NCBI GenBank assembly: GCA_913057795.1 | Contig: CAJXOD010000012.1 | Location: 1-36,700, forward strand | DNA length: 36,700 bases | Direction: 5' to 3' | From: an uncultured Aquiluna sp. | Lineage (GTDB): Bacteria; Actinomycetota; Actinomycetes; Actinomycetales; Microbacteriaceae | Shown here: positions 1 to 36,700 of the stretch, one piece after another | Position numbering within the stretch: position 1 is the first letter of the stretch | Layout: the number at the start of each line of letters is the position of its first letter | Translations under genes and position numbers: made by a program | Notes under the pieces: generated by a model | Seen by the model: only the letters and a program-made list of their open reading frames with translations | What the model was told of the DNA's origin: nothing | Database searches by the model: none

Positions 1-2413
1 AGTCGCTCTGGTCAAACCTAGCAAAAACTACGCCCATAGTGTCGCGGCCCTTTGCTGGAACCTCGTTAGCCGAGCTCCTGATTACCTTGCCAGAGGACAA
101 TACCGCTAGAACCTCGTCGGTTTCATCCACCATCAGTGCCCCGATTAGGTCACCGCGCTTCTCATCAAGTTTGGCAACCTTAATACCAATACCGCCACGT
201 TTCTGAACTCGGTACTGATCCGCAGCGGTGCGTTTGGCATAACCACCCTCGGTTACAACAAAGACGAAGCCAGACTCTCCAATGACCGAGGCCGACAACA
301 GCTGGTCGCCCTTTCTAAAGGCCATACCAATGACCCCGGAGGTGTCTCGACCCATTGGACGCATTGAGTCGTTAGCCGCGGAGAACCTTATGGACATTCC
401 CTTACGACTAACCAAAAGCACATCGTTCTCTTCGCTCACCAACATTGCGTTAATAAGTTCATCGCCCTCGCGGAGCTTTATGGCGATGATGCCACCAGTT
501 CTTGCCGTGTCATAGAGCTCCAGAGCCGTCTTTTTGACAAGTCCACTCTTGGTGGCCATGACCAAATACGGCTCCTGCTGATAGTCCTTAAGATCCAGCA
601 CCTTCACTACGTATTCCTCCGGCTGCAAGGCCAAGAGGTTCGCAACGTGCTGACCCTTTGAATCACGACCAGACTCTTGGACCTCGTAGACCTTGGACCG
701 ATAAACCCGTCCGGTGTTGGTGAAGAACATCAACCAGTGGTGAGTGGTAGAAACAATAAAGTTCTGAACCACATCGTCGGCTCGAAGGCTTGCCCCCTTA
801 ACGCCCCTGCCACCGCGGTGTTGCACACGATAGTTATCGCTTCTGGTTCGCTTGATGTAGCCACCTTGAGTTAGCGTAACCACCATTTCCTCTTCGGGAA
901 TTAGGTCTTCTATGCTGACGTCGCCGTCGTAACCAAGCATTATCTCTGAGCGACGCTCATCGCCATACTTGTTCGTAATTTCAGCTAACTCACTAGACAC
1001 GATGTCGCGTTGGGCTTTTTCGTCTCCGATGATGCGCTGAAACTCAGTTATCTGAATTTCGAGCTCCGCGGCCTCATCGATAATTTTCTGGCGCTCGAGC
1101 GCCGCCAGTTGACGCAATTGCATGTTCAAGATCGCACGGGCTTGCAGTTCATCGATCGTCAGTAGCTTGATTAGTCCATCGCGAGCATCTTCCACGGTCG
1201 CGCTCTTGCGAATCAACGCGATTACATCGTCAAGCGAGTCAAGGGCCTTCAGGTAACCGCGAAGGATGTGAGCACGCTCTTCTGCCTTACGCAGCCTGAA
1301 CTGAGTTCTTCTGACAATGATGTCGATCTGGTGGGTCACCCAATTGGTAATAAAGCCATCAATCGACAGCGTCCTAGGGATGCCATCAACAAGCGCAAGC
1401 ATGTTGGCACCGAAGTTGTCCTGCAACTGGGTGTACTTATAGAGGTTATTCAGCACAACTCTTGCAACCGCGTCGCGCTTCAGGACAATTACGAGTCGCT
1501 GACCAGTTCTACCGGATGTTTCATCGCGAATGTCCGCGATGCCTGTGAGTTTCCCCTCTTTGGTTAGCTCTGCGATCTTCAGTGCCAAGTTATCTGGGTT
1601 TACTTGATAAGGAAGTTCAGTAACAACTAGGCAGGTTCGGTTCTGAACCTCTTCGACGTTTACAACAGCACGCATTGTTATTGAGCCACGGCCGGTTCGA
1701 TAGGCATCCTCAATGCCGCGGCGACCAAGAATCTGGGCACCGGTTGGAAAGTCTGGACCCCTAACAATTTTGATTAGCTCTTCAATTAGAGCTTCGCCCT
1801 CGATTTCAGGGTTAGCAAGAACAAACTGCGCTGCCTCTGATACTTCTCTGAGGTTGTGCGGAGGAATGTTTGTTGCCATTCCAACCGCAATACCGATTGA
1901 TCCATTAACCAAGAGGTTTGGGAACCTGGCCGGCAAAATAGTCGGCTCTTGGGTGCGACCGTCGTAGTTGTCTTGGAAGTCAACGGTGTCTTCGTCGATG
2001 TCGCGTACCATCTCCATCGCCAACGGCGCCATCTTGCACTCGGTGTATCTTGGCGCGGCAGCCGGGTCATTTCCGGGGGAACCGAAGTTGCCTTGTCCCG
2101 AGACAAGCGGATAACGAAGATTCCAGTCCTGGACCAACCGAACCAAGGTGTCGTAGATAGCTGTGTCGCCGTGAGGGTGATATTGACCCATGACATCGCC
2201 CACTACACGCGAACACTTTGAGAACTGCTTGTCTGGTCGGTAACCACCGTCATACATCGCGTAGAGAACGCGACGGTGAACCGGCTTTAGCCCGTCCCTC
2301 ACGTCCGGAAGCGCTCGCCCGACGATAACGCTCATCGCGTAGTCGAGGTAGCTTCGTTGCATTTCGACCTTTAGGTCGATTTGCTCTATTTTGTCCATCT
2401 GGCCTTCTGACAT
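1..2413 (-). CDS. gyrA: DNA gyrase subunit A (C-terminal end outside window)
   Basis: GyrA is the breakage-reunion subunit of DNA gyrase, which introduces negative supercoils with GyrB. The reading frame stays open from the ATG at 2413 to the window edge, giving 804 codons, so only the last part of the C-terminal beta-pinwheel is missing. The catalytic tyrosine is Tyr123 in the motif AAAPRYTE. The quinolone-resistance region reads [10 protein letters not shown] at about residues 79-88, with Thr84 at the position of E. coli Ser83 and Asp88 at that of Asp87. Pinwheel-type repeats such as [20 protein letters not shown] follow in the C-terminal half. A good ribosome site (GGTAGGAGAG) precedes the start. 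The gene begins 13 nt after gyrB stops, as in a gyrB-gyrA operon. Confidence 0.97.
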
Positions 2414-2426
2414 TTTTCTCTCCTAC

Positions 2427-4484
<2,058 letters not shown>

Positions 4485-4973
4485 TCACCCGTAGGTGTCA
4501 CGTGGACCCCGTCCAGGAACCGATCTGGGACCCTTCTTCCAACTCGGTGCGTTCGGACCGATAAACATAACTTCATCTACAACAAGTTTTGGATGAACAT
4601 CGACTAACTTCTTCAAAACCTGAGTCTCCAATAGGCGCATTTGAGTAGCCCAGGCCGTTGACTTGCAGCGAACGATTAGTTGCGTGCCCTTCAGCTCTTC
4701 GGGGAAGGAGGCGTTTGCACTCTCCGGGCCCACAACTAGATCCCAATCCGCAAACAGTGACGCCTTCTCAAGATCCGCAGTCCAGTTGAATTCTCCAAAC
4801 AGATGTTCCAAGCTCTGGCTGGCGGTCACTAGGTCGCGACCAGGATCAAACGGCTGCGTACCACGCGTCTGGTTTTTCTCCCGGAGCTTCTGGTCCTTCG
4901 ACTTCATTCCATGCGAGTTTGCAAGAAAGCTTTGAAAAAAGCCATCAGCAACTTCAAAGAAAATATTAGGCAC
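4485..4973 (-). CDS. DUF721 (DciA-like) protein
   Basis: This is a member of the DUF721 family found between recF and gyrB in actinobacteria. Relatives called DciA act with the replicative helicase DnaB in bacteria lacking DnaC. The conserved part is in the C-terminal two thirds, with FNWTADLEKASLFADWDLVV and a following LIVRCKSTAWATQMRLLE stretch. The N-terminal 40 residues are basic and polar and probably disordered. The start is taken as GTG at 4973 (162 residues) because a GGGGGG ribosome site lies 8 nt upstream. A TTG at 4979 is too close to it. The gene overlaps the end of recF by 8 nt, which suggests coupled translation. The helicase-loading role is inferred from the family and not visible in the sequence. 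Confidence 0.85.
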   Translation of the reverse strand: MPNIFFEVADGFFQSFLANSHGMKSKDQKLREKNQTRGTQPFDPGRDLVTASQSLEHLFGEFNWTADLEKASLFADWDLVVGPESANASFPEELKGTQLIVRCKSTAWATQMRLLETQVLKKLVDVHPKLVVDEVMFIGPNAPSWKKGPRSVPGRGPRDTYG

Positions 4974-6099
4974 TGACAAAACCCCCCGATACGTTCATTT
5001 TGCTGGACCAATCAAGATTCGGCGCCATGGTCTCATCCGCGGCGGTAATTATTACTTGCTCATAATCTGTGACGAATTCGACTAGGCGTTCCCGCCTGCC
5101 TTTATCCAACACTGCAAACACGTCATCTAGTAACAAGATCGGATCCCCGTTGTTGCTCGTTTTTCGTGAAACATCCCCTAGAGCGAGTTTTAGGCCCAGG
5201 GCCAAGGACCAGGCCTCACCCTGGGAAGCGTGGGTTCTTGCGAGTAATCCGGCTTTATCTATTAGTAGCTCATCCCTGTGAGGTCCAGCCAGGGTGATGC
5301 CACGCTCGAGCTCTTTTTTTCGCAGCGCATCAAGGCGTTCGTAGAACAATTGAGAATAAACTTTTGGATCACTTTCGATGTCCGTCCACTTCTCGCTGTC
5401 ATCGCTCCCCACTGCTGAAACCACCCGCAAGCTAATAACATCGCGTGAATCACTGAGGGCCGTGTAAAAAGTCTGTAAGAGCGGTGAAAGCGCCGTCACC
5501 AGCTCAAGTCGCTCCGCGGCGAGTTCGGTGCCCAATGCGACCAGTTGGTCGTCCCAAATTTCTAGAGTGGAAAGTTCGGGATTCTTTACACCCCTTGCGG
5601 ATTTTAAAAGGGCGTTTCGTTGCTTCAGCACACGTTCGTAGTCTGCTTTCACGCCAGACAAGCGTGGTTTCAGCTGCACGAGGGAGTTATCTAAGAATTT
5701 TCTTCTGTCACCAGGGTCTCGCCTTATTAGGTCTAGATCCTCCGGGGCGAAGGAAACTGTTCTGACTAAACCTAGAATCTCTGAGGTTTTCTTTCTGGCA
5801 GACCCGTTCAGAAAATACCTGTTACTTGTGTCCCTGTTCAGCTCGATTCCAACTAGGAGCTCGCGCGAGTTATGGTTCACCTTCCCGGATAACTGTGCCG
5901 TGGCTTGGTCCTTTTGTATCAAAGACTGATAGCCACTAACCCGATGTGACTCAAGAGAGGATAAATAGCTGACCGCCTCAACAAGATTTGTCTTCCCCTC
6001 GCCGTTCTGGCCGTATAGCAACACCTGACCGGCTGAAAAATCAACGCTTAGCTGCGAGTAATTCCGAAAGTTAGCCAGCTGCAGAGACTTGAGCCACAA
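4966..6099 (-). CDS. recF: DNA replication and repair protein RecF
   Basis: RecF is an SMC-like ATPase that helps load RecA at gaps and stalled forks. The protein has 377 residues. Walker A is GQNGEGKT at residues 30-37, a signature-like HASQGEAWSLALGLKLA lies near 290, and Walker B is PILLLDDVFAVLD near 325. The start is a TTG at 6099, supported by AAAGGA 8 nt upstream, which lies just after the dnaN stop. recF follows dnaN directly here. Many Microbacteriaceae carry a 6-phosphogluconate dehydrogenase gene between them, so its absence is a small layout difference (family knowledge from memory). Confidence 0.96.
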   Translation of the reverse strand: MWLKSLQLANFRNYSQLSVDFSAGQVLLYGQNGEGKTNLVEAVSYLSSLESHRVSGYQSLIQKDQATAQLSGKVNHNSRELLVGIELNRDTSNRYFLNGSARKKTSEILGLVRTVSFAPEDLDLIRRDPGDRRKFLDNSLVQLKPRLSGVKADYERVLKQRNALLKSARGVKNPELSTLEIWDDQLVALGTELAAERLELVTALSPLLQTFYTALSDSRDVISLRVVSAVGSDDSEKWTDIESDPKVYSQLFYERLDALRKKELERGITLAGPHRDELLIDKAGLLARTHASQGEAWSLALGLKLALGDVSRKTSNNGDPILLLDDVFAVLDKGRRERLVEFVTDYEQVIITAADETMAPNLDWSSKMNVSGGFVSA

Positions 6100-6115
6100 G
6101 TGCCGAGTCCTTTGC

Positions 6116-7246
6116 CTAAGAAACTAGAAGATTTGGCTGTAATAGGTATTTAAAGTCTTTGTCGCCATCTTTTGGATCGACTGGGCTTATGAGTACCGGA
6201 CCGGGCTTATTTGGATTGTTCGGGTTCACCGTAAATCCTATTTTTACGTTCTCCACATCAAGGCCCGTTAATGCGTCGGTCAAAAATTGTGGCCGTAAGG
6301 AAACTAGCGTATCCTCCCCCTTCATTGAGCAGGAGATTTGCTCGGAGGCATCAGCCACATCTGATCCTATTGATTCAAGGGATAATTCGCTCTCGGTGAA
6401 CTTGTAACGCAGAGGTTTTTCCCGATCTACTACGAGGGCGACCCTACGTGTCGCGTCCAATAGGTCTTGTCTGCTGAGGATCGCAAAGCTGGCCGTTTCC
6501 TCCGGGAACAACTGCAGTACTGCGGGGTATTTGCCCTTGATGGTAGCAGTGGAGACTGACTTATTGCCACTTGAGAAACCAATCATGTCCTTTTCGCCCT
6601 CACCGAAACCAAGCTCTAGTTCACTGTCGTGACTGAAGGTCTTTGAAATCTCGCTTAGAACCCTCGCAGGTATCAACACTTCACGTTCCACCGACTTGCC
6701 GTTCCAAGGGAGGACCTTCACAGCTACCCTGAATCGGTCCGTAGAGACCATAGTCAATTCTTTCGCGCTTGCGGTTATCATCACTGCCGTGAGAACGGGG
6801 GTTATCTCCTCCCGAGAGGCCGCCACTGCAACCTTTGACACACCGTTAGTAAATTCACCGGCCGAAACTTTGCCAGTAGCGACTGGGAAGGCCGGAGTAT
6901 CCGGATAGTCGGTTGTCGACATTGAGGATAAGGAAAATTTACTAGAGCCTGAATTGACTTGAAGCCTTGACTCATCCAGTTGTATTGCCACAGACGCGGC
7001 AGGAAGCTTGCTTAGTATCTCGGAAAGCAATCGCGCTTGAACAAGAACTTTTCCGGGCAGGTCGACGGCAGCTGCAATTTTCACTCTCGCAGCAACTTCA
7101 TAGTCAAAAATTGATAGCTGCACTTCGTTACCATCTGCTTCTATCATGACGCCCGACAACTGTGGAAGCTGCGGTCTGGGTGACAAAAGGCGAACCAAAA
7201 AGGAAACAGCATCACTTAGCACTTCGCGATCGGCTTGGAATTTCAT
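6116..7246 (-). CDS. dnaN: DNA polymerase III sliding clamp (beta subunit)
   Basis: DnaN is the ring-shaped processivity clamp that holds DNA polymerase III on DNA and recruits many replication and repair proteins. The protein has 376 residues, the usual size for three clamp domains. Recognisable stretches are the N-terminal LSDAVSFLVRLLSPRPQLPQ, the central VSTDRFRVAVKVLPW and a C-terminal end rich in Pro and Asn that finishes YLLQPNLLVS. The ATG at 7246 follows a plausible AGAAGG ribosome site. The gene lies just downstream of oriC and is probably co-transcribed with recF and the DUF721 gene, given spacings of 16 nt and an overlap. Confidence 0.97.
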   Translation of the reverse strand: MKFQADREVLSDAVSFLVRLLSPRPQLPQLSGVMIEADGNEVQLSIFDYEVAARVKIAAAVDLPGKVLVQARLLSEILSKLPAASVAIQLDESRLQVNSGSSKFSLSSMSTTDYPDTPAFPVATGKVSAGEFTNGVSKVAVAASREEITPVLTAVMITASAKELTMVSTDRFRVAVKVLPWNGKSVEREVLIPARVLSEISKTFSHDSELELGFGEGEKDMIGFSSGNKSVSTATIKGKYPAVLQLFPEETASFAILSRQDLLDATRRVALVVDREKPLRYKFTESELSLESIGSDVADASEQISCSMKGEDTLVSLRPQFLTDALTGLDVENVKIGFTVNPNNPNKPGPVLISPVDPKDGDKDFKYLLQPNLLVS

Positions 7247-7573
7247 GGTGACCTTCTAGTTGATTGGGTTTTATCTTGGCACAAGACTTCGCCAGAGTCA
7301 CAACCTCGCAAGGGAGGGTGGAATTATTAATTATTTAATATCTTTAATAATCACTAATAACCTGCTGTGTAAAAGTGGATAAGTCCCTGTCGGGCTCTTG
7401 TTAATTGAGAACTACATCGTTGTAAGTTGTACACAGTTCTGTGGATAAGCCTGTGGATAAGTCATCTAGTTGTGGATTGTTTTAGATTTGTGAACAAATT
7501 GAAGTGATTTATAGGGGAAAGTACTCGACTTCTCCACATTATTTTCGGAGTTATCCACAGGCTTCTTTTAAAA
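7247..7573. other. oriC: Chromosomal origin oriC (dnaA-dnaN intergenic region)
   Basis: This 327-nt gap between dnaA and dnaN has all the marks of oriC. Perfect DnaA boxes (TTATCCACA or its complement) are at 7440-7448 (minus), 7452-7460 (minus) and 7551-7559 (plus). One-mismatch boxes are at 7366-7374 (TGTGTAAAA), 7374-7382 (AGTGGATAA), 7427-7435 (TTGTACACA) and 7530-7538 (TTCTCCACA). A stretch at about 7319-7360 is almost all A and T and is the likely unwinding element, on the dnaN side of the boxes. An inverted repeat ATTTGT-GA-ACAAAT sits at 7486-7499. The role follows from gene context and box content. Confidence 0.93.
7319..7360. other. AT-rich DNA unwinding element of oriC
   Basis: About 40 nt consist almost only of A and T, with TTAATTATTTAATATC and TAATAATC-type runs. 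It borders a short CCTGC patch and then the DnaA boxes at 7366 and 7374. Reading toward the boxes, TAATAA triplets sit next to the CC patch. This order resembles the DnaA-trio arrangement known from Bacillus (AT triplets, GC patch, box). The match is suggestive only. Confidence 0.6.
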
Positions 7574-8962
7574 CTATTTGTGGTTATCTTTTAATTTTTG
7601 AATTATTTCCGACACCTGATTGTAGATATAACGTTTTTCTCGCATTTCGGAGCTAATTTTTTTCGTCGCATACATGACCGTCGTGTGATCGCGATTACCA
7701 AAATGAGTGCCTATTTTGGGTAGTGATAGGTCCGTTAGTTCACGGCAGATGTGCATAGCTATTTGCCGGGCCAGCGCAATTGCGGCTTGTCGTCCGGATC
7801 CCGTGAGCTGTTCTTGGGTTATTTTGAAGTATGTCGAGGTCGCTGCGATGATTTCTAATGGGCTTATTCGAGTGTCGTCGGACACTGAGTAGGTGTCCTT
7901 TAGGACTGTTTGTACGAGGTCCATGTCGAGCGGTTGTCGGTTTAGGTTGGCGAAGGCTGTGACTCGGATCAGGGTGCCTTCGAGCTCTCTGATATTGGAC
8001 GAAATTCTGGTTGCCATGTACTCGATTACATCGTCCGGAACCGGAATCCTCTCCAAAGCTGCCTTCTTACGCAAGATAGCAACTCGTGTCTCAAACTCGG
8101 GGGCTTGGATGTCCGTGATGAGGCCCCATTCGAAGCGAGAGAGCATTCTCTCCTCGAACCCTGCTAGCTGCTTGGGTCGAAGGTCGGAAGTAATGACCAC
8201 CTGCTTGTTGTGGTCGTGCAGATTATTGAAGGTGTGGAAAAAGGCCTCTTGAGTCTGATCCTTGCCCTGGAGGAATTGGATGTCGTCCACTAGCAAAATA
8301 TCAACATCGCGATACTGCGCCTGGAAATCTGAGGTTTTGTTGTTTTGGATTGCGTTTATAAAGTCATTTGTAAATTCTTCGCTCGAGACATAACGAACTT
8401 TGGTTCTTGGCTTCAAGTGCATTGCGTAGTGACCAATGGCATGAAGCAGGTGCGTTTTGCCTAGGCCGCTTGATCCGTAGATGAATAGTGGGTTGTACGC
8501 CTCGGCGGGTGCCTCAGCAACGGCGAAGGCCGCGGCGTGCGCGAACCTGTTTGAGCCACCAGTCACAAAATTATCAAAACTATATTTCGGGTTTAGTCCG
8601 GATGTGCCGGTTATTGGAACTGGGCCAGTGGCCGGATCACGGTCGATTACCGGTGGCTCGGGCTCCACGGCTAATTCAATGCGGGTTGGAGTTTGGAGCT
8701 CCTCGTTGGTGATTATTAGGAAAGATGTTGGTCCCCCGAATTCAGCCACGTCGCCAAGCGCATCTAGAAGCAACTCCTTGAGTCGCTGCTGAAGCATTGA
8801 ACGTGTTGTCTCGTTTGGTACTTCAAGGTAGAGGGTGTCATCTAGGACGCCCTTTGGAACTGCGAGATCGAGGTGGCCTTTTAGATGTGGCGTAACCCTA
8901 GGGTCCGATGCAATTTTAGATACGAGGTCGCTCCACATACTAGTGAGGGCGACGTCGGCCAT
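7574..8962 (-). CDS. dnaA: Chromosomal replication initiator DnaA
   Basis: DnaA binds DnaA boxes and opens oriC. From the ATG at 8962 the protein has 462 residues. Domain I spans about 1-90, a short domain II linker rich in Pro, Glu and Thr about 90-122, and the AAA+ domain holds Walker A GSSGLGKT (163-170) and Walker B VDILLVDDIQFL. The C-terminal DNA-binding signature is GNRDHTTVMYATKKI. The open frame runs upstream to a TTG at 9040, but the ATG is preferred: AAGGAG lies 6 nt before it, it gives the usual domain I, and the extension would be encoded by DnaA boxes. The linker is much shorter than in Streptomyces. Confidence 0.97.
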   Translation of the reverse strand: MADVALTSMWSDLVSKIASDPRVTPHLKGHLDLAVPKGVLDDTLYLEVPNETTRSMLQQRLKELLLDALGDVAEFGGPTSFLIITNEELQTPTRIELAVEPEPPVIDRDPATGPVPITGTSGLNPKYSFDNFVTGGSNRFAHAAAFAVAEAPAEAYNPLFIYGSSGLGKTHLLHAIGHYAMHLKPRTKVRYVSSEEFTNDFINAIQNNKTSDFQAQYRDVDILLVDDIQFLQGKDQTQEAFFHTFNNLHDHNKQVVITSDLRPKQLAGFEERMLSRFEWGLITDIQAPEFETRVAILRKKAALERIPVPDDVIEYMATRISSNIRELEGTLIRVTAFANLNRQPLDMDLVQTVLKDTYSVSDDTRISPLEIIAATSTYFKITQEQLTGSGRQAAIALARQIAMHICRELTDLSLPKIGTHFGNRDHTTVMYATKKISSEMREKRYIYNQVSEIIQKLKDNHK

Positions 8963-8990
8963 CTGGAGCTCCTTCGGGTTCTTAACATAC

Positions 8991-9053
8991 TTATGCACAG
9001 ATTTTTGCACAGATAGTTGGACCTGTGTATAAACCCTCAATGCCTGTGGAAAA
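8991..9053. promoter_or_regulatory. DnaA-box group upstream of dnaA
   Basis: Four DnaA-box-like 9-mers lie within 63 nt directly upstream of the dnaA start. TTATGCACA at 8991-8999 and TGTGTATAA (complement TTATACACA) at 9024-9032 fit the TTATNCACA consensus. TTTTGCACA at 9003-9011 and TGTGGAAAA at 9045-9053 are weaker. Boxes in the dnaA promoter are the known basis of DnaA autoregulation, so this region may let DnaA limit its own transcription and may also extend the origin on the far side of dnaA. Confidence 0.75.
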
Positions 9054-9197
9054 CTTGTCGAAAGTACTTCAATTCCACGATTGGAACATTCAAGTGGATA
9101 GGGCGGTTTGATATCAAGTTAACTCGGCGTGTCGCAACTGATTTTTTTGAATTTGTATGAGAAGCACGCAATTTGGCACATTTAGTCCGCGGCAGCC

Positions 9198-9226
9198 TTG
9201 ACTATCGGCTATATTCATCGTAGATT
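9198..9226 (+). promoter_or_regulatory. Promoter of the rpmH-rnpA operon
   Basis: A housekeeping-type promoter is visible: -35 TTGACT at 9198-9203, a spacer of 17 nt, and -10 TAGATT at 9221-9226. Transcription would start near 9233, leaving a leader of about 43 nt before the rpmH GTG at 9276. It is placed as expected for the block rpmH-rnpA-yidD-yidC-jag. Confidence 0.7.
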
Positions 9227-9275
9227 ATGGAAGTTGTTTTGGGATGTAATTCCCAACAGACCCAGGGAGTTTTAA

Positions 9276-9413
9276 GTGAGCAAGCGCACATTCCAACCGA
9301 ACAATCGTCGCCGTGCAAAAAAGCACGGCTTCCGTCTACGTATGCGTACTCGCGCGGGACGTGCCATCATGGCCGCTCGCCGTCGCAAGGGTCGCACAGA
9401 GCTAAGCGCCTAG
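9276..9413 (+). CDS. rpmH: 50S ribosomal protein L34
   Basis: L34 is a very small basic protein of the large ribosomal subunit. The gene encodes 45 residues beginning [20 protein letters not shown] and ending [10 protein letters not shown], which is the normal length and the standard family pattern. Translation starts at GTG 9276, with a CAGGGAG ribosome site 6 nt upstream. It is the first gene after the promoter at 9198-9226 and lies 7 nt before rnpA, the nearly universal bacterial order. Confidence 0.96.
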
Positions 9414-9420
9414 AGGGCAG

Positions 9421-9744
9421 TTGCTAGCGCGCGAGAATCGATTATCTTCTAGCGACCAAATCCGCCAGGTGATAAGGCTCGGCAAGCGCAGTAGCAATGA
9501 ATTCGCAACAATCCATTTTTTGCCGGCCGAAACAAGCCGGTTCGCGATAGTAACCTCCCGCGCCGTCGGGAACGCCGTCGTTAGAAACAAAATACGTCGT
9601 AGGACCAAAGCCGTTCTGAGTGGACTAATCGCAGATAAAACCCAGATTCATGGAGTCGTGCGCTATCGAGCAGCAGCCACCAATCTCAGCTTCGATGAAC
9701 TGAAGGCTTCGATACTCAGACTTATGGAGCGGACGGAAAAGTGA
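9421..9744 (+). CDS. rnpA: Ribonuclease P protein component
   Basis: RnpA is the protein partner of the RNase P RNA that matures the 5' ends of tRNAs. The protein has 107 residues beginning MLARENRLSSSDQIRQ, as in other actinobacterial RnpA, and carries the RNR signature region AVGNAVVRNKIRRR. The start codon is TTG at 9421. The ribosome site (GAGGG) is unusually close, so translation may depend on coupling to rpmH, which stops 7 nt upstream. The stop overlaps the GTG of yidD. Confidence 0.94.
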   Translation: MLARENRLSSSDQIRQVIRLGKRSSNEFATIHFLPAETSRFAIVTSRAVGNAVVRNKIRRRTKAVLSGLIADKTQIHGVVRYRAAATNLSFDELKASILRLMERTEK

Positions 9745-10049
9745 AATTTTTTCAGTTTCTCCTTCTGGTGCCCAGAAACACTTTGATCATTTTTGTGATG
9801 GTTTACAGAAAAATCATCTCTCCGCTTTACGGAGACGTCTGTCGCTATTACCCCTCGTGCTCGACCTACGGCCTTCACTCCTTGCAGCGCTTGGGTGTGT
9901 TGCGCGCAATCCCACTTATGGGCTGGCGAGTTCTGCGCTGTAATCCGTGGTCAGCTGGCGGGGTGGATGAGGTCTCAAGTGCACCTAACTGGATTTCCAT
10001 AAGCCAGCTAGGATTTACTACACCCGCTAGTTCAGAAATAAAGAGGTAA
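9741..10049 (+). CDS. yidD: Membrane protein insertion efficiency factor YidD
   Basis: YidD is a small membrane-associated protein that helps YidC-dependent insertion of membrane proteins. The 102-residue product has an N-terminal hydrophobic or amphipathic segment (FQFLLLVPRNTLIIFVMVY), the family core ISPLYGDVCRYYPSCSTYG with conserved cysteines, and CNPWSAGGVDEV. The C-terminal tail is short and poorly conserved. The start is GTG at 9741, overlapping the rnpA stop by 4 nt (GTGA). yidC follows after 2 nt. Confidence 0.94.
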   Translation: MKFFQFLLLVPRNTLIIFVMVYRKIISPLYGDVCRYYPSCSTYGLHSLQRLGVLRAIPLMGWRVLRCNPWSAGGVDEVSSAPNWISISQLGFTTPASSEIKR

Positions 10050-10051
10050 CT

Positions 10052-10984
10052 GTGGATTTGCTATGGCCGATTAAGTGGCTCATTGAACTAATTCTCGTGA
10101 GTTTTCACACGTTGTTTAGTTCAATTGGTTTTTCGTTCGATTCTGGCGGTGCGTGGGTCCTTGCAATCGTGGGTCTAGTTTTGGTAGTGCGAGCAGCCTT
10201 GATACCCGTGTTTGTGCGTCAGATCAAGAGCCAGCGAAACATGATGATGGTGCAGCCGGAGCTTGCGAAGCTTCAGAAGAAATACAAGGGTAAGACCGAT
10301 CGAGAATCACGAGAGCGATTTGCCAAAGAGCAGATGGCGCTCTACAAGGCCACCGGCTCTAACCCCCTGAGCTCTTGCCTGCCACTACTGTTACAGATGC
10401 CTATTTTTATTAGCCTTTTTTACGTTCTTAACGGAGCGCAACGAAACGAAGCTGGGGTCGGCGTTTTGAACGCGGACTTGGCCCAGTCGTTTTCGCAAGC
10501 CAAGTTATTCGGCGCAACTCTTTCCGACACCTTCTTCGGGTCTGATGACCTAAACGTCAAAGTAATTGCGGCCATCATGATCGTGCTGATGTCCTCTTCT
10601 CAGTTCATCACCCAGAAGCAGATTATGGCTAAGAACCAGAACCCAGATACTCAAAATAGCCAGTTCATGCGCACCCAGAAGATAATGCTGTACACGCTTC
10701 CCGCCGTCTTTTTGTTCTCGGGCCTAACGTTCCCACTTGGCGTTATGACCTACTGGTTGGTCTCCAACTTCTGGACCATGGGTCAGCAATTCATTGTTAT
10801 TCGCAACATGCCTACTCCCGGTTCGCCGGCGTATAAGGCCCGTCAGGAGCGCCTGGTGCGCAGGGGCAAGTTGCCCAAAATAGAGACCACCCCGGCTATC
10901 GAGGAGGAGACGCCCGAGCTAGAAGCTCGCCAGCGCAACCAGCCAGTTAGCAAAAACCGATCCAAGAAGAAGAAGAAGAAGTAA
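10052..10984 (+). CDS. yidC: Membrane protein insertase YidC/OxaI
   Basis: YidC inserts and folds inner-membrane proteins, alone or with SecYEG. The protein has 310 residues, the size of Gram-positive Oxa1-type YidC, with about five membrane segments. An early hydrophobic helix near 30-50 is followed by the basic cytoplasmic hairpin (KSQRNMMMVQPELAKLQKKY), then SCLPLLLQMPIFISLFYVLN and two later helices around 170 and 220-250. The C-terminal tail is strongly basic and ends in six lysines encoded by an AAG run. The start is GTG at 10052 behind AAGAGG. The stop abuts the ATG of jag. There is no lipobox, unlike Bacillus SpoIIIJ. Confidence 0.95.
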   Translation: MDLLWPIKWLIELILVSFHTLFSSIGFSFDSGGAWVLAIVGLVLVVRAALIPVFVRQIKSQRNMMMVQPELAKLQKKYKGKTDRESRERFAKEQMALYKATGSNPLSSCLPLLLQMPIFISLFYVLNGAQRNEAGVGVLNADLAQSFSQAKLFGATLSDTFFGSDDLNVKVIAAIMIVLMSSSQFITQKQIMAKNQNPDTQNSQFMRTQKIMLYTLPAVFLFSGLTFPLGVMTYWLVSNFWTMGQQFIVIRNMPTPGSPAYKARQERLVRRGKLPKIETTPAIEEETPELEARQRNQPVSKNRSKKKKKK

Positions 10985-11452
10985 ATGAGTGAAGAAAAAG
11001 AACTAGAACAGCAAGGCGAAATCGCAGCGGACTTCATTGAAGAGTTTTTAGATGTAGCTGACCTAGATGGCGACTTGGAGATTGAGTTCAAGAAGGAACG
11101 CGTATACATAAGCGTTCAGAGTGACGCCAAGTCGAACTTGGGCAAGATCTCCGATCCCGATACTGTCGAGGCTGTCCAGGAGCTGGCACGTTTGGCTGTT
11201 CAGGCCAAGACCGGCGAGATGAGCAGATTGATCCTCGACATTGGTGGGTCGCGGCAGGCTAAGACCGACAAGCTTAAGCAACTTGTGGAGCGAACCATTG
11301 AAAAGCTAGAGGACTCTGACAGCGAGCAGCACCTAAAGCCAATGACTTCTTACGATCGCAAGCAAGTACACGACATGGTGTCGGAGGCGGGATTCGTTTC
11401 GGAGTCCGAAGGCCAAGGTCGTGACCGTCACATAGTTGTTCGCAAGCCCTAA
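10985..11452 (+). CDS. jag: Jag/KhpB-type RNA-binding protein (KH and R3H domains)
   Basis: This is a cytoplasmic single-stranded nucleic-acid-binding protein of the SpoIIIJ-associated (Jag/KhpB) family, next to yidC in most Gram-positives. It has 155 residues. An acidic N-terminus is followed by a type II KH domain (about 25-90, with EFKKERVYISVQS). The C-terminal R3H domain (about 95-155) shows the pattern LKPMTSYDRKQVHDMVSE and ends GRDRHIVVRKP, which carries the R-x3-H-like element. It starts at the base after the yidC stop, so the two are probably coupled. Its targets cannot be told from sequence. Confidence 0.92.
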   Translation: MSEEKELEQQGEIAADFIEEFLDVADLDGDLEIEFKKERVYISVQSDAKSNLGKISDPDTVEAVQELARLAVQAKTGEMSRLILDIGGSRQAKTDKLKQLVERTIEKLEDSDSEQHLKPMTSYDRKQVHDMVSEAGFVSESEGQGRDRHIVVRKP

Positions 11453-11453
11453 A

Positions 11454-11469
11454 TGTTTCACGTGAAACT
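11454..11469. promoter_or_regulatory. parS centromere site (one mismatch)
   Basis: TGTTTCACGTGAAACT lies 1 nt after the jag stop. It differs from the near-universal parS palindrome TGTTTCACGTGAAACA only in the last base. It would be bound by the ParB encoded at 13182-14108 to nucleate the partition complex. Confidence 0.9.
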
Positions 11470-11478
11470 TGTGGCGAC

Positions 11479-12123
11479 TTGAACGAGCTAGGCCAGGTTG
11501 AACTCGAGCCGAGTTACGCCAGCGAGCTGTTCGGGCCAAACATTTCACAGGCTCGTGCATACACGGCATTATTGGCGAAGGATTCAGAGACTTTTGGTTT
11601 GCTGGGCCCGCGTGAGTTGCCTCAGTTATGGAGTCGACACGTAATAAGCGGCGGACTTCTAGCGGAGCTAGTAACTTCCGGTCAAAAAGTGGTAGACGTC
11701 GGAAGTGGTGCAGGCTTGCCGGGGATTCCTATGGCAATCGCCGCTCCCAATACTAATTTCACCTTGGTGGAACCGATGGAGCGCAGGGCTAGCTGGTTAT
11801 CCTCGGCGGTTACGGAACTCGGATTACAGAATGTCTCGGTTCTGCGTGCAAGGGCTGAGGACGTCCATCGCACGGATTTTGATATCGCCACCGCAAGGGC
11901 TGTGGCTGGGCTAGATAAGTTGATTCGACTGCTTAGCCCTCTTATTAGGGGTTCTTCTGGAAGAACAGTGTTAGCACTGAAGGGTTCGAGGGCCTCAGAG
12001 GAGATTATTGCTGCAACCGAGCGCCTTGAACTGCTTGGATTCGATACTCCTGAGATACTTACACTGGGTTTGAATAAAGCACCGGAAACTGCCACTGTTG
12101 TCCGGATTAGGTTAAAGGCTTGA
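11479..12123 (+). CDS. rsmG: 16S rRNA (guanine-527-N7)-methyltransferase RsmG
   Basis: RsmG (GidB) methylates G527 of 16S rRNA with S-adenosylmethionine. The 214-residue protein has the SAM-binding motif VVDVGSGAGLPGIPMAI at about 70-86, the acidic strand VEPMERRASWL, and the family stretch ATARAVAGLDKLIRL. It begins at TTG 11479, ten nt after the parS at 11454, and the ORF cannot be extended far because stops lie upstream. The ribosome site is weak. The position between jag and parA is standard in actinobacteria. Confidence 0.94.
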   Translation: MNELGQVELEPSYASELFGPNISQARAYTALLAKDSETFGLLGPRELPQLWSRHVISGGLLAELVTSGQKVVDVGSGAGLPGIPMAIAAPNTNFTLVEPMERRASWLSSAVTELGLQNVSVLRARAEDVHRTDFDIATARAVAGLDKLIRLLSPLIRGSSGRTVLALKGSRASEEIIAATERLELLGFDTPEILTLGLNKAPETATVVRIRLKA

Positions 12124-12128
12124 GGAAA

Positions 12129-12305
12129 ATGACTGTACAACCAGCAGACGAGACGGCTATCACCAAGCCGAGCGTCGCACCTGGGTTGGGCTATCCAAAT
12201 CAGCGGGACGAGATGTCGCCTGAACCAACTGGTTGGCAGCGATTCCCTAGCCACGACATCGAACATGTTTCACGTGAAACATCTCCTGGGAGCGATCATG
12301 AGTAG
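12129..12305 (+). CDS. Possible 58-residue ORF spanning the parS before parA
   Basis: An ATG at 12129, preceded by GAGGAAA 5 nt after the rsmG stop, opens 58 codons with no recognised domain. The product is polar and Pro/Glu/Thr rich (MTVQPADETAITKPSVAPGL at the start). It reads through the perfect parS, which it translates as HVSRETS, and stops at TAG 12303-12305, overlapping the ATG of parA in ATGAGTAG. In many actinobacterial ParA proteins a VSRETS-like peptide forms the N-terminus, so this may be a former or frameshifted ParA leader, a coupled leader ORF, or chance. Confidence is low. Confidence 0.35.
   Translation: MTVQPADETAITKPSVAPGLGYPNQRDEMSPEPTGWQRFPSHDIEHVSRETSPGSDHE
12266..12281. 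promoter_or_regulatory. parS centromere site (perfect)
   Basis: TGTTTCACGTGAAACA is an exact match to the conserved ParB-binding parS palindrome. It sits 17 nt upstream of the parA ATG at 12298 and inside the small ORF 12129-12305. Together with the site at 11454-11469, about 0.8 kb away and roughly 5 kb from oriC, it forms the local ParB loading zone. Confidence 0.97.
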
Positions 12306-13185
12306 CCAGCAAGATGTTAGGGCACCAATCCTGAGGGAAATTACCCTTAATACTGAGCGGGCTAAAAGAGTTGAAGCCGCCAGGCTGGTTCCGCCGGCCA
12401 AGACTCGAATCATTACGATTTCGAATCAGAAAGGCGGTGTTGGTAAAACCACCACCGCAGTTAACATCGCCGCAGCCCTTGCAATCAAGGGTCTTAGGGT
12501 TTTGGTGATTGATCTTGATCCACAGGGCAATGCATCTACCGCACTTGGGGTGGAGCACCACAACGGTGTTCCCGGTAGTTACGAGGTCTTGGTCGATGGA
12601 TCAAAAGTGGGGCCGTTAGTTCAACGGAGTCCAGAGCATGAAAACTTATTCTGCCTGCCAGCCAGCATTAATCTTGCGGGTGCTGAGATCGATATGGTTA
12701 GCGTGGACCGCCGTGAGAAAGTTTTGGCGTCCGCTTTGGCAACTTATGTCGACGAGACGGCACCGCGAATAGATTTTATTTTTATCGACTCGCCACCGAG
12801 CCTTGGTTTGCTAACAGTAAACGCTCTGGTCGCTGCGACCGAGGTTTTAGTTCCGATTCAGTGTGAGTACTACGCCCTCGAGGGGGTAACGCAACTTATT
12901 GCCAACATTGAGCGAGTCAAGAAAGCTCTAAACCCAAGTCTCGACATCAGTTCAATTCTTTTAACCATGTTTGATAACAGGACCAATCTCAGCACCGACG
13001 TTGCCAATGAGGTTCGTAAGTACTTCCCTGAGCAAACACTCGCTGCCACGATTCCGCGCTCTGTGCGGCTTTCTGAGGCTCCGAGCTACGGCCAGACTGC
13101 GATTACCTTTGATCCGAAGAATTCAGGCTCCCTGGCCTATCAGGAAGCCGCTATCGAGCTGGCTCAGCGAGGAGACCACCTATGA
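12298..13185 (+). CDS. parA: Chromosome-partitioning ATPase ParA (Soj)
   Basis: ParA is a deviant-Walker ATPase that moves ParB-parS complexes and so segregates the new origins. The product has 295 residues from ATG 12298. The deviant Walker A is KGGVGKTTT, followed by VLVIDLDPQGNAS and the switch region FIDSPPSLGLLTVNALVAA. GGGAG lies 5 nt before this ATG. An upstream in-frame ATG at 12265 would add MFHVKHLLGAI, encoded by the parS palindrome itself, which is a common annotation artefact. The gene overlaps parB by 4 nt (ATGA). An N-terminal extension ahead of the ATPase core (about 35 residues) is normal for actinobacteria. Confidence 0.96.
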   Translation: MSSQQDVRAPILREITLNTERAKRVEAARLVPPAKTRIITISNQKGGVGKTTTAVNIAAALAIKGLRVLVIDLDPQGNASTALGVEHHNGVPGSYEVLVDGSKVGPLVQRSPEHENLFCLPASINLAGAEIDMVSVDRREKVLASALATYVDETAPRIDFIFIDSPPSLGLLTVNALVAATEVLVPIQCEYYALEGVTQLIANIERVKKALNPSLDISSILLTMFDNRTNLSTDVANEVRKYFPEQTLAATIPRSVRLSEAPSYGQTAITFDPKNSGSLAYQEAAIELAQRGDHL

Positions 13186-14108
13186 CAACTAGTAAACGCC
13201 CAGAGCGCCGTGGTGGCCTCGGCAGAGGCATCGGTTCTTTGATTCCAGAGGGCGACCGAAATGCGGTGGATGTCTTCTTCGGTTCTGACAGCACGCAACC
13301 AATAGGTGTTGAAGTTGCGCCAGGGGCCAGACTAGCCCAGCTAGATCTAGACCAGATAACACCTAACCCTCAACAACCAAGAACAGTTTTCGAATCCGAG
13401 GCCTTTGCTGAGTTGGTTCATTCAATCCGTGAGTTCGGTGTCTTGCAACCAATCGTCGTGCGGCCGCTGGGCGCAGGATATGAACTCATTATGGGAGAGC
13501 GAAGGCTACGAGCATCCAAGGAGGCCGGGCTTTCATCTATCCCAGCTGTGGTTCGCGAAACGGCTGATGAAAACATGCTTCGCGACGCGCTTCTTGAGAA
13601 CATTCACCGCGCAAACCTAAACCCTCTGGAAGAAGCCTCTGCCTACAAGCAGATGCTCGAGGATTTTGGAACCACTCAGGATCAGTTAGCTGACAAGCTT
13701 GGCCGTTCCAGGCCGCAAATCACGAATACGTTGCGATTACTGAAACTGCCCATGGATGTTCAGGACAAGGTGGCCGCCGGCGTCCTTAGTGCCGGACACG
13801 CCAGGGCTTTGCTGTCAACCAACGATGAGAACACGATGCGTGAGCTAGCCAGCCGAGTGATTCGCGAAGGTATTTCGGTTCGAGGACTTGAAGAGATAGT
13901 TTCCGGTGCAAAGTCCAAGCCGGGCAAGGCCACAATTAGGCCGGGCGGCAAGCAGGACATGCTCAAGGAACTCGCCGAGGAATTGGGTGACCACTTGAAC
14001 ACAGTGGTCAAGATAAGCATTGGCCGCAAAAAAGGTCAAATGGTTATTGAGTTTGGGAACCTAGTGGATTTGAGACGCATAATCCAGGACATCAAGGGTA
14101 AAAACTAG
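13182..14108 (+). CDS. parB: Chromosome-partitioning protein ParB (Spo0J)
   Basis: ParB is the CTP-dependent DNA clamp that loads at parS and spreads along the chromosome. It has 308 residues. The N-terminal CTPase domain carries NPQQPRTVF, LQPIVVRPLG, the GERRLRA motif and ENIHRANLNPLEEA. The helix-turn-helix for parS is TQDQLADKLGRSRPQITNT. A C-terminal dimer domain (about 240-308) follows a basic linker. The ATG overlaps the parA stop. Its stop TAG is read on the other strand as the stop of the ligase gene, through the palindrome CTAG at 14105-14108. Confidence 0.96.
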   Translation: MTTSKRPERRGGLGRGIGSLIPEGDRNAVDVFFGSDSTQPIGVEVAPGARLAQLDLDQITPNPQQPRTVFESEAFAELVHSIREFGVLQPIVVRPLGAGYELIMGERRLRASKEAGLSSIPAVVRETADENMLRDALLENIHRANLNPLEEASAYKQMLEDFGTTQDQLADKLGRSRPQITNTLRLLKLPMDVQDKVAAGVLSAGHARALLSTNDENTMRELASRVIREGISVRGLEEIVSGAKSKPGKATIRPGGKQDMLKELAEELGDHLNTVVKISIGRKKGQMVIEFGNLVDLRRIIQDIKGKN

Positions 14109-15049
14109 CTTTTTTGGGCTAGCTTCACAAGCGCTAGGTAGGTCTCGGGCAAGCTCGCTTCGGTCGCCAATACCGCCTGCGGGAAAAGCGAAGTCTCTGT
14201 CATTCCGGGTGTCACGTTCGCCTCCAGGAACCAGATTTCCCCGGACTCATCGACGATCAGGTCCACTCGGCTTAGTTGGGTGAGACCCAAGCTAGTGTGA
14301 ACCGCTATGGCAATGCGGGCAGCTTCGATCAGAATCTCATCATCCAGCCGAGCCGGAACGTAATAGTTCGTTTGACCGGGTGTGTAGCGCTCGTTGTAGC
14401 CAAACTCACCGGAGTCGGGGACTATCTCAACCGCAGGAAGGGCTAATGGCCCATCCCCTAAGTCAATAACGCTAACTGCTAGCTCGGTGCCGACGACAAA
14501 ACGCTCAATCATCACTTGATCGCAGTATGCAAAAGCATCGACCATTGCCTTTGCAAAGCTTTTTGGCTCGGAAACTTTCGCGCAACCTTGCGCTGAGCCA
14601 CCTTTAGCTGGCTTTACCAAAAGGGGGAAACCCAGTTCAGTCCCAACCATCGCCAGCACCGACTCTGCATTCAGTTCCCGAAAGCTCGATTTAGGAAGTG
14701 CGATGGATTCAGGTGTTCTAATACCCTGCCTTGCGACTAGCACCTTTGCCACTGGCTTATCCCAGGCTAGACGAGCACCTGCGGAACCGGACCCGACAAA
14801 TGCGATTCCGGCCAGCTGCAATAGGTTTTGCAAGGAACCATCCTCGCCAACGGCGCCGTGGAGGGTGGACCAAACCACATCTGGCCTAGTTGCCATTAGG
14901 TGACCCACCAGCTCGCCGTCTGGTTCGCGAATTTCGGTTGAGACCCCAGCGTCGGTCAGTGCGTCGGCAACTCTTCGACCTGATTTGAGGGAAACATCAC
15001 GCTCGTGAGAGATTCCGCCGGCTAAAACCAGCACTCGAAGATCGCTCAC
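14105..15049 (-). CDS. ddl: D-alanine--D-alanine ligase
   Basis: This is an ATP-grasp ligase that joins two D-alanines for the peptidoglycan stem peptide. The protein has 314 residues. It shows HERDVSLKSG (N-terminal Glu of the catalytic triad), LHGAVGEDGSLQ, VKPAKGGSAQG with the conserved Ser, the omega-loop GYNERY whose last Tyr fits D-Ala rather than D-lactate use, SRVDLIVDE and EANVTPGMTETSLFP. The key Glu, Ser, Tyr, Arg and Asn are thus present. The GSAQG loop differs from the usual GSSVG. The start is GTG 15049, overlapping the aminotransferase stop by one base (TAGTG), so the two genes are probably one transcription unit. Confidence 0.9.
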   Translation of the reverse strand: MSDLRVLVLAGGISHERDVSLKSGRRVADALTDAGVSTEIREPDGELVGHLMATRPDVVWSTLHGAVGEDGSLQNLLQLAGIAFVGSGSAGARLAWDKPVAKVLVARQGIRTPESIALPKSSFRELNAESVLAMVGTELGFPLLVKPAKGGSAQGCAKVSEPKSFAKAMVDAFAYCDQVMIERFVVGTELAVSVIDLGDGPLALPAVEIVPDSGEFGYNERYTPGQTNYYVPARLDDEILIEAARIAIAVHTSLGLTQLSRVDLIVDESGEIWFLEANVTPGMTETSLFPQAVLATEASLPETYLALVKLAQKS

Positions 15050-16308
15050 TAGTCCTTCTTCCCAAAGGTCTCTAGAAGGTCTATTTGTTGGTTCAGAACT
15101 CTGGAAAGTCTCTCAATGCCTACGCGAACGTTGTCCGCTGTCGGGTGGGAGAAACAAATTCTGATGTTGTCCGCTCCTCGGCCATCTCCAAAGAAGGCGG
15201 TTCCAGGCGTATACGCCACCAGCTCAGTGACGGCCAGCGGCAGCATTTCCTTACTGTTTAGCCCTTCGGGGAGCGTGAGCCAAAGGAAGAAGCCCCCATC
15301 GGGCCTGGTCGTGTGGACCTTTGGTAAAAACTGCTCGACAGCCTGCAGAGCGGCGTCGCGCTTGGTTTGATACAAGTCTCTAAAAGTCGCGATCTGTTTT
15401 TGCCAGTCGGCAATGCTTAGGTATTCGCTAACGAGCATTTGGGCGAAGCTGGCGGGGGACAAAATTGCCGATTCGTTGGCGAGCACCAGTTTTTCCCTGA
15501 TTGCCGGTGGGGCAAGCACGTAGCCGACTCGTAGGCCCGGGGACAATATCTTAGAAAAACTTCCCAGGTAAACCACGTTCTGCTCATCGAGTGATCTCAT
15601 CGCGTTCGGCGGCTTGTCGCCGAAGTAAAGCTGTCCGTAAGGGTTGTCCTCGATGATCAGAATGCCACGTTGCTTGCAAATTTCTAGAACTTCGAGCCTG
15701 CGATCGGCAGTGAGGGTCACGCCACTGGGATTTGCGAAGTTCGGCACTAAATACAGCAGCTTTATGCGCTTGCCTTCGGCAATCAGTCGATCGGCCGTCT
15801 CTGCCAGCGCCTGAGGCGAAATACCGTGCTCATCCGTGTAAACGTGAGCAATGTGAGCCTCTTTGTGACGGAAAATTCCTACGGCACCTACGTAACTCGG
15901 GGCTTCAACCAAGACAACATCGCCCTTGTCCAAAAACAAGTCCGAAACTAGTTCTAAGCCGTGCTGAGATCCAGTGGTGATTGTGATGTCCTCAACCGAG
16001 CTGTGGATCCCCTCAAGGGCCATGATCTCTTGGATCTGCTCCCGCAGCCGCAAGTCTCCTTGACCGCCACCATACTGAAGGGCCAAGTCCTTGCGGCTAG
16101 ACATGAGCGACGCAAAAGCTTTTTCAATTAGTTCAGTGTCAAGAGCGGCAACATCCGGCATCCCGCCGGCTAGCGAGACCACTTCTGGCCTAGACACGAC
16201 TGCGAATAGAGCTCTAACCTCGGAAACTGACAAATTCTCGGCTCGAGCGGCGTAGGCATGCTTCCAAGAATCAAAGTTGGTTACTCCGTCAGCACGCGTC
16301 TTAGTCAT
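15049..16308 (-). CDS. PLP-dependent class I/II aminotransferase
   Basis: This is a fold-type I pyridoxal-phosphate aminotransferase of the 2-aminoadipate/aromatic (LysN/MocR-catalytic-domain) group, 419 residues. NPSG is at about 193-196, EDNPYG at 220-225 with Asp221 for the PLP ring nitrogen, and the Schiff-base Lys253 lies in YLGSFSKILSPGLRVGY. There is no N-terminal helix-turn-helix, so it is an enzyme rather than a MocR regulator. Its substrate cannot be assigned. The overlap with ddl hints at amino-acid supply for the cell wall, but this is only contextual. The start is ATG 16308. Confidence 0.88.
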   Translation of the reverse strand: MTKTRADGVTNFDSWKHAYAARAENLSVSEVRALFAVVSRPEVVSLAGGMPDVAALDTELIEKAFASLMSSRKDLALQYGGGQGDLRLREQIQEIMALEGIHSSVEDITITTGSQHGLELVSDLFLDKGDVVLVEAPSYVGAVGIFRHKEAHIAHVYTDEHGISPQALAETADRLIAEGKRIKLLYLVPNFANPSGVTLTADRRLEVLEICKQRGILIIEDNPYGQLYFGDKPPNAMRSLDEQNVVYLGSFSKILSPGLRVGYVLAPPAIREKLVLANESAILSPASFAQMLVSEYLSIADWQKQIATFRDLYQTKRDAALQAVEQFLPKVHTTRPDGGFFLWLTLPEGLNSKEMLPLAVTELVAYTPGTAFFGDGRGADNIRICFSHPTADNVRVGIERLSRVLNQQIDLLETFGKKD

Positions 16309-16361
16309 TTGAACTCCATGGGTAGGTTCTAAAAAAGTCTAGTTCCCTATTTGCCAAGTGA

Positions 16362-16385
16362 CTAGCTAACTAGCTAACTAGCTAG
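16362..16385. repeat. Three tandem copies of an 8-bp CTAGCTAA-type unit
   Basis: CTAGCTAA, CTAGCTAA and CTAGCTAG follow one another directly and cover the trxA stop codon at 16378-16380. Read on the minus strand the repeat puts stop codons in all three frames just after trxA. It may be simple slippage, and no further copies were noticed in the window. Confidence 0.8.
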
Positions 16386-16707
16386 CTGGAAGGAGGTCGC
16401 GGATTTCATCCATGATTGCAGCCTTTGGTCTTGCGCCAACCAATTGCTTTACCAACTTGCCACCCTGGAAAATGCCCAGAAGCGGGATCGAGGTGACGCT
16501 GTAGTCCATTGCGAGCTGCTGCTCGAGGTCAACGTTCACCTTTACGATTTTGATGCTGTCGGCATTCTCACTTGCTATTTCATCTAGAACCGGGGCAACC
16601 ATGCGGCATGGTCCACACCACTCAGCCCAGAAATCAACGATTACTAGCTTGTCTGCGTGCAGAACTTCTTGGTCAAAAGATGCTTTTGTTGCTTCAACTG
16701 GTTGCAT
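16378..16707 (-). CDS. trxA: Thioredoxin
   Basis: This is a small cytoplasmic dithiol oxidoreductase that reduces protein disulfides and is recycled by thioredoxin reductase. It has 109 residues, the standard length, with the active site WCGPC at residues 30-34 inside VDFWAEWCGPCRMVAP, and the cis-proline region VTSIPLLGIFQ. The ATG at 16707 is 10 nt after the trxB stop and is preceded by AAGGAGAGAG, so the pair trxB-trxA is an operon. Confidence 0.96.
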   Translation of the reverse strand: MQPVEATKASFDQEVLHADKLVIVDFWAEWCGPCRMVAPVLDEIASENADSIKIVKVNVDLEQQLAMDYSVTSIPLLGIFQGGKLVKQLVGARPKAAIMDEIRDLLPAS

Positions 16708-16717
16708 TTCTCTCTCC

Positions 16718-17638
16718 TTATTTCGAACTTAGATAGTGCTCGGCGTCGAGGGCTGCAACGCAGCCTGATCCAGCCGCAGTGATTGCTTGCCGGTAAATCG
16801 GGTCAATCACGTCGCCAGCCGCAAATACTCCCGGCAGGCTTGTCTTTGAGGTTCGGCCATCTACTTTTATGAAACGATCTTTGGAAATCTCCACTTGATT
16901 TTCGATCAAGCCAACCCTCGGGTCGCTTCCGATGGCAACGAACAAGCCTTCAATGGCTAGGTCCCGCTTTTCACCGGTTACGGTGTCTTCCAATACAACG
17001 CCATCTAGCTTCGGCGAGCCCTTCAACTCGGTGATGGCCGAGTTCCAGATGAATTCAATTTTCTCATTGTCAAAAGACCGCTTCTGCATGATTTCTGACG
17101 CCTTCAAGCTGTCCCTGCGGTGGATGACATAAACCTTGGATGCAAACTTGGTTAGGAAGTTAGCCTCTTCCATGGCAGAGTCACCACCACCGACGACGGC
17201 AATCACTTTTTCACGGAAGAAGAACCCGTCGCAGGTTGCACACCAAGAAACCCCGTGTCCACTTAGCTCTTGTTCTCGAGGAACACCAATTTCACGATAG
17301 GCGGCCCCCATCGACAAAATAACGCTTTTGGCTTCGTAGGTTTCACCGTTTCCGGTCTTTACTATCTTGATGTCACCGGTTAGATCCACCTCTGTGACAT
17401 CTTCGAACAAAATCTCGGTGCCGAAGCGCTCTGCCTGCTCTTGGAAGCTAGCCATTAGATCCGGACCCATAAGGCCGTTTGGGAAACCCGGGTAGTTTTC
17501 TACGTCGGTGGTTTTCATCAGCTCGCCGCCTGGCTCAACGCTCGAGGCGATCATCAGCGGATTCAGGGCGGCCCTTGCAGCGTAGATGGCTGCTGTGTAA
17601 CCGGCAGGACCGGAACCGATGATTATTACTTCTCTCAT
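16718..17638 (-). CDS. trxB: Thioredoxin reductase (NADPH)
   Basis: This flavoenzyme transfers electrons from NADPH to thioredoxin. It has 306 residues. The FAD-binding GSGPAGYTAA is at about 8-17, the redox pair is CATC at 133-136, the NADPH motif is VVGGGDSAMEEA near 155, and the second FAD motif is FAAGDVIDPIYRQAITAAG near the C-terminus. The length is typical of low-molecular-weight TrxB. Start ATG 17638. A promoter is visible upstream at 17665-17692. Confidence 0.96.
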   Translation of the reverse strand: MREVIIIGSGPAGYTAAIYAARAALNPLMIASSVEPGGELMKTTDVENYPGFPNGLMGPDLMASFQEQAERFGTEILFEDVTEVDLTGDIKIVKTGNGETYEAKSVILSMGAAYREIGVPREQELSGHGVSWCATCDGFFFREKVIAVVGGGDSAMEEANFLTKFASKVYVIHRRDSLKASEIMQKRSFDNEKIEFIWNSAITELKGSPKLDGVVLEDTVTGEKRDLAIEGLFVAIGSDPRVGLIENQVEISKDRFIKVDGRTSKTSLPGVFAAGDVIDPIYRQAITAAGSGCVAALDAEHYLSSK

Positions 17639-17664
17639 GATGCTCTTTTCTGGTTATTGCGTAA

Positions 17665-17692
17665 AACATAGACAGTCATCTATTTATTCCAA
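17665..17692 (-). promoter_or_regulatory. Likely promoter of trxB-trxA
   Basis: Reading the minus strand, a -35 TTGGAA (17692-17687), a 16-nt spacer and a -10 TATGTT (17670-17665) lie in the 69-nt gap between murJ and trxB. The start point would be near 17658, giving a leader of about 20 nt. Confidence 0.5.
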
Positions 17693-17707
17693 CACTAGAT
17701 TAGCGAA

Positions 17708-19357
17708 CTACTTTGAATTTTTGCCAAATCTAACGGTCAATTGTTTCGAAACCTCTCTGAGCTCCGGAACCCTGAACAACCAGAGCAATCCTAAGTAGGT
17801 AAACAGCATGGCGAACCCAACCAATAACCCGCTCGCTACCGCCGTTACCGCCCGGTCTACCGGGTAGCTCCCCTCGCCAATGCCACCCAGCCAATTCAAA
17901 ACTAGAACTCCGATCATGGCAGCCGGAATCATGGCCAAGAAAAATGTGATCAGCGATTTGCCAACGCCAAAGCCTTCTAGGCCGCCGATTCGGGCTTTCA
18001 GTGCCAAGTAGGCAATGATTCCCTGAATCGATACCGAGAAAGCAGTCAATAAAGCAATTGACACCACGAGCCACTGCTTGTCCATTGTTGCGCCAAGAAT
18101 CAGTGAGCCGGTGATATGGATCGCAATCTGGATGCTTGTAAAGAAAAACGGTGTTTTGGTGTCCTCAAGTGCAAAGAAAGCTCTTTGCATCATGTAGACG
18201 AAGCTAAACGGTACTAGGCCGATCATGAATGCCGCGACCACATTGCCAAGCGCAGCAGTCGCCGGGTACTCTCCGGCGAAAACTCGAGCAATCGGATAGC
18301 TCAGGACTATCAAGATCGCTGTTGAGATCATGCTCACGAGTGCGATTACCTTGAGCCCGGTGGTCATGTCAATCTTGAATTTAGCCATGTCGTTACTTGC
18401 AGCGTGCTGGCTCATTCTCGTGAAGTAGGCGGTGGCCACCGACACTGTGACTACCGAGTGTGGAAGCATAAAAATTAGCCATGCAATCGCGGCCGCGGCC
18501 ACCGATGCCACCACAACCCCGTTGTCTCTGGCGCTTGCCGCAGTGGAGGAAACCGCAGTTTGAACCACGCCACCGATTTGTGTCACAAAAACCATCGCGA
18601 GCGACCAGCTCGCGGTCTTTAGCGCCGGACCTAAGCCGAAGCCACGCCAACCGAAATTCAGCTTCAACTTCAAGCCGATTCTGCGCCAGCTTGCCAAAAG
18701 AATCATCGACTGCGCCGCCACACCCAAAGTTGCGGTCCCGGCCAACAGCGCTATCTGGTCGGCGCCCCAGTCCGCGACGCCTCTTGCCCCGGTAGGGTCT
18801 GCTCCAAAAATGGCTATGAATGCCGCCAGGCCGCCTAGTGAAACCAAGTTGTTTAGAACCGGCGCCCACATGTAAGGACCAAAGGCGCTTCTGGAGTTCA
18901 GAACCTCGCCAAAAACCGAATAGATTCCGTAGAAAAATAGCTGGGGCAGGCACCAGTAAGCAAAGGCGGTCGCCAGCGCCAGCTGTTGTTCGGTCCAACC
19001 GGCCGTATAGAGCCGAACTAGGAACGGAGCCGCGATGGTAAAAATAAGTCCGACGACAAAAAACACGGTGATGGCCAGCGTGACAAAGCGGTCGATGTAA
19101 CCTTTGCCGCCGTCTTTGGCGGCGCGCGCTCGAACCAACTGCGGGACTAACACGGCATTCAAAACGCCACCAACGATTATTGCGTAGACGCTATTTGGCA
19201 GCTGATTGGCGACACCGAAAGCATCAGCTGCGTCGGTAGTCACACCGATTGTGGCCGCCAGTAAGACCGCGCGCGCAAAACCTAGTAGCCGGGACACAAT
19301 TGTTCCGCTTGCCATGATCAGCGAACTGCGGGTCACTGAGGGGTTGATATCACTCAC
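17708..19357 (-). CDS. murJ: Lipid II flippase MurJ (MviN family)
   Basis: MurJ moves the peptidoglycan precursor lipid II across the membrane. The protein has 549 residues with about 14 hydrophobic helices. It begins with the family signature SGTIVSRLLGFARAVLLAAT, followed by DAFGVANQLPNSVYAIIVGG, which holds the conserved polar residues of the first helices. A central MLPHSVVTVSVATAYFTRMS fits MurJ helix 8. The C-terminal kinase-like regions found in some mycobacterial MviN proteins are absent. The start is GTG 19357, overlapping by 8 nt the stop of the short membrane gene before it. It belongs to the Nudix-DUF6049-murJ set common to actinobacteria. Confidence 0.93.
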   Translation of the reverse strand: MSDINPSVTRSSLIMASGTIVSRLLGFARAVLLAATIGVTTDAADAFGVANQLPNSVYAIIVGGVLNAVLVPQLVRARAAKDGGKGYIDRFVTLAITVFFVVGLIFTIAAPFLVRLYTAGWTEQQLALATAFAYWCLPQLFFYGIYSVFGEVLNSRSAFGPYMWAPVLNNLVSLGGLAAFIAIFGADPTGARGVADWGADQIALLAGTATLGVAAQSMILLASWRRIGLKLKLNFGWRGFGLGPALKTASWSLAMVFVTQIGGVVQTAVSSTAASARDNGVVVASVAAAAIAWLIFMLPHSVVTVSVATAYFTRMSQHAASNDMAKFKIDMTTGLKVIALVSMISTAILIVLSYPIARVFAGEYPATAALGNVVAAFMIGLVPFSFVYMMQRAFFALEDTKTPFFFTSIQIAIHITGSLILGATMDKQWLVVSIALLTAFSVSIQGIIAYLALKARIGGLEGFGVGKSLITFFLAMIPAAMIGVLVLNWLGGIGEGSYPVDRAVTAVASGLLVGFAMLFTYLGLLWLFRVPELREVSKQLTVRFGKNSK

Positions 19358-19817
19358 CGGGCTGCCTTCGAAGCTTCGAGGTGGTTCGGATCACACCAAT
19401 AACAATCAGTGCAAACATCGCCACACCAAAGCTAACCAGCAAAAACAGCTCAATGTCGTAATTTACGATCACTTCTACAATCACTGTGTCGCCGATTTGG
19501 TTACCCTCAATGCTCAGCCACACCGAAATTTCGAGAGGCCCATTGGCAATTGCCTTGATTGGAAGTTCGGCAACGGCGCTTGACCTTGCCGGGACGATGA
19601 GCGTGGCGCTCTCAATTATTTCTAGGCGAAAGCTGTTGCTTGCCGCCATAACCGTGACTTCCATGTCTTGGTCGGTGGGGTTCGTGACTGTTACTGGTAT
19701 GCGGGCATCCCTCGCCACAACGTTTATGTTGCTGCCTGGGACAATGCTCGGCTCAGCCGCGATGGCGGCGTTTGGAATGAGCAAAAGCGCTAGCACCAGA
19801 AGCCACGCCCGTCTCAC
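19350..19817 (-). CDS. Short DUF6049-like secreted/membrane protein
   Basis: This is a 155-residue protein from GTG 19817. A signal peptide (RRAWLLVLALLLIPNAAIAAE) is followed by one beta-rich domain (about 30-115, with ARIPVTVTNPTDQDMEVTV and AELPIKAIANGPLEISVWL), then a transmembrane helix (about 122-145) and a basic tail. In other actinobacteria the gene at this place encodes a DUF6049 protein of several hundred residues whose last part looks like this. Here the large N-terminal part is missing and the signal peptide joins the C-terminal domain directly. The start overlaps the Nudix stop by 4 nt (GTGA), which favours it over longer starts up to 19901. Function unknown, probably envelope related. 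Confidence 0.75.
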   Translation of the reverse strand: MRRAWLLVLALLLIPNAAIAAEPSIVPGSNINVVARDARIPVTVTNPTDQDMEVTVMAASNSFRLEIIESATLIVPARSSAVAELPIKAIANGPLEISVWLSIEGNQIGDTVIVEVIVNYDIELFLLVSFGVAMFALIVIGVIRTTSKLRRQPGE

Positions 19818-20260
19818 TGAATCAGCCTCTGAGCCTTCTCCGCGATGCGCTTTTCCGTGGCGTGAGCCAAAACATCTCCAACCTCGCTGAGGTCGAACCA
19901 CCGAACATCAACCACTTCACCGGTCGGGTCATTAGTGGCAGAAAGTTCGCCCCCTGTGTGTCTAAGCAAATAGTGATGAACTGTTTTTTTAATTCTTTTT
20001 TTACCGACCGTAAACCCGTACTGAATTTCGCCAATTTTAGAGACCACTTCGCAGGCTAAGCCGGTTTCTTCCTCAACCTCGCGCTTAGCGGTTTGCTCTA
20101 GAGCCTCGCCGGGTTCAACGTGACCCTTTGGGATTACCCAGTCCATGCCACCACCGCGATTCCGGTGGCTAATCAGTGCAACTTCGTTTGGGTTTGTGGC
20201 GCTAATAACTAAACCTCCCGCGGAGACTTCCGTGACAGTTCTATTACTCGGGGCACTCAT
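19814..20260 (-). CDS. Nudix hydrolase
   Basis: This is a 148-residue Nudix-family pyrophosphohydrolase. The Nudix box GHVEPGEALEQTAKREVEEE (then TGL) fits GX5EX7REUXEEXGU with all the metal-binding glutamates. The substrate is not evident. Nearby family members act on diadenosine polyphosphates or oxidised nucleotides. It starts at ATG 20260 only 39 nt from the divergent CCA-adding gene and overlaps the DUF6049-like gene downstream. The pairing with that gene, murJ and the CCA enzyme is a conserved actinobacterial arrangement. Confidence 0.9.
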   Translation of the reverse strand: MSAPSNRTVTEVSAGGLVISATNPNEVALISHRNRGGGMDWVIPKGHVEPGEALEQTAKREVEEETGLACEVVSKIGEIQYGFTVGKKRIKKTVHHYLLRHTGGELSATNDPTGEVVDVRWFDLSEVGDVLAHATEKRIAEKAQRLIQ

Positions 20261-20299
20261 AACCCAACTCTACTTGTCGACTGTGGCAAGCTATTGCGC

Positions 20300-21718
20300 A
20301 TGCAACAAGTGGCGGATGCTCTCAAGAACCTGACGGACAACACGGATAACCCGTTGTTCACTGTCCTGGGCGAGGCCTTTGCGGCAGCTGGCGAAGAGCT
20401 AGCTTTGGTCGGGGGGCCAGTCCGGGACGCCATTATGGGTAGGCGCTCAATTGACTTAGATTTCGCTACTAGTGCTAACCCAGACAAGATTCTTAGCATC
20501 GTCGGACCTTTGGCGAGCGCAACCTGGGATATCGGCAGAGCCTTCGGCACAATTGCCGCTCAAATCGCTGACGAAAAAGTTGAGATTACAAGCTACCGTG
20601 CGGACAGCTACGAGGTCGGTTCGAGGAAACCAACCATTGAATTTGGTGACAATCTAGAGGACGACCTGAAGCGTAGAGACTTCACCGTGAACTCAATGGC
20701 GCTTCGGTTGCCATCCAGAATCTTTGTTGACCCACACCAGGGCCTTCGCGATTTGCTTCTGGAAACGCTCAGAACCCCTTCAGCCCCGGAGATTTCTTTT
20801 TCGGACGACCCGCTTCGCATGATGCGAGGGGCCAGGTTCGCATCGCAGCTTGGGTTTGAACTGGATCCGGAGGCTTTCACCGCAATGCGTGGCATGGCTG
20901 AGCGAATCGAAATCATCTCCAAGGAGCGAGTTCGCGATGAACTAAGCAAGCTTTTGCTGTCAGATAACCCGATTCCGGGTCTGGAGATCTTGGTCGATAG
21001 CGGTATTGCAGAACTTGTTTTGCCGGAGCTGCCGGCTCTAAGGCTAGAAATGGACGAGCATCACCATCACAAGGATGTTTATCAACATAGCCTCACCGTT
21101 GTTTCTCAAGCAATCGAGCTGGAAGCCGAGTACGGGCTAGAAAAAAACCTCGTGCTCCGGCTAGCAGCGCTGCTACACGATATTGGTAAGCCAGCGACCA
21201 GAAAAATGGAGGCCGGAGGCGCGGTCACTTTTCATCACCACGACGTGGTCGGGGCAAAGCTTGCAAAAAAGCGTCTGAGTGAACTGCGCTTCGATAATGA
21301 CACCGTCAAGGCGGTTTACCGTTTGGTCGAGCTCCACCTGAGGTTCTTCGGGTATTCGGACCAGCAGTGGAGTGACAGCGCGGTCAGGCGTTACGTGAGA
21401 GACGCCGAGTCCCAGCTCGCCCAGCTACACGTCTTGACGCGCGCAGACGTCACAACTAGAAATAAGCGCAAGGCTGATCGATTGGCCCACGCCTACGACG
21501 ATTTGGAACAACGAATAACGATTTTGAGCGAACAAGAGCAGCTCGATGCAATTCGCCCGGAATTAGATGGTGCGCAAATCATGGAACTCTTGGAGATAAA
21601 ACCCGGTCGCGAGGTTGGAATTGCTTACGATTATTTGTTGGAGTTGCGCTTAGATCAGGGCGAGATTGGCCCAGACGAAGCAAAGAAACTCTTGCTCGAG
21701 TGGTGGTCGAACCGCTAA
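20300..21718 (+). CDS. CCA tRNA nucleotidyltransferase with HD domain
   Basis: This enzyme adds or repairs the CCA end of tRNAs. It has 472 residues from ATG 20300; a TTG two codons upstream is possible, but homologues begin near the ATG. The nucleotidyltransferase signature is LVGGPVRDAIMGRRSIDLDF with the DLD metal-binding aspartates, then DDLKRRDFTVNSMAL, and an RxxR-like FSDDPLRMMRGARFASQLGF. An HD phosphohydrolase domain follows (LAALLHDIGKPATR, then HHHDVVGAKLAKKRL). No clear ribosome site exists. The gap to the divergent Nudix gene is very short, so a leaderless message is possible. Confidence 0.93.
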   Translation: MQQVADALKNLTDNTDNPLFTVLGEAFAAAGEELALVGGPVRDAIMGRRSIDLDFATSANPDKILSIVGPLASATWDIGRAFGTIAAQIADEKVEITSYRADSYEVGSRKPTIEFGDNLEDDLKRRDFTVNSMALRLPSRIFVDPHQGLRDLLLETLRTPSAPEISFSDDPLRMMRGARFASQLGFELDPEAFTAMRGMAERIEIISKERVRDELSKLLLSDNPIPGLEILVDSGIAELVLPELPALRLEMDEHHHHKDVYQHSLTVVSQAIELEAEYGLEKNLVLRLAALLHDIGKPATRKMEAGGAVTFHHHDVVGAKLAKKRLSELRFDNDTVKAVYRLVELHLRFFGYSDQQWSDSAVRRYVRDAESQLAQLHVLTRADVTTRNKRKADRLAHAYDDLEQRITILSEQEQLDAIRPELDGAQIMELLEIKPGREVGIAYDYLLELRLDQGEIGPDEAKKLLLEWWSNR

Positions 21719-21757
21719 GGTTGAAAGGTTGCTTAGGCAATTCCAAAGTAAAAAAAA

Positions 21758-21766
21758 TGCTAATAC
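21758..21766 (+). promoter_or_regulatory. Extended -10 promoter element before rpsF
   Basis: TGCTAATAC is an extended -10 sequence (TGnTAATAC) just after an A-rich run at 21750-21757. No good -35 box lies 16-18 nt upstream, which fits an extended -10 promoter. Transcription would begin near 21773 and so include the hairpin at 21773-21791. Confidence 0.5.
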
Positions 21767-21772
21767 CCTCCT

Positions 21773-21810
21773 GTCACGGAAAGACCGTGGCCGTTTTAGA
21801 CCGAAGGAGG
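21773..21810 (+). promoter_or_regulatory. Candidate structured leader of rpsF (ribosomal-protein control)
   Basis: A 7-bp hairpin (GTCACGG-AAAGA-CCGTGGC, 21773-21791, one G-T pair) is followed by CGTTTTAGACCG and the strong ribosome site AAGGAGG at 21804-21810. CCTCC at 21767-21771 could pair with the GGAGG and close a larger stem, if the transcript begins upstream of it. Leaders of rpsF in several phyla contain a CCG-bearing structure bound by the S6:S18 complex for feedback control. The element here is similar in place and content, but the match is not proven. Confidence 0.4.
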
Positions 21811-21820
21811 TGGGTTATAA

Positions 21821-22231
21821 ATGCATAACTACGAGCTAATGGTCATTATGGACCCCTCACTAGACGAGCGCATTGTCGCTCCAACACTCGACAAGTTCCT
21901 AACGGTAATCACCGCAGCTGGTGGCACCTTGGACAAGATCGACATTTGGGGCCGACGTCGCATGACATATCAGATCCAGAAGCACTCCGAAGGGCTCTAC
22001 GCGGTGGTCAACATGAACACCACTTCTGCAGCCGTGCAAGAGCTTGACCGTCAGCTAAACCTGAACGAGTCAATCCTTCGCACCAAGGTGCTCCGTCTGG
22101 AAGAAGCAATTTTCAGCATCAACCCAATTGAATTCGTTCCCGAAGAGAAGCCTCCTCGCGCAGGCCGTGGCGGCCCTCGTGGTGGCGGCGCTCGCGGCGG
22201 CAAGCGTCCAACAGGCGCTAAGGCCGACTAA
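21821..22231 (+). CDS. rpsF: 30S ribosomal protein S6
   Basis: S6 binds S18 on the platform of the small subunit. The protein has 136 residues. The S6 fold runs from [19 protein letters not shown] to about residue 97, including [20 protein letters not shown] and [12 protein letters not shown]. The C-terminal 35 residues are a Gly/Arg-rich tail ([19 protein letters not shown]), longer than in E. coli where the tail is glutamylated, and probably disordered. The stop TAA overlaps the ATG of ssb by one base. First gene of rpsF-ssb-rpsR-rplI. Confidence 0.96.
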
Positions 22232-22722
22232 TGGCAGGCGAAGTAGTCATAACGATCGTTGGCAACCTAGCTGACGATCCGGAACTTCGCTACACGCAGG
22301 CCGGAATCGCCGTGGCCTCAGTCCGCGTCGGCTCAACTCCGAGAACCTTTAACCGTGCGACAAATGAGTTTGTTGACGGCGAAACCGTTTGGATTCGCTG
22401 CACCGCTTGGCGCGAGGTTGGCGAGAATGTTGCTCAGACGCTCACCAAAGGGGCACGAGTTGTGGTTACCGGTCGAATGAAGCCGGCTTCTGCTTACCAA
22501 ACGGCCCAGGGCGAAGCCAGGGCTTCACTTGAGTTAGAGATAGACGAAATTGGACCATCACTTCGCTATGCAACAGCAACTGTTACAAAGCGCGCCCGTG
22601 AAGGCTCTGCTCAGGTTGAATCCCCATGGGGTGGAGCTCAGGCAGAAAAGAAGCAGGCTAATTCTGGAGCGGATGCATGGGCTAACCCAGCAGAAGCCCC
22701 ATCCGACGAAGCACCTTTTTAG
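22231..22722 (+). CDS. ssb: Single-stranded DNA-binding protein
   Basis: SSB coats single-stranded DNA at forks and recruits partners through its C-terminal tip. The 163-residue protein has an OB fold at about 1-110 (ITIVGNLADDPELRYTQAG, WIRCTAWREVGENVAQTL and RVVVTGRMK). A low-complexity linker follows, and it ends SDEAPF. That end is a slightly diverged form of the usual acidic DD(I/P)PF tip but keeps the essential Pro-Phe. The ATG overlaps the rpsF stop by one base. Confidence 0.95.
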   Translation: MAGEVVITIVGNLADDPELRYTQAGIAVASVRVGSTPRTFNRATNEFVDGETVWIRCTAWREVGENVAQTLTKGARVVVTGRMKPASAYQTAQGEARASLELEIDEIGPSLRYATATVTKRAREGSAQVESPWGGAQAEKKQANSGADAWANPAEAPSDEAPF

Positions 22723-22743
22723 AAAAGACCTAGGAGAAAAACA

Positions 22744-22998
22744 ATGGCAGGAAAGTCAGCTGACCGCCGCAAGCAGATGAACAGTAAGTTCGACAAGCTT
22801 GCTCCGGCAAAAACAATCAAGATCGAATTCATCGATTACAAGGACGTCGCAACATTGCGCAAGTTCGTAACCGAACGAGGCAAGATTCGTGCTCGTCGCA
22901 TCACTGGTGCGACTCCGCAGGACCAGCGCAAAATTGCTAAGGCCATCAAGAACGCTCGCGAGATGGCGATAATGCCATACTCCGGTGCTGGACGCTAG
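22744..22998 (+). CDS. rpsR: 30S ribosomal protein S18
   Basis: S18 is the partner of S6 in the small subunit. It has 84 residues with the family core [20 protein letters not shown], then [20 protein letters not shown], and ends PYSGAGR. There are no cysteines, so this is the zinc-free type used as the normal copy in actinobacteria. GGAGA lies 7 nt before the ATG. It sits between ssb and rplI as usual. Confidence 0.97.
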
Positions 22999-23009
22999 AG
23001 GAGATTCAC

Positions 23010-23462
23010 ATGTCGAAATTAATTTTGACCAACGAGGTCCAAGGTCTCGGCTCTGCCGGTGACATTGTTGAGGTTAAGAACGGTTACGCACGTAACTTCT
23101 TGATCCCAACAGGACTGGCAGTTGTCTGGAGCCGCGGTGGCGAGAAGCAGGTCACCCAGATCCGCGACGCCCGCGACGCCCGCGCCATCGCATCTGAAGA
23201 AGAGGCATTGGAGATCAAGAGCAAGCTCGAGGGTGCTCTAATCACGATCAATTCAAAGGCCGGCACCAACGGCCGTTTGTTCGGTGCAATCAAGACTTCC
23301 GACCTGGCTGAAGCCATTCAGGCTCTTGGTTTCGGTGAGGTTGACAAGCGCAAGATCCAGTTTGCATCTTCAATCCGTACCGTTGGTAACTACGAGGCAA
23401 GCGTTCGTTTGAACTCTGACCTTGTAGCACGGGTAAAGCTTCAGGTTGTCGCTGCCAACTAG
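23010..23462 (+). CDS. rplI: 50S ribosomal protein L9
   Basis: L9 is an elongated protein of the large subunit near the L1 stalk. It has 150 residues. The N-terminal RNA-binding part is [20 protein letters not shown] followed by [17 protein letters not shown], a long connecting helix spans about 42-75, and the C-terminal domain includes [17 protein letters not shown]. The ATG has GAGGAGA upstream and begins 11 nt after rpsR stops. A strong terminator follows at 23477-23514. Confidence 0.97.
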
Positions 23463-23476
23463 CACAATTTTGTGAA

Positions 23477-23514
23477 GGACAACCCACACTTTTTTGTGTG
23501 GGTTGTCCTCTTTT
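23477..23514 (+). terminator. Rho-independent terminator after rplI
   Basis: A perfect 13-bp stem GGACAACCCACAC / GTGTGGGTTGTCC (23477-23489 and 23496-23508, loop TTTTTT) is followed by TCTTTT. It closes the rpsF-ssb-rpsR-rplI transcript and so isolates dnaB, which therefore needs its own promoter. Confidence 0.92.
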
Positions 23515-23524
23515 AAGTGGGGTG

Positions 23525-23700
23525 TTCTCCACAACCCTAAGCCTGAGCTTGAGGCTTTTCAGAGATTTATTTATCCACAGGTGAAACCCAGTAAAACACT
23601 GGGCAAAAGCCAGATGTCAATTTATTTATCCACAGGTTATCCACAGGCCGAGACTAAAATCATCGGCGTGTTTCCACAGGGTTATCCACAGTTATCCACA
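23525..23700 (+). promoter_or_regulatory. DnaA-box cluster upstream of dnaB
   Basis: Five exact TTATCCACA boxes, all on the plus strand, lie at 23571-23579, 23626-23634, 23637-23645, 23682-23690 and 23692-23700. Two pairs are spaced 10-11 nt start to start, one helical turn. Weaker copies are TTCTCCACA at 23525-23533 and GTTTCCACA at 23670-23678. An 18-bp direct repeat (23565-23582 and 23620-23637) contains two of the boxes, and a hairpin CCCAGT-AAAAC-ACTGGG sits at 23587-23603. The cluster ends 68 nt before the dnaB ATG. It could regulate dnaB through DnaA or bind and titrate DnaA. Confidence 0.85.
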
Positions 23701-23768
23701 GACTCATTTGTATGCAATGTGTCACTGCCCCAAGCTATACATGTCTTATCTAATTCTGGAGGAATACT

Positions 23769-25112
23769 ATGTCGATGTTGTCAACCGTTACAGCATCTGA
23801 CCCACGAGTAGCACCGCACAACCTGGAAGCAGAACAATCCACTCTCGGTGGCATGCTGCTGAGCCAAGAAGCTGTCGCGGAAGTTGTTGAAGAAATAGCC
23901 GGTGTTGATTTTTACGCGGGCAAACACGAGCTTATTTACAACGCAATCTTGAACTTGTTCGGACGCGGTGAGCCAACCGATGTAATCGCGGTTACCGATG
24001 AACTTAATAAGCAGGGAAACTTACTGAGAGCCGGAGGCTCCGACTATCTGCACTCCCTAGCCAGCTACGTGCCAACTGCTGCGAATGCCGGCTACTACGC
24101 GAAAATCGTTGGGGACAAGGCTATTTTGCGCAGACTCATCGATGCCGGAACCAGGATCGCTCAATCAGGGTATGACAGCCAAGGCGAGGTAGAGGATCTT
24201 GTGAACCAGGCCCAGGCAGAGGTCTATAAAGTTTCCAGCCAGTCTTCTAAAGAAGATTACGTGGGCTTGAGCGACTCCCTAGAGGCTGCAATCCACGATA
24301 TCGAGTTGGCGCAGAACCGTGGCGGGGAGATGACCGGAACCCCAACCGGCTTTACGGATCTCGACGCCTACACCCACGGACTACACGCAGGACAGCTAAT
24401 AATCGTCGCCGCACGGCCGGCGGTTGGTAAGTCGACCTTCGCGCTGGACATCGCGAGGAACGCGTCAGTTAGGCACAATCAAGCAACTATCTTTTTCTCT
24501 CTGGAAATGGGTCGTTCCGAGATCGCAATGCGTATGTTGAGCGCAGAAAGTTCGATTTATCTCCAAAGCATGCGAAAGGGAACAATCTCTGAGGGCGACT
24601 GGACCAGGCTCGCAGCCGTTCGCGGTCGAATCAATGACGCTCCGCTATATATCGACGACAGTCCAAACATGTCCCTGGTCGAAATTAGAGCCAAGTGCAG
24701 GCGTTTGGCTCAGCAGGTTGACCTGAAACTCGTGGTTATTGACTACATCCAGCTGATGTCCAGCGGCAAGAAGGTTGAATCTCGTCAGCAAGAAGTTTCC
24801 GAGTTTTCAAGGGCGCTGAAGCTCTTGGCTAAGGAGCTCGGCCTTCCAGTTGTTGCGCTTTCGCAGCTAAACCGTCAGGCAGAGCAGTCAAAGGATAAGC
24901 GCCCTGAACTTTCTCACCTTAGAGAATCGGGATCGCTGGAGCAGGATGCTGATGTTGTGGTGCTGCTGCATCGAGAGGGAATTTACGAGCGCGACCACCC
25001 CAGAGCCGGCGAAGCGGACCTGATCCTTGCCAAGCAGCGAAACGGACCGACCGGAACTGTCACGGTTGCTTTCCACGGGCAGTACTCACGCTTTGTAAAT
25101 ATGCCAAGCTAA
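23769..25112 (+). CDS. dnaB: Replicative DNA helicase DnaB
   Basis: DnaB is the hexameric helicase that unwinds the fork. The protein has 447 residues. The N-terminal domain begins PHNLEAEQSTLGGMLLSQEA. The RecA-like domain has TGFTDLDAYTHGLHAGQL, Walker A ARPAVGKSTFA, FSLEMGRSEIAMRML, Walker B LVVIDYIQLM and SQLNRQAEQSKDKRPELSHL. There is no intein, although actinobacterial DnaB genes often carry one. ATG 23769 follows GGAGG. Unlike most genes here it stands behind a terminator and a DnaA-box cluster, pointing to separate control. Confidence 0.97.
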   Translation: MSMLSTVTASDPRVAPHNLEAEQSTLGGMLLSQEAVAEVVEEIAGVDFYAGKHELIYNAILNLFGRGEPTDVIAVTDELNKQGNLLRAGGSDYLHSLASYVPTAANAGYYAKIVGDKAILRRLIDAGTRIAQSGYDSQGEVEDLVNQAQAEVYKVSSQSSKEDYVGLSDSLEAAIHDIELAQNRGGEMTGTPTGFTDLDAYTHGLHAGQLIIVAARPAVGKSTFALDIARNASVRHNQATIFFSLEMGRSEIAMRMLSAESSIYLQSMRKGTISEGDWTRLAAVRGRINDAPLYIDDSPNMSLVEIRAKCRRLAQQVDLKLVVIDYIQLMSSGKKVESRQQEVSEFSRALKLLAKELGLPVVALSQLNRQAEQSKDKRPELSHLRESGSLEQDADVVVLLHREGIYERDHPRAGEADLILAKQRNGPTGTVTVAFHGQYSRFVNMPS

Positions 25113-25116
25113 GCCA

Positions 25117-25620
25117 GTGCAAATTCTCTTTGGCCTAAGGGCCACCATCTCTTTTGGTCTAGGTGTCTTTATAACCTTTAGCCAAGCCCACACTTTCGTT
25201 GTCGGCACGGCCGTTATGACCGGTTTTGGACTGGCAGTTGGTCTTATTTCGCTGGCATACATTTTCATTACCAAAAATCAGAACCAACTCATTCCATTGA
25301 CGCTGATTGCAACGCTCATTGGCTTATTGAGTGCAGGAACTTTTTTGAATCCAGACATCCAACCACTGGTGTTTTTACCACTGGTTGCACTGTTCGGCCT
25401 GTCTTTCGCAGCGTTTGAGGGTTATCTGGCCAAACGGGAGGGATTTCGGATCGGAATCGGCCGAGATTTCGCGGTGAGTGCGGGTTTCAACCTGGTGCTT
25501 GGGTTGCTGTTCCTTATCGCTCCACTGGATGAGGTCAGTGCCGTTGGTTTCTTGGGCGCGTATCTGGCGATTAGCGGGGTTTTCTGGGGTATCGCCGCCG
25601 CAACACCACAACCGAAGTAG
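25117..25620 (+). CDS. Six-helix membrane protein, possibly HdeD/DUF308-like
   Basis: A 167-residue, very hydrophobic protein with about six transmembrane helices in three pairs and few charged residues outside the loops (for example EGYLAKREGFRIG). The regular helix pairs with Gly-rich starts recall the HdeD/DUF308 family, but I do not recognise it firmly. It starts at GTG 25117, only 4 nt after the dnaB stop, so it may be co-translated with dnaB. No catalytic residues are visible. Function unknown. Confidence 0.7.
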   Translation: MQILFGLRATISFGLGVFITFSQAHTFVVGTAVMTGFGLAVGLISLAYIFITKNQNQLIPLTLIATLIGLLSAGTFLNPDIQPLVFLPLVALFGLSFAAFEGYLAKREGFRIGIGRDFAVSAGFNLVLGLLFLIAPLDEVSAVGFLGAYLAISGVFWGIAAATPQPK

Positions 25621-25629
25621 GCTTGGGGC

Positions 25630-25842
25630 GTGAAGAGATTCGGAAACCTTAAAAGTTATATGGTTATGTCAACCATTGCCGCCCTGTTTGTTGGGGTCAT
25701 CGTTCTTTTCGGAACCAGATTTGTTGAACAGGCGATTATTTGGGGTCTAGTGACCTTTATAGTCTCGCTTGTAATTATTGCCACGCTTGATCTCAGTTTC
25801 AAGCCCGATGACCCGGACCCAAACAAGCCGCGTCTTCGATAA
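25630..25842 (+). CDS. Small two-helix membrane protein
   Basis: A 70-residue product with two predicted membrane helices (MSTIAALFVGVIVLFGTRFV and a second at about 36-54) and a charged tail FKPDDPDPNKPRLR. The start is GTG 25630, 9 nt after the previous gene and behind GGGGC, a modest ribosome site. The gene ends 13 nt from the convergent purB. No family is recognised. Tight spacing and a sensible membrane topology support its being real. Confidence 0.65.
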   Translation: MKRFGNLKSYMVMSTIAALFVGVIVLFGTRFVEQAIIWGLVTFIVSLVIIATLDLSFKPDDPDPNKPRLR

Positions 25843-25855
25843 CTGCCTCGGGAGC

Positions 25856-27241
25856 TTAGCTCTCTAGGTGCTTTGTGAGAGCCTCGGCGAGGCCTACGTA
25901 AGTTTGCGGCTTGAGCTTTAGCAGTCGGGCTTTTGTTGTTTCGGACACCTCTAGGTCATTAACAAAGGCCAAAAGCTCATCTTCGCCAACACTCTTGCCC
26001 CGCGTCAGCTCTTTCAGAAGAGCGTAAGGGTCGACAATCTGCGACTCGCCGCGAGCCACATCAGCTCTTATCGCCGTTTGAATGGCCTCGCCCAGAACTT
26101 CCCAGTTTTCAAGCAGGTCAGCCATGAGTACACCTTCGCTAATGGCTATTTCGTCTAGACCGCGGTTCACATTGTCGATTGCTAGCACTGAATGGCCAAA
26201 ACCAACGCCAATGTTTCGCTGAGCACTGGAATCAGTTAGGTCACGCTGCATTCTTGAGGTGACAAGGGTTTGAGCCAGAGAATCAAGCACTGCGCAGGAA
26301 AGCTCGAGGTTCGCCTCGGCGTTTTCGAAGCGAATCGGGTTTATTTTGTGGGGCATTGTTGATGACCCAGTGGCCCCGGCAACCGGTATCTGCTTGAAGT
26401 ATCCAATCGATATGTAGGTCCAAACATCGGTGGCAAGGTTGTGGAGAATTCTGTTGAAGTGGCTGATGGTTGCGTAAAGCTCAGCCTGCCAATCGTGGGA
26501 TTCGATTTGGGTTGTGAGTGGATTCCAGTCAAAACCTAGGTGTTCAACAAATTCTTTTGATTCTTTGGCCCAGTCAACATTCGGCGCTGCGGCTAAATGG
26601 GCAGCGAAAGTTCCGGTTGCTCCGGAAAACTTACCCAGAATCTGCTGACCAGCGGCTTTTGTGGTCTGTCGTTTGAGTCTGTGGGCGAATACCGCCAGCT
26701 CCTTGCCCATGGTGGTTGGGGTTGCGGGTTGTCCGTGAGTCCTTGAAAGCATCGGAATGGCAGCCATTTCCTTGGCCATCCTCGAGATCTTTACGATCGT
26801 GTCCTTGGCTCGCGGCAACCATACGCGCTCGAGGGCATCGTGAACGGTTATTGCGTAGCTGAGGTTGTTTATATCCTCCGAGGTGCAGGCGAAGTGAACT
26901 AGTTCGGCTAGATCGTCACGCTTCATAGCCGTTAGAGCGTTCCTCACGAAATACTCCACTGCCTTGACGTCATGGCGAGTAGTTGCCTCGATTTCGGCGA
27001 GTTCCGTGACGGAGGCGTCTGAAAAATTTGTCACTAAATCACGCAGTTTGGTTTTTTCTTCGAGGGAGAGCGTTTTACCGGTTCCAAGAAGATCTCTCTC
27101 AACCAGCCAAATCAGCCACTCAACTTCGACTAATACCCTGGCTCTGTTGAGACCGGCCTCACTGAGGTGCTCGCCGAGCTCCCTAACCTGAGATAGGTAG
27201 CGGCCATCCAAAGGGCTTAGGGGTTGCGAAGAAAGAGTCAC
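25856..27241 (-). CDS. purB: Adenylosuccinate lyase
   Basis: PurB acts twice in purine synthesis, releasing fumarate from SAICAR and from adenylosuccinate. The 461-residue protein starts at GTG 27241, giving the usual beginning SSQPLSPLDGRY. It shows TRHDVKAVEYFVR, FACTSEDINNLSYAI, SRTHGQPATPTTMGKE and the catalytic signature loop SSTMPHKINPIRFENAEAN. The open frame extends 16 codons further to an ATG at 27289, but that stretch has no family resemblance. This is the long E. coli-type PurB with a C-terminal extension. It is convergent with the gene before it. Confidence 0.94.
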   Translation of the reverse strand: MTLSSQPLSPLDGRYLSQVRELGEHLSEAGLNRARVLVEVEWLIWLVERDLLGTGKTLSLEEKTKLRDLVTNFSDASVTELAEIEATTRHDVKAVEYFVRNALTAMKRDDLAELVHFACTSEDINNLSYAITVHDALERVWLPRAKDTIVKISRMAKEMAAIPMLSRTHGQPATPTTMGKELAVFAHRLKRQTTKAAGQQILGKFSGATGTFAAHLAAAPNVDWAKESKEFVEHLGFDWNPLTTQIESHDWQAELYATISHFNRILHNLATDVWTYISIGYFKQIPVAGATGSSTMPHKINPIRFENAEANLELSCAVLDSLAQTLVTSRMQRDLTDSSAQRNIGVGFGHSVLAIDNVNRGLDEIAISEGVLMADLLENWEVLGEAIQTAIRADVARGESQIVDPYALLKELTRGKSVGEDELLAFVNDLEVSETTKARLLKLKPQTYVGLAEALTKHLES

Positions 27242-27317
27242 GGCTCTATTTTGCCGTAATTGGGGACCGAGCACACTTCGAGTATCCAAGTGTTGGTTAT
27301 TTTATGAGCCAAATTGG

Positions 27318-27743
27318 CTAGCGAATTTTCAATACCTTCAGTACTGCCCTGGTGAAGAAGCTCGCAATACTCATGACTATCGCAGCCAAAATTGCCCAAC
27401 CCAGGGACTCAATTTCTAGACCTTCAGAGGTGAAGCCATCGATGCTGAAGACATCCACCCCAATTACCGTGCTTAGCCAAGCCACGAGCAACAGCAGAGC
27501 GCCATTGATAACAAAAGCGATAAGGCCAAAGGTGATGATGTAAAGCGGGAAGGCAATAATTTTTATCACCGGAGAAATAATTGCGTTAACCAGCCCAAAG
27601 ACCGCGCCAACCACCAGGAACGAACCTGCTATGTTCCAGAAACCACTGCCGCCGTAGGGGGTTAGTTGAACTTGTGGGACCACCGAGGTGGCAACCCATA
27701 GACCGACGGCATTAACAATTGTGCTAACCAGAAATCGCAACAT
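27318..27743 (-). CDS. Holin-4 superfamily (Mycobacterium phage-holin-like) membrane protein
   Basis: A 141-residue membrane protein of the family named after phage holin 4, which is widespread on bacterial chromosomes and not phage derived here. It has about four helices: residues 1-20, 38-58 (VVGAVFGLVNAIISPVIKI), 65-90 (PLYIITFGLIAFVINGALLL) and 113-135. The Asn-Ala-Ile-Ile-x-Pro core is typical. Its role in cells is unknown. The ATG 27743 is 38 nt from the divergent pdhA start, so both may have very short or absent leaders. Confidence 0.82.
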   Translation of the reverse strand: MLRFLVSTIVNAVGLWVATSVVPQVQLTPYGGSGFWNIAGSFLVVGAVFGLVNAIISPVIKIIAFPLYIITFGLIAFVINGALLLLVAWLSTVIGVDVFSIDGFTSEGLEIESLGWAILAAIVMSIASFFTRAVLKVLKIR

Positions 27744-27781
27744 CGGGCAATTCTTTCAGTAAAAGAGCTAAATTAGGGGGC

Positions 27782-28900
27782 GTGAACCTCGAAAATCAGC
27801 CACCAATGTTGCAGCTTTTAGCTCCCGACGGAACCTACGGCGTGCCCAAAGGCTATGAGGCGTACGGAAAAATAATCGAGGGGCTTGATCAAGACTCTCT
27901 CAAAATCCTCTATACCGACATGGCTCGCATTCGCAGGTTTGACATCGAAGCAACCGCTTTGCAACGTCAAGGTCAGCTGGGTCTTTGGGTTCCAGCCATT
28001 GGCCAAGAGGGCGCTCAAATTGGTTCAGGCCACGCCGTCGGTAAAAATGATCACATCTTTCCAAGCTATCGAGAGCACGGTGTCGCTCTGACTCACGGAG
28101 TTGAACTGATCTCGATTCTGAAAATGATGCGTGGAGTTAACCACGGCGGTTGGGACCCAGAAGAAACCCGTTTTCACCACTACGCGATTGTTCTTGCGAC
28201 CCAGGTTCTGCATGCGGTCGGCTATGCAATGGGCGTGAAGCTGGATGGCAAAGTTGGCACCGGAGACCGCGACAAAGATCTAGCCGTCATCTCTTATTTC
28301 GGAGACGGCGCAACCGCAGAGGGCGACGTTTCCGAAGGCTTATTGTTTGCAGCGGTCAATGAATCCCCGATTGTCTTCTTTATTCAAAACAATCAGTGGG
28401 CAATTTCTTCTCACATTGACAGTCAAACCAAGGTTCCTCTTTACACCCGGGGCGAAGGCTTCGGTGTTCCAGGAATGCGCATAGACGGCAATGATGTTTT
28501 GGCCTGTTACGCGGCAACCAGGCTTCACATGGATAACGCTAGGTCCGGAGAAGGCCCGTTCTTGCTGGAGGCACTCACCTACCGAATTGGTGCCCACACG
28601 ACATCGGATGACCCGAGCAAATATCGGGAAGAAGCAGAAGTTGATGAGTGGAAAGCTAAGGATCCGATCAAGCGATTCGAAATCTTCTTGCGCAGGCAAG
28701 GCATCGGCGATGACTTCTTCGAAGAGGTAAAAGTCGCTGGAGACGATCTAGCGAAAAAAATTCGCGCAGAGACCTTCGCTCTCGAGGATCCCCCACTAGG
28801 AAATATCTTCAACCACGTCTACACAGAGCAGCACCCCGAAATTGACAAACAGCGAGCCTGGCTCGAGGCTTACGAGGCCCGTATGGGTGACCATGAGTAG
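27782..28900 (+). CDS. 2-oxoacid (pyruvate or branched-chain) dehydrogenase E1 alpha
   Basis: This is the alpha subunit of the thiamine-diphosphate decarboxylase component. It has 372 residues. The ThDP-Mg motif runs from GDGATAEGD (174-182) to QNNQ (202-205), and PSYREHG (94-100) and the phosphorylation-loop-like YRIGAHTTSDDPSKYR are conserved. Actinobacterial proteins of this group are annotated either as PDH or BCKDH E1, and sequence alone does not decide. Most actinobacteria oxidise pyruvate with single-chain AceE. The start is GTG 27782 directly after AGGGGGC. The stop overlaps the next ATG in ATGAGTAG. Confidence 0.9.
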   Translation: MNLENQPPMLQLLAPDGTYGVPKGYEAYGKIIEGLDQDSLKILYTDMARIRRFDIEATALQRQGQLGLWVPAIGQEGAQIGSGHAVGKNDHIFPSYREHGVALTHGVELISILKMMRGVNHGGWDPEETRFHHYAIVLATQVLHAVGYAMGVKLDGKVGTGDRDKDLAVISYFGDGATAEGDVSEGLLFAAVNESPIVFFIQNNQWAISSHIDSQTKVPLYTRGEGFGVPGMRIDGNDVLACYAATRLHMDNARSGEGPFLLEALTYRIGAHTTSDDPSKYREEAEVDEWKAKDPIKRFEIFLRRQGIGDDFFEEVKVAGDDLAKKIRAETFALEDPPLGNIFNHVYTEQHPEIDKQRAWLEAYEARMGDHE

Positions 28901-29876
28901 CTACAAGGACATGGCAATCTCAAAAGCCCTAAACGCAGGCCTTCAGCAGGCGATGATGAAGAACGAAAAAGTTCTAATGTTTGGCGAAGACGTTGCAGAA
29001 CTCGGTGGAGTCTTCCGGGTTACCGAGGGGCTTTATAAAGAGTTTGGCCAAAGCAGAATATTTAATACCCCCATTGCGGAGTCTGGAATCGTTGGAACCG
29101 CAATCGGACTGGCCATGCGTGGTTATCGCCCAGTTGTAGAGATTCAGTTCGACGGTTTCGTGTTCCCAGCCTTTAACCAGATCACAAGCCAGCTCGCGAA
29201 ACTCACCTACCGGTCCGAGGGTTCAATGCAGATGCCGGTGGTTATTAGGATTCCTTACGGCGGTGGAATCGGCGCTGTTGAGCACCACTCTGAGAGCCCA
29301 GAAGCATATTTTGCCCACACGCCTGGCTTGAGAGTTGTCACACCCTCGAATCCAAACGACGCCTATTGGATGATGCAGCAGGCTATCGAGTCTTCGGACC
29401 CGGTGATCATGCTGGAGCCAAAACGCCGCTATTGGCAAAAAGGCCCGGTAAATCTTGATACTGCGCCAATGCCCCTTCACAATGCAAGAGTCATGCTCGA
29501 GGGCACCCAAGTCACGCTTTTGGCCTACGGACCGATGGTCACGGCCGCACTTCAGGCTGCGGAAATCGGCGCTGAAGAAGGTGTGAGCATCGAGGTGATT
29601 GATCTCAGGTCACTGTCTCCTATTGATTACCCAACAATCATGGCTTCGGTGAAGAAGACTTCAAGGGCGGTAATTGTCCACGAGGCTCCAACGAACGTTT
29701 CGCTCTCTAGCGAAATAGCGGCTCGTATTTCCAACGAGGCCTTCTACAACCTAGAAGCTCCGGTAATACGCGTCGGTGGTTTTGACACTCCGTATCCACC
29801 TGCGAAGCTAGAAGAAGCTTTTTTGCCTGATGCAGACCGTATTCTTGAAGCTATCGACAGGTCTCTGGCCTACTAG
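28893..29876 (+). CDS. 2-oxoacid dehydrogenase E1 beta
   Basis: The beta subunit pairs with E1 alpha to build the thiamine-binding site at their interface. It has 327 residues from ATG 28893. Family motifs are [59 protein letters not shown] and [16 protein letters not shown]. An upstream in-frame GTG-like extension within the end of E1 alpha (from 28842) is less likely, because homologues start near this ATG and it overlaps the previous stop by 8 nt. E2 follows after 11 nt. Confidence 0.93.
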
Positions 29877-29887
29877 GGAGTTTCAAA

Positions 29888-31198
29888 ATGACTATTGCGA
29901 AGTTCCCACTGCCCGATGTCGGCGAGGGGCTAACCGAGGCCGAGATGGTTAGCTGGCTCGTAGCTCCGGGAGACCATGTCACGATCAATCAGACGATCTG
30001 CGAAATAGAAACCGCGAAATCAATTGTCGAACTGCCATGTCCTTTCGAGGGTGAAGTAGATGAGCTCTTGGTTCAGGTTGGCGACACCGTCGAAGTTGGC
30101 ACCCCAATCATTTCAGTCCGAGTCACAGGTGATTCGCCGATGCTGGTGGCGGACAAGCCAGACTCCCATCCTGCGCTTGCTCAAGTAGAGGACACCGGAG
30201 CCGAATATAAGATTCCAACTTTGGTTGGCTACGGAGATGCTGGCGAAGCCAAATCCCGCAGAGGACGGCCCGTGAGGCCAGCCGCCACCGCAACTGCGGT
30301 GCCGGTGGCTATGGTGAGCGCCGCGGCTATGGCTTCGGACGCAATCATTGCCAAGCCACCAATCAGAAAGTTAGCCAAGGAACTCGGCGTGAACTTGGCG
30401 GTAGTTAACGGCTCGGGAACGCGGGGTGAAATAACCAGGGAAGACGTTGTTTCCAGTGCTAGTCAGGCCAGCGTTTTCAAAAACCTAACCACGCCGGCAG
30501 TTTCCTCCGAACGAGAAGAGCGGATCCCCGTCAAGGGCATGCGCAAGGTGATTGCCTCGGCAATGGTCAAAAGCGCATTCACTGCTCCCCACGTGAGCAT
30601 CTTTGTCGATGTCGATGCGACTAGAACCATGGAATACGTAAAGCGCCTAAAGGCATCGGTTGATTTTGCCGGCGTCAAAGTAACACCACTTTTGATCATG
30701 GCCAAGGCCATAATCTGGGCCGCCAGAAGAAACCGAATGGTGAATTCGACATGGTCAGACACCGAGATTATCGTTCACTACTTTGTGAACCTAGGCATCG
30801 CGGCGGCAACCCCGCGGGGTTTGATAGTTCCGAACATCAAAGACGCGGACGCAATGAACATGATCGAGCTCGCAACAGCAATCGAAAAGCTTGCTGCAAC
30901 TGCCAGAGAAGGCAAGACCACGCCTGAGGACATGCAGGACGGGACAATCACCGTCACCAACATCGGTGTTTTTGGTGTTGACACCGGAACCCCGATTTTG
31001 AACCCGGGTGAGGTTGGAATTGTTGCCCTTGGCTCCATTCGCAAAAAGCCATGGGTTGTTGACGACGAGATTGTGGTTCGACAGGTGACAACTATCGGTG
31101 CGACTTTTGATCACCGGGTGGTTGATGGTGATGTTGCTTCCAGGTTTGTGCAGGATGTGGCCAGCGTCATGGAGGAGCCAGCCCTACTGCTTGACTAA
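29888..31198 (+). CDS. 2-oxoacid dehydrogenase E2 (dihydrolipoyl acyltransferase)
   Basis: E2 carries the lipoyl arm and transfers the acyl group to CoA. It has 436 residues: one lipoyl domain (1-80) with lipoyl Lys44 in [12 protein letters not shown]; an Ala/Val/Pro linker; the E3/E1-binding domain (about 155-188, [20 protein letters not shown]); a second linker; and the acyltransferase core (about 205-436) with catalytic His and Asp in [14 protein letters not shown] lies upstream of ATG 29888. No E3 (lipoamide dehydrogenase) gene follows, so E3 must be encoded elsewhere. Confidence 0.93.
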
Positions 31199-31204
31199 AT
31201 GGTA

Positions 31205-31234
31205 TTGACAATCGTTTTCATTAGGCGCTAGTAT
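31205..31234 (+). promoter_or_regulatory. Promoter of the zinc-uptake operon with Zur-like operator
   Basis: The -35 is a perfect TTGACA (31205-31210), the spacer is 18 nt, and the -10 is TAGTAT (31229-31234). The start point falls at or next to the ATG at 31241, so the message is probably leaderless. The palindrome TGACAATCGTTTTCA at 31206-31220 overlaps the -35 and spacer and matches actinobacterial Zur boxes (TGAAAAT-N-ATTTTCA type). Bound Zur-Zn would block RNA polymerase, and low zinc would release it. Confidence 0.8.
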
Positions 31235-31240
31235 CGCACC

Positions 31241-32254
31241 ATGAATCCGCTAGTGAAGAAAATCATTTGGGCCGTTCTTGCAGCTGTAGCCGCCCTTGCC
31301 CTTGTCATTTCAGCACTGACCTTCTTTTCCAATAGCGAGGAGCCTGAAGCTTCAGCAACCCCCGACCAGGACTCAAGCCTGACTAGAGAGGGAATGACCG
31401 GGACCATCAAGGTTGTGGCATCCACCAACGTTTGGGCAAGCATCATAGAGATTATCGGCGGTGACTGGGTGGAAGTAACGGCAATTATTGACAACGTCGC
31501 CCAAGACCCTCACTCCTACGAGGCAACCGCCAGAGACCAGCTGGCAATTCAAGATGCCGAGTTAGTAATTGCCAATGGCGGCGGCTACGACGAATTCATG
31601 GAGCAGTTAGTTTCTGCAACCGATGGCGACAGAATATTTTTGGAACTAGTTGAAGGCGAGCATGGTCACACCGAAGATGACCACGAAGCCACCGATGCTG
31701 AGGCTGCTGAGGCCGCTGCGGTCGATACACATGAGAACGAACACATTTGGTATGACCTTCACGCTGTCGCAGAGGCTGCCGATTTGATAGCCGAGGCGAT
31801 CAATGAACTCAGACCAGAAGCCTTTGACGATGTGAATCAGAACTACGATTTCTTCGCATCCGAGCTTGAAAACCTTCAGCTTCGAGTCGATTCACTAAGG
31901 GATCGAGCTTTGGGCTTAGGTGTGATTGCAGTTGAGGGCGTTGGAAACCTAATGCTTACTGATGCCGGTTTTGAAAACCTAACTCCTCAGAGTCTCGCCG
32001 ATGCAATTGAGGAAGAGCGCGATGTTCCGCTAACAGCCGCCGATGAGGCCAGAACCTTGATAAAGAACAAGCTTGTGGTGTTACTTGTCACCAACACTCA
32101 GATTGATGATGCGGTCTCCGCGGACCTTGTAACAATGGCCGAATCGGTCGGGACTCCAGTTGTTGCACTCAGCGAAGTAATTCCGAGTGAAGACCTGGAC
32201 TACTTGGATTGGATGGCATCAGTTATTGATCGACTTCAACAGGCGATTTACTAA
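31241..32254 (+). CDS. Zinc/manganese ABC transporter substrate-binding protein
   Basis: A ZnuA/TroA-family metal-binding protein of 337 residues. An N-terminal hydrophobic helix (about 8-29) lacks the lipobox cysteine usual in Gram-positive binding proteins. Likely metal ligands are His91 (DPHSYE) and His168 (NEHIWYD). A His/Asp/Glu-rich loop spans 139-168 (EHGHTEDDHE). At the place of the third His is Glu232 (AVEGVGN), as in a group of actinobacterial homologues with TEP. The C-terminal lobe ends at Tyr337. It is the first gene of a four-gene operon with ATPase, permease and Fur-type regulator; zinc is favoured as the substrate by the Zur-like operator. Confidence 0.88.
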   Translation: MNPLVKKIIWAVLAAVAALALVISALTFFSNSEEPEASATPDQDSSLTREGMTGTIKVVASTNVWASIIEIIGGDWVEVTAIIDNVAQDPHSYEATARDQLAIQDAELVIANGGGYDEFMEQLVSATDGDRIFLELVEGEHGHTEDDHEATDAEAAEAAAVDTHENEHIWYDLHAVAEAADLIAEAINELRPEAFDDVNQNYDFFASELENLQLRVDSLRDRALGLGVIAVEGVGNLMLTDAGFENLTPQSLADAIEEERDVPLTAADEARTLIKNKLVVLLVTNTQIDDAVSADLVTMAESVGTPVVALSEVIPSEDLDYLDWMASVIDRLQQAIY

Positions 32255-33049
32255 ATGACAGCAGTCCTAAGCGTCCAAAATGCGACTCTCCGGTTCGATG
32301 ATCGGGTTATCTGGCAAGGTCTAGATTTTGCTATCGAGCCCGGAGAGTTCATTGCGCTAATTGGGGCAAACGGATCCGGCAAGTCGATGCTCTTGAAATC
32401 GATCCTTCGCCAACAGGGACTTACCTCGGGCTCGATTGAGTTTCTTGGGAAACGCTCCGCTGCGGGTAGCACCAAGATTGGCTACATCCCTCAACATCGG
32501 TCCACGGATTCCCAACTACCGCTTAGAGTCTTCGACTCTGTTCGTCTTGGCCTAGACGGGCATCGTTTTGGTTTGCCACTGTCAAGCAAAAAAACCAAGC
32601 AGCTTGTTTTAGGCGCTCTTGAACAGGTCGACGCCCTAGACCTAGCGGACAAGCCAATCGTTGAGCTTTCCGGCGGCGAGACGCAAAGAGTTCGGGTGGC
32701 GCAGGCGATTATTTCTAAGCCCAAACTGATCCTGGCCGATGAGCCGCTTAGTGCGCTAGATCTAAACCATCAACAAATAGTTAGCGGTCTGATTGCCGAC
32801 CAGGCTAAAAAGCAGGGCTCTGCGGTGCTGTTTGTGACCCACGATCTGAACCCAATTGCAGACTATGTCGACCGGGTTCTTTACTTAGCGCAGGGGCGAT
32901 ACGAAATCGGAACAACCGATGAAGTAATGCAGTCCGAGGTGCTCTCCAATCTTTACGGAACCGAGATCGACGTAGTTAGAAACCAAGGACGAATCGTGGT
33001 TCTTGGGGCCCACGATCACAACCACCACGATGACGAAGAGTGGTTGTGA
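32255..33049 (+). CDS. Zinc ABC transporter ATP-binding protein
   Basis: A ZnuC-type ABC ATPase of 264 residues that powers metal import with the permease next to it. Walker A is GANGSGKS (37-44), the Q-loop region is IGYIPQHRSTD, the signature is ELSGGETQRVRVAQAI, and Walker B is LILADEPLSALD with the H-loop FVTHDLNP. The C-terminus has a His/Asp-rich end (AHDHNHHDDEEWL) that may bind zinc. The ATG directly follows the stop of the binding-protein gene, and the stop overlaps the next ATG (TGATG). Confidence 0.93.
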   Translation: MTAVLSVQNATLRFDDRVIWQGLDFAIEPGEFIALIGANGSGKSMLLKSILRQQGLTSGSIEFLGKRSAAGSTKIGYIPQHRSTDSQLPLRVFDSVRLGLDGHRFGLPLSSKKTKQLVLGALEQVDALDLADKPIVELSGGETQRVRVAQAIISKPKLILADEPLSALDLNHQQIVSGLIADQAKKQGSAVLFVTHDLNPIADYVDRVLYLAQGRYEIGTTDEVMQSEVLSNLYGTEIDVVRNQGRIVVLGAHDHNHHDDEEWL

Positions 33050-33909
33050 TGGAGTTCTCCGACGTTTTTGACTTCTCAGACTATGACCGGCTAATCCCGC
33101 TAGTCAGCAACTCGCTGTGGGCGGGGGTATTGCTGGCCCTTGTGGGTGGCCTGGTTGGTGTTTTTGTAATGAACCGAGAGCTGTCCTTCGCCGTCCACGG
33201 AATTTCCGAGCTTTCTTTTGCCGGAGCAGCGATTTTCTTGCTGTTTGGTTTTGACGTGGTATTCGGATCGGTTATCGGGTCGATGATTGCGGCGCTGATT
33301 CTTTCTCTGTTGGGAGACAAGTCAAAGGATCGAAATTCAATTGTGGCGGTGCTGATGCCCTTTGGCCTTGGTATCGGAATTCTTGCTCTGGCTCTTTATC
33401 CGGGTAGAGCGGCGAATAAATTTGGTTTGCTTACAGGTCAGATAGTTGCCGTGGATGACCCAAAGCTTGCCTCCCTTACGGTCATAAGTGCCGTGGTGCT
33501 TACCTTGCTGGTGATTATGTGGCGGCCGCTTTTGTTTGCAACGCTCGATGCCGAGGTTGCCGCCGCTAGGGGGGTAAACACCAAGGCTCTTGGAATTGTG
33601 TTTGTGCTGGTTCTAGGTCTTGCTGTTGCAGCTGCGGTTCAGGTTGTCGGGGCGCTGTTGGTCCTCGCGCTCCTTGTCACGCCGGCTGCAGCCGCGCTTC
33701 GATTGAGCAAGAGTCAGCTCTGGGTTCCGGTCTTAAGTGTTTCATTCGCACTGGTGGCGATGTTGGGTGGAATTCTGCTTGCCCTTGGCGGTGGATTGCC
33801 AATTAGCCCTTACGTGACGACCATTTCGTTCTTGATTTACCTGATTGCACGCCTGATAGCTTTCGTGAAGTCCAAAGGGGTAAAGGAGAAGGCAGTGGTG
33901 CGCGCATGA
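33049..33909 (+). CDS. Zinc ABC transporter permease
   Basis: A ZnuB/TroC-family permease of 286 residues with about eight hydrophobic helices. It contains the family stretch VFVMNRELSFAVHGISELSF with conserved Ser/His, and LVLALLVTPAAAALRLSK. The ATG at 33049 overlaps the stop of the ATPase gene by one base; a GTG three codons upstream is possible but less likely. The stop overlaps the regulator gene by 4 nt. Confidence 0.92.
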   Translation: MEFSDVFDFSDYDRLIPLVSNSLWAGVLLALVGGLVGVFVMNRELSFAVHGISELSFAGAAIFLLFGFDVVFGSVIGSMIAALILSLLGDKSKDRNSIVAVLMPFGLGIGILALALYPGRAANKFGLLTGQIVAVDDPKLASLTVISAVVLTLLVIMWRPLLFATLDAEVAAARGVNTKALGIVFVLVLGLAVAAAVQVVGALLVLALLVTPAAAALRLSKSQLWVPVLSVSFALVAMLGGILLALGGGLPISPYVTTISFLIYLIARLIAFVKSKGVKEKAVVRA

Positions 33910-34298
33910 CTCAGCGAAGGGCCACTTGGCAGAAAACAGCGGTCTTTGAGGCCTTGAACCAAGATCAAGTCTTTGTTTCCGCCCAAGAACTGCACCACAA
34001 ACTTTTCTCATCAGGTCAAAAATTGGGACTAACAACGGTCTACCGAGCACTGACGGATCTGGTCGAAGCTGGTCAGGCTGATGTTTTGGCCGGCGAAGAC
34101 AACGAAATGCTTTATCGGGTCTGCAGTAACGAGCACCATCACCACTTGATTTGCCGAAAGTGCGGAACCGCAGTGGAATTTGACCTTGATGGTTTTGAGT
34201 CTGAAGTGACCGCTTTAGCTATCAAACACGGCTACAAAGATGTTGCCCACAGCATCGAACTTTTCGGTATTTGTGAAAAATGTGGCATGTCGGCTTGA
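33906..34298 (+). CDS. zur: Fur-family transcriptional regulator, probably Zur
   Basis: A zinc-sensing repressor of 130 residues. The winged helix has the family pattern TTVYRALTDLVEAGQADVL (43-61). The dimer domain has HHHH at 77-80, the structural zinc motif CRKC (83-86) and the second pair CEKC (123-126). Its place as last gene of the zinc-uptake operon, overlapping by ATGA, and the Zur-like box before that operon support Zur rather than Fur. This gives negative autoregulation. Confidence 0.9.
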   Translation: MTQRRATWQKTAVFEALNQDQVFVSAQELHHKLFSSGQKLGLTTVYRALTDLVEAGQADVLAGEDNEMLYRVCSNEHHHHLICRKCGTAVEFDLDGFESEVTALAIKHGYKDVAHSIELFGICEKCGMSA

Positions 34299-34315
34299 TT
34301 TTCTTGATTCAGGAC

Positions 34316-34345
34316 TTGCTTTTGAGTGCCCGAGCCTCCTAAACT
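34316..34345 (+). promoter_or_regulatory. Possible promoter of rpmB-rpmG-rpsN
   Basis: TTGCTT at 34316-34321 and TAAACT at 34340-34345 are 18 nt apart in the 122-nt gap after zur. The leader (from about 34352) contains a hairpin-forming TGCA-TGGT-TGCA near its upstream edge, GC-rich inverted segments (GAGCC/GGCTC), and the ribosome site AGGAGG before ATG 34421. No clear Zur box was seen here, in contrast to the zinc operon. Confidence 0.4.
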
Positions 34346-34420
34346 TGCATGGTTGCACGGGCTCCGGCCCGCTCAAACCCAAATCATTAGCTTCGGGAAA
34401 ACACGCCCTTAGGAGGAAAC

Positions 34421-34657
34421 ATGGCAGCGTACTGCCAGGTGACGCAAACAGGACCGCAGTTCGGTCACAAAGTTTCGCACGCCCAGAACAAGACCAAGCG
34501 TCGTTTTGACCCGAACATCCAAAAGAAGACTTACTTCGTTCCTTCATTGGGACGAAAGGTTACTTTGACCCTTTCTGTGAAGGGCATCAAGACAATCGAC
34601 GTTCGCGGTATCGACTCGGTAATCTCCGAGATGGTTTCTCGCGGCCAGAAGATCTAG
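34421..34657 (+). CDS. rpmB: 50S ribosomal protein L28
   Basis: L28 of the large subunit, 78 residues, with CQVTQTGPQFGHKVSHAQNK and TKRRFDPNIQKKTYFVPSLG. Only one cysteine (Cys5) is present, so the zinc ribbon of the four-Cys form is absent. AGGAGG precedes the ATG. It heads a cluster rpmB-rpmG-rpsN directly downstream of the zinc operon. In Streptomyces and Mycobacterium such zinc-free copies are Zur-controlled alternates. Here it may be the only copy. Confidence 0.95.
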   Translation: MAAYCQVTQTGPQFGHKVSHAQNKTKRRFDPNIQKKTYFVPSLGRKVTLTLSVKGIKTIDVRGIDSVISEMVSRGQKI

Positions 34658-34667
34658 GAAGCAATAG

Positions 34668-34835
34668 ATGGCCAAGGATAAGGACGTACGTCCAATCATC
34701 AAGCTGAAGTCCACTGCGGGCACAGGCTTTACATATGTAACTAAGAAGAACCGTCGTAACGACCCAGACCGTATCAGTCTGAAGAAGTACGACCCAGTAG
34801 TGCGTAAGCACGTCGAATTCCGCGAGGAGCGCTAA
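34668..34835 (+). CDS. rpmG: 50S ribosomal protein L33
   Basis: L33 of the large subunit, 55 residues: starts [20 protein letters not shown], has [20 protein letters not shown] and ends VEFREER. All four zinc-ribbon cysteines are absent, which defines the C-minus form. The ATG at 34668 lies 10 nt after rpmB and 4 nt separate its stop from rpsN. Confidence 0.95.
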
Positions 34836-34839
34836 ACAC

Positions 34840-35145
34840 ATGGCAAAGAAGTCGAAGATAGCTCGTAACGAGCAGCGCAAGGTAATTGTTGAGCGCTACG
34901 CAGTAAAGCGTCTAGAACTAAAGAAGGCTTTGGTTGACCCAGCCTCAACCGTCGCGCAGAAAGAAGCAGCCCGAGTGGGGCTTCAGAAGCTTCCTAGAAA
35001 CGCAAGCCCAGTGCGCGTTCGTAGCCGTGACCTAATTGACGGTCGTCCACGTGGAGTGCTATCCAAGTTCGGTATCAGCCGTGTTCGTTTCCGCGACATG
35101 GCACACAAGGGTGAGCTTCCGGGTATCACCAAGTCAAGCTGGTAA
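34840..35145 (+). CDS. rpsN: 30S ribosomal protein S14 (long, zinc-free type)
   Basis: S14 of the small-subunit head, 101 residues, the long type without the CxxC-x13-CxxC zinc module. The conserved [20 protein letters not shown] and [20 protein letters not shown] are present and it ends ITKSSW. It closes the rpmB-rpmG-rpsN cluster and is followed by a strong terminator. Whether a short zinc-binding S14 exists elsewhere cannot be seen here. Confidence 0.96.
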
Positions 35146-35437
35146 ATACTTTTTATAACTAATCCCGTCCGCCTAGGCCAAAGCCAAGGTGGACGGGATT
35201 TTTTTGTTTTAGCCGGTGGGCCCGTTGGCACCGGGGCAGCAGAAACTACTTCCGAATCTTGATAGCTAAATCCTGAGCGGGGGTAATTTCTCTCCAAAAA
35301 GCCATAAAAGTGCCTACATCCCCCAAAAATGGCGGAAATCCAAGCGCGCAACACGCCGAGGCGAGTGCATTGACACCGGCGCAGGGGCTATAAGTTGATT
35401 GAGACATAACTGTCCACAAATTGTCCAGGAGGACCAT
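35146..35437. other. rpsN-HU intergenic region
   Basis: After the terminator this 292-nt gap holds a GC-rich hairpin CCGGTG-N10-CACCGG at 35213-35234 without a T run, then about 130 nt with no supported gene, a TTGACA at 35370-35375 with TATAAG at 35389-35394 (spacer 13, shorter than normal), and the HU ribosome site AGGAGG. I see no tRNA or clear open frame here. A small RNA is possible but not shown. Confidence 0.5.
35161..35206 (+). terminator. Rho-independent terminator after rpsN
   Basis: The stem AATCCCGTCC (35161-35170) pairs with GGACGGGATT (35191-35200), extended inward by GCCT/AGGT with one wobble, and is followed by a T run to 35205. It ends the rpmB-rpmG-rpsN transcript. Confidence 0.92.
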
Positions 35438-35710
35438 ATGAACAAGAGCGAGCTAGTTGCCGCAGTTGCACAACACACCGGAGAATCTCAGGCAGCAGTA
35501 AGCCGAGTTATCGACGCAATGTTTGACACCATCGGCGCATCAATAGCATCAGGCGACAAGGTCACCATTCCTGGTTACCTAAGCGTCTCAAAGGGTCACC
35601 GTGCAGCACGTGCGGGCCGTAACCCACAGACCGGCGCAACCATTCAGATTGCAGCAGCTAACACCGTAAAGGTTTCAGCAGGCAGCAAGCTAAAGGCGTC
35701 AGTCAAGTAA
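35438..35710 (+). CDS. HU-family DNA-binding protein
   Basis: A histone-like nucleoid protein that bends DNA and stabilises open structures, including at origins. It has 90 residues from ATG 35438, starting MNKSELVAAVAQHTGESQAA and containing the beta-arm signature GYLSVSKGHRAARAGRNPQT. It is the short HU form without the Lys/Ala-rich C-terminal tail seen in mycobacterial and streptomycete HupB/HupS. AGGAGG lies 5 nt before the ATG. The open frame runs 13 codons further upstream, but nothing supports that start. Confidence 0.94.
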   Translation: MNKSELVAAVAQHTGESQAAVSRVIDAMFDTIGASIASGDKVTIPGYLSVSKGHRAARAGRNPQTGATIQIAAANTVKVSAGSKLKASVK

Positions 35711-35729
35711 CTCAAGTATTTAACCTAGA

Positions 35730-35759
35730 AGCGGCGTCTTTGATTAGGCGCTGCTTTTT
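35730..35759 (+). terminator. Rho-independent terminator after the HU gene
   Basis: AGCGGCGTCT (35730-35739) pairs with AGGCGCTGCT (35746-35755) over ten positions with two G-T pairs, loop TTGATT, followed by TTTTC. It closes the monocistronic HU transcript. Confidence 0.85.
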
Positions 35760-35785
35760 CGTTTCTCTGGAATAGGCTTGGAGGC

Positions 35786-36250
35786 ATGAATAGCAAGTCT
35801 CGCTCCTACACTTTGGTCTTTATGCAATTCTTGCTAATTGCGCTGTTGTTATTGTCACCCAGACAAAGATCTCCTTACGGCGCTGCCAGTGAAATTATTG
35901 GCGTGTTTGGAGTGACCCTGATCTCTCTTGGCTCAGGTGTGTTGTTGGTTAGCTTTATCAGTCTGGGCAATTCTCTAACCGCCCTTGCGATCCCTAAAGA
36001 CAATGGGACCCTTGTTACCCACGGAATCTACTCACGGGTTAGGCACCCGATTTATTTTGGTTTACTTGTGATGAGCCTTGGAGTGATGCTCGATGCCGGC
36101 TACTGGCCACAGATCATTGTCGTGATGCTGCTTTATGTGCTGCTTGGAAACAAGGCGGATTTCGAGGAATCGATGTTGCGCGAGCGATACCCAGAGTACA
36201 AAAAATACTCCGAGAGGACACCGCGGTTTTTCCCGAGGCTCGGTAGGTGA
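35786..36250 (+). CDS. Isoprenylcysteine carboxylmethyltransferase-like membrane protein
   Basis: A 154-residue membrane protein of the ICMT/PEMT-like methyltransferase family, with about four helices (8-24, 36-60, 85-105, 107-120). The SAM-binding signature is HGIYSRVRHPIYFGLL and the C-terminal FEESMLRERYPEYKKY, both typical of the family. Bacterial members methylate varied small or lipid substrates; the true substrate is unknown. ATG 35786 is preceded by TTGGAGG. Its stop overlaps the next start by 4 nt (GTGA). Confidence 0.87.
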   Translation: MNSKSRSYTLVFMQFLLIALLLLSPRQRSPYGAASEIIGVFGVTLISLGSGVLLVSFISLGNSLTALAIPKDNGTLVTHGIYSRVRHPIYFGLLVMSLGVMLDAGYWPQIIVVMLLYVLLGNKADFEESMLRERYPEYKKYSERTPRFFPRLGR

Positions 36251-36700
36251 AGCTAAAAACCTCTAATCACGCCCTGCAGGCAATAGCTGTCGTTCTTGCT
36301 GCGGGTCTACTAAGCGTTGTTGTTGGCCTGGTCATTGCCGGCGGTGCGGGTCCACTTCAGTTCTCTGACCCAGGTCCTGTAGTTCGCTGGGGAGCCCCAT
36401 TTGCCAAGCTGGTTATGAACTTTGCGATGGCAACCACAGTGGGGTCTTTGGTGCTTTCGGCATTTGCCGGAAACGAAGAGGAGCGGTCGAAACTATCTCG
36501 AGTTGCCAGCGCGGCTGCAGCCCTTTGGGTAGGTGCTGCTGCTGTCAACTTCGTTATGACCTACCTAAGCGTCTCGGGATCCGCTATCTCTTATGGCTCA
36601 ACATTTTCCGATGGTCTCTGGTTGTTTGCAACCGAGATTGAACTCGGGACACTTTTGGTTTGGAATCTAGGTTTTGCGTTTCTGCTGAGCCTTTCCACAC
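36247..36700 (+). CDS. CopD / cytochrome c oxidase assembly-type membrane protein (partial)
   Basis: The first 151 codons of a polytopic membrane protein run off the window. It starts at GTG 36247, overlapping the previous stop. Visible features are a first helix (about 10-33), then FSDPGPVVRWGAPFAKLVMN, a second helix with TTVGSLVLSAFAG, and further helices around 85-110 and 132-150. This pattern fits the actinobacterial fused CopD/CtaG-type proteins used in copper handling and cytochrome oxidase assembly. Only the N-terminal half-domain can be seen, so the assignment is moderate. Confidence 0.65.
   Translation, partial: MKLKTSNHALQAIAVVLAAGLLSVVVGLVIAGGAGPLQFSDPGPVVRWGAPFAKLVMNFAMATTVGSLVLSAFAGNEEERSKLSRVASAAAALWVGAAAVNFVMTYLSVSGSAISYGSTFSDGLWLFATEIELGTLLVWNLGFAFLLSLST

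Follow-up and report, generated by a model that had tools for sequence, protein, structure and literature searches.

A conserved, phased array of DnaA boxes lies upstream of the helicase gene dnaB in Aquiluna and is probably part of its control region

Introduction

Binding of DnaA upstream of dnaB has been described in mycobacteria. According to the accessible part of PMC7738170, five regions were strongly bound by Mycobacterium tuberculosis DnaA in vitro, one of them upstream of dnaB, and ChIP-seq in M. smegmatis found homologous regions. The same part of that paper reports that the mycobacterial DnaA mutant I282T binds less upstream of dnaB and under-expresses this gene, and it cites Caulobacter crescentus for a similar site, where DnaA is likewise found upstream of the helicase gene, in a different phylum. 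For M. tuberculosis a damage-related input to dnaB is also described: mitomycin C leads to overexpression of the gene in a partly PafBC-dependent manner, and it was still induced when RecA and PafBC were both down, for which a LexA box was suggested (available text of a study among PMC6789036, PMC8151990 and PMC10532879).

The locus described here resembles the mycobacterial site in phylum, in gene and in the expected upstream binding of DnaA, which in mycobacteria correlates with dnaB expression. Compared by description, not by sequence, the two differ in that the accessible part of PMC7738170 gives a binding region with no box geometry described there, whereas Aquiluna has five exact, phased boxes and a CGGCGT motif in one rplI–dnaB gap. 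A literature search that reached few subscription journals found no publication on DnaA boxes in Microbacteriaceae, and for a DnaA box at the dnaB promoter, or DnaA upstream of dnaB, it yielded only PMC7738170. Nor did it find a description of the phased geometry, of its conservation in Microbacteriaceae or of the nearby PafBC-like motif. A preliminary description of this DNA knew of no such element before dnaB in this group; that agrees with the search as far as Microbacteriaceae are concerned, but DnaA upstream of dnaB has been published for mycobacteria (PMC7738170, accessible part). The present analysis extends one mycobacterial binding peak to a geometrically defined, putative control element of the helicase gene that is widespread in the sampled Actinobacteria.

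Layout of the rplI–dnaB gap

The window (the whole stretch of 36,700 nt that was analysed, from an uncultured Aquiluna sp.) carries rplI at 23010-23462 and, after a gap of 306 nt, dnaB, the gene of the replicative DNA helicase, at 23769-25112 on the plus strand; the elements of the gap are given on the same strand. The gap opens with a hairpin resembling an intrinsic terminator, 3′ of rplI at 23476-23509, with a perfect 14-bp stem and a 6-nt loop, in agreement with the terminator that had been proposed to precede the cluster. It is followed by a distal weaker box, TTCTCCACA, at 23525-23533, and by five exact copies of the DnaA box TTATCCACA, at 23571-23579 (box 1), 23626-23634 (box 2), 23637-23645 (box 3), 23682-23690 (box 4) and 23692-23700 (box 5). 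Sequence matching thus reproduces the five boxes of the preliminary description, in a single orientation and all inside 23571-23700. Their spacings are 55, 11, 45 and 10 nt, so that the two pairs reported as 10-11 nt apart measure 11 and 10 nt. The second of the two weaker copies that had been noticed is GTTTCCACA at 23670-23678, read from the sequence, which has two mismatches and is kept in the genus alignment. A conserved CGGCGT motif (family form CGGCGTTTCgCgCA), seen in the unanchored genus alignment and in the family, occupies 23664-23669, with boxes 4 and 5 at +18 and +28 from it.

Between box 5 and the gene there are a –35-like TTGTAT (23708-23713), a PafBC-like promoter motif, TGTCAC-N10-TA-N3-A (23720-23741), the last base of which differs from the published T, and, inside the latter, a –10-like TATACA (23736-23741). 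A GGAGG read from the sequence at 23758-23762 is the probable ribosome-binding site of dnaB.

The window contains eight exact copies of TTATCCACA, where shuffles give a mean of 0.14. In the 1.33-Mb genome (46 contigs) there are 15, versus 3 for the reversed pattern. Five of these lie in the dnaB gap and three in the dnaA–dnaN gap (at 7440, 7452 and 7551, the number stated before); the other seven each fall inside a stop-to-stop open frame with 100 codons or more. In the window, about 14.5 kb separate the array from dnaA. A chance origin of the array was rejected on shuffle counts, both in the window and in the dnaB upstream regions of genus and family. We also considered a small protein gene, a 105-codon ORF (23494-23811) that overlaps the array, and rejected it: the frame, counted back from the dnaB start with indels ignored, is not conserved, since 19 of 20 genus gaps interrupt it by one or more stops and the window alone has none. 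The window was without an Rfam match to a known RNA element at gathering score.

Conservation within the genus and beyond

We searched 22 genomes of the genus Candidatus Aquiluna, 20 of which, our own included, have a full dnaB locus; the remaining two gave no dnaB match or merely a weak partial one. The array is kept in all 20 gaps, with 3 to 7 exact boxes each, all on the dnaB sense strand. In this comparison DnaB of one member (G002) is 99.8% identical, and rplI identity goes down to 66% with the array kept nonetheless. The pattern TTRTCCACA, within 450 nt upstream of dnaB, is found 92 times in sense and never in antisense, in 20/20 sequences, against a shuffle mean of 0.20. Exact boxes are more numerous at dnaB than in the dnaA–dnaN gap in 17 of the 18 genus genomes measured at both gaps, the exception being G018 with five at dnaB versus six. 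The preliminary description had named the lack of a box excess in the rplI–dnaB gap of close relatives among the observations that would speak against its idea; such an excess was found, in its favour.

The distal weaker box opens a module of its own (about 23525-23560) that is conserved in the genus, in which the box is followed by an AACC...AG...TTTAG.GTTTTC-like stretch that in some species looks like an AGGTTT repeat. Thirteen of the 20 genus gaps have an exact TTATCCACA near the place equivalent to 23525.

Outside the genus dense arrays are rarer. In other Microbacteriaceae (60 genomes of 59 genera, hand-picked from 95 non-Aquiluna genomes with a dnaB match and including G031, G039, G096 and G101, in which a close box pair was already known before picking) TTRTCCACA within 450 nt upstream of dnaB occurs 79 times in sense and 4 times in antisense, in 49/60 sequences, with a shuffle mean of 0.40. 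At least two copies are present in 24 of these 60 gaps and just one in 25, while the box is absent in 11. The corresponding values for further families within the order and class are 30 sense and 8 antisense copies in 30/60 sequences, with a shuffle mean of 0.10, in a sample hand-picked from genomes with a match (40 of 84 and 20 of 46), mostly with full-length matches, that passed over many intein-split dnaB genes and includes one locus (L124) whose upstream sequence is limited to about 200 nt. Pairs of exact boxes at a distance of 10 or 11 nt, anywhere in the genome, are confined to 12 of 199 family genomes.

A scan of named loci, limited to the best 80 of 562 and with one locus (L261) dropped for its short upstream sequence, found boxes in 10/10 Aquiluna loci (which overlap the genus set), 7/7 loci of other Microbacteriaceae, 15/23 of other Actinobacteria and 1/5 of Acidimicrobiia, with groups assigned from record titles and identity. 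In the same 80 best loci, boxes were found in 0/34 from other phyla. Judged from these sequences, the dnaB box element looks like an actinobacterial feature that is densest in Aquiluna and its neighbours. Ten loci (L062, L063, L218, L220, L222, L223, L224, L226, L234 and L244) have in addition one or two antisense copies of TTRTCCACA, about 280-340 nt upstream of dnaB, that face the main array.

Phasing of the boxes and the predicted promoter

Box positions were counted from an anchor, CGGCGT or CGGCG, that is present in 72 of 80 sequences (52 of them of the family) and lacking in 8; since this pattern was drawn up by visual inspection, its columns are conserved by construction. In the genus the boxes lie at about –138, –92, –48, –38, –27, –17, +18 and +28. 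Box-like sites of the family (n = 52) are most frequent at +28 (38 sequences), +16 (23), –16 (20) and –39 (18), with –27 and –29 as minor places (5 each). The places thus differ between genus and family, yet both sets keep a period of 11.0 bp. With this period, which was picked after the distances had been seen, and with identical patterns collapsed among relatives that are not independent, the mean cosine is 0.82 for the genus (16 distinct patterns) and 0.80 for the family (38 distinct patterns), and 0/300 null placements were as high in either set. A period of 10.5 bp gives –0.14 and 0.03, respectively. For order and class (10 patterns) the cosine is 0.59 at 11.0 bp (0/300) and 0.48 at 10.5 bp (3/300).

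Downstream of the array the consensus of both genus and family has TTG at +44, followed in the genus by TATACA at +72 and in the family by a weakly conserved TAgGGT-like –10 near +68. From this cross-species conservation we infer a dnaB promoter between the array and the gene, which lends support to the separate promoter that had been expected after the terminator. The distance between TTG and TATACA in the genus, 22 nt as taken from the consensus, is long for a sigma-70-type promoter, and a sigma-70 consensus scan of 22700-24000 returned no promoter between array and dnaB.

Conserved motifs between the boxes and after the array

DnaA boxes flank the motif CGGCGTTTCgCgCA (in Aquiluna CGGCGTGTTTCCACA) both in the window (23664-23678) and in the family loci L061-L119. 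The motif is invariant over CGGCGTGT when the 20 genus gaps are aligned without an anchor. When 100 family genomes were searched for CGGCGTTTCSCNCA, 51 places in 36 genomes were obtained, versus 14 for the reversed control; comparison of coordinates puts 25 of the 51 just upstream of dnaB, all in the dnaB sense. To our knowledge no regulator site matches CGGCGTTTCgCgCA. The CGGCGTTTC motif points to an additional factor, which may bind it inside the array.

The genus alignment downstream of the array keeps a TGTC...CCCAAGCTATACA block. In the accessible part of PMC8151990 the PafBC motif of M. tuberculosis is given as TGTCGG, TGTCAG or TGTCAC, 10 N, TA, 3 N and T. With the pattern TGTC(GG/AG/AC)-N10-TA, which was taken from that paper after the dnaB sequences had been seen, the 350 nt upstream of dnaB contain a sense match in 14/20 genus, 26/60 family and 21/60 order/class sequences, and antisense matches number 0, 0 and 1; the shuffle means are 0.22, 0.66 and 0.48. 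The sense PafBC core is therefore present at dnaB, in the window in its TGTCAC form. Addition of the final T leaves 0/20, 1/60 and 4/60, and in all 14 genus matches this T is replaced by A. Because the full TA-N3-T ending is absent from the genus, we call the element PafBC-like and not a member of the PafBC class. A stricter first pattern, TGTCRGTG-N8-TAnnnT, gave 0/20 genus, 0/60 family and 2/60 order/class matches and none in our own genome; reduced to TA alone (N7-9) it gave 5, 7 and 8, and TGTCRSTG-N8-TA occurs 7 times in our own genome versus 9 for the reversed control.

Where the genus has the motif, the last TTRTCCACA box precedes it by 19 nt (11 sequences) or 29 nt (3 sequences); the family sequences that carry both elements number 19, and there the distance is 14 to 163 nt. 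These 19 of 60 compare with 21 expected if boxes and motif were independent, and 9 of 60 in order and class compare with 9 expected; in the family the two are not associated beyond chance. Our own genome encodes a PafB/PafC-like pair (L288, contig C1, about 29.7-31.6 kb), consisting of overlapping WYL-domain genes of 317 and 321 aa, of which the second scores above the Pfam HTH_PafC cut-off. The locus thus has in common with the PafBC (RecA-NDp) promoters of mycobacteria a sense TGTC(GG/AG/AC)-N10-TA at dnaB and a PafB/PafC-like pair, and it departs from them in the final position of TA-N3-T, where all 14 genus matches have A.

Possible roles of the array

We consider it likely that dnaB is controlled from the rplI–dnaB gap and that DnaA on the phased array activates this gene. 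DnaA would bind the head-to-tail boxes at multiples of about 11 bp, with the molecules on one face of the DNA. The array ends just upstream of the predicted promoter, and there the bound DnaA would activate dnaB transcription, so that helicase supply would follow the active DnaA pool; some titration of DnaA is expected as a side effect. Through the PafBC-like element that lies between the array and the gene, dnaB may in addition respond to DNA damage. The region upstream of dnaB contains DnaA boxes beyond chance, as expected of a DnaA-controlled promoter of the mycobacterial type. DnaA control of helicase supply, one of the roles suggested earlier, gains support from the conserved array, its one orientation and its set position relative to the promoter-like sites. 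The sign of the effect would follow by analogy with one mutant correlation in mycobacteria, where less binding goes with less dnaB expression, which favours activation. The negative sigma-70 scan, the long distance from TTG to TATACA and the family gaps with no TTRTCCACA (11) or a single one (25) speak against this reading. If DnaA sets helicase supply, initiation readiness and elongation capacity would be coupled at the level of transcription. The exact boxes give targets to mutate.

A more elaborate scheme adds further inputs to this activation. In it dnaB would have a multi-input promoter: a phased DnaA enhancer, a factor at CGGCGTTTC and a PafBC damage input, acting via overlapping or adjacent core promoters. 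Its scope would be Aquiluna and, more loosely, Microbacteriaceae and other Actinomycetia. If true, one promoter would read both initiation readiness and fork damage. We regard the full scheme as tentative and on balance doubtful, since in the family boxes and motif occur together at chance level and the mycobacterial paper offers LexA as an alternative.

The same boxes could serve negative feedback, with DnaA repressing dnaB from the array and excess DnaA lowering the helicase level. In other bacteria DnaA represses its own promoter, and 7 nt separate the end of box 5 from the –35-like TTG downstream, a distance at which RNA polymerase could be hindered. Since the boxes precede the –35-like site and leave the core promoter uncovered, activation fits better than steric repression. 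Moreover, the I282T mutant, which binds less, under-expresses dnaB, the opposite of what derepression predicts (PMC7738170, accessible part). Repression is in our view unlikely.

Titration as the main role, in which the array would be a sink that draws off DnaA close to oriC and delays re-initiation while the control of dnaB is incidental, is less likely, and we give it a low probability. It is attractive in that five of the 15 exact boxes of the genome are here, about 14.5 kb from dnaA, and in that the dnaB gap exceeds the dnaA–dnaN gap in exact boxes in all but one of 18 genus genomes; the array has the dense high-affinity boxes near oriC that are expected of a titrating cluster. DnaA-box clusters of Bacillus subtilis and the D78 cluster of Streptomyces are titration sites and share with the array dense high-affinity DnaA boxes outside oriC, but the Aquiluna array is set against a promoter region; for D78 the literature search located no publication. 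A sink requires no phase, no single orientation and no preferred distance to a promoter, whereas all three are observed, and a single TTRTCCACA, as in 25 of the 60 family gaps, would make a poor fit to it.

That the array is an auxiliary replication origin appears very improbable. Besides the dense boxes, the cumulative GC-skew minimum within 100 kb is consistent with it in 2/4 genomes, where it lies near dnaB and not dnaA (–16 kb in G001 and –14 kb in G031), and the window has two cumulative minima, at about 7 kb and 21 kb. In G054, however, the minimum is at +16 kb, and in G009 it falls on the edge of the range (–98 kb); third-position skew gave no consistent strand signal in the window and four relatives, so that skew favours neither site. 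All boxes share one orientation, and the dnaA–dnaN gap is the more AT-rich in 18/18 genus genomes with both gaps measured, slightly so in some: the richest 50 nt have an AT fraction of 0.66-0.84 there (19 gaps) versus 0.62-0.72 in the dnaB gap (20 gaps), with overlapping ranges, and 0.82 versus 0.64 in the window. For the auxiliary origin that had been suggested no clear evidence was found, although the skew minima of G001 and G031 point in its direction.

In DARS elements three core boxes have a fixed orientation to one another, and the element promotes exchange of ADP-DnaA; datA acts in IHF-dependent hydrolysis of DnaA-ATP. The array, a non-coding DnaA-box cluster near the origin, had been likened in idea to such a DnaA-reactivating or DnaA-ATP-hydrolysing element. 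No clear evidence was found for this role, which is about as improbable as the origin, given that in relatives the array is tied to the dnaB promoter region and that the genus has direct repeats only.

Between dnaA and dnaB the window has a block of minus-strand ORFs (14105-20260), directed against the fork expected from dnaA–dnaN. Around the dnaA start, at 8991-9053, there are four degenerate DnaA-like boxes, TTATGCACA, TTTTGCACA, TTATACACA and TTTTCCACA, which are possibly a site of dnaA autoregulation.
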